Assembly (NCBI GenBank): GCA_021296215.1 | Contig: JAGWBA010000006.1 | Location: 1-55,137, forward strand | Reading direction: 5' to 3' | DNA length: 55,137 bases | Source: Flavobacteriales bacterium | GTDB taxonomy: Bacteria > Bacteroidota > Bacteroidia > Flavobacteriales > ECT2AJA-044 | In this document: positions 1 to 55,137 of the stretch, one piece after another | How positions within the stretch are numbered: position 1 is the first letter of the stretch | Layout of the letters: the number at the start of each line of letters is the position of its first letter | Position numbers and translations under genes: made by a program | Notes under the pieces: model-generated | Seen by the model: the letters and a program-made list of their open reading frames with translations, nothing else | Database searches by the model: none | Told to the model about the DNA's origin: nothing

Positions 1-408
1 GATACGAAACTGTTCCTCTATAGACTCCAAAAAGTATTCGCCTGATCCTGCTACTCCCCATAAAAAAGACCTGATCCTTTAAAAGGTTAGCCCAAAAGTA
101 ATAAGGATAAGCCTAGGCCAAGACAAGTTTGATCAAGTCCAGCGGATCAGGTCTAACTGAAAGTCAGGTCAAATCAAGCTTGATCAGTTTCTTTGAATCA
201 GGTCTCGCTGCGCGAGATCAGTTTACCTCCTTCTTAATAACCGGGCCTGATTTGGAGAATGGGCTTTTTCTGATTTCGCGAAGAGAAACCTGATTCGCCG
301 AAGGCGAACCTGATACGGAGCAACTAATTTCGGCTTTGCGGAAGTAAATTCGCGCTGCGCGCGAGTCAATGGCTATCAACTCCGTTAGGAATTGACTTGG
401 CGATAGCC
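1..408. repeat. Non-coding edge region with short repeats and mini-hairpins
   Basis: No convincing gene lies here. The hexamer CCTGAT occurs at 41, 70, 246, 289 and 309, and its complement ATCAGG at 146 and 197. Perfect triloop hairpins sit at 203-217 (TCTCGC-TGC-GCGAGA), 294-308 (TTCGCC-GAA-GGCGAA) and 351-363 (CGCGC-TGC-GCGCG). An inverted repeat of TGGCTATC (370-377) and GATAGCCA (402-409) overlaps a shorter TTGGC-GATA-GCCAA hairpin (397-410). The stretch lies downstream of crcB on the minus strand and runs to the window edge, so its full extent is unknown. It resembles the spacer at 35693-35880. Function unknown. Confidence 0.55.
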
Positions 409-439
409 AAATTCACTCAGCCGAAGGCTGAATGAATTT
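409..439 (-). terminator. Stem-loop just after crcB
   Basis: A long hairpin starts 2 nt beyond the crcB stop. Outer arms are AAATTCA (409-415) and TGAATTT (433-439). Inner arms are TCAGCC (417-422) and GGCTGA (426-431), with triloop GAA. The single mismatch (416/432) becomes a G-U wobble in minus-strand RNA, giving about 14 pairs. No U-tract follows, so it may be an mRNA 3' end stabiliser rather than a classical intrinsic terminator. Confidence 0.5.
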
Positions 440-440
440 A

Positions 441-818
441 TTAAATATTTGCTTTAAGCAACAACGCAAACACCCCTACCCCGACCAACGCACTCACCAC
501 CACATTGGCGATGGCCCAACCGGTATGGCCCATTTTAAAGAGCTCGAAAGTTTCGAAACTGAAGGTGGAGAAGGTGGAGAATCCGCCGCAGAACCCGACC
601 AAGAGTGCGGCCCGCCAGGTTTCGGCACTGAGGGTCAATTGTTGGCGTTGAAGCCAGTTGAAGACCAATGCAAAAACGACGATACTGAGCATATTGGCCG
701 CGAAGGTTCCGACTGGGAAATAAGCCCTGGGCATGAGGGAAACGGCGGCTTTTCCGGTGGCGAAACGCGCCAATGATCCGAGTCCTCCCCCGATGAAAAT
801 AGCCAAGTAGAGTTGCAA
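441..818 (-). CDS. crcB: Fluoride channel CrcB/Fluc
   Basis: A 125-aa inner-membrane protein of the CrcB/Fluc family, dual-topology dimeric channels that expel fluoride. The start has the family GGGLGSLARF segment, a central asparagine follows in TFAANML, and the pore signature GFCGGFSTFSTF lies near residues 75-86. Four hydrophobic segments fill the length, the usual size for the family. It is last in a minus-strand run (hpt, adk, obgE, PAP2, crcB), 12 nt after the PAP2 gene. No fluoride riboswitch is visible in that short gap. A hairpin follows the stop. A single copy suggests a homodimer. Confidence 0.93.
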   Translation of the reverse strand: MQLYLAIFIGGGLGSLARFATGKAAVSLMPRAYFPVGTFAANMLSIVVFALVFNWLQRQQLTLSAETWRAALLVGFCGGFSTFSTFSFETFELFKMGHTGWAIANVVVSALVGVGVFALLLKANI

Positions 819-830
819 GGCAAGTACGAT

Positions 831-1403
831 TTAGAGTGGGCGGTAACGTTTCTCCATCAGGCCGTAGGCCGAAAAAACAAGCCACCCGATTACGGTACCC
901 AAGATAGCTCCCCCGACGATGTCGCCCAAATAATGGACGCCCAGATACACCCGGCTGTACGCGGAGAGTACGCACCACGAAGCGAAGAGGGCTTCGCTGT
1001 ATTTCCAGTAGCGCGTGAAATAGCGGATGAAGAAATACGCGAGGGCGAAGGTGTTGGCGGCGTGGGAACTCACGAATCCGAATTCGCCGCCGCAGCCTTC
1101 GGGCACGAGGCGGATGAATTCCATAACACCTTCCTGATGGCAGGGGCGCAGTCGTTCGAAGACGATCTTGAAGGCGTTGACGCTGAGCCAATCGGCCAAT
1201 CCGAAGGTGATGAGCGTGGCGGCCAGGGCCGCAAAACCCCACAGGCGGTCGAGCACAAAATAGAGTGCGATGATTACGGCGTACATCCAGTACCAGTGCG
1301 ATGCTTCGGTGATCCACAACCAAAAGCCATCCCACCGTTCGGTTCCCAGATTATTCAGCCACAAGGTGAGCTGCCAGTCGTATTCAATGAGCTTATTCAG
1401 CAT
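831..1403 (-). CDS. PAP2-family membrane phosphatase
   Basis: A 190-aa integral membrane phosphatase of the PAP2 (type 2 phosphatidic acid phosphatase) family. All three motifs are present: a KxxxxxxRP-like segment (KIVFERLRP), SSHA in place of PSGH, and SRxxxxxHxxxD ([12 protein letters not shown]). The histidines of motifs 2 and 3 are the expected catalytic residues. Hydrophobic helices separate the motifs, with the active site predicted on the periplasmic face. Likely substrates are lipid phosphates such as undecaprenyl pyrophosphate, phosphatidylglycerophosphate or lipid A phosphates; the sequence does not say which. Its start overlaps the end of obgE by 11 nt, so the two are probably translationally coupled. 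Confidence 0.85.
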
Positions 1404-2400
1404 GATCGTTGGCGTGAAGTCGCTCCCAGATCATGTCCTTGAGCTGATCGAGCCCCTGCTGCGCTACGGACGATATGAACAGGTGTGGAATGTCGGTCGG
1501 AAGCGTTTTTCGTATTTCGGCCCGTAGCTCATCGTCGAGCATATCGTTCTTGGAAATGGCCAAGATTCGGTTTTTGTCGAGCAACTCGGGATTGTATTTC
1601 CTTAATTCCTCGAGCAGGATACTGTACTCGTTGGCAATGTCATCGGCATCGGCCGGTACCAGAAACAGCAAGGTAGAATTCCGCTCGATGTGGCGCAGGA
1701 ATCGATGTCCGAGTCCTTTACCTTCACTCGCCCCTTCGATGATTCCGGGAATATCAGCCATGATGAAGCTGCGGTGATCGCGATACGGTACGATCCCCAG
1801 GTTGGGCACCAAGGTCGTGAAGGCGTAATTCGCGATCTTGGGTTTTGCGGCGCTGAGCACCGAAAGCAGGGTCGATTTACCCGCATTGGGGAAGCCGACG
1901 AGTCCTACATCGGCCAGTACTTTGAGTTCGAGCACCACCCAAGCCTCTTGACCATCTTCACCCGGCTGAGAAAACCGTGGAGTTTGAAAGGTGGAGCTCT
2001 TGAAATGCCAGTTGCCGAGCCCTCCTTTTCCGCCCGGGAGCAAGATTACTTCCTCGCCATCTTCGGTCACCTCGAAAAGCACTTCGCCCGTGTCGGGATC
2101 TTTGGCGATCACGCCCAGTGGAACGTCCACGACCTGATCCTTGCCATCGGCTCCCGTAGAGGTACTCTTACCCCCCGGTTTGCCGTGTTCGGCTTTGATG
2201 TGTTTTCGGTACTTCAGCGGCAACAAGGTCCAATGCTGGGCGTTTCCGTGCAGGATCACGTGACCTCCACGCCCGCCATCGCCCCCATCCGGTCCGCCTT
2301 TGGCGTTGGTTCGGGTACGAAGCAAGTGATGACTTCCCGCGCCTCCTTTACCGGAAGCGAAGAAGATTTTGACGTAATCGACAAAATTAGAATCGGCCAT
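1393..2400 (-). CDS. obgE: Obg-family GTPase (ribosome assembly)
   Basis: A 335-aa GTPase of the Obg/CgtA family, which acts in late 50S assembly and stress signalling. The N-terminal glycine-rich Obg fold runs to about residue 158, with GKGGAGS and [12 protein letters not shown] segments. The G domain follows with P-loop GFPNAGKST, switch/G3 DIPG and G4-like SKND. It is slightly shorter than E. coli ObgE (390 aa) and lacks the long acidic C-terminal tail. The gene lies 2 nt after adk and overlaps the PAP2 gene. Confidence 0.96.
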
Positions 2401-2402
2401 GC

Positions 2403-2984
2403 TTAAGCTTCGGTCGCCTGCTCAATGGCTTCGGCCAGGCGATCGGTGATCTCTTCGATACTGCCTAGTCCGTCCACATCGTGGAGCTTTCCTTGAGCGG
2501 CGTAGTATTCTTTTACGGGTGCCGTATCGCGGTTGTAGACCGAGATGCGGTTTCCGATGATCTCTTGGTTTTGGTCGTCGGCTCGTCCGCTGGTTTTTCC
2601 GCGTTCGAGCAATCGATCGATCAATTCCTGATCCGGCACAGCGAGGGCCAGCATGCAGGTGATCTCAGTGCCTTTAAGTTCGAGCAGCACATCGAGCGCT
2701 TTGGCTTGAGCCTGCGTACGCGGGAATCCATCGAAAATGAATCCGGCCCCGTGCTTGTGCTCCTCGATCCGATGGCTGATCATACCGATCACCACTTCAT
2801 CGAGCACAAGCTCGCCGCGATCCATCAGTTTCTTGGCCTCCATTCCGAGTTCCGTTCCGGCCTTGATCTCTCCGCGCAAAATATCGCCGGTGCTCAAATG
2901 CACCAGTCCGTATTTGTCGATCAAGTTCTGTGATTGGGTTCCTTTTCCGGCCCCGGGAGGACCAAACAGTACTATATTCAGCAT
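2403..2984 (-). CDS. adk: Adenylate kinase
   Basis: Interconverts ATP + AMP and 2 ADP in the cytoplasm. The protein opens with the P-loop [11 protein letters not shown], and DGFPRT marks the AMP-binding region. The LID is the short type ([13 protein letters not shown]) without zinc cysteines, as in other roughly 190-aa Bacteroidota enzymes. I place the start at 2984, giving 193 aa, because the P-loop then begins at the usual distance from Met1. An in-frame ATG at 3005 would add seven residues and overlap the hpt stop. It lies between hpt and obgE in one operon. Confidence 0.95.
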
Positions 2985-2994
2985 GTCTATCGCT

Positions 2995-3531
2995 TTATTC
3001 CTCAATTACATAAACGTGCGGCAAGTGACGACCAAGTCCGTCGTAATCCAATCCGTACCCCACGATGAATTCATTTCCTATCTCGCGGCCGATGAAATTG
3101 ACCGGAATATCTTGTTTGTACGCTTCCGGCTTGTAAAACAGCGTGGCGACCTTTAAGGACTCCGGGTCGTGACCTTCAAATATGTTGTGCAAGGCCACCA
3201 TGGTGTTTCCCGTATCGACGATGTCTTCGATAAGCACCACCGGGCGGTCCTTCACGCGATCGCTAAGCCCGATCACCTCAGTCACCTTTCCGGTGCTTTC
3301 CATTCCAACATACGAGCGCACCTTCACGAAGCTCACGTCGCATTTACCCGGGTAATGCCTGAGTAGGTCGGCCATGAACATGAAGGCACCATTGAGGACA
3401 CCAACGAATAAGGGCACCTTCTCGCCGTAGGCGGAATACAACTCTTCGGCCACTCGCTTGACCTCTGTTTCGATCTCTTCGGCGGTGATGAATGGCCGAA
3501 AATGCTTGCCGTGTAATTCGATGGATTCCAT
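2995..3531 (-). CDS. hpt: Hypoxanthine phosphoribosyltransferase
   Basis: A 178-aa type I phosphoribosyltransferase that converts hypoxanthine (and usually guanine) plus PRPP to IMP/GMP in purine salvage. The PRPP-binding motif VVLIEDIVDTGNTM is intact near residues 98-111. The flexible-loop region contains VRSYVGMESTGK, and a C-terminal YGLDYDGLGR segment matches the purine-contact region. It is first in the minus-strand operon hpt-adk-obgE-PAP2-crcB and divergent from purK, so salvage and de novo purine genes flank one 65-nt control region. Confidence 0.93.
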   Translation of the reverse strand: MESIELHGKHFRPFITAEEIETEVKRVAEELYSAYGEKVPLFVGVLNGAFMFMADLLRHYPGKCDVSFVKVRSYVGMESTGKVTEVIGLSDRVKDRPVVLIEDIVDTGNTMVALHNIFEGHDPESLKVATLFYKPEAYKQDIPVNFIGREIGNEFIVGYGLDYDGLGRHLPHVYVIEE

Positions 3532-3545
3532 GTTGGGCTCGGATT

Positions 3546-3580
3546 TTTGCGAAAATACGAAATGTTTCGGCCTATCTTTG
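3546..3580 (+). promoter_or_regulatory. Putative promoter of purK
   Basis: TATCTTTG (3573-3580) matches the Bacteroidota -7 consensus TAnnTTTG exactly and lies 16 nt before the purK start. A TTTG at 3546-3549 could be the -33 element, though the 23-nt spacing is slightly long. Position between divergent hpt and purK supports it. Confidence 0.5.
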
Positions 3581-3596
3581 CCTCAAATTCTGCGGT

Positions 3597-4754
3597 ATGA
3601 AAGACCTTTTCTCCACTTCGTTCACCCTTGGCGTCCTCGGCGGCGGTCAACTCGGCAAAATGATGCTCACCGAAACGCGCAAATATGACTTGCGCACGAA
3701 GGTGATGGATCCCTCGCCCGAAGCGCCGTGCCGTATTGGAAGCAATGAATTCGAAGTGGGTGACCTCAAGGACGAAGCGCGGGTGCTCGAGTTCGCCAAA
3801 AACGTGGATGTGCTCACGATCGAGATCGAACACGTGAGTACCGAAGCCCTCCGCAAGATCAAAGCCTCGGGCACTCCGGTACACCCCGATCCCGAAGTGC
3901 TGGCGATCATTCAGGACAAGGGCACGCAGAAAGATTTTTACAGCGAAAAGGGGATACCGACCGCGCCCTTTGAGCTCGTGAATACCCGCGAGGAGGCGTT
4001 GAGCGCTATTCGAAGCGGTCGCTGGAATTTGCCCTGTGTTTGGAAGAGTCGCACCGGCGGCTACGACGGATTTGGGGTGAGCGTCCTACGGACTGATGCA
4101 GACCTTGCGAACATCGGTGATGGTCCCGGATTGCTTGAGGAGATGGTTCCCTTTGAGATGGAATTGGCCGTGGTGGTCGCTCGAAATCCGAGCGGCGAGG
4201 TCAAGAGTTATCCTGTCGTTGAAATGGAATTCCACCCGACGGCCAACCAAGTCGAATACGTGTTGGCGCCTGCGCGTGTTTTTGATGAGGTAGCGGAAAA
4301 GGCCCGCGCCCTGGCCCAACGCACGGCGTCCGAACTCGGTATTTGCGGCTTGCTCGCCGTGGAGTTGTTCCTGACTAAGGAAGGGGATATTTTGGTGAAT
4401 GAAGTAGCACCGCGTCCCCACAACAGTGGACACTGGACCATTGAAGGAGCGTATACCTCGCAATTTGAGCAGCATATTCGCGGCATCTTGAACCTGCCTT
4501 TGGGCAGCACCGAACTCAAGGCTCCGGCCGTGATGGTGAACCTCGTAGGTGCGGAAGGACACAATGGCCCGGTGCGTTACGAAGGCATTGGCGATGTGCT
4601 GCACATGGAGGGCGCGTACCCACATATTTACGGCAAAAAGGATATGCGTCCGTTCCGCAAAATGGGCCACGTGACCGTGATAGCCCCCGAAATGGCCGAT
4701 GCACGCAAAAAAGCCGAAGAAGTTAAAGGCGCTATCCAGGTGATCTCACATTAA
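3597..4754 (+). CDS. purK: N5-carboxyaminoimidazole ribonucleotide synthase PurK
   Basis: ATP-grasp enzyme of de novo purine synthesis: AIR + ATP + bicarbonate gives N5-CAIR. The 385-aa protein starts with the nucleotide-fold segment GVLGGGQLGKMM. The ATP-grasp core includes the glycine loop SRTGGYDGFGV and the metal/ADP-binding region VNEVAPRPHNSGHWT. I chose ATG 3597 because an upstream in-frame ATG (3492) would lie inside hpt and add 35 residues unrelated to the family. The ATPase gene follows after 30 nt, then purE, whose product isomerises N5-CAIR in the next step. Confidence 0.95.
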   Translation: MKDLFSTSFTLGVLGGGQLGKMMLTETRKYDLRTKVMDPSPEAPCRIGSNEFEVGDLKDEARVLEFAKNVDVLTIEIEHVSTEALRKIKASGTPVHPDPEVLAIIQDKGTQKDFYSEKGIPTAPFELVNTREEALSAIRSGRWNLPCVWKSRTGGYDGFGVSVLRTDADLANIGDGPGLLEEMVPFEMELAVVVARNPSGEVKSYPVVEMEFHPTANQVEYVLAPARVFDEVAEKARALAQRTASELGICGLLAVELFLTKEGDILVNEVAPRPHNSGHWTIEGAYTSQFEQHIRGILNLPLGSTELKAPAVMVNLVGAEGHNGPVRYEGIGDVLHMEGAYPHIYGKKDMRPFRKMGHVTVIAPEMADARKKAEEVKGAIQVISH

Positions 4755-4768
4755 TTATGTAAATTGCG

Positions 4769-4785
4769 TTATGCATTTAGCATAA
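4769..4785. promoter_or_regulatory. Palindrome abutting the ATPase gene start
   Basis: TTATGC (4769-4774) and GCATAA (4780-4785) form a perfect 6-bp inverted repeat around ATTTA, with its last base being the A of the ATG start. It could be an operator half-site pair or an RNA hairpin occluding the initiation site. No ribosome-binding sequence is evident beside it. Confidence 0.35.
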
Positions 4786-5903
4786 TGAACGAATCGAACA
4801 ATCCATTTCCGGTATCGGGGTATCGTGGGCAGGCGTATTTCTGCGATCGCGAGAGCGAGATCGAAACCCTGCACGATCACCTCATCAACGAGCGAAACGT
4901 ATTACTGTTCGGCTGGCGCCGGCTCGGAAAAACAGCCTTACTGCAGCGATTCTTCGAATTGCTCGAGCAAACGGGTTGGGAGACCCTATACATCGACCTC
5001 TTGATGACGCGTTCGGGCGCGGGTGCCCTGAACGTCATTGCCGACAGCATCCTTCGCACCTTCGGATCGGTCGGCGGCGGCCTATCGCCAGGTCTGGTAA
5101 AGCTGTTGAGCCGCATCGGGGCGCAGATCAGCTTCAATGCCCAAACGGGGCAGCCCAAAGTTTCTATGGGCCTACGGCCCGATGTGCCTGTCCGCTCCAC
5201 TTTAGAGACTCTCGGAGACTACTTGACTTCCTTGGATAAAAAGATCGTGATCGCCCTCGACGAGTTTCAGCGCGTATCGGAATACGAAGATCTCGACGGC
5301 GAGGCCTGGTTTCGCTCCCGGGCCCAGAGTTATCCGAACATCCGTTTCATCTACTGCGGCAGTCACCGCGGGGTACTCGAGAGCATGTTCCTCGAAAAGA
5401 ACAGACCCTTTTACCGATCTACCCAAAACATTTCCCTGGAACCCATAGAACGTGAAGTATATACCCGCTTTATATCTGCCCAATTCGCCAAAGGCTCTGT
5501 AGCTGTGGCTGATGCTGTAGCTATGGCCATCTACGATTGGGCCCAGGGCCAGACGTACGCCGTACAGTTACAGTGTAACAAATTATACGGCGCAGGGGTA
5601 CATCCCGCCGTTGAGGCGGTAAATCAAATTCAGCGGGAAATACTGGATCAGGAAAAGTCCGTTTTTCAGCAAGTGGTGCGCCTGTTGACGGACAATCAGT
5701 GGAACTTGCTGAAGGCCATTGCGCTGTCGGGCGGAGTAAGATCGGTGTACGAATCGAGTTTCTTGCGCGAGAACGGGTTGGGCTCGCAGGCCTCGGTTCA
5801 GACCGCGTTAAAGAAGCTGCTGGAGCAGGAGATCGTTGTGCGGGATCGTGAAAATTACCGGGTGCACGACGTGTTGTTCGCGCGGTGGATTCAAAATCTG
5901 TAG
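4785..5903 (+). CDS. ATPase_2/AAA-type ATPase with C-terminal winged helix
   Basis: A 372-aa protein resembling the prokaryotic ATPase_2 (PF01637-like, STAND-related) family. The Walker A motif is GWRRLGKTAL near residue 45, and Walker B is IVIALDEFQ near residue 160. The C-terminal 80 residues look like a winged helix-turn-helix, ending in a basic-aromatic tail. There is no signal peptide or membrane helix. An in-frame TTG at 4764 could add seven residues, but ATG 4785 is preferred. It sits between purK and purE with 30- and 23-nt gaps, so it is probably co-transcribed with them. Its cellular role is unknown, and a purine link is suggested only by position. Confidence 0.8.
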   Translation: MNESNNPFPVSGYRGQAYFCDRESEIETLHDHLINERNVLLFGWRRLGKTALLQRFFELLEQTGWETLYIDLLMTRSGAGALNVIADSILRTFGSVGGGLSPGLVKLLSRIGAQISFNAQTGQPKVSMGLRPDVPVRSTLETLGDYLTSLDKKIVIALDEFQRVSEYEDLDGEAWFRSRAQSYPNIRFIYCGSHRGVLESMFLEKNRPFYRSTQNISLEPIEREVYTRFISAQFAKGSVAVADAVAMAIYDWAQGQTYAVQLQCNKLYGAGVHPAVEAVNQIQREILDQEKSVFQQVVRLLTDNQWNLLKAIALSGGVRSVYESSFLRENGLGSQASVQTALKKLLEQEIVVRDRENYRVHDVLFARWIQNL

Positions 5904-5926
5904 CTTTGAAAAGTAAATAGACACAC

Positions 5927-6421
5927 ATGAAAGTAGCCATCATCATGGGATCGCAGAGCGACTTGCCGGTCATGCAAGACGCCGCGGATATTTTGAAGGA
6001 ATTGGGCGTGGAATTCGAGATTGGGATCGTGAGCGCGCACCGCACGCCGGAGCGCATGTACGACTTCGCGAAAACGGCGCACGAACGCGGCATTGTGGCC
6101 ATCATCGCCGGAGCGGGCGGAGCAGCCCATTTGCCCGGAATGGTGGCGAGTTTGAGTCCACTACCCGTGATCGGGGTACCGGTGAAATCGCGGAACAGCA
6201 TCGACGGGTGGGATAGTGTGTTGAGCATTCTTCAAATGCCCGGAGGCGTGCCCGTGGCGACCGTTGCCTTGGACGGCGCCAAGAACGCCGGGATCCTGGC
6301 GGCTCAGATCGTGGGCACTCAAAACAAACAAGTTTTCAACAACCTCATGTCGTACAAGCAGCAGTTGAAAGACAAGGTGCTGCGGTCGGCCGAGGAATTA
6401 GAGGCAAAACATCGCGGTTAA
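5927..6421 (+). CDS. purE: N5-CAIR mutase PurE
   Basis: A 164-aa class I PurE, which rearranges N5-CAIR to CAIR after PurK. Diagnostic segments are MGSQSDLP (phosphate binding), SAHRTPERM (catalytic His) and AGAGGAAHLPGM, followed by GVPVKS and SILQMPGGVPVATVA. Full length for the family. It lies 23 nt after the ATPase gene; purK, the ATPase gene and purE form one plus-strand group. Confidence 0.97.
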   Translation: MKVAIIMGSQSDLPVMQDAADILKELGVEFEIGIVSAHRTPERMYDFAKTAHERGIVAIIAGAGGAAHLPGMVASLSPLPVIGVPVKSRNSIDGWDSVLSILQMPGGVPVATVALDGAKNAGILAAQIVGTQNKQVFNNLMSYKQQLKDKVLRSAEELEAKHRG

Positions 6422-6447
6422 TTCACATTCAGGTAGCATGATTCCAG

Positions 6448-6455
6448 TAGCTTTG
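6448..6455 (+). promoter_or_regulatory. Possible -7 box upstream of the large adhesin gene
   Basis: TAGCTTTG matches TAnnTTTG. It lies 55 nt before the adhesin start in the 89-nt gap after purE. No clear -33 TTTG is seen, so support is moderate. Confidence 0.35.
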
Positions 6456-6510
6456 CACCCAACGAATTCGCTTTGGAATTTCGTATTTTCAACGAGTCGC
6501 GGATGAGGTT

Positions 6511-9500
6511 ATGAGGTACAGGATTTTAGGTTTTCTATTAGCTATTGCACATCTGACTATAGGTCAGAGTATTGTGATTACCGAGGTATCTCAGGGAACC
6601 TCAGGAAACATGCAATTCATTGAGTTCTTGGTTACAGAGCATAACAGCTGCTCATTAGATCTTAGGGGTTATATTTTCGACGACAACAATGGCGACTTTG
6701 GATCCGGCAGCGGATATGGAATTACCACTGGAGCGGCACGATTCGACCCGAACAACACTTTTTGGAGCGAAGTACCTATAGGAACGAGTATTACAATTTA
6801 TAACGACACTGATCCGCCACCGGGATTACCAGCAGATGACCTTTCATTGACCGATGGCAATTGTTCTTTGATTATTCCTATTTCTTCTGCTTTATTTGAG
6901 GGACATTCGTCGCAACCGGTTTCCACAGGCCCGAACACTTATGCTACCGGCGGTTGGGCTTCGGGTGCTAGTTGGGGTGATATTCAGATGGGAAATGATG
7001 ACGACTCATTTCAGATTCGAGCCAATGGAAGTTCTTCTCCGATCCATGCCATCAGCTGGGGAAACAATGCAAGCAGTCCTAACGCCATTATCACGGTATC
7101 CGGAGGCGTAGGTGGCCAAACCGTGTATTTCACTAATAGCTTAGGCAATGGCGATTATTTTGACCAGAACAACTATTCTGTCGGCAGTGCCGCAGCAGAT
7201 CAAACTCCAGGAATGCCGAATAGTGTAAATCACGCAGCCTTGCTTTCTACCATTTCCGGAACTTGCTCCAGCCCTTTGACTTTGAGTATTCCTACCTATA
7301 ACCTACCGACATGTACAACAACTGGCGATGTTGCTTTGAGTGTTTCTGGAGGCCGAGCACCCTATGTAAATGCTACAACTATGCCGGGCGGAGCTCCAGT
7401 GAATAACGGAATCAACAACGTATTCATCGGCCTCACCCCAGGTGTTTACGAATTCACCGTTACAGATGTTAATGGTTGTACTGTAGAAACGACCATAGAC
7501 CTGTTCGTTGATCCACCGATCATTTATACCGCAACAGCTTTCGCTTTGGGCACATGTTCTAATACATGTGATGCGAGCTATACGTTCATCGTTTCCGGTT
7601 CAACACCCAGTATGACCGTAACCTGGGATGGCCCCACGCCTGGCAGCTTAATAACCCCCGGTGGAAACATTACATTATCCAACTTATGCCCTGGCCCTTA
7701 TTCCATTACCGTGACAGACGGAAATGGTTGTGACGAAGACCTACCATTTACTGCCACGGTAGGCACAAACGCCACGTTTTTAAACAATACAACACCGGGC
7801 TCAGCAACAACTCAAACCAGCGCTGACGGAAGTGTGGCCTTGGGGGTTTCAGGTGCGACAATGGGACAAACATATCAATACAGCTATCAGAGCCCACCAA
7901 ACACCGGAACTATTACGACAACCTCAAGTAACCCGATCATCGGCCTTACAGCAGGGAACTACTCAGTAACTGTAACCACGGTACCAATGGGATGTACCGA
8001 TGAGGGAACTTTTACTATCGGATATAGCCAAGTAAATGTATCTACACAGGTGGTTTTAGGCGGAACTACACTAAGCGCCCCGTATTGGGTATGCCCCGAA
8101 ACAAATCCCTTGATCGAGATCTATTTGAATGGAGTAGAATTAGATGGTAGCTGGACCGTAAGTTTAGTGGCAACATCCTCAAATGGTGCAGTATCCAATG
8201 TCAATCAAGGATATCCGGCAGGAGTTAACGTGAATGATTATCCATACACCACCATAACGGGTACAGCAACTGATGGAAGCATTACGATTAATATTCCGCC
8301 CGTTGTGATCAATACCTACCAAAACCCTATTAGCAACTGGACGCCATTTGCTACCCCACTATGTCAAAACGCCGCTACTATTTCTGTATCAAGTCCTGTC
8401 GTTGACGGACCTAATTCATACAATGGAACTTTCGAATTGATTCAAAGTGTAGGGTCCGTAACACTTCAAGGGCCTGGGGTTTCATCGGTAAATATTGCCC
8501 CATCCACTTTAACAACTACGGGCGGGCACTTCCTCATTTTTACTTTCCAAGACAACGGATGTACCCTTAAAGACACCTTTAATTTCAACGTCGTAAATAC
8601 CGCCGATTACTCTGTAGCAGACCCGAGTCCGTTTTGCGATAATGACAACACACCATACTCCCTTTTTAACGCTATTACATGGAACTCGCTATTTCCGGAA
8701 AACCAAAACTTACACGTTTTCACGTCTGCAAGTGCAGGAGTAAGCGGTTCTAATTTTATTCCTTCGACCGCTGGTGGAGGTACACACACCATTACCGTAT
8801 CCTATACATTCAATGGTTGTACTGTTACAGATCAATTTGACATTACAGTAGATTGGTCTCCCGATTTAAGCACCTTGTTTACACCGTTTCCCCCTACAGT
8901 TTGTTCCGGAAGCACCTTGAGCTTACCTACTACGCCAGCTGGTGGGACTTGGTCCGGAAGTCCCGGAATCACTGGCCCGACTGGCGCCCAAATCATTGAT
9001 GCCTCGGGTCTGTCGCTAGGACCGCACACCCTTACTTATGCCGAAAACTTAAATTCCTGTCCGGCTCAGGTAACCATAACAGTAGAGAACCCACCCAATT
9101 TCAGCTACGTTGAAACGAGCATCTTTTGTCAGTCACAGGGCACCTATACCTTGACGAGTCCGACCGTGACGGGAGGAAGCGGTTCTGGTTCCGAATCCTG
9201 GCAGATCACGGGTAACCCCACACCCTACCCGACCATAGCAGGAAACACCATTGATGTGTCGAACATCAGTACTTGGGGGCCCTATACCATCACCTACACC
9301 TATCTTGATGACAATGGATGTTCGTACAGTGAAAACGAGTCGTTCACCGTTCAAGCCGACAACCGACCCTCGGCCATTGTGAATCCATTGAGTGTTTGCT
9401 CTAGTGATGCACTCGACCTTACCCAATCCGGTTATTTTTCCCCCTTGAATGGTGACATTTATTTGAACGGAGCACTGGTTCCTTCGGGAATTATTCAGGG

Positions 9501-12500
9501 AAGCGCTCTGACCGGGTCGAATGACGAAATCGACTATGTGATAACCACCAACGGATGCGAGTCGAGCGTTACGGTGCCCATTGACCTTTCGACGCCCTTT
9601 GGAACTTCCGGGCCCTATTCCGTCTCAACAACATGTAACGGCGTAGCCGATGCTACGGTTGCCGTCTACTTCGATTCCAACAATCCACCCTCCGGTTTTC
9701 CGAGTTACTATTGGAGTACCGGAAGTTTCGCCAGTTCACTGACCAATGTCGGACCCGGGACCTATACCGTTACTCTTTCGGACAATTCCGGTTGTCAAGT
9801 GATTCAAAGCTACACGGTAACTGAGCCACAGGCGATTTCAGGCAATTCGTCTATCACACACGTCTCATCCAACGGCGGATCCGATGGTGCTATCGACCTC
9901 ACGGTTTCGGGCGGATCAGGGGGCTATACCTATTTATGGTCGAACGGACTGCCACCGACACAGAATCAATCGGGCTTATCGGCCGGAACCTACTCAGTGA
10001 CCATCGTCGACGGAAATGGCTGTTCACAATTCCTATCGAACCTCGTGGTATCACAGCCAGGGCCTTTGACGGCGAGCGGCGCACATACCGACGTCAATTG
10101 TAACGGCGACAATTCGGGAGCCATAAATATCTCCGTAGGTGGGGGCTTTACGCCACCCGACGTACCGATGTACCAATTCCAATGGTCGCACGGCGAAACG
10201 ACGGAGGATGTTGCGAATCTGGCCGCAGGCCAATATTCCGTAACCGTTACTGCCGTTCCCACTTCCACCGAATCTCAAACGCTGAACTTTACGATCACCG
10301 AGCCGACAGTGCTTTCGCTTTCCGGAACCCCAAGCGACGTCCTTTGTTTCGGTCAGTCTACCGGAGCCATAACGACCACGGTATCGGGTGGTGCATCGCC
10401 CTACACGTACGAATGGAGCAACAACTTCGCGGTGGCTAATATTGGCGGCCTCTCGGCCGGAAGCTATTCTTTGACGGTTACAGACGACAATGGGTGCAAG
10501 GCGATTGAAGTGTTTACCTTAACCCAGCCGACAAACGGCTTTATGTTCGGCTTCCAGACGACAGCTGTGGACTGCTACGGAGATGCGTCGGGAGCGATTG
10601 ACCTGACTATGGATCTAAACGGAGCTACGCCGCCTTTCACATTCCTTTGGAGCAATGGTGCTACCACCGAAGACTTGACCAATATACCGGCCGGACTTTA
10701 CACCGTTGTGATTACAGATGACGTTGGCTGTACAGTAACCTTACCTGCGCCCGTTATAACTCAACCGGCCAATCCACTTGCCATTGTGAATCCGATCGTT
10801 GTGACGGACGTTACGAACTACGGTGCGGGCGACGGATCGGTGTCGTACCAGGTATCGGGTGGGACTCAACCTTACACCTACCAGTGGCAAGGCCCATCGG
10901 GCCCGATCACCGGTAATAACAGCATTACCGGCTTGGATGGAGGAAACTATTACACCACGGTTACCGACGCGAACGGGTGTACGGGTACTGCTTTTTTCAC
11001 CGTTAACGAACCCGGACTTCTGACCCTTTCAGGTACGGTGACCGATGAGACTTGTTTGGGTACCGCGGACGGATCGATCGACCTCACCGTTAGCGCCAAC
11101 GGAACACCTGCCTATGTTTGGTCAAATGGAACCACAACAGAGGACTTGAGTGGTTTGGCCGTCGGAATGTACAGTGTAACAGTGGTGGATGCTCCACAAA
11201 TCGATACCGCCGTTTTCTATGTAAGCGCGGCTACCATTCTCGATTTTAACCTCAGTTTACCGGCCGACACCTTCTGTACGCAGGATACCTTGTTCTTAAG
11301 CGGAACAACAACGAATACAGGAGCCACTGAAACGTATAAGATCGACGGGCAGGTAGTTACGGGTACATTCGAGTTATTGTCGGGTTATACACTTGGGCCG
11401 CACACTTTGACCTATGTCGTGAGCGCGGGTGGATGTACGGACAGTGTATCGGTCGGATTTGAGTTGGTTGAACCGTACCTGTGGGTGCCGCAAAGCAGTG
11501 TTCAGGTGTGCACCACGGGCTCTACAGTGAATTTGACCTCGTTGCTGAATGCTGCGACCATCGTTACCTTGCCCGACACCGGGCGATGGGCGGATCCGAC
11601 GGGCGCATCGGTTTCGAGTACGATGGATCCGACGGTTGGACCATTCGGCGTGTATGACTACAGCATTTCAAATTACTGCGGTGAGGTCGTGTATCAAATG
11701 GACGTGAGTGCCATTCAGAATCCGATCGTGTTCAGCACCCCCGACAGTATTTGTCAGAGTGGTGGCACCCTCGACCTAAACACCTTGGTCACACCTACCG
11801 GCGGAACCTGGGCCGGTGGAACTACGACGGGAATCTTTGATCCGTCCGTGGCCAGTCCAAGCCCATTCTGGTTCTTCTACACGACTACGCTGAGTGGCTG
11901 TACCTTCACCGACAGCATCCAAATACAAGTGGTAGCGAATCCGGTAGTGACGATCGATTCAACGGCAATTCCAGCCCTTTGTACCGCGCAAGGGTCTGAC
12001 ACGTTGAGCTTTGGCCAGCCCGTTGGTGGAATTTACACATCGAGTACCGCGGTGATCGGTCAAGCCGGAACCAGCTTCGTTCTCGACCCCGCAGCCTCTG
12101 GAGCCGGAGTACACGATATTGCGTACACCTATACAGACCCATCTACGGGCTGTGTCGACAGCATCGTGCTGACCCTCACTATTGACGCTACGGTCGCTAC
12201 GGCCATTGGGCCATTTGCAGACACCTTGTGCGTTGGTGATGCTCCGGTGCCTTTGCCAGTTTCACTTCCTGCCGGAGGTATTTTGACCGGACCCGGTATT
12301 TCGGGCGGTAATTTTAGTCCGGCCGCAGCCGGCGTAGGGACACATCAACTCTTGTATAGTTTCCCCAGCGACCCTTGTTATATTGCCGATTCCATCGAAG
12401 TAGTGGTCACCGATGTGCCGGCGATCACCATGCCCGTGCTGGCTGATATTTGTTCGAGTGATCCGGCACTTACGCTTACAGGGGCAACGCCTGCCGGAGG

Positions 12501-13578
12501 AACCTGGATCGGAAACATAGTGGTGAACGGACTCTTTTTACCGGGCATCGCCGGGCCGGGAGTACACGATATCGTGTACTACTACAACAGCGGTGGAGCT
12601 TGTGAGAACTACGACACCACTCAGATCACGGTTTTGGCCGGTTCGCCACTTAGTATCGGAACAGTACCGGGGTTCTGTTCGAATGGAAGTGCACAGCCGC
12701 TTTCGTGTGTGTCTCCGAATGGTGGAACATATTCGGGTCCGGGAGTTCAGAGCAACGTTTTTTCTCCACAGATCGCCGGAGTGGGAAGTCATTCGATCAC
12801 CTATACGTATACCAACCTATTCGGGTGTGTCACAGACACGATCTTCAATATTCAGGTGAATGATGTTCCGGCCGTAACGGTGGGCTTCGTTCCCGACTTT
12901 TGTCAAGAGAATCCGCCCGCAGTACTCGATTGGGGTGTACCGGGAGGCGGTTATTATTCGGGCCCCGGGGTAGTGAACGACAGTGTTTTTGACCCCGGCA
13001 TGACAGGTCCCGGAAGCTTCATTTGCACTTATACGTATGTAGATCCGATCGGTTGTACAGCGTCCTTGTCGGTCTACATAGACGTACACCCGACTCCGCC
13101 AACACCGGGAATCAACAAAACGCTGAATTTCTTGGTGTGCGATTGGGGTTTCTACCATTACCAATGGTTCTTCGATGGCGATTCGATACCCAACTCGAAC
13201 ATCATTAAATGGACCGCCACGGATACTGGTTATTATCAGGTAATGTTGATCAACGAATGGGGTTGTACCAACATTTCGGATTCGCTACTTGTGAGCGTTA
13301 TTTACGCGACCGACCTCAGTGAAGAGGCCTGGCAGAACTTGGTGATGTGTCCGAACCCGACGCGCGACTTGGTATACGTAGAGTTGCCAATCCGGCCGCA
13401 GGCCGTAAAATACCAATGGGTAAATGCGATGGGGCAAGTTGTGGATGAAGGTGAGCTGCCCGCGGGCGATCCGATGCGTTGGCGATACGACATGACTCAT
13501 TTGGCAGATGGTTACTACACGTTTGTGCTGCGCGACAGTGAGCGAGTGCTGCATTTCAGGATGTTACTACAGCGTTAA
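6511..13578 (+). CDS. Giant secreted adhesin with SprB-like repeats and T9SS sorting domain
   Basis: A 2355-aa secreted protein. Residues 1-19 are a signal peptide ending near TIGQS. A lamin-tail-like region follows, starting IVITEVSQGTSGNMQFIEF. Residues about 1030-1560 hold at least seven SprB-type repeats of the pattern VSGG..PYTY.WSNG.TTEDLSGL.AG.Y.VTV.D.NGC. Residues about 800-855 and 1750-2190 carry PKD-like repeats with GGTWSG and GPG..FDP..AG.G.H...Y.Y. The last 80 residues are a type A T9SS sorting domain (CPNPTRDLVYVEL, then DGYYTFVL). By analogy with SprB, it is likely exported by the Sec and T9SS systems to the cell surface for adhesion or gliding. The 5' third is visibly more AT-rich than the rest. 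Confidence 0.88.
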   Translation: MRYRILGFLLAIAHLTIGQSIVITEVSQGTSGNMQFIEFLVTEHNSCSLDLRGYIFDDNNGDFGSGSGYGITTGAARFDPNNTFWSEVPIGTSITIYNDTDPPPGLPADDLSLTDGNCSLIIPISSALFEGHSSQPVSTGPNTYATGGWASGASWGDIQMGNDDDSFQIRANGSSSPIHAISWGNNASSPNAIITVSGGVGGQTVYFTNSLGNGDYFDQNNYSVGSAAADQTPGMPNSVNHAALLSTISGTCSSPLTLSIPTYNLPTCTTTGDVALSVSGGRAPYVNATTMPGGAPVNNGINNVFIGLTPGVYEFTVTDVNGCTVETTIDLFVDPPIIYTATAFALGTCSNTCDASYTFIVSGSTPSMTVTWDGPTPGSLITPGGNITLSNLCPGPYSITVTDGNGCDEDLPFTATVGTNATFLNNTTPGSATTQTSADGSVALGVSGATMGQTYQYSYQSPPNTGTITTTSSNPIIGLTAGNYSVTVTTVPMGCTDEGTFTIGYSQVNVSTQVVLGGTTLSAPYWVCPETNPLIEIYLNGVELDGSWTVSLVATSSNGAVSNVNQGYPAGVNVNDYPYTTITGTATDGSITINIPPVVINTYQNPISNWTPFATPLCQNAATISVSSPVVDGPNSYNGTFELIQSVGSVTLQGPGVSSVNIAPSTLTTTGGHFLIFTFQDNGCTLKDTFNFNVVNTADYSVADPSPFCDNDNTPYSLFNAITWNSLFPENQNLHVFTSASAGVSGSNFIPSTAGGGTHTITVSYTFNGCTVTDQFDITVDWSPDLSTLFTPFPPTVCSGSTLSLPTTPAGGTWSGSPGITGPTGAQIIDASGLSLGPHTLTYAENLNSCPAQVTITVENPPNFSYVETSIFCQSQGTYTLTSPTVTGGSGSGSESWQITGNPTPYPTIAGNTIDVSNISTWGPYTITYTYLDDNGCSYSENESFTVQADNRPSAIVNPLSVCSSDALDLTQSGYFSPLNGDIYLNGALVPSGIIQGSALTGSNDEIDYVITTNGCESSVTVPIDLSTPFGTSGPYSVSTTCNGVADATVAVYFDSNNPPSGFPSYYWSTGSFASSLTNVGPGTYTVTLSDNSGCQVIQSYTVTEPQAISGNSSITHVSSNGGSDGAIDLTVSGGSGGYTYLWSNGLPPTQNQSGLSAGTYSVTIVDGNGCSQFLSNLVVSQPGPLTASGAHTDVNCNGDNSGAINISVGGGFTPPDVPMYQFQWSHGETTEDVANLAAGQYSVTVTAVPTSTESQTLNFTITEPTVLSLSGTPSDVLCFGQSTGAITTTVSGGASPYTYEWSNNFAVANIGGLSAGSYSLTVTDDNGCKAIEVFTLTQPTNGFMFGFQTTAVDCYGDASGAIDLTMDLNGATPPFTFLWSNGATTEDLTNIPAGLYTVVITDDVGCTVTLPAPVITQPANPLAIVNPIVVTDVTNYGAGDGSVSYQVSGGTQPYTYQWQGPSGPITGNNSITGLDGGNYYTTVTDANGCTGTAFFTVNEPGLLTLSGTVTDETCLGTADGSIDLTVSANGTPAYVWSNGTTTEDLSGLAVGMYSVTVVDAPQIDTAVFYVSAATILDFNLSLPADTFCTQDTLFLSGTTTNTGATETYKIDGQVVTGTFELLSGYTLGPHTLTYVVSAGGCTDSVSVGFELVEPYLWVPQSSVQVCTTGSTVNLTSLLNAATIVTLPDTGRWADPTGASVSSTMDPTVGPFGVYDYSISNYCGEVVYQMDVSAIQNPIVFSTPDSICQSGGTLDLNTLVTPTGGTWAGGTTTGIFDPSVASPSPFWFFYTTTLSGCTFTDSIQIQVVANPVVTIDSTAIPALCTAQGSDTLSFGQPVGGIYTSSTAVIGQAGTSFVLDPAASGAGVHDIAYTYTDPSTGCVDSIVLTLTIDATVATAIGPFADTLCVGDAPVPLPVSLPAGGILTGPGISGGNFSPAAAGVGTHQLLYSFPSDPCYIADSIEVVVTDVPAITMPVLADICSSDPALTLTGATPAGGTWIGNIVVNGLFLPGIAGPGVHDIVYYYNSGGACENYDTTQITVLAGSPLSIGTVPGFCSNGSAQPLSCVSPNGGTYSGPGVQSNVFSPQIAGVGSHSITYTYTNLFGCVTDTIFNIQVNDVPAVTVGFVPDFCQENPPAVLDWGVPGGGYYSGPGVVNDSVFDPGMTGPGSFICTYTYVDPIGCTASLSVYIDVHPTPPTPGINKTLNFLVCDWGFYHYQWFFDGDSIPNSNIIKWTATDTGYYQVMLINEWGCTNISDSLLVSVIYATDLSEEAWQNLVMCPNPTRDLVYVELPIRPQAVKYQWVNAMGQVVDEGELPAGDPMRWRYDMTHLADGYYTFVLRDSERVLHFRMLLQR

Positions 13579-13620
13579 GTCTTTGGGTTTTTGCACCTTT
13601 GGAGCACTGCAGATGGTGCC

Positions 13621-16504
13621 ATGCGGAAGATACGTTTACTCTTATTATCTCTTTTTCTGATTTTCTCGGGACTCAGTGCCTTAGCTCAGTGCGGCAATCT
13701 GAGTTTCAATTGGGGGGATCTGGACGGAAGTTCAGACACCATTTTTTTAACCACGGGAGACACCGCCCATTTATTTGCTACCGCCCCAGCTTCGCTGACC
13801 GATACCTCTTTTTTCAAATGGTATGTAGGAAATGGAACAACAACGATCGGTGATACGGTAGATCTTGTTTTAAATGATAAAGGATTCTTTGAAGGAGGAG
13901 TTCAGGTCGAATCCAACAGCTGTAAAAGTTCGCTTCAACCTATTTATTTTTTGGTCAGCGAGTCATTAAACTGGAGTGGTTTGAGTTGGAGCGATTCTAT
14001 TTGTTTCCATGGAACGGCTTATTTTCAGTTTGACTCGTTTGAGCCAGATACGCTCGTAAAGAAGTGTGACTCGCTTAGACTAGAGCCCGTTCTACTGGAA
14101 GACGAAACTACTGATACTCCGGATACCACATATCGAGACACTCTGATCGTCGATTGCTACTCGTCAAACGACGGCATTCTTCAGCCATCGGATTTGGTTT
14201 CAATTTGTCTGAACATAGAGCATAGTTGGGTGGGAGATATCAGTATGATTCTATATGCTCCATCCGGCGATTCTGTAGTTGTGTATCCGCAATCCGCATT
14301 TTCGTCAGCTAACCTTGGTGAACCCGTAAACTATACCTTCTCAAACGATGCAGCCGGAGTTGGATACACTTATTGTTTTACAGAGAACCAACCAGACTTT
14401 GGAACACTAGGGAATCAATCCTCGGTTTACTATACATATACCGACAACCAAGGATTCTACCGAACTGGATTCCATATGCCTGTAGGATCTTACTTACCCG
14501 AGGAGTTCTTTTCACAGTTAGTTGGTTCTCCAATAAATGGTGAATGGGTTTTGCAGATTACGGACCACGTAGGAAGCGATAATGGTTGGTTATTCGATCC
14601 GACTTCGGCCGGGAATCACACGTTTACGATAACCGTGGAAGACACCGTACTTCGTCGTTCTATCGATACAACACTTACGGTTTTCGTAGATACCTTTCCA
14701 ACCCCCCCAAGCAAATGAAGCTGACATATGTATTGATGACACCTTCCCATGGCTCGTAAATTCCGGAATTGGAGAAGAGTCCATTTGGTACTATCCCGAC
14801 ACCACAACCGTATGGGCAACGGGCGATAGTGTTGCTCCGCCGCTATTAACCGCCGTCGATACCCACTTCGTATTCTTAAAGGGCACTTCCCTGCAATGTG
14901 GGTCAACGTGGGACACTGCGGTATACATCCGCCACGCCGACCTCTCGCTATTTGCACCCAACGTGACCATTATGGCGGGTCAATCGGCCACCTTGGGCGC
15001 TACTGCCTCAGGCGGTTTCGGAAACTATGCTTACAGCTGGCTTCCGTCGATCCCACTGACCGGTGAAAATACTCAACACCCAACCACCCGGATCTTGTAC
15101 GACGACCTAAATGCCTTCGTTACAGCCACTGATCAACTCACCGGATGCTCCATAAGCCGGATCGTTCAGATCTTCGTCAATAGCCCGCTCAATGTTTTGG
15201 CGGGTAACAACGATACATTGTGCACCGGATCCGACTTCACCCTCCAGGCCACGATCGACAACAATGGCCTGCCCTACGATTCACTCCGGTGGACCACCCC
15301 CGACACGACATTCAACACCAACCCGGTAACCTTTACACCCACCTCATCCGGCTGGTACACCTTTTTGGCGTGGGACGACCAATTCACCGATTCAGACTCG
15401 CTCTACCTGCAAGTCACAACCCCGATTACGGCCGGATCAGATTATGTTGACACCCTTTGCACCCTAACGACCCCTCCTCTTTCCAGCGTCCTTGATCCGT
15501 CGACCGCCTCGGGAGGCTCGTGGTTCGATTATCTAGGAAACCCCATCGACGGTAATTCCGCGGCCGGAATAGGAACGCACCTCTACGTGGTATCCCAAGC
15601 CCCCTGTCCCGCAGATACTGCCGAGTACACTTTTGTATATTCCGGAATATCCAACCTGCCTGCCTCCGATTCGGCCTCGTGGTGCCAAAACAGCGGCATT
15701 CAAAGCATTCAGGGACTATCCGTCGGCACCGACACCGCCTCCATCGGATGGCACAGCTACACTCAAGTTCTTTCAAACGGCCCTTGCTCCGACACCGTGA
15801 CGCGTTACTACGAAATAAAGCTCCAACCCCAAGCACAGTGGCTCGTATATCCGACCGATCCCTGCCTCGACGCTTCACCCACACTGCTCGATGCGTCCCC
15901 GACCGGAGGCCTATTCTCCGGCCCCGGAATCGCCTAGAACACCTTCGATCCTGGATTGGCGGGTCCCGGAATGCACGAGCTCCTGTACACCGTGGATATC
16001 AACGGCTGCATTGATATCGATACCGTTTCTGTGGAAGTGCACGACCTGCCCCCGACACCAACCATTCAACAAAATGGCCACGACCTTATGGCGCAGCCAA
16101 CGGGGTACGTTTATCAATGGCAGTTAAACGGCTCTCCGATGGCCGGTTACACGAGCCAAACCATCACTGCTCCGCAAGACGGCGAGTACACCGTCACGAT
16201 CACCTCGCCCTTCAGCTGTTCGGCTATATCTGCACCTTACCAGTTCACGACCGTAGGCATGTCAGAGTCTTTCTCTCAAACTTGATCTCTCTACCCCAAT
16301 CCTACTGCTCACACCTTACGGGTGGATGGCCAACTGGATGTCCGTTCATGGGCGGTGCTCGATATTAGTGGCCGCACGGTCATCAGTGGCGAGGACTACC
16401 TTCCGGAAGTCATCGACGTGGCTCGGTGGTCGAACGGCAAGTACTTTCTGCGCATCACAACGGACCAAAACACGGAGGTTCTACCTTTCGTAGTTCAGCA
16501 TTAA
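13621..16504 (+). pseudogene. Broken T9SS adhesin with P-domain and PKD-like repeats
   Basis: One long coding sequence interrupted three times. ATG 13621 begins a signal peptide (LLLLSLFLIFSGLSALAQ). A proprotein-convertase P-domain-like region follows (ICLNIEHSWVGDISMILYAPSG to INGEWVLQITDH in pieces). The frame ends at 14718. At a run of seven C (14702-14708) the reading shifts by one base and continues without a gap as PPQANEADICIDDTFPW. TAG at 15935 and TGA at 16283 then interrupt this frame. Beyond each stop the homology resumes: NTFDPGLAGPGMHELLYTV after the first, and SLYPNPTAHTLRVDG, the start of a T9SS sorting domain, after the second. Restoring a C6 run and reading two C-to-T nonsense changes as sense codons would give about 960 aa. 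It is a paralogue of the upstream adhesin. Sequencing error at C7 is possible, less so for all three lesions. Confidence 0.78.
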
Positions 16505-16578
16505 GTCCAATTTCGACTAATTTATTCCTGTAGCACCAAGGGCCATTTTAAGGCCCCGACCTACCCTTCCTTTGGAAC

Positions 16579-17373
16579 ATGAAACTTTGGTTGGGTTATG
16601 CGCTGTGTATGGTAGGTGTATGTTACGGTCAGGCCGACCCCTACGGTCTACCTCCTATCGAGAGCGGCTTGGCCGCTTCGAGTTTAACGCACTCCTCCGA
16701 GGGATCGTCCGGCTTACCGGCGCCCTCCAAGCCGGAAACCGGTAGTCAGGCGATCCTTTATCACGGCGTTCGACCATCGAGTCCCGCAGTCCGGCGTTCG
16801 GGCTTGCGTTATTGCGGAAGTTGGAGCAGATACACCTACTCTGTCGATGTGGGCCGCATTGGCTGGGATCAAATCCAAAGCCATCGATTCCGAATAGGCC
16901 TATCGGTACCGCTGGTCAAACATCGGATTGGAGCCCGCTGGATCGTTGAGCAGTGGTTTCGCACCGAAACGGGAACACCTTGGCGCACCTATCCGGAGAT
17001 CGCCATTTGGAGCCGGTTTAAATCGGATTGGAATTACGCCGTCAAAGTGGTTAACCCAACTGGAGTTAAATGGTCCGAAACCGATCAAAAGACCGAACCC
17101 TGGGTACAGGCCGAGCTTCGCCGAACCGTCATCGACAAGGTCGAATTACATCTCGGTTGGCGAACCTTCGAATCCGAATCGCAATGGTCCATCGGTTCAT
17201 CGTGGCAGCTGAACGATGAGTTGCTTTTGGTTAGCGGAATATCCTCAGGGCCACTATGGTTTTCATTCGGAAGCCTCTGGAAACACAAAGCACTCGGCAT
17301 TCACCTCGCGACGCAATTAAACGATCATCTGGGATGGGAAATCGCGGCTGGACTCTCGTGGCGGTCGGATTGA
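16579..17373 (+). CDS. Secreted protein, probably outer-membrane beta-barrel
   Basis: A 264-aa protein with a signal peptide cut near CYGQAD. The mature N-terminus has a low-complexity Ser/Pro/Gly stretch (roughly residues 30-55). The rest alternates hydrophobic and polar residues and ends in aromatic-rich strands (WFSFGSLW, WEIAAGLSW), as in outer-membrane beta-barrels. No named family is recognised with certainty; weak resemblance to PorV/PorQ-type barrels is possible. The next gene starts inside its last 40 nt, so the two products are likely made together and may work together. TTCCTTTG, one mismatch from the -7 consensus, lies 4 nt before the ATG. Confidence 0.6.
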   Translation: MKLWLGYALCMVGVCYGQADPYGLPPIESGLAASSLTHSSEGSSGLPAPSKPETGSQAILYHGVRPSSPAVRRSGLRYCGSWSRYTYSVDVGRIGWDQIQSHRFRIGLSVPLVKHRIGARWIVEQWFRTETGTPWRTYPEIAIWSRFKSDWNYAVKVVNPTGVKWSETDQKTEPWVQAELRRTVIDKVELHLGWRTFESESQWSIGSSWQLNDELLLVSGISSGPLWFSFGSLWKHKALGIHLATQLNDHLGWEIAAGLSWRSD

Positions 17374-19130
17374 GCCTTTTGGCCACGGCTCAGACACCGA
17401 TCGAATCTACCGAGACCTTCGGAGATATCGAGGGGCGGTCGACCAATACCATCGATATGGAACAATGGGCCGCTTGGAAACAAGACCCCCTGTTGATCAA
17501 CGAAGCCACATTGGAGGACCTCACCTTATTGCCGGGAGTCAATGAAGTGATGGCCCATCAACTTCTCGAATACCGATTGCGCGTCGGAATCATTAAAACC
17601 AAGTACGAGATCGTAATACTCAAGAGTTGGAGTGCACACCACGTCGATCAAATAGTTCCGTTCGTTAGCTTTGAGTCTCCGCCACGCTCGCAATTCGGCA
17701 ATTTGCGAGGTCATATTCGACACGACCTGATGATCCGAACCAAGACCGACCACACTCCGGCCGAGGAGATCTTGGCCGGAACCGCGTCTGGGAACAACAC
17801 CTACGGGTACCTGAGGTATGTAGGAAAAAAGGGACGTGGATTAACTTGGGGTTTCGCGGCAGAAAAAGACCACGGCGAAGGGTTGAAATACAAGGATCAA
17901 TGGATCGTACATCGCTGCGCTTACCTTCAATGGAATACTGGATGGAGACCCCTGGAAGAGTTAACCGCGGGCTCTTTTCGTTTGAGTTGGGGACAGGGCT
18001 TGGCCATTGCCGATGGATATCGCGGTGGTGTTGGTCCGCAACTGCGTACTAATCCGACCGTTCGACTCACTGGTCATGCGAGCTCAAGTGAATACGGCTA
18101 TCAACAAGGAGTAATACTTAGAGGTCGGATATCAACTTTTAGGTACGGACTCTGGTATAGTTCCTCGCCAAAAGCGATCAAAGCCGACACCGAGAATGAC
18201 CTTTGGTCTACTGAATATTCCGACGGATTATTCAGGTCCGAGCAACGACTCCAATGGTGGAGATCGAGTAAGGAAGTCAGAAAAGGAGCCTATGGTTACA
18301 TCAAGCTTCGGGGCCTGACCTTGGGAGTCCTGCAAGAACAACGAAAATGGGTCGGAGTTGGCCCCATTGAAAGTATGACCGCTTTGACGAAAAACCTACG
18401 ATCGGGAGTCGTGCGATGGCAAGGGAATGAGTTGTTGATTTCGGGTGAAGTATTCGTTTCGGAAGAAAGAACGAGTTATGAGGTTCAATCGGTTTGGATC
18501 CCCGACGATCAGTGGAAGGCCAGATTGAGTTACCGGAAAGTCCCTATGACCGAACCCGGAGTTCTGCCGACCTTTTACTTCCTCATCCGCCCGCAGGGCG
18601 AAGAAATATTCACTGCGGAACAGTGGTGGAACCCCATTCCGTATACCCAGATTTATCTATTCAGGCGAAAACGCACAGGCGATCGCCGATGGGGATTTCG
18701 TCTGAATCACGGTCGAGATGACAACGTTCGCATTCAGGTTGACGGACAAAGAGACGAGCCGGATGGAAGGATCCGGGGGCGCATCCAGATTCGAAAGTCC
18801 ATAGGGAAGTGGGTCGGCACGGTCCGCAGTCAATGGAACAAGAGTAGCGCGGGATCGGGCTCACTTTGGTTTCTAGCTGCACAGTGGCGCCCCAATGAGC
18901 ATTGGCGGATTTATACTCGATGGACGGTATATCGAACTGAGGATTACGATCATCGACTATATGCCTATGAGAATGACTTACTGTACGTGTTTTCCGTTCC
19001 GGCGTTCTACGGCGAGGGATCTAAATTCTACGCCATGGTGGTGTCGCGATGGGGCTCGCATCAGTTCTGGCTCAAGGTGAGCTGTGACAAGGTCGTGGAC
19101 TGGAGCATTCAATATCGGCTATCGCTATGA
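17334..19130 (+). CDS. Helix-hairpin-helix (ComEA-like) outer-membrane barrel protein
   Basis: A 598-aa protein from ATG 17334, where a signal peptide begins (TLVAVGLSLLATAQ). An upstream in-frame ATG (17256) would bury that signal. Residues about 50-115 contain two helix-hairpin-helix units: INEATLEDLTLLPGVNEVMA, then a second around YEIVILKSWSAHHVDQIVPF. The remaining 470 residues are rich in alternating aromatic/polar strands (e.g. YLRYVGKKGRGLTWGFAAEKDHGEG, quoted in part) and contain SWGQGLAIADGYRGG, typical of a Bacteroidota-specific beta-barrel family. HhH units normally bind DNA without sequence preference; here they would face the periplasm. Function is undescribed as far as I know, and a DNA-uptake role is only an inference. 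It overlaps the preceding barrel gene by 40 nt. Confidence 0.72.
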   Translation: MGNRGWTLVAVGLSLLATAQTPIESTETFGDIEGRSTNTIDMEQWAAWKQDPLLINEATLEDLTLLPGVNEVMAHQLLEYRLRVGIIKTKYEIVILKSWSAHHVDQIVPFVSFESPPRSQFGNLRGHIRHDLMIRTKTDHTPAEEILAGTASGNNTYGYLRYVGKKGRGLTWGFAAEKDHGEGLKYKDQWIVHRCAYLQWNTGWRPLEELTAGSFRLSWGQGLAIADGYRGGVGPQLRTNPTVRLTGHASSSEYGYQQGVILRGRISTFRYGLWYSSSPKAIKADTENDLWSTEYSDGLFRSEQRLQWWRSSKEVRKGAYGYIKLRGLTLGVLQEQRKWVGVGPIESMTALTKNLRSGVVRWQGNELLISGEVFVSEERTSYEVQSVWIPDDQWKARLSYRKVPMTEPGVLPTFYFLIRPQGEEIFTAEQWWNPIPYTQIYLFRRKRTGDRRWGFRLNHGRDDNVRIQVDGQRDEPDGRIRGRIQIRKSIGKWVGTVRSQWNKSSAGSGSLWFLAAQWRPNEHWRIYTRWTVYRTEDYDHRLYAYENDLLYVFSVPAFYGEGSKFYAMVVSRWGSHQFWLKVSCDKVVDWSIQYRLSL

Positions 19131-19140
19131 GCGAAATGGG

Positions 19141-19545
19141 CTATCGTACCCAAGTGGCCGTACAATTATCTACCCCGGAGCCGTCATCCACTCCGTAGGT
19201 CAAACTAAGCGAGGTCACATCAAAATCCGACGAACCCGTGCCGCTGAGCTCGCTTCCGGCTACGGTTTGAATGGGAATCAAAATATTATTGTCGATTATT
19301 TCCATAACGGTAATGGTATTGGTACCCAACCCGTAAAAGTTTGAAACCCAGACATCCGTAGCCGTGGTATCGCTCTTCGATACTTCCACGGCGTAGGACT
19401 GAGCTCCGAATATCGTGGAGTTTTCTTGTACGATCCACTGCCCGGTATAATCGTCCCGAATATCGAAGTTCGGGTCAATAGGCTCCTCTTCACAAGAAAT
19501 GAGGAAAACGCTAAAGCACAAAATAGGGAGAATGACTTTTTTCAT
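19141..19545 (-). CDS. Small lipoprotein of unknown function
   Basis: A 134-aa protein with a lipoprotein signal peptide: MKKVILPILCFSVFLISCEE, with LISC as lipobox and acidic residues after Cys. The mature part is Thr/Ser/Asp-rich and probably an all-beta domain (ITVMEIIDNNILIPIQTVAG, DFDVTSLSLTYGVDDGSG), similar in flavour to many roughly 130-aa Bacteroidota lipoproteins. No specific family recognised. It converges with the HhH barrel gene (10 nt between stops) and lies 12 nt downstream of the kinase gene on the same strand. Confidence 0.7.
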   Translation of the reverse strand: MKKVILPILCFSVFLISCEEEPIDPNFDIRDDYTGQWIVQENSTIFGAQSYAVEVSKSDTTATDVWVSNFYGLGTNTITVMEIIDNNILIPIQTVAGSELSGTGSSDFDVTSLSLTYGVDDGSGVDNCTATWVR

Positions 19546-19557
19546 ACTTGTATAACG

Positions 19558-21761
19558 TCAATTCAGGTGAATAGTACGCAAGATTTTAGTCTGTAGATCA
19601 TTTGGATTAAAGGGTTTCGATACGTAGTCGTTCATACCGGCTTCTTTTACCCTGTTACTCACATCCATGAGCGCGCTTGCCGTAAGTGCAATGATGGGCA
19701 CTTTAGAAAAGGGAGCGTCGGATTTTCGAATCTTCCCGGCTGCTATGTAGCCGTCTATTACTGGCATCTGGAGGTCCATGAGAACTAAGTCGTATTCTTT
19801 TTGAGCCAATGCCGTCATTACCAGTTCTCCATTCTCGACATGATCGACCTTCATTCCCCACTTCTCTAAGAACTTCTGTGCAATGATGAAATTGAATTGA
19901 TTGTCTTCAACAAGCAGTACTTCTTTACCGGAAAGCTGATCCACGGAAGGCACGGCACCATTACCTGCTTCAACTGCAGCGTGACCTTCGTTCGGCAGCT
20001 CAAACTTCAAATCGAAGAAGAACTTCGATCCTTTACCCACTTCTGATTCCACCTGAACATCGGAATCGAGTAAATGTAAGAGGCGTCTCGTGATCGTTAA
20101 TCCAAGCCCCGTTCCTCCGTATTGTCTCGTGATAGACGATTCGGCTTGAGAAAAATGATCGAATATGGCTCCCATCTTTTCTTCTGGAATACCGATCCCG
20201 GTATCCGAAACGGAGAATCGAGCAAGGCATACTTCCTCCGAAAGTTCTTGCACTTCGACGTTGATATTCACTTCACCGGACTCGGTGAATTTAATGGCGT
20301 TTCCAACTAGGTTATTCAATATTTGTCCGAGCCGCACACGATCACCCATGACTTTTGAGGGCAGCTTATCATCGAGCGTGCAAATAAGCCCTATACCTTT
20401 TTCTTGAGCCACGCTTTTCTGCGCTTTATACAACCCTTCCAACATGACATGAAGACTAAAGGCGTGGTGATCGATATCGATTTTACCGGCTTCGATCATA
20501 CTGAAGTCGAGTACGTCATTAACCAAGCTGAGCAAGTTCTCGGCACTAAAGCTCAATATCTTCAAATTCTCGAGCTGATCGTCCCGTGGGTTTTCGTCCA
20601 TGAGAATGTTACTCATACCGATCACCGCGTTCATGGGTGTCCGAATCTCATGACTCATGATCGAAAGGAACTCTGCCTTGGACTTGGAGGCTTCCTCTGC
20701 GGCTTCTTTGGCCTTTTTCAACTCGTCTTCGTAACGTTTACGGTTCGTGATGTCACGTCCGAAAACGGTTACACCATCGATCTTTTTGTCGTCGTTCAAG
20801 ATCGGATGAAAGCTGTATTCCATGATCCGATCACGCGCCGTGCTTTCGAGTTCGATAGAGAATGTTTCACCGCTCAAAGCCGATCGGTACGATTCGTAAA
20901 TGGCTTTCAGATTTTGAGTTAAAGGACCCTCATTCGGCAGTACGTGCTCGCCTGGCTGCAGAATATTAACGGTCACGGCAAAATGGGCATCCAGATGTGC
21001 CTGATTACCGCTAACATATCGGAGGTCGGTATCGACCAGCCATATGAGATCTTCGGTATTCTGGACGATCGTCGAATAGTTCGTTCGTTCGCGCTGCAAC
21101 TGTTCCGTTCTTTTCTTGACCTTGAGTTCGAGCTCTTGATTGGTTCTATTCAACTCCCAAGCAAGGCGCTCCGAAGAAGCAAAGGAATCGGAAAAGTGCT
21201 TAGCCAGAAGGAAGCTGTGAATGAAAAGCACGGTAAAGAATCCGTAAGGAATGGCATTGATGGTATCGATGATGTTGCGGTTGTGAAGCACGTCGTTCAC
21301 CACCAGGATTACCAAGATGATCATCCCGAAAAAGAAGAGATCGGCTCCACCTCGATCGCGACGCATGGCCCGGAACATTACCGAGAGCAGGTAAAAGACC
21401 ACGACCACTGGAATGATCTCAAAGGCAGGAACCAAGTAATTCGAAGCGGAGGGAGATAGCAGAAGGCCCGCTAGTCCCAATTGTATGGAGATTCCAAAGA
21501 ATAAGCGAACGATCCATTTGTTGGTTTCTTTCGGGAAGATCGATTCGACGTACCGAGTAAAGAAACCCATGCACAGGTAATTCCGGGTATGTCGGCGACT
21601 ATGTATTCTCCAATAGCCGAAATACGACTGGCCGCCATCAAACACGCCATGGCGAACCACAGCGCACTGGGCTCATGTGAGCGCAGCCCATAAATACCGA
21701 GGTGATAAACGAACATGATGAGCAAACAACCGATCAGTAGAACGGCGGGGAAACGTTTCAT
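19558..21761 (-). pseudogene. Frameshifted 7TMR-DISM hybrid histidine kinase
   Basis: Reading from ATG 21761, the frame encodes the first part of a 7TMR-DISM membrane domain (LLIGCLLIMFVYHLGIYGL, then SRISAIGEYIVADIPG). It loses register near 21570-21600. The domain continues in another frame (GFFTRYVESIFPKETNKW), which stays open to 19558. The intact part encodes the remaining membrane helices, a coiled linker, a PAS domain, HisKA with SHEIRTP (His near 20651), HATPase_c with DTGIGIP and GGTGLGL boxes, and a receiver domain with phospho-acceptor Asp in LVLMDLQMP. The extracellular sensor domain that usually precedes 7TMR-DISM is absent; only 41 nt separate this start from hutU. An internal ATG at 21570 could still yield a shortened kinase. 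Sequence error at one base is an alternative. Confidence 0.65.
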
Positions 21762-21802
21762 TCAGCAGTGATCTAATCCCCTAAATTAATTAAATCGTTG
21801 AT

Positions 21803-23815
21803 TCAACGAAGGCTGGAATCAATTACCTTTTCATCGGCGATATTCGGAAGGGTAATACGCAGTCCGGGGGTGCGATCCATTTCGCGCCGGATAGCAAAAA
21901 GTGCTTCGTCGTTCCGTGCCCATGCGCGCCGCGCTATGCCGTTGTTTACGTCGTAGAACAGCATAGTCTCCAAACGGCGATCGGCTTCGGCGGTACCGTC
22001 GAGCAACATGCCGAATCCTCCGTTGATCACCTCGCCCCAGCCAACACCGCCACCGTTGTGAATACTCACCCAGGTAGCGCCTCTAAAACTGTCGCCGATC
22101 ACGTTTTGAATGGCCATATCGGTCGTAAACTGCGAACCGTCGTAAATGTTACTCGTTTCGCGGAAAGGCGAATCGGTTCCACTGACATCGTGGTGATCGC
22201 GACCCAATACCACCGGCCCCATCTTGCCTTCGCTAATTGCTTTGTTGAAAGCGCGGGCGATCTCTATGCGCCCTTCGGCATCGGCGTATAAAATGCGCGC
22301 TTGCGAGCCAACGACCAGCTTATTCTCTTGGGCTCCGCGGATCCATTGAATATTATCGGCCATCTGCTGTTGAATCTCCGAAGGACTTTCAACCCTCAAA
22401 TTCTCGAGCACCTCACAAGCCAGATCGTCGGACAGCTGCAGGTCGACGGGGTCTCCACTGGTGCAAACCCAGCGAAACGGACCAAATCCGTAATCAAAGC
22501 ACATGGGTCCCATAATATCTTGCACATAGCTGGGATAGCGAAAATCTATCCCGTTTTCAGCCATGATATCGGCTCCGGCTCTACTCGCTTCAAGCAGAAA
22601 AGCATTACCATAATCGAAGAAGTACATTCCCTGTGCAGTAAGCTCATTCACAGCTGCGGCATGTCTCCGCAAACTTGCCTGAACGTGCTTTTTGAAGGCT
22701 CCCGGATCCTTGGCCATCATTTCGTTCGACTCCTCATAGGTTAGTCCGGCCGGATAATAACCACCCGCCCATGGATTGTGAAGTGAGGTCTGATCAGATC
22801 CCAAATGTACCGCCACCTTACGTTCGGCCAATCGCTCCCAGAGGTCCACGATGTTTCCCAGGTAAGCAATGGAATGGGCTTTGCCGATCTCCATATAACT
22901 CATGGCCGCATCAATCGTGGCGTCCACATCTTCAATGACCTCATCGACCCATCCTTGTTCGTGTCGCTTATACGCGGCCTTGGGGTTCACTTCAGCCGTA
23001 ATGCTCACCACTCCGGCGATGTTACCTGCCTTTGGCTGAGCTCCTGACATTCCTCCTAATCCGGCCGTGACGAAAAGCGTTTTACCCAAGTCCTCTCCCA
23101 CCCGTCCGAGCTTCCGTGCCGCATTCAACACCGTGATGGTAGTTCCGTGCACGATCCCCTGTGGCCCGATGTACATGTATGATCCGGCCGTCATTTGACC
23201 GTACTGAGTAACACCCAGTGCATTGAACTTCTCCCAATCGTCGGGCTGCGAGTAGTTCGGGATCATCATTCCGTTCGTCACCACCACTCGAGGTGCATCG
23301 GGATGCGATGGAAATAGTCCCATCGGATGACCACTGTACATATGCAGCGTTTGAATCGCGGTCATTTCGCTCAAATACTGCATTGTGATCAGGTACTGAG
23401 CCCAATTCTGAAACACCGCTCCATTTCCGCCATAGGTGATCAACTCGTGCGGATGCTGGGCCACCTTGGGATTGAGGTTGTTTTGTATCATGAGCATGAT
23501 CGCTGCCGCTTGCTGGCACTCAGCCGGATATTCGGCAATGGGTCGAGCGTACATATCGTAGTCGGGGCGGAAACGATACATGTAGATCCGGCCGTAGGTC
23601 GCCAATTCCTCGGCAAATTCAGGCGCCAGTTCGGCATGCCACTCTTTCGGAAAGTACCGCAAAGCGTTGCGCAATGCCAGCTTCTTCTCTTCAGCACTCA
23701 GTATCTCCTTGCGTTTGGGAGCGTGATTGATCTCCGGGTCGTACGGTTTTGGAGCGGGCAAATCGGCCGGGATTCCCTGGCGGATGGCATCGTGAAAGGC
23801 TGTAGTAGCGATCAT
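21803..23815 (-). CDS. hutU: Urocanate hydratase (urocanase)
   Basis: A 670-aa NAD-dependent enzyme of histidine degradation that converts urocanate to imidazolonepropionate. Recognisable segments include TYGGNGAVFQNWAQYLITM, YSGHPMGLFPSHP, GGMSGAQPKAGN (NAD region) and HNGGGVGWGEVINGGFGM with DYGFGPFRWVC near the active site. The length matches the longer Bacteroidota form rather than the roughly 555-aa E. coli-type enzyme. ATG 23815 is chosen because its first four bases, ATGA, contain the stop codon of the upstream DUF5522 gene. Other hut genes are not in the window. Confidence 0.94.
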   Translation of the reverse strand: MIATTAFHDAIRQGIPADLPAPKPYDPEINHAPKRKEILSAEEKKLALRNALRYFPKEWHAELAPEFAEELATYGRIYMYRFRPDYDMYARPIAEYPAECQQAAAIMLMIQNNLNPKVAQHPHELITYGGNGAVFQNWAQYLITMQYLSEMTAIQTLHMYSGHPMGLFPSHPDAPRVVVTNGMMIPNYSQPDDWEKFNALGVTQYGQMTAGSYMYIGPQGIVHGTTITVLNAARKLGRVGEDLGKTLFVTAGLGGMSGAQPKAGNIAGVVSITAEVNPKAAYKRHEQGWVDEVIEDVDATIDAAMSYMEIGKAHSIAYLGNIVDLWERLAERKVAVHLGSDQTSLHNPWAGGYYPAGLTYEESNEMMAKDPGAFKKHVQASLRRHAAAVNELTAQGMYFFDYGNAFLLEASRAGADIMAENGIDFRYPSYVQDIMGPMCFDYGFGPFRWVCTSGDPVDLQLSDDLACEVLENLRVESPSEIQQQMADNIQWIRGAQENKLVVGSQARILYADAEGRIEIARAFNKAISEGKMGPVVLGRDHHDVSGTDSPFRETSNIYDGSQFTTDMAIQNVIGDSFRGATWVSIHNGGGVGWGEVINGGFGMLLDGTAEADRRLETMLFYDVNNGIARRAWARNDEALFAIRREMDRTPGLRITLPNIADEKVIDSSLR

Positions 23816-23973
23816 GTTCTCTTCTTTTTGAATCCGTATGGACAGTGCCGGCAACCGTTCTTGCAACAATAGCCGCGCTTGAGGTGATATTGCTCGGTAA
23901 ACACCAAGTACCCCTCTTTGGTTTTGTAATAATCGCCCGGTTCCAGCGATCGAAACTGGTCGAATCCGTCCAT
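23812..23973 (-). CDS. DUF5522-type Cys-rich mini-protein
   Basis: A 53-aa protein that is easily missed. It has the segment YLVFTEQYHLKRGYCCKNGC followed by RHCPYGF, matching the DUF5522 signature (GYCC.NGCRHCPY) that I recognise from Bacteroidota and related genomes. Four cysteines and a histidine in 12 residues suggest a metal or Fe-S site (inference). Its stop TGA overlaps the hutU ATG as ATGA, indicating translational coupling. A perfect -7 box ends 5 nt before its ATG. Function not established; in this genome it is tied to urocanase. Confidence 0.82.
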   Translation of the reverse strand: MDGFDQFRSLEPGDYYKTKEGYLVFTEQYHLKRGYCCKNGCRHCPYGFKKKRT

Positions 23974-23978
23974 GCCCG

Positions 23979-23986
23979 CAAAGGTA
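23979..23986 (-). promoter_or_regulatory. -7 box of the DUF5522-hutU unit
   Basis: On the minus strand this reads TACCTTTG (TAnnTTTG), with 5 nt (CGGGC) before the ATG at 23973. Transcription starting a few bases downstream would give a leaderless mRNA. No clear -33 element. It faces away from the plus-strand box at 23996-24003. Confidence 0.55.
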
Positions 23987-23995
23987 TTATTTCTC

Positions 23996-24003
23996 TACGT
24001 TTG
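23996..24003 (+). promoter_or_regulatory. -7 box of the PLP desulfhydrase gene
   Basis: TACGTTTG matches TAnnTTTG and lies 17 nt before ATG 24021. It is divergent from, and within 10 nt of, the minus-strand box at 23979-23986, so RNA polymerase at one would likely hinder the other. No convincing -33 TTTG. Confidence 0.5.
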
Positions 24004-24020
24004 CAGTACGATACCGAACC

Positions 24021-25007
24021 ATGAACGCCGAACACGACTCCTTCTTCCCTATCGCAGACCCGCCGCGACAAAGTTTTGATTTTGTGCCTACGGCACGATG
24101 GGTCATTCAGCGCGACGATCAACTTCATCGATTCATATCGGGAAATAAGTTGCGCAAGCTCAAGTATTTGGTACTCAAAGCCAAGGAAGATGGCCACGAC
24201 ACCTTGCTCACCTTCGGCGGCGCATTCAGCAATCATTTGGCGGCCACTGCCGCGGCCGGATCCGAGTTCGGGTTCAAGACCATCGGAATCGTACGGGGCG
24301 AGGAAGTGGATCTCGATAACCCGACCCTGGCCTTGTGCCTAAAGCAGGGAATGCAGCTCGAAAGGGTGTCGCGATCCGACTACGATCGCAAATTCGACGA
24401 AGACTACAAAGACGAGCTCAACAGGCGCTTTGGTCGAGCACTTCTGATTCCCGAAGGGGGCGCGCACTATTTGGGCGTAAACGGATGCATCGAGATCATT
24501 CCCAAGTCGGAGCGCGATGAATGGGAACATGTAGTAGTGCCCGGCGGCACGGGTACCACCGCGGCCGGACTCCTACTTTCGACCGGAGCCGACACAACGG
24601 TATGGGTTTATTCATCACTCAAAGGCGGTGACTTTTTGCGGGAGGAGATCGGGAATTTGCTCTATCGATTTTTGTGGGATCGCGATGCGGTGAACGAAGA
24701 GCTGAATCGGTTGCGGGTGGTGACCGACTACCACTTCGGTGGGTACGGACAAGTTACGGATGAACTGGTCGAGTTCTTAAACGAGTTCTACCGCGAAACG
24801 GACATTCCGCTTGACCCGATCTACACCGGTAAAATGATGTGCGGACTGGTCGACGCCCTCCGGAATGATGAGGGGCCCGATCCGGATAAGCATCCGCCCG
24901 CGAGGGCGAGAACCCTCATAATTCATACGGGCGGACTCCAGGGAATTGCCGGGATCAATGCGCGGCGGAAAAGTTTGGAAAGGAGTTTGATACTGTATCA
25001 GGGTTAA
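24021..25007 (+). CDS. D-cysteine desulfhydrase / ACC deaminase-family PLP enzyme
   Basis: A 328-aa fold-type II PLP enzyme. SGNKLRKLKYL near residues 40-50 carries the PLP lysine, GGAFSNHLAATAAA is the substrate-binding loop, and VPGGTGTTAAGLLL is the phosphate-binding glycine loop. Members either release sulfide, pyruvate and ammonia from D-cysteine or deaminate 1-aminocyclopropane-1-carboxylate. The sequence does not settle which; D-cysteine desulfhydrase is the more common role in Bacteroidota. It is transcribed away from hutU. The glucosaminidase gene follows 18 nt later but has its own promoter. Confidence 0.87.
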   Translation: MNAEHDSFFPIADPPRQSFDFVPTARWVIQRDDQLHRFISGNKLRKLKYLVLKAKEDGHDTLLTFGGAFSNHLAATAAAGSEFGFKTIGIVRGEEVDLDNPTLALCLKQGMQLERVSRSDYDRKFDEDYKDELNRRFGRALLIPEGGAHYLGVNGCIEIIPKSERDEWEHVVVPGGTGTTAAGLLLSTGADTTVWVYSSLKGGDFLREEIGNLLYRFLWDRDAVNEELNRLRVVTDYHFGGYGQVTDELVEFLNEFYRETDIPLDPIYTGKMMCGLVDALRNDEGPDPDKHPPARARTLIIHTGGLQGIAGINARRKSLERSLILYQG

Positions 25008-25017
25008 CGTACGTTTG
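24986..25017 (+). promoter_or_regulatory. Promoter of the glucosaminidase gene
   Basis: TTTG (24986-24989), 20 nt, then TACGTTTG (25010-25017): an excellent match to the Bacteroidota -33/-7 promoter. It overlaps the end of the desulfhydrase gene. Only 8 nt separate the -7 box from ATG 25026, implying a leader of a few bases at most. Confidence 0.62.
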
Positions 25018-25025
25018 TTCACGTC

Positions 25026-25922
25026 ATGATCAGATTACTTTCGATCCTTTGTACGCTGATGACTCTGGGGGCCACAGCGCAACGCATTTCCCGCGATCAG
25101 TACATAGAGCGTTTTGCGCCGGTAGCCGTCCAGGAAATGAAAGAGTACGGCATCCCGGCGAGTATTACCCTTGCACAGGGCATCTTGGAGTCGGGCGACG
25201 GCAATTCGCGATTGGCGCAAGAAGCCAACAACCATTTTGGCATCAAATGTCACGACGATTGGAGTGGCAAAACCATCAAGCACCACGACGATAAGCGCAA
25301 TGAGTGTTTTCGCGTGTACGATCACGCCCGTGAGAGTTATCGCGATCACTCGCTATTTTTAACGGAGCGATCGCGCTATTCAGAGCTGTTCGATTTAAAA
25401 CCTACCGATTACAAAGGTTGGGCCCACGGGCTCAAGAAAGCCGGCTATGCCACGGATCCGAAATATGCGGATCGGTTGATAGACCTCATTGAACGGCACG
25501 AACTTTACCTTTACGATACCAACCTCGATTTGGTGGTCCCGTTCGAGGAAGATTCCGCCTATTTCGATCGGAATTCCCTCGTGGTGACCTATCACCCCAA
25601 TAAGATCAAATACGTGCACATGCCGCTCGGGTATACCGTGGAGCAGGTATCGGAAGAGTTGGGCATATCGGTAAAACGCCTTTTGAAGTACAACGAACTG
25701 CGGTACGATTCGGAGTTGGAGCCGGGAGACATTGTATTCCTTCAACCCAAGAAGAACAAGGGCCTCGTAAAGACGCACCGAGTAAACAACGGCGAAACGA
25801 TGTACGAGATCAGCCAACAGTACGGCATAAAGCTGCGCAAACTCTACGAGCGCAACCGAATGGTCTTTGGTGAAGAGCCCGGAGCGGGTGATTTGCTGAT
25901 CCTTCGAGGGCGCAGTGATTAA
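25026..25922 (+). CDS. Secreted glucosaminidase with two LysM domains
   Basis: A 298-aa peptidoglycan hydrolase. Residues 1-18 are a signal peptide (LLSILCTLMTLGATAQ). Residues about 25-170 are a FlgJ/AcmA-type glucosaminidase domain: SITLAQGILESGDGNSRLA carries the catalytic Glu, followed by NNHFGIKC and YKGWAHGLKKAGYATDPKYA. Two LysM units follow, at about 198-240 (LGYTVEQVSEELGISVKRLL) and 250-296 (HRVNNGETMYEISQQYGIKL). It probably cleaves glycan strands in the periplasm during growth or division. Its stop overlaps that of the convergent lipoprotein gene in a shared TTAA. Confidence 0.92.
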   Translation: MIRLLSILCTLMTLGATAQRISRDQYIERFAPVAVQEMKEYGIPASITLAQGILESGDGNSRLAQEANNHFGIKCHDDWSGKTIKHHDDKRNECFRVYDHARESYRDHSLFLTERSRYSELFDLKPTDYKGWAHGLKKAGYATDPKYADRLIDLIERHELYLYDTNLDLVVPFEEDSAYFDRNSLVVTYHPNKIKYVHMPLGYTVEQVSEELGISVKRLLKYNELRYDSELEPGDIVFLQPKKNKGLVKTHRVNNGETMYEISQQYGIKLRKLYERNRMVFGEEPGAGDLLILRGRSD

Positions 25923-28531
25923 TCGAGAGCGTAGTTGTATACGTAGCCTTCGCTATCGGCCACAATGAGGTCGAGATTCCCATCGAGATCGAGGTCTCGT
26001 ATGGTCATTCCAACATCTCCGGTAACCGGGAAACCATTCCGAGCATTCCCCGAGGCATTGATGAGCCACAGGCTGCGTGTGGGCGTGCTTCGAATACCGA
26101 TCACGAAATGTGGCCCCATATCGAACAGCACAATGGAACGATCGAGCTCGGCTTTGGATTCATAACCGTAATTGACCGACGGTCCTGAAACGTTGATCTC
26201 CTGGTCTTCAAGTACGATCTGATGTCCCTTGTAATGCACCAGCATGGTCTCCGGATCGGATATTCCGACATCGGTCATGTCTACCGTGCCGTTAAAGAAG
26301 ATGTTCGTGAGCTGACCCGACTTGGAAAGGCTGACCAAGCGCGAATCGCCCAGCGTTTGGCCTTTAACGAGGTACAATTTTGGATCGCGAAGATCGAGTT
26401 TCGAAGATAGTGTCACGCGCTCTTGACCTCTTCGATTGCGCAAGGTTACTTGGCCATCGGCCAGGAAGAAAGCCAAATAATCGCGCCCGGAAATCTGGAA
26501 TAACTCCGGCGAACCGATCACCTCTTGTGGTGCTTGCGCAAATTCCCAGCCCAAAATCGGTTGGCCGTCTGCTCCATAGATCAGCACGCGCTTACCACAG
26601 GCCAAGAAGATCCGGTAATTGCGATTGTTGTCGTAGTCGAAAACGTTTACCTGCGCACTGGCCTGCCCCGGCAGATTAATAGGAAAACCATCCACGTCCT
26701 TACCGTTTCGGTCGAGCATGTAAAGCTTGTTACCCGTATTGAACAGGTACTGCAACTTGCCATTCTTATACCGATCGACTTGGTGAATATCGCTGGTGAT
26801 CTGCCCTGAAATGGCCCTCCGCCAAAGGATATCGCCTTTCGAATCGATCAAATAAACCACGTTGGCGGCGTCTTGAGTCATCACTTCGTACCGCTTGCTA
26901 TAGTGATTCTTCACGATCACCGGCGCATATGTAGCCACAGTATCCAGCGTGATGGCCCACTGAAGTCGCGTTTCTACCTGCTCCTCGGTTCTGAACCGAA
27001 CAATCAGTTGAGTATGCGCCGCCTTATCTTCCATTTCCATTTGCCATCCTAAAGCGGCGATCTCATTCCACTCTTCCTTGCGACTAGTGAGCCCCTCGGC
27101 AAATTCAGTGCGTGTTACCGCTTGTAAAAGGCTCAGTGCCTGAGGGTTTTCGGCGTACAAGAATACATGGCTTTTATTGCTTAGCTCCTCGCGGAGCGAT
27201 GCGAAAGTAGGGTCGTCATTCAACGTTCTTCCTCCGCGGTTATCATTGAGGAACTGCTTTATGATGAGTTCGTCCGGCGCAATGACCACATAATCTCTGT
27301 AGGTCGTGTAATAGCAAGTATTCATCGCTTTGTACATCCGGCCAAAAACGATCTGAAAAGCGCTCTTTTCGATCTTTCGGATCACAAAATCATCGTACTG
27401 GATCACCTCTGGCTCAGCCTCGGCCCCCAGGGCCTGCTCTGCCAGTCGCTTATCTCGGAATTTGATGAGTCCGACCGAGCTACTCGCCCAATCAGCCCCG
27501 GGATTTTCGAGCAAAGCCAGTCCGAATTCAGTATCGACCCACGAAGTATAGGCCTTATAGCGCTGACTTTGATCTTTCAACACAAGGAGCTTATCGGATC
27601 GATTCAATTGACGAAGTAAAGTTTCGTACTCGCGTTGATAGCTCGCGAAGTTCTCGAAACTGATAGCCGCAACGGCGGCTGTATTGTTGGGAAGTAGGTC
27701 GAGCAACTGGTTCTTTCGGGCTGGGTTACCTCTGAACAGACTCATGTAATTGGCGATCGAATCGGATACCTGAGTGAGTCCGCTCGCGATCATGCGATCG
27801 CTCTTAAAGGCAAGGTCAAGTTCGGTCCATTCAGCCCCGCGATCGAGCCAAGTGAACGAACCGGCCTTCATACGCTTTTGAGCCCACTCGCCCAAAGCAG
27901 CGTACTGGATATATAGATTTACGGGGTCCTTGCGATTTGCCGTTCCGTGAAGTGATTGAAATACGGGATCGGAGAGTAGGCCCACCTTCGCTTTCAATTG
28001 ACGGAGGGCATCCTCAACGAGAAGGTCGCTTTGCGATGCAACAACGAGTCCGAGGGCTTCGGCCACATAAAAGGAAACTCCGCTCTTTGGAAGCTGGATC
28101 TCAACGATCGTATGACCGTCGTACTCACGTGCTTTATCGATGTTAGCTTGAGCCCATCGCATATACAACTCGTCGAGATAGATGTGCTTGGACTTTTCAA
28201 GTGTAATGAGCAGATCGTAGGAATTTGCACCCGATTCGTGCCACGAAACGCAAATGGGTCCAACTTTATCAACGGCGACTCCCGCGGTCAACTCATCCCA
28301 AATGTCCGAGCCCTCCTCCATGGAGGTCTTTAAATAAGCGGTGGAGTCGAGCCGTTCCCACAACCGCGTTTTCATCGTGTGTTCCGTCGCCTCCGATGCA
28401 TCGTTGATCTGCGCGATCATTGCCGCGTTCACCGGAACGGCTTGAAGCACGTCTTCTGCACCTCGGTCTTGAGTACACGAAACGATGAATAAAACGAAGA
28501 GTAAAAGCGTCGATCGAACAAATCGTATCAT
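25919..28531 (-). CDS. Large DUF3352-like lipoprotein
   Basis: An 870-aa protein starting at ATG 28531, where a lipoprotein signal begins (LLLFVLFIVSCTQ); an upstream in-frame ATG (28684) would start inside rnhB and hide it. The mature N-terminus (LQAVPVNAAMIAQIND) resembles DUF3352-type proteins, which usually open with a P.nA..i..in segment. From about residue 570 the protein looks like a beta-propeller: repeated VYLIDSKGDILWRR-type, KLYMLDRNGKDVDGFPI and VLIYGADGQPILGW blades. It ends with a FG-GAP/EF-like DLDLDGNLDLIVADSEGYV. Probably anchored in the envelope. Function unknown. It lies 29 nt downstream of rnhB. Confidence 0.72.
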   Translation of the reverse strand: MIRFVRSTLLLFVLFIVSCTQDRGAEDVLQAVPVNAAMIAQINDASEATEHTMKTRLWERLDSTAYLKTSMEEGSDIWDELTAGVAVDKVGPICVSWHESGANSYDLLITLEKSKHIYLDELYMRWAQANIDKAREYDGHTIVEIQLPKSGVSFYVAEALGLVVASQSDLLVEDALRQLKAKVGLLSDPVFQSLHGTANRKDPVNLYIQYAALGEWAQKRMKAGSFTWLDRGAEWTELDLAFKSDRMIASGLTQVSDSIANYMSLFRGNPARKNQLLDLLPNNTAAVAAISFENFASYQREYETLLRQLNRSDKLLVLKDQSQRYKAYTSWVDTEFGLALLENPGADWASSSVGLIKFRDKRLAEQALGAEAEPEVIQYDDFVIRKIEKSAFQIVFGRMYKAMNTCYYTTYRDYVVIAPDELIIKQFLNDNRGGRTLNDDPTFASLREELSNKSHVFLYAENPQALSLLQAVTRTEFAEGLTSRKEEWNEIAALGWQMEMEDKAAHTQLIVRFRTEEQVETRLQWAITLDTVATYAPVIVKNHYSKRYEVMTQDAANVVYLIDSKGDILWRRAISGQITSDIHQVDRYKNGKLQYLFNTGNKLYMLDRNGKDVDGFPINLPGQASAQVNVFDYDNNRNYRIFLACGKRVLIYGADGQPILGWEFAQAPQEVIGSPELFQISGRDYLAFFLADGQVTLRNRRGQERVTLSSKLDLRDPKLYLVKGQTLGDSRLVSLSKSGQLTNIFFNGTVDMTDVGISDPETMLVHYKGHQIVLEDQEINVSGPSVNYGYESKAELDRSIVLFDMGPHFVIGIRSTPTRSLWLINASGNARNGFPVTGDVGMTIRDLDLDGNLDLIVADSEGYVYNYALD

Positions 28532-28548
28532 AGGTCTGGGGTTTGGCA

Positions 28549-28556
28549 CAAAAATA
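28549..28556 (-). promoter_or_regulatory. -7 box of the DUF3352-like lipoprotein gene
   Basis: Minus-strand TATTTTTG matches TAnnTTTG and lies 17 nt before ATG 28531, in the short gap after rnhB. This gives the lipoprotein gene its own promoter. Confidence 0.45.
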
Positions 28557-28560
28557 AGGA

Positions 28561-29157
28561 TTAGATGTCCAATTTCATTTGCTTGGGCAACAGTTGAAAG
28601 CTCTTTCGGTGGAGGTCGGTAGCACCGAACTCCGCTATGGCCTTTCGGTGTTCGGCGGTCGGGTAACCTTTGTTCTTTTGCCACCCGTATTGGGGGTATT
28701 CACCAGCCGCCTTCACCATGAGCTCATCGCGGTGTGTTTTAGCCAATACTGAGGCAGCCGAAATGCTCAAATAGGTACCATCTCCCCCTACCACCGTTTC
28801 GTATGGAATATCGCCGTAGGGCTTGAATCGATTGCCATCGACCAAAACAAGTTCGGGTTGTGGGATGAGCTGTAAAAGAGCGCGGTGCATTCCCTCTATC
28901 GAAGCCCAAAGGATATTGAGCTTATCGACTTCATGAGGAGGAACTATGGAAACTCCCCAAGTAATAGCTTCTTTTTCGATGATGGGCCGAAGTGCTTCGC
29001 GACGTTTTTCGGTGATCTGTTTAGAATCGTTGAGCCATGGATGGTGAAAATCTTTCGGCAATATACACGCGGCGGCGACCACGGGGCCGGCTAAACAACC
29101 ACGACCGGCTTCATCGCATCCGGCCGCGATGCCGCCAAAATCATAATGAACCGGCAT
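28561..29157 (-). CDS. rnhB: Ribonuclease HII
   Basis: A 198-aa endonuclease that removes ribonucleotides and RNA primers from DNA. It has the type 2 signature: CDEAGRGCLAGPVVAAA with catalytic Asp and Glu, the LNDSKQ segment, VDGN, and the ISAASVLAKTHRDELM helix before GYPTAEHRKAI. Full length. Its start overlaps the end of the glycosyltransferase gene by 17 nt, so the two are co-transcribed. Confidence 0.95.
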   Translation of the reverse strand: MPVHYDFGGIAAGCDEAGRGCLAGPVVAAACILPKDFHHPWLNDSKQITEKRREALRPIIEKEAITWGVSIVPPHEVDKLNILWASIEGMHRALLQLIPQPELVLVDGNRFKPYGDIPYETVVGGDGTYLSISAASVLAKTHRDELMVKAAGEYPQYGWQKNKGYPTAEHRKAIAEFGATDLHRKSFQLLPKQMKLDI

Positions 29158-30280
29158 CCGACATCATTTTTTCGAAGCTTTGCCAATAGCGTTCGGCGGA
29201 TCGATCCCAGCTGAATTCGCGCGAGCGTTCGAGGGCCAGAGCGGCATAGGATTCGCGCTCGGCACGATCCGTAGCCATGCGAACCATGGCATTGCGGATG
29301 GAGTCGATATTGAGGGGATCGAATAGGAGACCGGCATCACCCGTGACTTCGGGCAGAGCTGTTGCGTCTGCGGCCAGTACCGGCACACCGCACTGCATGG
29401 CCTCGACGAGCGGTATTCCAAACCCTTCGTATGTGCTGGGTAATATGAGCGCGTCGGCCGCCGCGATGGATTTGTGCAATGGCTCGTTATCGAGCCGCCC
29501 CGCGAAGACCACCTGATCGGTGCGCTGCATATTCTTGTAGGCCGATTCGATCTCGTCGGTCAAGAACATTTTTTCGCCTACAATAAGCAATTTATGTGGG
29601 AGGTCGGTGGTCGATTTAAGCAAATCGAATGCTTGCAGCAATCGGCCCACATTTTTTCTCGGGTTCAGTGCCCCGACGAAAACAAAGTAGGGCGCTCCGC
29701 TGGTATGCGTACTTCGAAAGCTCTGTATTGCATCGTCCCCGATCGGTTGAAAACGCTCGTGCGCGCCATTGTAGACTACGTCGATCTTATCCAATGGCAC
29801 CTTGTATCGATCGTGGATATCCTGTTTAGAGAATTCCGATACTGTCTGCAGTCGATCGGCGTGGCGAGCAAAGAGCTTAAAGTAATAGAGATAGTACTGT
29901 CGCGTAAGCCAGGGCAGGTTCTCCGGTGTTTCCTCGAAGTTGAGATCGTGGATCAACGTTGAGCTGGGTACGTCGGCTTTAAGGCTGAGATAGCCGTCGG
30001 TACTAAGAAAAGCGCTTACATTGTGCTTTCGCAGTGCGGTCGGAATACTTCTTTCGAAGTACCAATACCACAAATACGGGTGTCTAGCGGGCGGAAAAAG
30101 CTTGACCGGCGTTACGTTTTCTCCGAAGATGAACACGTCCGAAAAGGGTCGATCGAAATAAAATAGGAATTCGTGCTCGGAGTGAGCGCACGTGACACGT
30201 TTAAAGATCTCGTAGGTGAATCTACCGATCCCTTCGAGTTTTCCCTCCAGTAAAAATCGAGTATTGACCGCGATGCGCAT
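29141..30280 (-). CDS. Glycosyltransferase family 4
   Basis: A 379-aa GT-B retaining glycosyltransferase, probably cytoplasmic and peripheral to the inner membrane. The N-terminus is RIAVNTRFLLEGKLEGIGRF, the acceptor domain, and the donor domain has VGALNPRKN and the E-x7-E motif in YEGFGIPLVEAMQCGVPVLA. It likely adds a mannose-, glucose- or galactose-type sugar to a lipid-linked glycan; the donor cannot be read from sequence. ATG 30280 is preferred over an in-frame 30334 because it lies 5 nt after a perfect -7 box and matches family N-termini. It diverges from the flippase gene and belongs functionally with that polysaccharide cluster. Confidence 0.9.
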   Translation of the reverse strand: MRIAVNTRFLLEGKLEGIGRFTYEIFKRVTCAHSEHEFLFYFDRPFSDVFIFGENVTPVKLFPPARHPYLWYWYFERSIPTALRKHNVSAFLSTDGYLSLKADVPSSTLIHDLNFEETPENLPWLTRQYYLYYFKLFARHADRLQTVSEFSKQDIHDRYKVPLDKIDVVYNGAHERFQPIGDDAIQSFRSTHTSGAPYFVFVGALNPRKNVGRLLQAFDLLKSTTDLPHKLLIVGEKMFLTDEIESAYKNMQRTDQVVFAGRLDNEPLHKSIAAADALILPSTYEGFGIPLVEAMQCGVPVLAADATALPEVTGDAGLLFDPLNIDSIRNAMVRMATDRAERESYAALALERSREFSWDRSAERYWQSFEKMMSDAGSL

Positions 30281-30285
30281 GGGCT

Positions 30286-30293
30286 CAAATGTA
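30286..30293 (-). promoter_or_regulatory. -7 box of the glycosyltransferase gene
   Basis: Minus-strand TACATTTG, 5 nt (AGCCC) before ATG 30280. It forms one arm of a 10-bp inverted repeat (CAAATGTACG at 30286-30295, CGTACATTTG at 30328-30337) with the flippase promoter. Predicts a leaderless mRNA. Confidence 0.58.
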
Positions 30294-30329
30294 CGAATTC
30301 GCCGGTCCCTTGGCACGCGTGCTTTTGCG

Positions 30330-30337
30330 TACATTTG
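30330..30337 (+). promoter_or_regulatory. -7 box of the flippase gene
   Basis: TACATTTG, 5 nt (CGCTT) before ATG 30343, is identical to the divergent box for the glycosyltransferase gene. TTG at 30310-30312 is a possible weak -33 element. Predicts a leaderless mRNA for the polysaccharide operon. Confidence 0.58.
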
Positions 30338-30342
30338 CGCTT

Positions 30343-31692
30343 ATGCGCGAAAAGGTGAAGCGGAAATGGGGCTACATTCGCAAGGATGCGAATTTGATGC
30401 AGCTTCTCACGAGTTCCGGGTTGGTGCTTTTCTTCAAAGTATCCGGGGCCTTGGCCGGTTATTTATTCACGTACCTCGTTTCGAATTTCTACGGGGCTGG
30501 GATCTACGGTATTTATGAACTATGCTACACGGCGATCATGATCGCAGGTGTGGTAGGCCGATTGGGGCTCGATGGAGCTCTGGTTCGTTTTTTGGCGGAA
30601 TTCAAATCAAAAGAGCAGTTCGGTACCCTTCGGCGCGTGTATCGCAAATCGGTAACGGCGAGCTTTGTGCTTTCCATTGCACTGGGAGCCGGGCTATATC
30701 TCCTCGCTCCCATTTTGGCCGCAAATCTCGGCGAAGACCATGAATCACTTGCACAAGCCTTCAAGGTCACGGCATTTCTGATTCCGCTGTTCGTGATGCT
30801 CGGCATAAATTCCGAATCGCTCCGCGGACTCAAACGCATGACCGACTACGCGGCCCTTCAACACGGCACCATAGTGCTCATAGGAGCAATTGGGGTTTGG
30901 CTGACCTACCAAAAGGTACCGGAGCATTTGGCACCGCTGTACGGATATGGAGGTGGAGTGATATTACTCCTGATCGTAAGCATTTTCGTCGTTCGCCGAC
31001 GAATAGCACAGGTGGGTTCGGTTTCGGCTCCCGGACCGGGCGTACCGTTCCGAACCGTGCTCAATGTTGCGTTACCAATACTGTTGAGCACCTCCATGTT
31101 CTTGGTCATCAGCTGGACCGACACCCTTATGATCGGCTACTTCATCGACGAAACCAATGTGGGCATTTACCGGATTGCCTTTAAGATCGCCACGCTCATC
31201 ACCTTTGCTCAGTTTGCCATCAACAGCATTGCCGCGCCCATGTTCAGCGAGTTCTTCACAAAAAAGGATATGGAGGGCATTCGACGTACCACCCATCAGA
31301 TCGGGTACTTGAATCTGGCCTTGAGCACTCCTATATTTTTGATCATCGTATTGGCCCCGACCTTTGTGCTGGGTCTTTTTGGACCGGAATTCAAAGTGGC
31401 CGCGGTTACGGTGATCGTTCTGGCGGCCGGACAACTCGTCAATGCCCTGTGTGGCCCAGTTTTGTACATTCTCAACATGACCGGTAAGGAAAAAGTGGCA
31501 CAGCGCATCATGATCATCACGAGCATTTTGAACGTAGGGTTGAACCTTTGGCTCATTCCGGGGTACGGCTTCCGCGGTGCTGCCATCGCCACCAGCTTTA
31601 GCATGATGCTTTGGAACATACTGGCTGTCATCTACATTCGTCGTGTTTACGGCGTTATCACCTTCCCATTATTCGCCCTATGGAAAAAGTAA
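30343..31692 (+). CDS. Polysaccharide flippase (Wzx/MATE-like, PST family)
   Basis: A 449-aa integral membrane protein of the polysaccharide transport / MurJ-MATE superfamily, with about 12-14 hydrophobic helices. It likely flips a lipid-linked oligosaccharide across the inner membrane. Family-like features include the first helices LLTSSGLVLFFKVSGALAGY and a cationic GLKRMTDYA loop. ATG 30343 is chosen over 30289 because a perfect -7 box ends 5 nt upstream; the longer frame would start upstream of that box. It is first in an operon with sulfotransferase, Wzz-like and ligase genes, and overlaps the sulfotransferase start by 13 nt. Confidence 0.9.
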   Translation: MREKVKRKWGYIRKDANLMQLLTSSGLVLFFKVSGALAGYLFTYLVSNFYGAGIYGIYELCYTAIMIAGVVGRLGLDGALVRFLAEFKSKEQFGTLRRVYRKSVTASFVLSIALGAGLYLLAPILAANLGEDHESLAQAFKVTAFLIPLFVMLGINSESLRGLKRMTDYAALQHGTIVLIGAIGVWLTYQKVPEHLAPLYGYGGGVILLLIVSIFVVRRRIAQVGSVSAPGPGVPFRTVLNVALPILLSTSMFLVISWTDTLMIGYFIDETNVGIYRIAFKIATLITFAQFAINSIAAPMFSEFFTKKDMEGIRRTTHQIGYLNLALSTPIFLIIVLAPTFVLGLFGPEFKVAAVTVIVLAAGQLVNALCGPVLYILNMTGKEKVAQRIMIITSILNVGLNLWLIPGYGFRGAAIATSFSMMLWNILAVIYIRRVYGVITFPLFALWKK

Positions 31693-32618
31693 ATTTCTTT
31701 TTGATCGGGGCGGCCAAATGCGGGACCACTGCGCTGTACGAGCGTATGAAGCACCACCCCGAAATATACCTTTCGCCCCTCAAGGAGCCCAACTACTGGA
31801 GCACAGATATCGACATTGCGCAGTTCTCTGCGGCCTTTAAGGCCAACACGCCATTGGATCTCAGCGCCTACCTGCTTCAGGAGCCCCTTCCCGAAAAACC
31901 TGTTGGCTTCCTACGGAACGAAGGCCATTACGCGCGATTATTCGACGCCGTGCAAAACGAAAAAATGGTGGGCGAGTGTTCGACCAGCTATTTGTATTCG
32001 GAAGTGGCCGCGGAACGAATAGCCAAAGCCCATCCCGATGCGAAGATATTGGTGGTACTGCGCGATCCGGTGGAGCGACTATTCTCGCATTACCTCATGG
32101 CCCGGAAGTACGGTTTCGTCACCGAAGACCTTAAAGTGGCCGTGGATCGCGATTTCTCCAGAGAAAATAAAGGCTGGGGGCGCAGCGAACTGTTCGTGGA
32201 GTTAGGGCTCTATGGAAAGCAGCTGGAACGGTGGTACGAGCATTTCGGCCGAAGTCAGATCAAGGTGTTATTTACGCCTCAGCTGAACGAGGAGGACACC
32301 TACTCCGAGCTGTACGAATGGTTGGGGGTAGGTGAAAATCGTGCCGCAGGCACAAAAATCAAAAACGAAGAAAAAACGAATTCGGCTGGATTAGCGCGCT
32401 TTGAAGGATTAAATAAGTGGTTGACCGATAGCGGATTGAAAAAGGCCCTAGGGGCCATAGTACCACTGAATTTTAAGCGAAAACTGCTGAATTTATACTA
32501 CACTGACGTAAATTTGCCGACCCTTAGCGAGGCGGACCGAAAATATTTGTCCGGTTTTTACGCTAAAGATAAGGAGCGTTTGGAGGCTGTACTGCAGCGA
32601 CCGGTGCCCTGGAACTAA
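31680..32618 (+). CDS. PAPS-dependent sulfotransferase
   Basis: A 312-aa cytosolic sulfotransferase of the heparan/Stf0-like type. FFLIGAAKCGTTALYERM at the N-terminus is the 5'-phosphosulfate loop, and ILVVLRDPVERLFSHYLM around residue 130 is the 3'-phosphate-binding motif. ATG 31680 overlaps the flippase stop (translational coupling); longer in-frame starts would begin well inside the flippase gene. Placed between flippase and chain-length genes, it probably sulfates the repeat unit of the exported polysaccharide or a lipid-linked precursor. Sulfated surface glycans would fit a marine lifestyle (inference). Confidence 0.86.
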   Translation: MEKVNFFLIGAAKCGTTALYERMKHHPEIYLSPLKEPNYWSTDIDIAQFSAAFKANTPLDLSAYLLQEPLPEKPVGFLRNEGHYARLFDAVQNEKMVGECSTSYLYSEVAAERIAKAHPDAKILVVLRDPVERLFSHYLMARKYGFVTEDLKVAVDRDFSRENKGWGRSELFVELGLYGKQLERWYEHFGRSQIKVLFTPQLNEEDTYSELYEWLGVGENRAAGTKIKNEEKTNSAGLARFEGLNKWLTDSGLKKALGAIVPLNFKRKLLNLYYTDVNLPTLSEADRKYLSGFYAKDKERLEAVLQRPVPWN

Positions 32619-32628
32619 ACCTGAAGTC

Positions 32629-33639
32629 ATGAACCTGGATTCGAGTAACCTGATCGTTTATCTGTATCGGTGGCGCAAGCCTTTGATCATCGTAACTTTT
32701 TTATCGGCGGTAGCGGCGGCTATTTTCAGTGCCCCGGTGTTTATTCCGCCCAAGTACCAATCGACCGTAGTCTTGTTCCCGGCGACCACAAACTCTGTTT
32801 CGAGCGCGTTGCTTGGAGAGCGTAATGCCTACACGGCGGACATCCTTGAGTTCGGTAAGGAAGAAGAGGCCGAGCAGATGCTTCAGATCCTTTACTCCGA
32901 TGAGATCCGAGATAAGGTAGTGCGGAAGTTCAACCTGATGGATCACTACGATATCGCCCCGGATTCGAAATACCGAATGACCGCCCTGTACAAGGAGTTT
33001 TCGAGCAATATCACCTACCGACGTACGGAGTATATGTCGGTAGAGATCACCGTACTCGATACCGACCCTAATCTGGCTGCGGACATTGCCAACGAGATCG
33101 CCGTGCTGCTCGACTCGGTAAAGAGCCGCGTTCAGAAAGAGCGTGCGTACGAAGGACTGCGCATCGTTGAGAAAGAGTATAAGAATTTGCGTCGCGAGGT
33201 GAAGGCGATGGAAGACAGCTTGCGCGATCTGCGTGTGAAGGGAATTCACGATTACGAAGGACAATCGGCCGTATTGAGCGAGCAAATCGCCACGGCGATG
33301 ATCGAGAACCGGAATAGCGTGGCCGACGATCTGCAAGCGCGGTTGGACACTTTGGCTAAATACGGTGGAGCCTATACTTCGCTGCGCGATCAGCTGAAGT
33401 ATCGGTACGAAGAGCTGAACTTGCTTAAAACGCGCTACGAAGAAGCGAAAGTGGATGCCGAGGTGAGTCTTCCACACAAGTTTATCGTGAACGAAGCATT
33501 TCCGGCCGAGAAGAAGAGCTATCCGATACGTTGGCTTATCGTAGCCATGAGTACCATGGGCGGATTCGTACTGACGCTGTTGGTCATCATCGTTCTCGAC
33601 ACCTTGCGCAAGGCTACTTCCAACGAAGAGAGTGCCTAA
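32629..33639 (+). CDS. Chain-length determinant / Wzz-type co-polymerase
   Basis: A 336-aa inner-membrane protein. One transmembrane helix near residue 20-40 (PLIIVTFLSAVAAAIFS) and one near 305-325 flank a periplasmic domain with a long coiled-coil stretch (about residues 165-275, rich in Lys/Glu/Arg). PPKYQSTVVLFPA after the first helix and a proline-rich FPAEKKSYPIRW before the second are typical Wzz features. No C-terminal tyrosine kinase domain is attached. It likely sets polymer length together with the ligase/polymerase gene 3 nt downstream. Confidence 0.85.
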   Translation: MNLDSSNLIVYLYRWRKPLIIVTFLSAVAAAIFSAPVFIPPKYQSTVVLFPATTNSVSSALLGERNAYTADILEFGKEEEAEQMLQILYSDEIRDKVVRKFNLMDHYDIAPDSKYRMTALYKEFSSNITYRRTEYMSVEITVLDTDPNLAADIANEIAVLLDSVKSRVQKERAYEGLRIVEKEYKNLRREVKAMEDSLRDLRVKGIHDYEGQSAVLSEQIATAMIENRNSVADDLQARLDTLAKYGGAYTSLRDQLKYRYEELNLLKTRYEEAKVDAEVSLPHKFIVNEAFPAEKKSYPIRWLIVAMSTMGGFVLTLLVIIVLDTLRKATSNEESA

Positions 33640-33642
33640 AGC

Positions 33643-35085
33643 ATGGACAAGATCCTGAATCAGCGGAATATTTTGATCGTCGGACTCCTGTTCGTGGCGA
33701 TCAATACCCTGTTGATCACTCGGGAATTCTTTTGGGCCGGACTAGTCCCGTTTGCCCTTTTTATCGTGGTATTGGCACTGTTATCGATGGACAAGCTGTT
33801 GTTGCTCATCGCTTTCCTGACGCCGCTATCCGTTAACTTAACCGAAATGGGACTCGGTTTGGGCGTAGGTATGGCATTGCCTACCGATCCGCTCATGTTT
33901 GGGATACTGCTGATCTTCGCCATTCGAGTATTTCACGAAGGGGGGTTCGATAAGCGGGTCATCTGGCATCCGATCAGTTTGATCATCATTTTGCAGCTGG
34001 TGTGGATGTTCTTTACGAGCATGACTTCTACCATGCCGTTGGTTTCGTTCAAGTTCTTGATATCGCGGCTGTGGTATGTGGTGAGTTTCTACTTTTTGGC
34101 CACTCAGCTCTTTAAGCGGCGCAAGCAGATCGTGAGGTACTTTTGGGCCTACATCATGGGCTTGGCAATCGTCATCGTTTATACGGTATACCAACACTAC
34201 TTGAACGCCTTCGACGAGCAGGCGGCCCATTGGGTCATGTCGCCCTTTTTCAAGGACCACACCTCGTACGGCGCCTTACTGGCTTTCTTTTTTCCGGCCT
34301 TGCTGGGCCTTACCTTGGTCAATGCCAAAAGCAATCAAATGCGAGCACTCATGGGTATTGTCGTCCTGGTTTTCATCGGAGGTATCATTCTCTCGTATAC
34401 CCGGGCGGCCTGGTTGAGCTTGATCGCCGCATTGATCGTGTACTTGCTGATGGTATTCAAGGTGCGTTTTCAGTACATCCTCTTTATGCTGGCCATCGTG
34501 GTCGGCTCCTTTGCCATGGTGCAGGAAGAGCTTATGATGAAGCTCGAAAAGAACGATCAGGACAGCTCCGGTGATTTGGTTGAGCACGTACAGTCCATGA
34601 GTAACATCTCCACGGATGCATCGAACCTGGAGCGAATAAATCGGTGGAAATCGGCCTGGCGTATGTTCTTGGACAAGCCGGTGATGGGTTTTGGGCCGAA
34701 CACCTATCAGTTTCAATACGCCCCTTATCAGCACCCCAACGAAAAGACCATCATCAGCACCAACAACGCAGATATGGGGAATGCTCACAGCGAGTACTTG
34801 GGTCCGCTGGCCGAGCAGGGTTTCCTAGGTCCGATATGGGTACTTCTTCTGGTTGGTGTGTTGTTCTACAAGGGTATCACCCTGTACATGGAACTCCCCT
34901 CGGGTCAACTTCGCATGCTGACCGTGATCGCAACGTTGGGATTGGTGACCTACTGGACCCATGCTTTTCTGAACAACTTTCTGGATACGGACAAGGCTTC
35001 AGTGGCCGTTTGGGGGTGTTTGGCCGTACTTACGGCCATAGAGGTTTACCACCTACCGAATATAGAAAAGCGCGACCAAGAATAA
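33643..35085 (+). CDS. O-antigen ligase / Wzy-type polymerase
   Basis: A 480-aa polytopic membrane protein with about 11-12 hydrophobic helices and one large periplasmic loop. The Wzy_C/WaaL signature lies in that loop: RINRWKSAWRMFLDKPVMGF, FGPNTYQFQYAPYQ, then NAHSEYLGPLAEQGFLG. It would either polymerise repeat units delivered by the flippase or ligate the glycan to lipid A core; the family cannot be split by sequence alone. Last gene of the plus-strand polysaccharide operon; a GC hairpin follows. Confidence 0.87.
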   Translation: MDKILNQRNILIVGLLFVAINTLLITREFFWAGLVPFALFIVVLALLSMDKLLLLIAFLTPLSVNLTEMGLGLGVGMALPTDPLMFGILLIFAIRVFHEGGFDKRVIWHPISLIIILQLVWMFFTSMTSTMPLVSFKFLISRLWYVVSFYFLATQLFKRRKQIVRYFWAYIMGLAIVIVYTVYQHYLNAFDEQAAHWVMSPFFKDHTSYGALLAFFFPALLGLTLVNAKSNQMRALMGIVVLVFIGGIILSYTRAAWLSLIAALIVYLLMVFKVRFQYILFMLAIVVGSFAMVQEELMMKLEKNDQDSSGDLVEHVQSMSNISTDASNLERINRWKSAWRMFLDKPVMGFGPNTYQFQYAPYQHPNEKTIISTNNADMGNAHSEYLGPLAEQGFLGPIWVLLLVGVLFYKGITLYMELPSGQLRMLTVIATLGLVTYWTHAFLNNFLDTDKASVAVWGCLAVLTAIEVYHLPNIEKRDQE

Positions 35086-35110
35086 CTCCTGGCCGCGTCG
35101 CAGGTCCATC

Positions 35111-35123
35111 GCGCCGTAGGCGC
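35111..35123 (+). terminator. Hairpin between convergent ligase and efp genes
   Basis: GCGCC-GTA-GGCGC followed by an A/T-rich run (AAATTTTATTTTA). It lies 25 nt after the ligase stop and 5 nt before the efp stop and could end plus-strand transcripts. It is a member of the GNA-triloop hairpin family found across the window. Confidence 0.5.
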
Positions 35124-35128
35124 AAATT

Positions 35129-35692
35129 TTATTTTACTCGCTCCATATACTTACCGTCTTCGGTATTCACCTTGATCTTGTCGCCTTCGTTGATGAAGAG
35201 CGGAACCTTGATCTCGGCGCCCGTTTCGACCGTTGCCGGCTTGGTGGCGTTGGTAGCGGTATCTCCTTTAATCCCGGGCTCGGTGTAGGTTACCTCGAGC
35301 TCGATAGAAGCCGGGAGATCGCAAGTTAGCGGCGTTTCGTTGGCGGCATCGAAAAGGATCTGCACTTCCATACCCTCTTTCATGAGGTCCGGGGCATCCA
35401 TCATTTCCTTAGCCAGGAAGATCTGCGTATAATCGTTGGTATTCATGAAGTGAAAACCCTGATCGTCGTTGTAGAGGTACTGGTAGGTAAGGTTCTCAAC
35501 GCGCAGGTAATCGATCTTGTGCCCGGCCGGAAACGTATGATCGAGTACTTTCCCCACGGTCAAACTCTTGATCTTGGTGCGGACAAAGGCGGCGCCTTTA
35601 CCGGGTTTCACATGTTGAAACTCCACGATCTTCCAGATGTCGTGCTTGTGGCGAATGCAAAGTCCTTTGCGGATGTCTGAAGTAGTTGCCAT
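35129..35692 (-). CDS. efp: Translation elongation factor P
   Basis: A 187-aa protein that relieves ribosome stalling at polyproline. The KOW-like N-domain carries HVKPGKGAAFVRTK, with the tip lysine in PGKG. The two OB domains follow, with the family signature around the end of domain III. No EpmA-type modification gene is visible nearby. Its role fits the proline-containing repeat proteins encoded here (inference). It is the last gene of the HD-lpx group on this strand but is separated from the ABC gene by a 188-nt hairpin-rich spacer. Confidence 0.96.
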   Translation of the reverse strand: MATTSDIRKGLCIRHKHDIWKIVEFQHVKPGKGAAFVRTKIKSLTVGKVLDHTFPAGHKIDYLRVENLTYQYLYNDDQGFHFMNTNDYTQIFLAKEMMDAPDLMKEGMEVQILFDAANETPLTCDLPASIELEVTYTEPGIKGDTATNATKPATVETGAEIKVPLFINEGDKIKVNTEDGKYMERVK

Positions 35693-35880
35693 TCTTGAAT
35701 TCTTAATTTTTAAGGCTTAATTATCGTCGAGCCCGGAGCTCGCTGCCCATTTATCCTCGCGAAGCCAATCGTACTTTGCGCAGCAGAACAACCTTTGCGC
35801 AGCAAAATTTCCTCGCCGAAGGCGAATATCCTTCACCTGTGAAATGCTTTGTGCCTGCGGCACGATGCTCAATATGCGCT
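35693..35880. repeat. Hairpin-rich intergenic island
   Basis: No gene. It contains three perfect C-GNA-G or complementary hairpins: 35794-35806 (TTTGC-GCA-GCAAA), 35813-35825 (TCGCC-GAA-GGCGA) and 35851-35863 (GTGCC-TGC-GGCAC). A 12-bp direct repeat, CTTTGCGCAGCA, lies at 35774-35785 and 35793-35804, and a near-palindrome TTCACCTGTGAA at 35832-35843. It separates the ABC ATPase gene from efp. A -7 consensus for efp was not found. Confidence 0.55.
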
Positions 35881-36504
35881 TCATTTAAAGTCTTCAATGC
35901 GAAGTTCGCGATCACAAAAATAGTATTCCTCGGCGTTTTCGTTACTCGCCACCAATACGATACGGTCTCGCCCCATCTCTTCCATGAGTTCACGATACCA
36001 TTCGACCCCCTTTTTATCGAGGTTCGACGTGGGCTCGTCGAGTAGTAACACAGGTGTATCGGCCATGATCGCTACGATCAACCGAACCCGCTGTTTCATT
36101 CCCGAGGAGAAGTACTTGATCTCGCGATCTGCAGCCTCTTCGAGATATGCCTTTTTTACGAGCTCTTCTATCGTCCAAGGTGATTTCCAAGGCTTCAGCT
36201 TTCCGCAAAAGGCAAAGAACTCCCGCAAGGTATATTCTTCGATGAGCTCGAGGTACGGCGCCGCCAAACTCGTAAAGAAAAACTGTTTGCCCGAATCCAC
36301 CTCTTCTTCTTCGTCGAAAAGTCGTACGTCCCCTTCAAAGGGCATCAAGGCTCTTGATAACGTTTTGAGTAATGTGCTCTTGCCCGATCCATTTCCACCT
36401 AAGATCACGGCTGATTCACCGCTTTGAAGGGTGAGGTCGACCGATCTGAAAACGAATCTCCGATGATATGCCTGACTCAGGTTTTGGGCCTCGAGACGAA
36501 ACAT
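35881..36504 (-). CDS. ABC transporter ATP-binding protein
   Basis: A 207-aa single ABC ATPase domain. Walker A is GGNGSGKST, the Q-loop region follows FFFTSLAAPYLEL, the signature is YFSSGMKQR (variant of LSGGQ, with SSGMKQ common in CcmA-like ATPases), Walker B is VLLLDEPTSNLD. No membrane permease gene is adjacent. The CcmA-like signature could suggest heme-export-type or simple multidrug ATPases, but the partner is unknown. It starts 2 nt after lpxA, so it is co-transcribed with lipid A genes. Confidence 0.88.
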   Translation of the reverse strand: MFRLEAQNLSQAYHRRFVFRSVDLTLQSGESAVILGGNGSGKSTLLKTLSRALMPFEGDVRLFDEEEEVDSGKQFFFTSLAAPYLELIEEYTLREFFAFCGKLKPWKSPWTIEELVKKAYLEEAADREIKYFSSGMKQRVRLIVAIMADTPVLLLDEPTSNLDKKGVEWYRELMEEMGRDRIVLVASNENAEEYYFCDRELRIEDFK

Positions 36505-36506
36505 GT

Positions 36507-37292
36507 TTACGAAGTTTGATACCCGCGCATGATACCGCGTTTGGAGTTGCGGCAGAACGAAATAATTTCATCGCGTTCGTCAGATACCGGAAACTCCGCC
36601 TCAAGCAAATCGATCGCTTGTGTGGTATTCATGCCAGACTGATAGATCGCCCGATAGATGTTCTGGATCTCTTTGATCTTATCCGGATCGAATCCTCGGC
36701 GACGCAAACCAATGGAATTGATTCCTACGAACTGAACCGGTTCACGTCCCGCCTTGGTATAGGGAGGAACATCTTTACGTACCAATGCTCCACCACCGAT
36801 CATACAGTGGGTGCCAACCTTTGTGAACTGGTGCATGGCCGCGAGTCCTCCCAAAATAGCATACTCACCAACCTCGCAATGACCACCAACCGCGACGTTA
36901 TTCACGAGAATGGCGTTTTTACCCATATAGCAATCGTGTGCCACGTGGCTTCCGACCATCAGGAAAGCTCCTTCATCGACTGTGGTACGCCCGGTGGCAT
37001 TGGTACCGCGGTGAACGGTCACGTGTTCGCGAAGAACTACGTTGTCTTTTATGATACACTCCGTCATTTCGTCCGGATCGAACTTGATGTCCTGCGGAGG
37101 CGCTGAAACCACGGTTCCCGGAAAAATGCGAACGTTCTTTCCGATTCGAGCACCTTCCATGATAGTAACGCCCGATCCGATCCAGCTTCCCTTCTCGATC
37201 ACCACATTTTTGTGGATCGTGGCAAAAGGTTCAACCACGACATTAGAAGCCACCTTGGCTCCCGGATCAACGTATGCTAACGGCTGGTTCAT
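36507..37292 (-). CDS. lpxA: UDP-GlcNAc O-acyltransferase LpxA
   Basis: First step of lipid A synthesis: moves a 3-hydroxyacyl chain from ACP to UDP-GlcNAc. The 261-aa protein has a left-handed beta-helix of hexapeptide repeats (VASNVVVEPFATIHKNVVIE, IGSGVTIMEGARIGKNVRIF) and the conserved HRGT with the loop MVGSHVAHDC (catalytic His). A C-terminal helical domain with GINSIGLRRRGF is typical. Two nt after lpxC/fabZ. Confidence 0.96.
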   Translation of the reverse strand: MNQPLAYVDPGAKVASNVVVEPFATIHKNVVIEKGSWIGSGVTIMEGARIGKNVRIFPGTVVSAPPQDIKFDPDEMTECIIKDNVVLREHVTVHRGTNATGRTTVDEGAFLMVGSHVAHDCYMGKNAILVNNVAVGGHCEVGEYAILGGLAAMHQFTKVGTHCMIGGGALVRKDVPPYTKAGREPVQFVGINSIGLRRRGFDPDKIKEIQNIYRAIYQSGMNTTQAIDLLEAEFPVSDERDEIISFCRNSKRGIMRGYQTS

Positions 37293-37294
37293 AA

Positions 37295-38686
37295 TTAGTT
37301 TCGGTTCTTAACGATCTGGGCCATCATTTCGGCTTCGATCGCAATAGCGTCGCCGACATAGCCCCTTCCAAACATATGGGCGATCCCTCTACGAATGGGG
37401 GTGATGAGTTTGAGTTTAAAAACGAGAGTGTCGCCTGGAACGATCTTTTTCTTGAATTTAGCCTGGTCGATCTTCATGAAATACGTGGTGTAATTTTCTG
37501 GGTCGGGCACGGTATTCAGTACGAGAATCCCTCCTACTTGAGCCATGGCTTCGATTTGCAACACCCCGGGCATCACGGGTTCTCCGGGAAAGTGCCCTAC
37601 AAAGAAAGGTTCGTTCATAGTCACGTTCTTGACCCCGATCACGTATTCATCAGTAAGTTCAACGATCTTATCGACCAACAAAAAAGGCGGACGGTGAGGT
37701 AGGGTCGCCATGACCTTGTTCACATCGTACAACGGCTCGGCAGAGAAATCAACTACCGGAGCTTTCTTGTCTTGCATTCGGATCTCTGCAGCCAAGAGTT
37801 TCGCGAATTCAGTATTGGCGGTATGCCCGGGTCGAGTGGCGATAATACGGCCTTTGATGGGCTTTCCTATCAAGGTCAAATCACCCAAGACGTCCAATAA
37901 TTTATGACGGGCAGCCTCATTTGGGTGCTCGAGTTCCAGGTTATTCAGGATTCCGGCCTGACTCACGTTGATGTCATCGCGTCCAAAGACCTTTCGCAGT
38001 CGTTTAAGATCTTTTTCGGAGATCTGTTCGTCAATATAAATGATCGCGTTATTGAGGTCACCGCCTTTGATTCGCCCCGCGTCGAGTAGCATGTTGAGCT
38101 CGTGCAAGAAACTAAAGGTACGCGCTCTACTGAATCCGGACTTGAACTCATCGATCTGCTCCATATGCGCGAACTGATTGCGCAGAATCAAGCTATCGAA
38201 GTCAATCATTACGGTAATGGAAAAGTCGTCTGCTGGCATTCCAATGATCTCGACCCCATTCTTTTCATCCGTATACCGAATATTTTCAGTGATCTCGTAG
38301 AAGTCGCGAGGAGCTTCTTGATCTTCGATTCCGACCGATTCCAATGCTTCCAAAAACTCCTTGGCGCTACCGTCGCAAATAGGCGGCTCTTCGGAGTTAA
38401 TGTCGATCAATAGGTTATCAATCTCAAGTCCGGCAATGGCTGCCAACACATGTTCGACCGTTAATACCTGAACGCCTTTTTCCTCAATGGTGGTTCCGCG
38501 ATGGGTATCAACCACGAAACGGCAGCTTGGGTGAACCAATGGCTTTTCTTCGAGATCCGTTCTACGGAAGACGATGCCGTGATTCTCCTTGGCCGGATTA
38601 AAGGTCAATGTAACTTCTTTGCCCGTGTGTAACCCCGCTCCTGAGATCGACACCGGCTTTTTGATGGTATTTTGATTCCCCTTCAT
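37295..38686 (-). CDS. lpxC/fabZ: Fused LpxC deacetylase - FabZ dehydratase
   Basis: A 463-aa bifunctional enzyme. Residues 1-305 are UDP-3-O-acyl-GlcNAc deacetylase: GAGLHTGK start, zinc ligands in LTVEHVLAA and the later HKLLDVLGDL with catalytic histidine in RPGHTANTEF. Residues about 315-463 are (3R)-hydroxyacyl-ACP dehydratase: LPHRPPFLLVD with the catalytic His, then HFPGEPVMPGVLQIEAMAQVGG. The fusion is an established feature of Bacteroidota and links lipid A commitment to fatty acid supply in one polypeptide. It overlaps the lpxD stop as ATGA. Confidence 0.97.
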   Translation of the reverse strand: MKGNQNTIKKPVSISGAGLHTGKEVTLTFNPAKENHGIVFRRTDLEEKPLVHPSCRFVVDTHRGTTIEEKGVQVLTVEHVLAAIAGLEIDNLLIDINSEEPPICDGSAKEFLEALESVGIEDQEAPRDFYEITENIRYTDEKNGVEIIGMPADDFSITVMIDFDSLILRNQFAHMEQIDEFKSGFSRARTFSFLHELNMLLDAGRIKGGDLNNAIIYIDEQISEKDLKRLRKVFGRDDINVSQAGILNNLELEHPNEAARHKLLDVLGDLTLIGKPIKGRIIATRPGHTANTEFAKLLAAEIRMQDKKAPVVDFSAEPLYDVNKVMATLPHRPPFLLVDKIVELTDEYVIGVKNVTMNEPFFVGHFPGEPVMPGVLQIEAMAQVGGILVLNTVPDPENYTTYFMKIDQAKFKKKIVPGDTLVFKLKLITPIRRGIAHMFGRGYVGDAIAIEAEMMAQIVKNRN

Positions 38687-39711
38687 GATTTTTTCTTTTG
38701 CTCGTTCTCGAGTGCTTCGACCCGATCGACCAATTCCGCTAGTTTTCTGAAGTGAATATAAGATTTACGGAAATCCTTCAAATTGAATGCAGGCGAACCC
38801 ATGATGATCTGTCCATCTGGCACACTACTCGATATTCCCGACTGTGCCGCCACCTTCACATTATCGCCGATGGTCAAGTGCCCGGCTACGCCTACTTGCC
38901 CGCCGATCATACAGTTCTTACCCACTTTCACGGATCCGGCAAAACCACACTGCCCGGCGATCACCGTATTTTCACCGATCACACAATTGTGAGCGATTTG
39001 GATCAGGTTGTCGAGTTTAACACCTTTTTGGATCACCGTCGACCCAATGGTAGCACGATCTATGGTCGTATTTGCTCCGATCTCGACATGATCCTCGATG
39101 ACCACGTTCCCGATCTGGGCAACTTTGTCATACGAGTCTTCTCCGTTCGGAGCAAATCCAAATCCGTCTCCACCAATGGTCACTCCTCCGTGCAAACGGC
39201 AGTGGTCTCCGATGATGCAATCGTACTCGATTCGCACTCCGGCGTAAAGGGTGGTTTCTTTACCTATCGTAACGCCTTCTCCAATGTAGCAATGGGGATA
39301 GATCTTGGCTCCGTCACCGATCTTGGCATTGCCCGCAATGTAGGTGTCAGAAGCGATATACACACCTTCACCGATCTCGGCCGAATCGTCGATAAAAGCT
39401 CCTGATTCAACTCCGACCTTCACCTTTCGTTGGCTGTCGTACCAATTCAAAAGGCGCGCAAAACTTTGATAAGCATCGTCTACCTTGATCATCGTAGCCT
39501 GAACCTCCCGTTCGGGTTCAAAATTGCGGTTTACGATGACCACGGAAGACAAAGTGTCGTAGATATACTGAGTGTACTTGGGATTCGCCAGAAAAGTGAG
39601 GGACCTTTCGGTTCCTTCTTCGATTTTAGCAAAGCGATCGACCACTGCATTCGCATTGCCTACCGTTTCACCCTCAAGCACTTCGGCTATTTGTTGCGCC
39701 GTAAATTCCAT
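38683..39711 (-). CDS. lpxD: UDP-3-O-acylglucosamine N-acyltransferase LpxD
   Basis: Third lipid A step: adds the N-linked hydroxyacyl chain. ATG 39711 gives 342 aa beginning MEFTAQQIAEVLEG, matching family N-termini; an ATG at 39816 would lie inside the HD gene. The N-terminal uridine-binding domain is followed by hexapeptide repeats (IGEGVYIASDTYIAGNAKIG) with GGDGFGFAPNGE and IAHNCVIGENTVIAGQ near the catalytic His, then a C-terminal helix. A perfect -7 box lies 5 nt before this ATG. Confidence 0.95.
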   Translation of the reverse strand: MEFTAQQIAEVLEGETVGNANAVVDRFAKIEEGTERSLTFLANPKYTQYIYDTLSSVVIVNRNFEPEREVQATMIKVDDAYQSFARLLNWYDSQRKVKVGVESGAFIDDSAEIGEGVYIASDTYIAGNAKIGDGAKIYPHCYIGEGVTIGKETTLYAGVRIEYDCIIGDHCRLHGGVTIGGDGFGFAPNGEDSYDKVAQIGNVVIEDHVEIGANTTIDRATIGSTVIQKGVKLDNLIQIAHNCVIGENTVIAGQCGFAGSVKVGKNCMIGGQVGVAGHLTIGDNVKVAAQSGISSSVPDGQIIMGSPAFNLKDFRKSYIHFRKLAELVDRVEALENEQKKKS

Positions 39712-39716
39712 TCTGG

Positions 39717-39724
39717 CAAAATTA
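39717..39724 (-). promoter_or_regulatory. -7 box of the lpxD operon
   Basis: Minus-strand TAATTTTG, then CCAGA, then ATG 39711: exact 5-nt spacing, as at three other genes. It sits 7 nt after the HD gene stop, giving the lipid A genes their own promoter and a probable leaderless lpxD mRNA. Confidence 0.58.
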
Positions 39725-39731
39725 GTGTTTT

Positions 39732-40994
39732 TTAGTTCGGCGATTCGGAATACGGTCGACATGACTTCGGATATATCAAATGGTGCTTGGTAACCTGCCC
39801 CTGAAGCGAGCCCCATTGAAGATGATCCGATGCCTCGGTAACGTCTTTCAGACTTCCATCGCGATAAAGTAGTTTTATGGAATCCTTTTTAGGATCGTAT
39901 AAATTATTGGTGATCGAGTCTACATAAACCATATAATCGGCCTCGATCGGCCGGATGTTATACTTCTCGCAAACTTCCGCTTTAAAGTGTTGAATCACGC
40001 GATCCGGGAACGGAGTCGAGGAAAGTTCGATTCTGAACAACCTGCGATCGATCAACGCCGCCGAAAGTCGAGCTAAAATTGGGTCTTCATGTGACTTCCA
40101 TTCCTTGATGCTCGCCATGATGTCCATATCGTCCAAATCCGTGAACTGCTCCAGCAGATCAAAGTCTTTATAGAATTCCTCTGGTCCGATATCAGATGTC
40201 AAGAACACCTTAAATACCTCCGTGGCAAATAAGTTGTGCCCCTGTCGGGTGAGATTCTTGCCTCGACGAAGAATATTCATGAGAATATACTCGGCCACGA
40301 GAACGGTTTTATGTAGATAGACCTGCCAATACATCAATCGACGGGCCACGAGAAACTTCTCCACACTGTATACCGCTTTGGCATCGAGCACCAATTGGTC
40401 GTTGGCAACGTTCAACATCTTCAGAAGGCGCTCGGTACCTACCTGCCCTTCCGATACCCCGCTATAAAAACTATCGCGCCGCAAATAATCGAGACGATCC
40501 ATATCGAGTTGACCCGAAATCAGCTGATGAAGAAACTTTTTCGGATACTCATCCTTAAAAATTTCCATGGCCAAGTTGAGTTTTCCAGGAAAGATCTCGT
40601 TCAATCTTTCCATGATGGCCAAACTGATTCGCTCGTGCTGGACTCCCGGGACAATACAAGTTTCGAGAGCGTGAGAAAAAGGCCCATGCCCGACATCGTG
40701 TAATAAAATCCCAATGTAAACGGCCTCTTCTTCCCTATCCGAAATATCGCAACCTTTAGACCGTAGCACGCTCACGGCCTGTTGCATCAGGTGCATAGCG
40801 CCTAAAGCGTGGTGGAATCGAGTATGGTAAGCTCCGGGGTAGACGAGGTAGGTCAGGCCCAGTTGAGTGATCCTTCTCAATCTTTGGAAGTAAGGATGCT
40901 CAATAAGATCGAAGGTAAGTTCGTTAGGTATGGTAATGAAGCCGTAGATAGGATCGTTGAGGATCTTTTTTTTATTGACACGCGGCTGAGGCAA
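39732..40994 (-). CDS. HD-domain phosphohydrolase (dNTPase-like)
   Basis: A 420-aa cytoplasmic HD-superfamily protein. The N-terminus KKKILNDPIYGFITIPNE and RLRRITQLGLTYLVYPGA lead into the metal-binding H..HD..D set (TRFHHALGAMHLM, LLHDVGHGPFSHALE), then DRLDYLRRDSFYSG. These match dGTPase-like HD hydrolases common in Bacteroidota. Substrate not determined. The only in-frame start before KKKI is a TTG at 40994, giving seven residues ahead of it, consistent with relatives. It is upstream of and same-strand with lpxD. Divergent from porX across 46 nt. Confidence 0.85.
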   Translation of the reverse strand: MPQPRVNKKKILNDPIYGFITIPNELTFDLIEHPYFQRLRRITQLGLTYLVYPGAYHTRFHHALGAMHLMQQAVSVLRSKGCDISDREEEAVYIGILLHDVGHGPFSHALETCIVPGVQHERISLAIMERLNEIFPGKLNLAMEIFKDEYPKKFLHQLISGQLDMDRLDYLRRDSFYSGVSEGQVGTERLLKMLNVANDQLVLDAKAVYSVEKFLVARRLMYWQVYLHKTVLVAEYILMNILRRGKNLTRQGHNLFATEVFKVFLTSDIGPEEFYKDFDLLEQFTDLDDMDIMASIKEWKSHEDPILARLSAALIDRRLFRIELSSTPFPDRVIQHFKAEVCEKYNIRPIEADYMVYVDSITNNLYDPKKDSIKLLYRDGSLKDVTEASDHLQWGSLQGQVTKHHLIYPKSCRPYSESPN

Positions 40995-41010
40995 AGGAAA
41001 AGGCTTTTGC

Positions 41011-41018
41011 TAATTTTG
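41011..41018 (+). promoter_or_regulatory. -7 box upstream of porX
   Basis: TAATTTTG matches TAnnTTTG and ends 22 nt before ATG 41041, in the divergent HD/porX gap. No clear -33 TTTG. Confidence 0.45.
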
Positions 41019-41040
41019 AACACTTAACGCTAAAGCGAAG

Positions 41041-42594
41041 ATGCAAAAAATACGCATTCTGTGGGCAGACGATGAGATCGACTTGCTCAAACCACACATC
41101 ATGTTTTTGGAACAAAAGGGCTACGAGGTCGATACCGTGACCAACGGTGACGATGCTCTGGACCAAATTGACGAGTCGAGCTACGACATCGTTTTTCTCG
41201 ATGAGAATATGCCCGGATTAACGGGACTCGAAACCTTGACGGAGATCAAGGAGAAAGAGGCTAATCTCCCAGTGGTGATGATCACAAAGAGTGAAGAAGA
41301 ATACATCATGGAGGACGCCATTGGCCAAAAGATCTCAGACTACCTCATTAAACCGGTAAATCCGAATCAAATTCTTTTGAGCATCAAAAGAAATCTCGAC
41401 GCCAAAAGGTTGGTCAGTGAAAAAACACAGATCAACTACCAACAGGAATTTCGCAAGATCGGAATGGAGCTGATGGATCTCCGCAACCATGAAGATTGGA
41501 GCGAGATGTACAAAAAGCTGGTTGGCTGGGAGCTCCGCATGGATGAGCTCGACGAAAGCGGCATGCAGGAAATACTGCAAACGCAAAAGACCGAAGCCAA
41601 CCACCTGTTCAGTAAATTCATTGAGGACGAATACGAAGGCTGGCTCAACGATGCCAATACAGACCGTCCCGTTCTCAGTCATGAGCTTTTGAGAAAATAC
41701 CTCATTCCACAGCTGAGCCCGGAGCGCTCGACCTATTTATTCGTGATCGACAACTTGCGCTACGACCAATGGAAGGTGTTGGCACCCATCTTGAGTGAGT
41801 ACTTCGCCGTAGAAGAAGAACACCTCTATTACTCTATTCTGCCCACGGCCACGCAGTTCGCCCGGAATGCTCTTTTCTCCGGACTCATGCCCAGGGAGAT
41901 CCACAAACGATACCCCGAATGGTGGGTTCACGATAATGAGGAAGGCGCTAAGAACGGACACGAGGACGACCTTTTGGGCGAGTTGTTAAAGCGCAGTGGA
42001 AAAGACTACAAGTTCAGCTATCACAAGGTGCTGAGGCTCGACTACGGAAAAAGGCTCGCATCGAACCTCAAAAATTTACAACAAAACGCCTTGAACGTGA
42101 TCGTGTACAACTTCGTGGACATGCTTTCGCATGCTAAGACGGACATGGACATGATCAAGGAATTGGCCGATGACGACAAGGCGTATCGATCCCTGACTTT
42201 GAGCTGGTTCCGAAATTCGCCCCTTCTGGAAATGTTGCGCGATCTGGCCAATACCGATGCTCGCGTATTCATTACCACCGATCACGGAACCATTAATGTT
42301 GGTGAGCCAACCAAGGTAGTTGGTGATCGCGAGGTCAACACGAATTTGAGGTACAAGCAAGGTAAGAACCTATCCTACGAAGGCAAGGACGCGTATGCGG
42401 TCAGTGATCCGGAGTGTATTGGGCTGCCAAAGCCGAATGTGAGCACCAAGTATTTGTTCGCCAAGGATGATCTGTTCTTCGCATATCCGAACAACTACAA
42501 TCACTACGTAAAATACTACCGAAACACCTACCAACACGGTGGCATTTCATTGGAAGAGGTATTGGTTCCATTCGTTGAACTCAGAGCAAAATGA
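41041..42594 (+). CDS. porX: PorX, T9SS two-component regulator with PglZ domain
   Basis: A 517-aa response regulator. The receiver domain (1-125) has the acidic pair WADDE and phospho-acceptor Asp54 in IVFLDENMPG, with ITKSEE and LIKPV completing the fold. The rest is an alkaline-phosphatase-like PglZ domain with metal ligands in VIDNLRYDQW and FITTDHGT. PorX, with PorY, activates T9SS genes or assembly in Porphyromonas gingivalis and Flavobacterium; its PglZ domain is a zinc phosphodiesterase. It probably governs secretion of the adhesins encoded earlier in the window. tsaE overlaps its end as ATGA. Confidence 0.95.
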   Translation: MQKIRILWADDEIDLLKPHIMFLEQKGYEVDTVTNGDDALDQIDESSYDIVFLDENMPGLTGLETLTEIKEKEANLPVVMITKSEEEYIMEDAIGQKISDYLIKPVNPNQILLSIKRNLDAKRLVSEKTQINYQQEFRKIGMELMDLRNHEDWSEMYKKLVGWELRMDELDESGMQEILQTQKTEANHLFSKFIEDEYEGWLNDANTDRPVLSHELLRKYLIPQLSPERSTYLFVIDNLRYDQWKVLAPILSEYFAVEEEHLYYSILPTATQFARNALFSGLMPREIHKRYPEWWVHDNEEGAKNGHEDDLLGELLKRSGKDYKFSYHKVLRLDYGKRLASNLKNLQQNALNVIVYNFVDMLSHAKTDMDMIKELADDDKAYRSLTLSWFRNSPLLEMLRDLANTDARVFITTDHGTINVGEPTKVVGDREVNTNLRYKQGKNLSYEGKDAYAVSDPECIGLPKPNVSTKYLFAKDDLFFAYPNNYNHYVKYYRNTYQHGGISLEEVLVPFVELRAK

Positions 42595-43001
42595 GGTTCG
42601 AGGTCCGGGACGAGTCCGAGTTACTGAATGTCGCTGAGAAAATTCTGGACCAGACGCCGTATCCACTCATGGCATTCTACGGCGAAATGGGTGCCGGAAA
42701 AACGACCTTGATCAAGGCATTTTGCCTTGTCTTGAACTGCGCAGAAGAAGCCAGTAGCCCTACTTTTAGAATTGTGAACGAGTACCTAAGTGGTAACGGG
42801 GAACCGGTATATCATTTTGATTTTTACCGCCTGGACGACGCGGAAGAAGCGTTGGACTTCGGAATTGAAGAGTATTGGGATAGCGGTCATCTATGCCTGA
42901 TGGAATGGCCGGAGTGCGTGATGGCCTTCCTGCCGCAGGCAGTAACAGTAATTCGGATAGAAGTCGTAAATTCTACACGGATTATTGAAATGGAGACGTA
43001 A
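42591..43001 (+). CDS. tsaE: TsaE, tRNA t6A biosynthesis ATPase
   Basis: A 136-aa P-loop ATPase required with TsaB/TsaD for N6-threonylcarbamoyl adenosine at tRNA position 37. Walker A is YGEMGAGKTTLIKAF, followed by SSPTFRIVNEY and VYHFDFYRL with the conserved acidic/aromatic residues, and LCLMEWPE. Full length. It overlaps porX (ATGA) and ald (TAATG), so the three genes are tightly coupled. Confidence 0.94.
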   Translation: MRFEVRDESELLNVAEKILDQTPYPLMAFYGEMGAGKTTLIKAFCLVLNCAEEASSPTFRIVNEYLSGNGEPVYHFDFYRLDDAEEALDFGIEEYWDSGHLCLMEWPECVMAFLPQAVTVIRIEVVNSTRIIEMET

Positions 43002-44218
43002 TGGCAGGAAACCAACCCCAATTCCTCAGTTTTTCATCGGAAACGTTGTTGCCGCAGGAGGAGAGGCTCGAGGTCGGGCGCAAGAAGAAGGATCTTTTTA
43101 TCGGTATTCCGAAGGAGACCGAATACATGGAGCGGCGAATTGCTTTGGCTCCCGATGCCGTGGAGGTATTGGTGCGAAATGGCCATCGGGTTCGCGTGGA
43201 GACAGGGGCGGGTGCCGATGCCAGTTTTAGCGATCAGGACTACAGCGATTCGGGGGCCGAGATTTGCTACGAACCGAAGAAGATCTTTGAGGCTCAGACC
43301 ATCCTGAAGGTACATCCGCCCACTTTAAAGGAGATCGAACTACTACACAGCAAGCAAACGCTCATAAGCGCTTTGCAGCTGAAGATCCAAGACGATCGCT
43401 ATTTCAAGGCCCTGATGAACAAGCACGTTTCGGCTATTGCCTTTGACTATATGATGGACGATGACGGTATTATGCCAGTGGTGCGCTCCATGAGTGAGAT
43501 CGCGGGGAATACGGCCATCTTGATCGCGGCGGAGCTTATGAGCAATGCCAACAACGGAAAGGGCTTGATGTTGGGAGGAATCAGCGGTGTGGGTCCGACC
43601 GATGTGGTGATCCTCGGCGCCGGTACGGTTGGCGAATTCGCATGCCGTGCCGCCATTGGACTGGGTGCTCAGGTAAAGGTTTTTGATAAAAGTTTGACGC
43701 GCTTGCGTCGCCTTCAAAACGACCTTCATCAACGTATCGCCACGAGCGTGGTACAGCCAAAGGTTTTGGAAAAGGCCCTCAAGCGGACCGATGTGGTGAT
43801 CGGGGCCATTAGGGCCGACGAGGGGCGAACCCCGTGTATCGTTACCGAAGAAATGGTTCAGCAAATGAAGGCCGGTTCGGTCGTGGTCGATGTAAGCATT
43901 GACCAAGGCGGTTGTTTCGAGACCTCGGAGATCACTACCCACGAGAAACCAACCTATCGAAAGTACGACGTGATCCACTACGGTGTGCCGAACATTGCGA
44001 GTCGTGTGGCTCGCACGGCCAGCCTGAGTTTGAGCAATATATTCATGCCCATTCTCATGAGTGCCGGGGAGCAAGGTGGAATCGACGCCATGCTCCGATT
44101 CAATAAAGGATTGCGTCACGGGCTCTACATGTACAATGGGGTTCTCACGAACAAGGGCATTGGCGAATGGTACAAACTTCCTTGGAAGAACCTCGACCTT
44201 TTGCTCGCCGCACTGTAA
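43001..44218 (+). CDS. ald: Alanine dehydrogenase
   Basis: A 405-aa NAD-dependent dehydrogenase (L-alanine to pyruvate and ammonia). The AlaDH/PNT N-domain begins GIPKETEYMERRIALAPDAV, with Lys in LKVHPP. The Rossmann fold has VVILGAGTVGEFACRAA, and the end carries HYGVPNIASRVARTAS. It is longer than the 370-aa bacterial type by an N-terminal extension (about 25 residues) that is common in flavobacterial sequences. Last of the overlapping porX-tsaE-ald set. Confidence 0.92.
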   Translation: MAGNQPQFLSFSSETLLPQEERLEVGRKKKDLFIGIPKETEYMERRIALAPDAVEVLVRNGHRVRVETGAGADASFSDQDYSDSGAEICYEPKKIFEAQTILKVHPPTLKEIELLHSKQTLISALQLKIQDDRYFKALMNKHVSAIAFDYMMDDDGIMPVVRSMSEIAGNTAILIAAELMSNANNGKGLMLGGISGVGPTDVVILGAGTVGEFACRAAIGLGAQVKVFDKSLTRLRRLQNDLHQRIATSVVQPKVLEKALKRTDVVIGAIRADEGRTPCIVTEEMVQQMKAGSVVVDVSIDQGGCFETSEITTHEKPTYRKYDVIHYGVPNIASRVARTASLSLSNIFMPILMSAGEQGGIDAMLRFNKGLRHGLYMYNGVLTNKGIGEWYKLPWKNLDLLLAAL

Positions 44219-44233
44219 GGGTTCGTACCTTTG
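44200..44233 (+). promoter_or_regulatory. Promoter of the DUF4258 gene
   Basis: TTTG (44200-44203), 22 nt, TACCTTTG (44226-44233). The -33 lies in the end of ald. Start TTG 44251 follows 17 nt later. Confidence 0.5.
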
Positions 44234-44250
44234 CCCGAAATCTACTTTCA

Positions 44251-44643
44251 TTGAAACTTATTCAGCGATTCAAGTACTACGGTGTTGGATTCATTTTGGG
44301 TGCCGGACTAGTATACGCCCTTTTTGGGCAGCGGACGGACATCTCGTGTAACTACTTTCCAAATGCTCGGGTCTTGAGCCACCTTCGGCAAGGAACTGTG
44401 GAATATTCCGATTCGGCGGCTTGCAAGATCGAATGCATGGAGCTCGATTCAACGGCTATGGCCGGATTCTGGTGGTACGGAGACGTGGACTTTAGAGCCA
44501 GTGACCCTCGTCGCGAGCCGTTTGGCCGTTATAGCATAGAACACGCGGACCTTGCAATTCATGTTTTGGTCGAAAATCGAGATTCCATCTCTTTCGTTCT
44601 GGATATCACGGGAAACAATGTAAAAGAGTGTGATTGCCCATAA
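44251..44643 (+). CDS. DUF4258-like membrane-anchored protein
   Basis: A 130-aa protein starting at TTG 44251; a longer in-frame ATG (44167) lies within ald and upstream of the promoter box. Residues 3-25 form one membrane helix (YYGVGFILGAGLVYALFG). The following domain has CNYFPNARVLSHLRQG and ends in ECDC. The pattern matches a family of Bacteroidota proteins annotated with DUF4258. Function unknown. A strong terminator follows. Confidence 0.65.
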   Translation: MKLIQRFKYYGVGFILGAGLVYALFGQRTDISCNYFPNARVLSHLRQGTVEYSDSAACKIECMELDSTAMAGFWWYGDVDFRASDPRREPFGRYSIEHADLAIHVLVENRDSISFVLDITGNNVKECDCP

Positions 44644-44663
44644 AACTGGCAACGGGACCTTTG

Positions 44664-44679
44664 TAATTATTAATAATTA
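44664..44679. promoter_or_regulatory. 16-bp perfect A/T palindrome
   Basis: TAATTATT followed by its exact complement AATAATTA, immediately before the terminator. It could be an operator or add to the RNA 3' structure. Low complexity weakens the case. Confidence 0.3.
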
Positions 44680-44681
44680 TT

Positions 44682-44714
44682 TGGCAACCCAAAGCTGGGT
44701 TGCCATTTTTTTTT
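44682..44714 (+). terminator. Strong intrinsic terminator after the porX-DUF4258 region
   Basis: TGGCAACCCA (44682-44691), loop AAGC, TGGGTTGCCA (44696-44705), then nine T residues (44706-44714). Perfect 10-bp stem with U-tract, the clearest intrinsic terminator in the window. Confidence 0.95.
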
Positions 44715-44747
44715 AGTTTTAAGGAGCCATTAACCAATGCGCCACTC

Positions 44748-47700
44748 ATGACAATTTATCGCTTTTTGCTGTGCATGTTCCTCATGTTCACGGGAGGGCA
44801 GGTCTTTGCCCAGTACATGTTAGACGGGAATATATACACCGGTTCGGAGCTTATTAGAACCGGAATCCAATCCTACGACGAAGGAGAATATGAAGAAGCT
44901 CTGGAGCTCTTCAACATGATCAATCCCGGAGACTCATCTTACACACGGGCTCGTTATGAGGCCATGCTAACTTACAATGCACTAGAGGATTATGAAACGG
45001 CCGTCATGATCGGTATGGAGGAGATCCATAAAGAAAGTGATGAACCCAACATCTATCAACTCACCGGCTCTTGTTTGGATGAACTTGAGCGGTACGATGA
45101 AGCACGGGAGATCTTTGAGATCGGCATCAAACGCTATCCTGAAAATGCAATGATTCGGTTGAATTATGCGACGTCGTTCGAAATGACCGATGAATACGAA
45201 AAAGCCTTGGAGATCTACCAAGACCTCCTTCGCCGCAATCCCATGTTTGCCTCTGGCCATCGACGTCTGGGTGACCTGTGTACTCGAGAGGGTCGCATTA
45301 CTCAAGCTATGATTTGTTACACAACGGCCTTGGTATTTGAGTTAGACGCATCGGTGTCTTTCCCCTTGGTGGTGCGCATGGACGAACTTGCACAGATGGC
45401 ATATGACGAATATGGGACCTCGGATCAAACGTCGGTTGAACCCGAGTACGAAAGGGTCGATCGCCTTCTCGAAAGCCAAGTAGCTCAGAACCGTCAGTAT
45501 AAATCAGGGGCGAAGACCGTATTCCCGATCACGGAAGCAATACACTTGACCATTAACGAGGTGGCCAAATTGCCCAAGTCGAATGGTTTCTGGGGAGACT
45601 ATTATCACGATTTCGTCGAACTCATGGCGGCCGAGAAATACAAACTCCTTTCTCTGTTGACCATCAATAGTTCCGGGCTGGAAAGCATTCAAAAGCAGGT
45701 CAATAAGAACACGAACAAGCTCGTGGAGCTTCGCACACGGCTTGCCAACGAATTTATTTCGATGCACGAGGTTTATCCCGTAGAAGTTAATGGTGAAATG
45801 ATCGATATGACTACTAGGTTTGACGGCCAATCGGATTACGTCATTGCTCGAGGTGAATTAGATCGCGATGGTACCATGAACGGATACTGGCAGTACTTTT
45901 ATAGAGATGGGGCTTTACTGTCTGAATCGCAGTTCATAGATGGCAAACCCGATGGCGATCTAATCTTCTATCGCAAGTATCACGACACCTTAAGGATCCA
46001 ACATTTTGAGGACCAAGAATTGAATGGTGAATGGAAGGAATTCTACCCGAATGGAGTAATAAGTATATCTTCAATGTACAGGGATGGAAAAAAACACGGC
46101 CCTGAGAAAGAGTACTATCCAAACGGTTCTCTGCAAAGCGAAGTGGAAGCTGTTGACGGAACCTATGACGGAGAGGTCACAGAATACTTTGCATTCGGGC
46201 AGATCGAGTACATTTATGCGCGTGACATGGGAGTGTTTCAGGGAAAGTTTGAAGAGTTCTATGCCGACAGCTCGCTGTACCTCGAGTTCGATGTCACGGA
46301 CAATTACATCAACGGCAAAAGACTTCAGTATGCGTATAACGGGCAGCTCGTTGATCAGCAGGTGTACATCGATGGAAAATCCAACGGACCTTTCACTACC
46401 TATTACTCGACCGGTGAAAAGCGTTCTGAAGGAAGAGCGGCCGATGATGAATACGAAGGCGTGATCGATAATTTTGATGTCTTTGGAAAATTGATCTCAA
46501 AAGAAAGCTATAGCGGCGGTGAGCAAGACGGCGTATCACAATACTTCCGAGGTGACGGCAGCCTGTATTGCAAACAGGAACACAAAGAAGGAGCATTACA
46601 AACCCTCGTGTTTTTCGATGAAAACGAAGAAGTCATAAATCGCTATAATACCGGACGACGACAAGTTGAGGTGAGTATTCTCGATGAAAATGGCGAAGTG
46701 ATTTCCCAGGGATTATTTGAGAACGGAAAAAGAACGGGTACGTGGGAGTTCTTCGAAGATGGTGTCCTAAGCTCGATCGGAAATTACCGGGATGGCGAAC
46801 TGGAAGGAGAATACATCGAGTACCACTCCAATGGAATGGTCGCTAGTCGGCACTCGAATTCAGAAGGTAGCGCTGAAGGTCCTGGATCGAAATATTACGT
46901 TCACGGAGTACTCGCCGATTCTGGATTGTATCGGGGCGGCGACAAACAGGGAGAGTGGAGGTCGTACTACCCCGATGGATCATTGAGCTCCGTGGGCTGG
47001 TACGAGGATGGCAAGGTTTACGGGTTCAATGAATCGTATTGGCCCAATGGGAATATTAAAGAAGAGTGGCTCTATGAAGAGGACCGCCTCAATGGATTGA
47101 TCAGTTACGACACCTTGGGGAGCCCCATTGACACATCGAAATTATCCCATGGCGATGGATTGCTCACTGGATACTACTCGAATGGAAAGCCATCATTGGA
47201 ATATGAAATAATAAATGGTGGCACGCATGGTAGGAGTGCAACTTACTACCCCAATGAACAAATTCAGCTCAAAGTTGATCAATTAAGCAATTCGAATCAC
47301 GGAGCATTGACCTTTTACAATCCAATGGGTGAGATCGAGAGTACCGCTGAAAACGTTTTGGGCAGAAGGTCAGGAGAGCGAATCACTTATTACCCTTCTA
47401 GAAAAGTCGAAGAAACTGCAACCTATTTAGACAATGTTGTACACGGCCCCACTACTGAATACCACTCCAATGGTCAAGAGTTCAGAACGAGAAACTTCGT
47501 TTTAGGAAGACCACATGGTGAAAATACATGGTATGCGCCAACCGGAGAGATCATGTATATAAAGCATTACTACGAAGGCGTATTTGTTGGCTATCAGTAC
47601 GAAAAGAGTCCTGGGGTATTGAGCGATACAATTTGGATGGAAAACGAATCGGGAAAAGTAGTTTGTTACTATGCCAACAGTCAAGTATCTCTTGAATCGG

Positions 47701-48032
47701 AGTACAAATTCGGCAGCAACGTGGGAGAGATCAAAGCTTACCATCCCGACGGGTCATTGATGTACAGCAAAAAATGCGATGGATATGGCCTGTGGCAGGG
47801 AGTTTCAGAAGATTACTACCCGAACGGAAATATCCGAATGCGCAAAAACTACAAGGACGGTGTCGAGCATGGTCTAATCGAATTCTTTTACGAGAACGGG
47901 CAACCCTATATCAAGCGCACTGAATACTATGGTTATACCCACGGCGAAAAAATCTACTACGATATGCAAGGTAATAAGGTGATCACGTTGTACTTTGTAA
48001 TGAATGAAATCGTCGGATATGAGAATCACTAA
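44748..48032 (+). CDS. Secreted TPR and MORN-variant repeat protein
   Basis: A 1094-aa protein from ATG 44748 (signal peptide FLLCMFLMFTGGQVFAQ); the in-frame ATG 44700 lies in the terminator. Residues about 30-200 form TPR-like helical repeats (YDEGEYEEALELFNMINPG, YDEAREIFEIGIKRYPENA, YEKALEIYQDLLRRNPMFA). From about 370 to the end come roughly twenty MORN-variant (YwqK-type) repeats of the form G.WKEFYPNG...S...Y.DGK.HG. No T9SS sorting domain is seen, so it likely stays in the periplasm or outer membrane. Function unknown; a scaffold for peptidoglycan or surface assembly is possible. It overlaps the next gene by 14 nt. Confidence 0.82.
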   Translation: MTIYRFLLCMFLMFTGGQVFAQYMLDGNIYTGSELIRTGIQSYDEGEYEEALELFNMINPGDSSYTRARYEAMLTYNALEDYETAVMIGMEEIHKESDEPNIYQLTGSCLDELERYDEAREIFEIGIKRYPENAMIRLNYATSFEMTDEYEKALEIYQDLLRRNPMFASGHRRLGDLCTREGRITQAMICYTTALVFELDASVSFPLVVRMDELAQMAYDEYGTSDQTSVEPEYERVDRLLESQVAQNRQYKSGAKTVFPITEAIHLTINEVAKLPKSNGFWGDYYHDFVELMAAEKYKLLSLLTINSSGLESIQKQVNKNTNKLVELRTRLANEFISMHEVYPVEVNGEMIDMTTRFDGQSDYVIARGELDRDGTMNGYWQYFYRDGALLSESQFIDGKPDGDLIFYRKYHDTLRIQHFEDQELNGEWKEFYPNGVISISSMYRDGKKHGPEKEYYPNGSLQSEVEAVDGTYDGEVTEYFAFGQIEYIYARDMGVFQGKFEEFYADSSLYLEFDVTDNYINGKRLQYAYNGQLVDQQVYIDGKSNGPFTTYYSTGEKRSEGRAADDEYEGVIDNFDVFGKLISKESYSGGEQDGVSQYFRGDGSLYCKQEHKEGALQTLVFFDENEEVINRYNTGRRQVEVSILDENGEVISQGLFENGKRTGTWEFFEDGVLSSIGNYRDGELEGEYIEYHSNGMVASRHSNSEGSAEGPGSKYYVHGVLADSGLYRGGDKQGEWRSYYPDGSLSSVGWYEDGKVYGFNESYWPNGNIKEEWLYEEDRLNGLISYDTLGSPIDTSKLSHGDGLLTGYYSNGKPSLEYEIINGGTHGRSATYYPNEQIQLKVDQLSNSNHGALTFYNPMGEIESTAENVLGRRSGERITYYPSRKVEETATYLDNVVHGPTTEYHSNGQEFRTRNFVLGRPHGENTWYAPTGEIMYIKHYYEGVFVGYQYEKSPGVLSDTIWMENESGKVVCYYANSQVSLESEYKFGSNVGEIKAYHPDGSLMYSKKCDGYGLWQGVSEDYYPNGNIRMRKNYKDGVEHGLIEFFYENGQPYIKRTEYYGYTHGEKIYYDMQGNKVITLYFVMNEIVGYENH

Positions 48033-49953
48033 GGGAATACTCACCTTCACCTTGTTGACCCCGCTTTTGATTTGGGCGCAAAAGCCGAATGAGCTCATTG
48101 AACAGTATTCTACTAAATACCCGGGTCAAGCTCAAGTGGGACTTCAGTTGCACGAAAAGGTGGAGTTTTATTTTGAGGACGACCAGCTAATCGGTAAACA
48201 CACGGTCAAAGAAACCGACCTACATCTTGAAGCACCCCCTTCTGCCTTGCAAATCAGGAGTTTGTACAGCTCTGGCTTTCGTCAAATGACTGAATGGGAC
48301 GCTTATGCATTGAATCCAAAGTCGGAATCAAAATACAAAAAGCTTCCCGTGAAAGTATCGAAAGAGTATGACGACAGCGACCGTTCCATTTTTCACGATG
48401 ACCTTAAGGTAACGCAGCTCGAATTCAATGAATTGACACGCGGGAGTCAAACACACGTAGCCAGTGCATACGCTTTGAACGACATGCACCTGCTTCCTTC
48501 CTTCCGAATTAATCCTTTTATGCCCGTTGAGGACATGGTCTTCGAGATCGTTTCCCCAGAGGAAGTCGAGCTTATCATTAACTTGTACGCATTCGATGGG
48601 GTTGAGTACAGGGTTGATGAAGACACAAAAGGAAGCAATCGTATTCTCCGATATATTGTAACCGAGGCACCCAGAGTTCAATTCGAATCGAATGGCCCTC
48701 CGGTCCGATACTACACCCCTACTATTCATGTACGAGTTGCAGGTTACAGCGATGGGAAAGGCGAACAGCAATTCGTTCTGCGAAACACCGACGATCTTCA
48801 TAGCTGGTATTGCGGCTTTCTGGCAGAATCGGCTAAAGGTGAAGATCTTGATCGAATCAAGGAATTAGCGGACTCCATCACTGCAGGCATTACCAATCCC
48901 AACGAACAGGCCCGTATGATCTTTGAATGGGTACAACAAAATATCCGATATGTGGCCATCGAAGACGGATACAACGGATACATTCCGGACAGAGCAATAT
49001 CTGTATGCGACCGTAGATTTGGCGATTGCAAAGGCTTGAGCAATTTGCTGGTCGCTCTACTCCGCTCCAAGGATATCACAGCACATCACGTATGGGTTGG
49101 CACTAGCGACATCCCTTACTCTTACGAAGAATTCGCCTCCCCAGCGGTCGATAATCATATGATCGCCCAGGTAGAGCTACCCGATACTTCTTACTTCCTC
49201 GACGCAACCAGTCCTTACATTCCTTTCGGATACCCTTCGCAATTCACACAAGGGCAGGAGGCTTTCGTTGATCTCGATTGTAAAGACTATCGCATTGAAC
49301 TTATTCCAACCCCAAAACCCGAACTGAATGCATTAATCGATTCGGTGTGGACTCATATAGAAGGCGGAGTGCTTTCGGGAAAAGGAAAGCTAACCGTTAG
49401 AGGTTATCAGCGTGGGCATTTTGAGAACCTTTTGGAAGGAGCCAACGAAAGACGGAAAAGGAAGATCTTTCGCAGCTTACTCGAAAAAGGTTCCAACAAG
49501 TTCATGTTGGACACCCTCTATTTTGAGAACTTAGATGACCGCACTAAATCCTTGATCGTCCACTACACCTTCGACCTCCCTAATCACGCTTTACAAATGG
49601 ACGATGAAACGATCGTGAATATGAGTATCGAAGAGGTATTCAGCAAGGAGGCTCCAGAACCAGATCGCGAAGTAGGTCTGAGCTTTAAGTTTTTGGCTCA
49701 ATACCGAATGGTACACATTCTAGACATTGAAAAGTGGGAAATCGACTACCTGCCGGAGGCCACGGATTTTACGAACTCGACCGGTCGGTATAAAAGCAAC
49801 TACTCTGTGGTTGGCAATAAACTCATATACGACCAACAGCTCGATCAATACCAATTGATGGTATCGACCGAAGACCTCAATCAATACACTGATCTGGCCA
49901 ATACGATTTCTAACAGCCTTAGACAACAAATCATCATCAAACCCAATCCATGA
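48019..49953 (+). CDS. DUF3857 transglutaminase-like protein (intact triad)
   Basis: A 644-aa protein with a signal peptide (LTFTLLTPLLIWAQ) from ATG 48019. The N-terminal DUF3857 beta-sandwich is followed by a transglutaminase/protease-like core with Cys in RRFGDCKG, His in VDNHMIAQVEL and Asp in FLDATSPY, the full expected triad. A C-terminal beta region (DUF2569/3858-like) follows. Such proteins are common, uncharacterised envelope proteins in Bacteroidota. Likely works with the flanking TPR-MORN and paralogous proteins, whose genes overlap it at both ends. Confidence 0.87.
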   Translation: MRITKGILTFTLLTPLLIWAQKPNELIEQYSTKYPGQAQVGLQLHEKVEFYFEDDQLIGKHTVKETDLHLEAPPSALQIRSLYSSGFRQMTEWDAYALNPKSESKYKKLPVKVSKEYDDSDRSIFHDDLKVTQLEFNELTRGSQTHVASAYALNDMHLLPSFRINPFMPVEDMVFEIVSPEEVELIINLYAFDGVEYRVDEDTKGSNRILRYIVTEAPRVQFESNGPPVRYYTPTIHVRVAGYSDGKGEQQFVLRNTDDLHSWYCGFLAESAKGEDLDRIKELADSITAGITNPNEQARMIFEWVQQNIRYVAIEDGYNGYIPDRAISVCDRRFGDCKGLSNLLVALLRSKDITAHHVWVGTSDIPYSYEEFASPAVDNHMIAQVELPDTSYFLDATSPYIPFGYPSQFTQGQEAFVDLDCKDYRIELIPTPKPELNALIDSVWTHIEGGVLSGKGKLTVRGYQRGHFENLLEGANERRKRKIFRSLLEKGSNKFMLDTLYFENLDDRTKSLIVHYTFDLPNHALQMDDETIVNMSIEEVFSKEAPEPDREVGLSFKFLAQYRMVHILDIEKWEIDYLPEATDFTNSTGRYKSNYSVVGNKLIYDQQLDQYQLMVSTEDLNQYTDLANTISNSLRQQIIIKPNP

Positions 49954-51914
49954 AAAAAGCTACAATACTTGGGATCGCCTTGATTTCCGGTTCGCTCACA
50001 TTCGCTCAAAAATACCTTGATGAAATTTCGTTTTGGAAGGTACAGCCAAAATACGACGAAATTTACGCTACCATTGATGATCCCGAGGAAGAGCTGGTTA
50101 TGGTCGATTATGAAATTCAGATCGAGCAGGTCTATGAAGACGATCGATTGAATCAATATCGTCTAGTTCACAAACAGGTTTACGTAAACAGTCTGGATGC
50201 TATTGATGCTTATAACAAGATCTTTTTGCCCGTTCGGGACAAGCAGGATTTGATACGATTCAACGCTCGTGTGATATCGCCGGACGGTTCCGTAAAGCGC
50301 CTTGGAAAGGCCGATGTACAAAACTCCACGAACGAAGACGAAGAAGAAGTGACCTACTTTGCGCTTGAAGGAGTGGAAATGGCGAGTATCATCGAGTATT
50401 ACTATTTCCTTCAAACAGCTGTGCAAACGAATATGGTCTACAGCTTTCGAGATGATTACCCCTGTGAACGGTTCTTCTTTGAACATATTTCTCCCGAAAA
50501 CCTGGTGTATGAGTCCAGCGTTTTTGCAGGTGCCCCGATGCCTGTCCGCGACACCTTGCCCGATGGTGCTTTTTCGCTCTCGAGTGAGCAATTCGATTTA
50601 GAAGCACTGCACAATGAAACATCGAGCAACCGAGAGCGACACAACCCCACTTTGATTTTGCAGCTGAACGAGAATCTTTCCACCGGGGCAAAAAACATCT
50701 TCTCCTATTCTCAAATCAGTCAGAACGTCTACGCGAACTTCAATAGAGACCTTAAGGGGCGTGTTGAGAAAAAGCTCAGTAAATTCCTGAAAACGATTGA
50801 TTATGAAAGCGAGCCCACACAGCAAGATCGCATTTGGCTGATCGAAAACGCATTCAAATCGGAGCACACCATTCTAGGCATAAATGACGACCGCCTTGAA
50901 GATATCGAGTTCATATTCGACAACGGTGTGGCCAACGACGAAGGAACGGCACTTGTCCTTTACCGACTTTACAAACTCGCCGGCATTCCCGTTGAGCTCC
51001 TTATCACCTCGGATCGATTCTTGCTGCCCTTCCAAAAGGATATTGAATCGGCGACATTCCTGCGCGACTTTCTCCTCTACCTCCCCGAAGTGGATGGTTA
51101 CCTCGATCCGGGAAACAACTTTTCGCGATTTCCGTTGGTCAGCGACTCACACATCTTCAACTACGGCCTCTTTATCATGGAAGTCTCAGCCGGAGACATT
51201 ACGACCGGTGTAGACCGCATTGAAATGATCAAAGTTCCCGAGGATACGGTGAGTAACCATAAAATGGTCGTGAGTGCCGCAATTCGGTCGGATCGCGCCA
51301 CCGTGGATGTAAACTCGTATCAAGAATTCACCGGCTACTCTGCGATGGGCCTACAGGGCTCTCTGAAGTTCATGGACGAAGAGGAGCAGGAGGAATTCAG
51401 AACCGATCTACTCAGCAACTTCTATCAGGACGCAAAGGAGCCGAATGTCATCTTCCGAAATGGTGGCCCCGAAAACTTCATGAAGAAACCATTCATCATG
51501 GAAGCTTCCTTTAACGCCCCTGATCTTCTACAATTGGCCGGAAACAAGATCATTCTGAATGCCGGAGAGCTCATTGGCCCACAGGCCGAAATGTATCAGG
51601 AAGAAAAGCGACAATTGCCGATCGAAACCGAGCATTGCCGCATGTACGAGCGCACACTCGAGATCGAAATACCCGAAGGTTACGAGCCCAGCAATCTCGA
51701 TGATCTCAATATCCATGTGGTGCCAGAAGGCATTAGCGGTGAGCAATTCGGGTTTATTTCGGAGTATCGGCTCAAAGGAAATACCATCATCGTAGACATA
51801 TACGAGTACTACAAGACCATTGACTGTCCGCTCGATCGGTACGACGAGTACGTGGCCGTGATCAACGCCGCCGCAGATTTCAACAAAGTAGCGCTCGTCT
51901 TTGAACCAAAGTGA
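49950..51914 (+). CDS. DUF3857 transglutaminase-like paralogue lacking the catalytic Cys
   Basis: A 654-aa paralogue with a signal peptide (LGIALISGSLTFAQ). The DUF3857 half is present (e.g. YRLVHKQVYVNSLDAID). In the transglutaminase half, the GDCKG of the upstream paralogue aligns with ANDEG, so the nucleophile Cys is replaced by Asp and the His position is also not recognisable. It is therefore probably a pseudo-enzyme acting as partner or scaffold. The start overlaps the active paralogue as ATGA and the end overlaps the methyltransferase as TGATG. Confidence 0.78.
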   Translation: MKKATILGIALISGSLTFAQKYLDEISFWKVQPKYDEIYATIDDPEEELVMVDYEIQIEQVYEDDRLNQYRLVHKQVYVNSLDAIDAYNKIFLPVRDKQDLIRFNARVISPDGSVKRLGKADVQNSTNEDEEEVTYFALEGVEMASIIEYYYFLQTAVQTNMVYSFRDDYPCERFFFEHISPENLVYESSVFAGAPMPVRDTLPDGAFSLSSEQFDLEALHNETSSNRERHNPTLILQLNENLSTGAKNIFSYSQISQNVYANFNRDLKGRVEKKLSKFLKTIDYESEPTQQDRIWLIENAFKSEHTILGINDDRLEDIEFIFDNGVANDEGTALVLYRLYKLAGIPVELLITSDRFLLPFQKDIESATFLRDFLLYLPEVDGYLDPGNNFSRFPLVSDSHIFNYGLFIMEVSAGDITTGVDRIEMIKVPEDTVSNHKMVVSAAIRSDRATVDVNSYQEFTGYSAMGLQGSLKFMDEEEQEEFRTDLLSNFYQDAKEPNVIFRNGGPENFMKKPFIMEASFNAPDLLQLAGNKIILNAGELIGPQAEMYQEEKRQLPIETEHCRMYERTLEIEIPEGYEPSNLDDLNIHVVPEGISGEQFGFISEYRLKGNTIIVDIYEYYKTIDCPLDRYDEYVAVINAAADFNKVALVFEPK

Positions 51915-52509
51915 TGCAGGATTTCTGGAATGAGCGGTACGCCGAGGAGGGGTTTCCCTATGGCAAAGAGCCCAACGAGTTTTTGAAGCTTCGTTTGCGC
52001 GGCCTCTCGGCCGGAAAGGTTCTTTTCCCCGCCGAGGGTGAAGGCCGTAATGCTGTTTATGCCGCTTCCCTTGGCTGGAACGCTTGGGCCTTCGACTACA
52101 GCTCAAGCGGACGAAAAAAGGCAATGTCGCTCGCTTCAGAAAGATCAGTAGATCTCGTCTATGAGAACTTCTCGTACCAGGAGTTGCCCAACGATTGGCG
52201 CGATTTCGACCTCATCACGCTCATTTATGCCCACATGCCCGACCCGCTTCGAGAAGAAATTCATCCGAGACTTGCGGACCGATTGGTACCGGAGTCCTGA
52301 TCATACTGGAAGCCTTCAATCCCGACCAAATCGGTCGGTCGAGCGGAGGCCCACAAAACGAATCGCTCCTCTATACTCCTGAAAAATTGAGCTCCGATTT
52401 TTCAGCGCTCACCGAAGAGCTCTGTGAAACGCAGGTCGTGCATCTGGCCGAAGGCCAATATCATAAAGGAGAAGCTGCGGTGATCAGATACATAGGACAA
52501 AAAGCGTAA
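51914..52509 (+). pseudogene. Frameshifted SAM-dependent methyltransferase
   Basis: From ATG 51914 the frame encodes a class I methyltransferase (QDFWNERYAEEGFPYGKEPN, then VLFPAEGEGRNAVYAASLGW, a SAM-binding glycine motif) of the kind often labelled tellurite-resistance or thiopurine-methyltransferase-like. It stops at TGA 52298-52300. The family continues in the +1-shifted frame as GVLIILEAFNPDQIG to 52509. Adding one G in the GG at 52291-52292 restores VPGVLIILEAFNP. A single-base deletion, real or from assembly. Confidence 0.8.
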
Positions 52510-52529
52510 TTTGACGGAAATTCCAAGTC

Positions 52530-53096
52530 ATGGCTTTTGACGAACACCTTGCGGAACGAATCAGGCAATCACTTCAGCAGCGATCCACCTCCTACATTGA
52601 AAAGAAAATGTTCGGTGGGCTCTGTTTTATGGTCGATGACAAAATGTGCATTGGGGTCGTAAAGAACGAACTGATGGCGCGGGTAACTCCAAATGAAGAC
52701 AGCATCTGGCTTGGAATGCCGGGCACCCGAATGATGGATTTCACCGGAAAGTCCATGAAGGGCTTTTACTTCGTTTCGCCCGAAGGCGTGGATCAGCAGG
52801 AGCACCTCGACCGGTGGGTCGACGCCTGCTTGGATTTTAATCCGATCGCTAAATCCAACAAACAAAGAAGAAATGAGGATCGGAATCGATGCGTACATCG
52901 ACCGTTGCATATCGATCGACAACGACGAAAGAGCCTACTTCCACTCTATTCTGAAGCCGCGAAAATTCGCGAAGAAAGAGCATTTACTCAAAGCCGGCGA
53001 GATCCGCGATTGGGAAGCCTTCGTAGAAAAGGGCTGTCTCCGCGTATACTACCTCGACGAAAATGGTGGAGAGGTCAACCTCATGTTCGCCATTGA
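52530..53096 (+). CDS. TfoX/Sxy N-terminal domain protein with shifted tail
   Basis: Residues 1-110 are a complete TfoX N-terminal domain: YIEKKMFGGLCFMVDDKM, MGFY-like GFYFVSPEG, and LDRWVDACLDFNPIAKS. The domain normally ends a few lysines later. Here reading continues for about 75 basic, low-quality residues that overlap the next gene. If one A is restored near 52860, the protein ends as KSNKTKKK with a TGA at 52874-52876 that overlaps the ATG of the Crp gene as ATGA. I regard that as the ancestral end (115 aa). TfoX/Sxy proteins regulate competence in some proteobacteria; the role of this stand-alone N-domain is unknown. Confidence 0.72.
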   Translation: MAFDEHLAERIRQSLQQRSTSYIEKKMFGGLCFMVDDKMCIGVVKNELMARVTPNEDSIWLGMPGTRMMDFTGKSMKGFYFVSPEGVDQQEHLDRWVDACLDFNPIAKSNKQRRNEDRNRCVHRPLHIDRQRRKSLLPLYSEAAKIREERAFTQSRRDPRLGSLRRKGLSPRILPRRKWWRGQPHVRH

Positions 53097-53448
53097 AGAT
53101 TGGTGGGTCAGCGATTTAGCTTCCAAGATCGAGCGGCGTCCGGCCGAGTTCTACATCGAAGCTCTGGATGATACTGAAGTGCTGATGATCAAGGTCGAGG
53201 ATAAAAATGAGTTGTATCGGAGAATACCCGTATTCGAAAGCCTTTTTCGCCAACTTCTGGAACGCGCCCTGAGCACCCTACAACACCGTTTCGTAACGAC
53301 CGTTGCCAAACCGGCCGAAGAGCGTTACGAGGAGTTCTTGCGTCGCTATCCAGACATCCCCAACCGCGTGAGCCAAAAACACATCGCTGCCTATTTGGGC
53401 ATCACGCCTGAGTTCTTGAGCAAGATCCGCCACCGACGTATCCAGTAG
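52873..53448 (+). CDS. Crp/Fnr-family transcription regulator
   Basis: A 191-aa regulator. The cNMP-binding beta-roll covers residues 15-125 (FAKKEHLLKAGEIRDWEAFV, LRVYYLDENGGEVNLMFAIE), lacking the classic Arg/Glu cAMP-contact set by eye, so the ligand is unclear. A dimerisation helix leads to a C-terminal helix-turn-helix (VSQKHIAAYLGITPEFLSKI). It has no Cys cluster for Fe-S sensing. Placed before the pirin and nitroreductase genes, it may control redox genes. Its start overlaps the restored TfoX stop. Confidence 0.88.
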   Translation: MRIGIDAYIDRCISIDNDERAYFHSILKPRKFAKKEHLLKAGEIRDWEAFVEKGCLRVYYLDENGGEVNLMFAIEDWWVSDLASKIERRPAEFYIEALDDTEVLMIKVEDKNELYRRIPVFESLFRQLLERALSTLQHRFVTTVAKPAEERYEEFLRRYPDIPNRVSQKHIAAYLGITPEFLSKIRHRRIQ

Positions 53449-53520
53449 CGTTCTTGTTCTATTTCAATGCAGGGCGTCCGTCGACTTCGGAACTTTGCAT
53501 AGAAACTTAACTCATACGTT

Positions 53521-54251
53521 ATGGATACTGCAACCAAGACCCGATATATATTACATCGCGCCGATTCGCGCGGACACGCCAACCACGGTTGGCTCAATAC
53601 ACACCACGCCTTTATCTTTGCGAACTACTATGATCCCGATCGCATGGGATTCGGCGTGCTTCGCGTACTCAACGACGATGAAGTTCAACCCGGAATGGGC
53701 TTTGGAACTCATCCGCACGAGAATATGGAGATCATTTCGATTCCACTCGAAGGGGATTTGCGTCACCGCGACAGCATGGGCACCGATGGCGTCATCAAAG
53801 AAGGCGATGTGCAGGTGATGAGCGCCGGAACGGGAATTTAACACAGCGAACTCAACGCCAATCGCGAGAAGGTGGTGAAGTTCCTGCAGATTTGGGTATT
53901 CCCCCGAGAGAGCAACGTATTGCCGCTGTACGACCAGATCACACTCGACCCATCGGCCCGCGAGGGCCAATTCCAACAAATTCTGAGTTCGAATGCCGAC
54001 GACGAAGGAGTATGGATCCACCAAGACGCTTGGTTTCATCTCGGGAAGTTCAACCGAGAACAAGGTGAGCGATATGAGGTTAAAAAACTGGAAACGGTAT
54101 TTATGCCTTCGTGATCGAAGGTAAAGTGTCGATCGACGGGCATGATTTGGCCCGACGCGATGGGCTCGCGATAGAAGGAGCCCAAGAAATTGCCGTAACT
54201 TCGCACACTGATGGTGCGGAAGTGTTACTTATGGAAGTGCCAATGCGATAA
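53521..54251 (+). pseudogene. Broken pirin-family protein
   Basis: A bicupin pirin (quercetin 2,3-dioxygenase-like) with two lesions. The first cupin has THPHENMEIISIPLEG with two metal-binding His. TAA at 53839-53841 replaces the residue (normally Tyr/Val/Leu) just before HSE, which carries the other two metal ligands. The same frame then continues (FLQIWVFPRESNVLPLYDQI) until a run of six A (54082-54087). There the frame shifts and resumes as TGNGIYAFVIEGKVSIDGHD to a stop at 54249-54251. Original length about 243 aa. As it stands, the product is 106 aa and cannot bind iron normally. Confidence 0.85.
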
Positions 54252-54253
54252 AC

Positions 54254-54856
54254 ATGGAAGATTTGATGACGAATACTGAAGAGATCAAGAAAGCGAGGAC
54301 CGAAACAGAAGTGTCGGACCTACTGTGCAAGCGGTGGAGCGGTCGAGCCTATACGGGTGAGCCGTTGACCGATGAGCAAGTTCTGACCTTGATCGAAGCG
54401 GCCCATTGGGCGCCGAGCTCCATGAATGAGCAGCCTTGGAAGTACTATTTCGCACTTCAGGGAACGGCAGCATTCAATGAGATGTGGACATTGCTCATGG
54501 ACGGAAACAAGCCTTGGGTTAAGGAAGCCGGAGCTCTTGTACTCTGTACCTCACGCCGTCATTTCGAGCGCAATGGAATGCCCAATCGCCACTACATGCA
54601 CGATGCCGGAGCCGCTAATATGCAGTTCACCATTCAGGCTACTGAAATGGGACTCAATGTGCACATGCTCGGTGGATATCACCACACTGATACGGTGAAA
54701 CGCTTCGGACTCGACGAGCACGAAGAGCCGGTGTGCTTCCTCGCAGTCGGGCCTCGAGGCGATGTAAAACAATTGGAAGAGCCTTTTAAGAGCCGCGAGA
54801 TCGCGGAACGAAAACGCAAACCCCTAAACCAAATCGCCGTCCGGAAAGAATTCTGA
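54254..54856 (+). CDS. Nitroreductase-family FMN oxidoreductase
   Basis: A 200-aa flavoprotein. RWSGRAYTGEPLTDEQVLTL and AAHWAPSSMNEQPWKYYF are the N-terminal FMN-contact segments, followed by HDAGAANMQFTIQATEMGLN and a shortened C-terminus (AVGPRGD). These match the nitroreductase superfamily, possibly NAD(P)H-dependent reduction of nitro or quinone compounds. It starts 2 nt after the pirin remnant and is followed by a terminator. Confidence 0.9.
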   Translation: MEDLMTNTEEIKKARTETEVSDLLCKRWSGRAYTGEPLTDEQVLTLIEAAHWAPSSMNEQPWKYYFALQGTAAFNEMWTLLMDGNKPWVKEAGALVLCTSRRHFERNGMPNRHYMHDAGAANMQFTIQATEMGLNVHMLGGYHHTDTVKRFGLDEHEEPVCFLAVGPRGDVKQLEEPFKSREIAERKRKPLNQIAVRKEF

Positions 54857-54881
54857 TCGTTTAATATATATCACAACGAAA

Positions 54882-54901
54882 AGGCTCCCGACCGGGAGCC
54901 T
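54882..54901 (+). terminator. Terminator after the nitroreductase gene
   Basis: AGGCTCCC and GGGAGCCT form an 8-bp stem around GACC, 25 nt after the stop. The U-tract (CTTATAGTT) is weak, so termination may be partial. Confidence 0.65.
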
Positions 54902-54905
54902 CTTA

Positions 54906-55137
54906 TAGTTATAGAGGATTAGAAAGAGGTCATAAGAGTTGTTGATATTCGAGACTTTAATGGCCGGTGTACGAACTGATGTGGGGTTTGGTAAGCGATG
55001 CTATACCGAAAAAAAGGAACGGCCGTACACGTTTTATAGTTCTCGAAGAATCTGAACGGCACTTAAGGCAGTTAATACTAGCCGGGATAAGACAAAAGGA
55101 TAGATGCAAGGGAACTAGCCTTCACTAAATACTTTGT
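54906..55137. other. Unassigned 3' edge
   Basis: No supported gene. It contains an imperfect inverted pair: GTGTACG (54967-54973) and CGTACAC (55024-55030). A 31-codon open frame starts at 54960 but resembles nothing I recognise. The composition is more mixed and AT-rich than the coding regions. It could be the far end of an intergenic region whose gene lies beyond the window. Confidence 0.35.

Follow-up and report, generated by a model that had tools for sequence, protein, structure and literature searches.

The 55,137-nucleotide stretch of Flavobacteriales DNA analysed here (hereafter the window) carries two overlapping genes, one for a small outer-membrane barrel and one for a larger barrel protein bearing a helix-hairpin-helix (HhH) domain, which together probably form an outer-membrane DNA-uptake apparatus feeding ComEA and ComEC. 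From their setting we infer DNA as the substrate, the direction of its movement, which barrel is the channel and the physical contact between the two proteins. This reading is better supported by genomic context than by the HhH itself, and its link to ComEC, a genomic one, was found in one family (f17) and not in the window's own genome. The pair is a strong candidate for the missing outer-membrane step of DNA uptake in Bacteroidota. In the passages available of a study on Porphyromonas gingivalis, ComEA and ComEC are essential, while DNA import into the periplasm “remains unclear” (PMC11532111), and those of another describe Flavobacterium johnsoniae as non-transformable under conditions where R. 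columbina transforms (PMC7965970). ComEC evolution in Bacteroidetes has been treated elsewhere, with no f17-type operon in the passages at hand (PMC6299819), and the portion available of a further article holds the relevant terms in its reference list only (PMC10219603). No published description of the barrel, the pair or the operon was found among titles and the opening lines of abstracts, a scope that leaves out most subscription journals and all preprints.

The small barrel gene lies upstream and the large HhH gene downstream, both on the forward strand (Table 1). The open reading frame of the large protein spans 17256-19130, its start being placed at the second ATG. The overlap with a second barrel-like protein, already reported by the sequence-only reading, is thereby borne out; at 40 nt it compares with mostly 4-14 nt in relatives (4 or 11 nt being typical), where the genes may also simply abut. 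Neither protein reaches the cut-off of any Pfam or NCBIfam family.

Table 1. Coordinates of the gene pair in the window, and of nuclease-like genes in other loci (prefixed L).
Feature	Position	Strand	Basis
Small barrel, 264-aa PorV/FadL-like 14-strand outer-membrane protein	16579..17373	+	ORF list, profile, AlphaFold, Foldseek
Large HhH barrel protein, 598 aa from the likeliest start codon, ATG 17334	17334..19130	+	ORF list, Pfam, alignment, AlphaFold
Overlap of both genes, 40 nt; putative translational coupling	17334..17373	+	
HhH domain, about residues 39-112 of the large barrel protein	17448..17669	+	Pfam, profile, model, alignment
Barrel part of the large protein, residues 131-598	17724..19127	+	Model of low to moderate confidence
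Family motif EKDxGE, large barrel protein	17862..17879	+	Alignment
Nuclease-like gene beside the Riemerella-type receptor locus	L251 1591-2685; L252 1010-2230; L253 6578-7660		
Nuclease-like gene beside the Riemerella-type receptor locus (continued)	L254 7039-8145; L274 3015-4076; L275 8719-9759		

Three further genes of the window deserve mention. The one just upstream of the pair (13591-16505) looks broken, with open reading frames apart at 13591-14718, 14963-15937 and 15956-16285, as frameshifts or stops, or assembly errors, would leave it; at the same place a congener has a single frame of 1518 aa (L029 2459-7015). Before it, 6511-13578 (+) encodes what is probably a large surface protein, 2355 aa long and containing SprB repeats (E 5e-30). 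The distant gene noted earlier for its TfoX domain is real (52530-53096, +; TfoX_N, a competence-regulator domain, E 3e-15); it lies close to a pirin-like gene, 33 kb away from the pair.

The large protein is made up of a hydrophobic N-terminal stretch, the HhH region and a long strand-rich part, an order from which the HhH is predicted to be periplasmic. That an HhH region is joined to a large barrel, as proposed from the letters alone, is confirmed by Pfam, by matches to ComEA structures and by AlphaFold. HHH_3 covers residues 55-111 (E 5e-5; 23.8 bits, under the cut-off of 27) and the TIGR01259 comE model gives E 0.015, while a profile of 18 relatives matches the ComEA structures 8dss (4e-7) and 8dfk (1.7e-6) in the HhH region only; through its HhH the family profile also matches EEPD1. 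In the AlphaFold model residues 39-110 are well folded (most 10-residue blocks at 83-94), and the barrel part, with about 20 long strands, is modelled weakly (mean pLDDT 65, pTM 0.51); for this model Foldseek returned generic porin-like barrels only. Within the EKDxGE motif, D179, G181 and E182 are invariant in 18 as well as in 53 aligned sequences.

The canonical GxG hairpin of the HhH serves DNA-backbone contact. In a common alignment (non-gap rows), 12/12 soluble ComEA-like domains keep the second glycine of the first hairpin, against 0/8 HhH fusions of the small barrel and 2/96 large barrels (0/13, 2/37 and 0/46 in three sets), the rows left unplaced being 1/13 soluble domains, 2/10 fusions and 2/110 large barrels. 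Barrel-borne HhH mostly have N, S or T at this position, and the window's hairpin reads LPGVN, departing from the canonical GxG. With this glycine lost, the barrel-borne HhH may not grip DNA; instead of binding it in the manner of ComEA, the domain may serve to dock ComEA or to line the exit. As a test of DNA binding, the domain's mean net charge was set aside because it does not discriminate: soluble ComEA itself has -0.4, the fusions +1.1 and the three large-barrel sets +0.6, -1.1 and -3.3.

The small partner is modelled with more confidence, as a 14-strand barrel (AlphaFold, pLDDT 84.6). Its best Foldseek match is PorV (6h3i_F, query-normalised TM-score 0.73), with FadL and OmpG also found, and the family profile matches PorV by sequence at 3.6e-10 over an N-terminal stretch (columns 1-98), the place of the hatch motif in PorV, where the window copy is degenerate. 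Longer small-barrel frames, of about 383-406 aa, occur in families f25, f28 and f41, and in 10/10 of those fetched a C-terminal HhH follows the PorV-like barrel (these 10 regions are part of 18 examined, the remaining 8 being other cases); the one fusion scanned gave HHH_3 at 5e-17. The large HhH barrel is encoded at a separate locus in the same three families. Taken with the HhH on the large barrel, these fusions indicate that the HhH accompanies the small as well as the large partner.

How widely is the pair distributed? Among 198 genomes drawn evenly from the phylum, a large-barrel profile built from 18 sequences finds its target in 152/198 at E <= 1e-49 and in 184/198 at 1e-5, the weak matches of f3 and some others being at the level of the HhH only, in genomes that carry a soluble protein with three HhH. 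The small barrel is present in 110/198. Both barrels occur in 105 genomes, the large one only in 47 (at the threshold used), the small one only in 5 and neither in 41 (Fisher 1.5e-12, with shared ancestry uncorrected); the five small-only genomes have intermediate large-barrel matches of 1e-17 to 1e-34. The two barrels have been lost together. The sole close relative is a congener (39% identity), in which both genes recur in unchanged order. In 111/138 loci the small barrel immediately precedes the large one, so that adjacency is not due to chance: 16/18 in the order, 72/80 in named Cytophagales and 23/40 in the phylum-wide spread. Three of the 27 misses have less than 700 nt of upstream sequence, and one further miss (L224) has what looks by eye like a diverged small-barrel copy. 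A non-adjacent small barrel can sit elsewhere in the genome, as in f19 (G117, G209, G229) and f30 (G087, G116). The two genes do co-occur, which answers the lack of co-occurrence that the sequence-only reading had named as a refuting outcome. An apparent two-barrel fusion at L210 was rejected as read-through of the upstream frame without a small-barrel match, and a protein of G128 proved to be a 100% match to an Algoriphagus boseongensis contig.

The likeness of the small barrel to PorV, in sequence and in the model, also suits a second SprA/PorV-like secretion device or shuttle, in which the PorV-like barrel would escort secreted proteins and the HhH would be a protein-protein docking module comparable to that of the type II secretion pseudopilin GspK. 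The lost hairpin glycine and the repeat-rich SprB-like gene upstream in the window fit such a device, as do some HhH segments that match T2SSK_1st (1.4e-5). It is nevertheless an unlikely reading, given the comEC operon described below and the distribution of SprA. SprA occurs in 154/198 genomes, including 20/20 genomes of f3 and f6 that have no barrel and no pair, and the SprA-less f30 genomes listed do carry the large barrel; we infer that f3 and f6 resemble Flavobacteriaceae and Weeksellaceae, and f30 Chlorobiaceae. Membership of the type IX secretion system, suggested by the PorV-like barrel and the SprB-like upstream gene, was rejected on this distribution.

Further evidence for a role in DNA uptake comes from gene order. 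When the places of the large barrel and ComEC were compared, the two were adjacent in four genomes, all of family f17, in the order small barrel, HhH barrel, comEC in three (G132, G173, G189) and barrel, comEC in G061, with spacings of 3, -1, 2 and -10 nt measured between barrel and comEC. The large barrel is present in 103/121 f17 genomes and 23/25 genera. Directly downstream of it comes comEC in 29/30 f17 loci, and the small barrel is upstream in 30/30. In 20 further f17 regions, mostly one per genus, an automatic count gave comEC downstream in 18, and 19 once L322 was read and its next gene, 2 nt away, was seen to be comEC-like (7e-82); the small barrel is directly upstream in 17/20. Across the union of both sets comEC follows the barrel in 22/23 genera that have it, genus g135 being the exception in both, while genus g54 lacks the barrel (0/12), which is read as a loss. 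The identity of ComEC is attested by Pfam Competence (4.7e-54). No comEC gene was found beside the pair outside f17 among the other loci examined, including the window and its nearest relative. In f19, comEC adjoins instead the gene for a soluble ComEA with three HhH, with a 2-nt gap in G117 (L232 7714-10712, read); the coordinates point to such a pair in G092, G209 and G213 as well.

Could this linkage be a historical accident in one family, the pair serving envelope biogenesis or small-molecule transport? The FadL-like fold of the small barrel, the confinement of the comEC linkage to f17 and the near-universal presence of ComEC would agree with this; the linkage may indeed go back to a single ancestral event, though it has been maintained since. 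Its retention in 22/23 genera at near-zero spacing, together with the HhH fusions to the small barrel, makes such an accident quite improbable. Co-occurrence with ComEC by itself was not counted as evidence, since a protein found in 197/198 genomes is uninformative by its presence alone.

In order and class together, 49/49 genomes have ComEC and a ComEA-like protein with three HhH. The idea that the large barrel is itself the ComEA of Bacteroidota was therefore rejected, the ComEA-like protein being a separate one in all 49. In the window organism it is a 233-aa protein with an LPGIG hairpin (G000:C15; L277 5943-6644), whose gene immediately precedes, in the same orientation, an adenine phosphoribosyltransferase-like gene; the congener shows this arrangement too. 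A secretin was found in 0/28 genomes of the same class, all of which have ComEC and ComEA. It does occur in 6/18 f3 genomes and in the window genome, there on a 3.6-kb contig with secretion-like neighbours, so that a pilus or type II route is possible in the window organism. Neither protein of the pair has a Pfam match to the secretin domain (PF00263).

In the order and class, most genomes without the large barrel carry another locus. In Riemerella anatipestifer, according to the part of the study available, transposon screening and subsequent deletions identified eight genes essential for transformation, among them RS02645 (HhH), RS04915 (barrel with a carboxypeptidase-regulatory domain) and RS04920 (DUF5689), four of the essential proteins being of unknown type (PMC8459023). 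A locus with domains of the RA0C_RS04915/RS04920 type was found through DUF5689 in f3, f6 and G117 (in L252, PF13620 at 1e-10 and DUF5689 at 2.9e-56), the match resting on domains and gene order and not on the Riemerella sequences themselves. In the six f3 and f6 comEC regions read, RS04915-type genes are not beside comEC. The receptor profile of this locus (A7) finds 27/198 genomes at E < 1e-100. Of the 49 genomes of order and class, 20 have the barrel only, 23 A7 only (17 in f3, 2 in f6 and 4 in f18), 4 both (G092, G117, G143, G209) and 2 neither (G150, G185), so that 23/25 barrel-less genomes carry the Riemerella-type locus as judged by domains. This complementarity gives Fisher 7e-8, with shared ancestry uncorrected, and 0.14 within f18 alone. 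Outside order and class no genome has A7 at E < 1e-100, and 21 there have neither at the thresholds used, for a total of 23/198 without strong barrel and strong A7. The window genome has a distant A7-like and DUF5689-like pair (G000:C9; L278 2523-7608; A7 2.4e-34, DUF5689 8e-11).

In several genomes the Riemerella-type receptor locus has a divergently oriented neighbour, a secreted endonuclease/exonuclease/phosphatase-like gene (Table 1); in L252, the sole one scanned, it matches PF19580 at 6.7e-100, and is a possible DNase beside a DNA-uptake candidate.

An HhH joined to a barrel would also fit a pair that binds or imports extracellular DNA to adhere or to feed and plays no part in transformation, and the environmental lifestyle we presume would suit it. 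The co-operonic partner in f17 is however ComEC, the transformation channel, and genomes with the locus that matches transformation-essential Riemerella genes largely lack the pair, which leaves this use of DNA very unlikely.

The DNA-handling role that the sequence-only reading had offered as plausible thus gains from the comEC operon, the HhH fusions of the small barrel, the co-loss of the pair and its near-complementarity with the Riemerella-type locus; its view of the HhH as a DNA-binding ComEA domain is on weaker ground, since almost every barrel-borne copy has lost the second hairpin glycine and the domain is, by net charge, not clearly basic. In the DNA-uptake apparatus proposed here, the large barrel would be the likely passage or gate for DNA, with its periplasmic HhH guiding incoming double-stranded DNA or docking the receptor ComEA. 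The PorV/FadL-like barrel would partner it, perhaps in the role of surface receptor or of plug; PorV acts as a plug for SprA. DNA would next reach the ComEA-like protein anchored in the inner membrane and cross by way of ComEC. For the phylum as a whole, we see an even chance that most Bacteroidota import DNA by a two-barrel machine unrelated to type IV pili and secretins, which hands it to ComEA and ComEC, and that Flavobacteriaceae-like lineages and some others replaced this machine with a TonB-receptor-like system. As a candidate, the pair is concrete and deletable and has a defined operon; it occurs across most of the phylum as sampled and predicts which route each lineage uses. If true, it would be an outer-membrane DNA channel based on neither secretin nor pilus, with a bearing on gene transfer in soil, marine and gut bacteria.

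Four known systems invite comparison. Like ComEA, the large barrel has a homologous HhH, predicted to be periplasmic, and its gene has in f17 the linkage to comEC that the soluble ComEA gene has in f19; unlike ComEA, it is a 598-aa protein with about 20 modelled barrel strands rather than a small soluble or inner-membrane-anchored one, has lost the second hairpin glycine and coexists with a separate ComEA-like protein in the same genome. The small barrel shares with PorV its 14 strands, an N-terminal profile match and a larger barrel as genomic partner, but it is shorter (264 aa vs about 400), its N-terminal motif is degenerate in the window copy and its distribution is independent of SprA. 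Uptake by PilQ and type IV pili would serve the same step, the passage of DNA across the outer membrane ahead of ComEA and ComEC, yet that route is secretin-based and the pair has no secretin domain. The Riemerella pair RA0C_RS04915/RS04920 is likewise a barrel with a partner gene and a proposed outer-membrane step of transformation; it differs in its type of barrel, its CarboxypepD_reg domain, its DUF5689 partner and its lack of an HhH, whereas the window pair has, by Pfam, neither a CarboxypepD_reg-like N-domain nor DUF5689.
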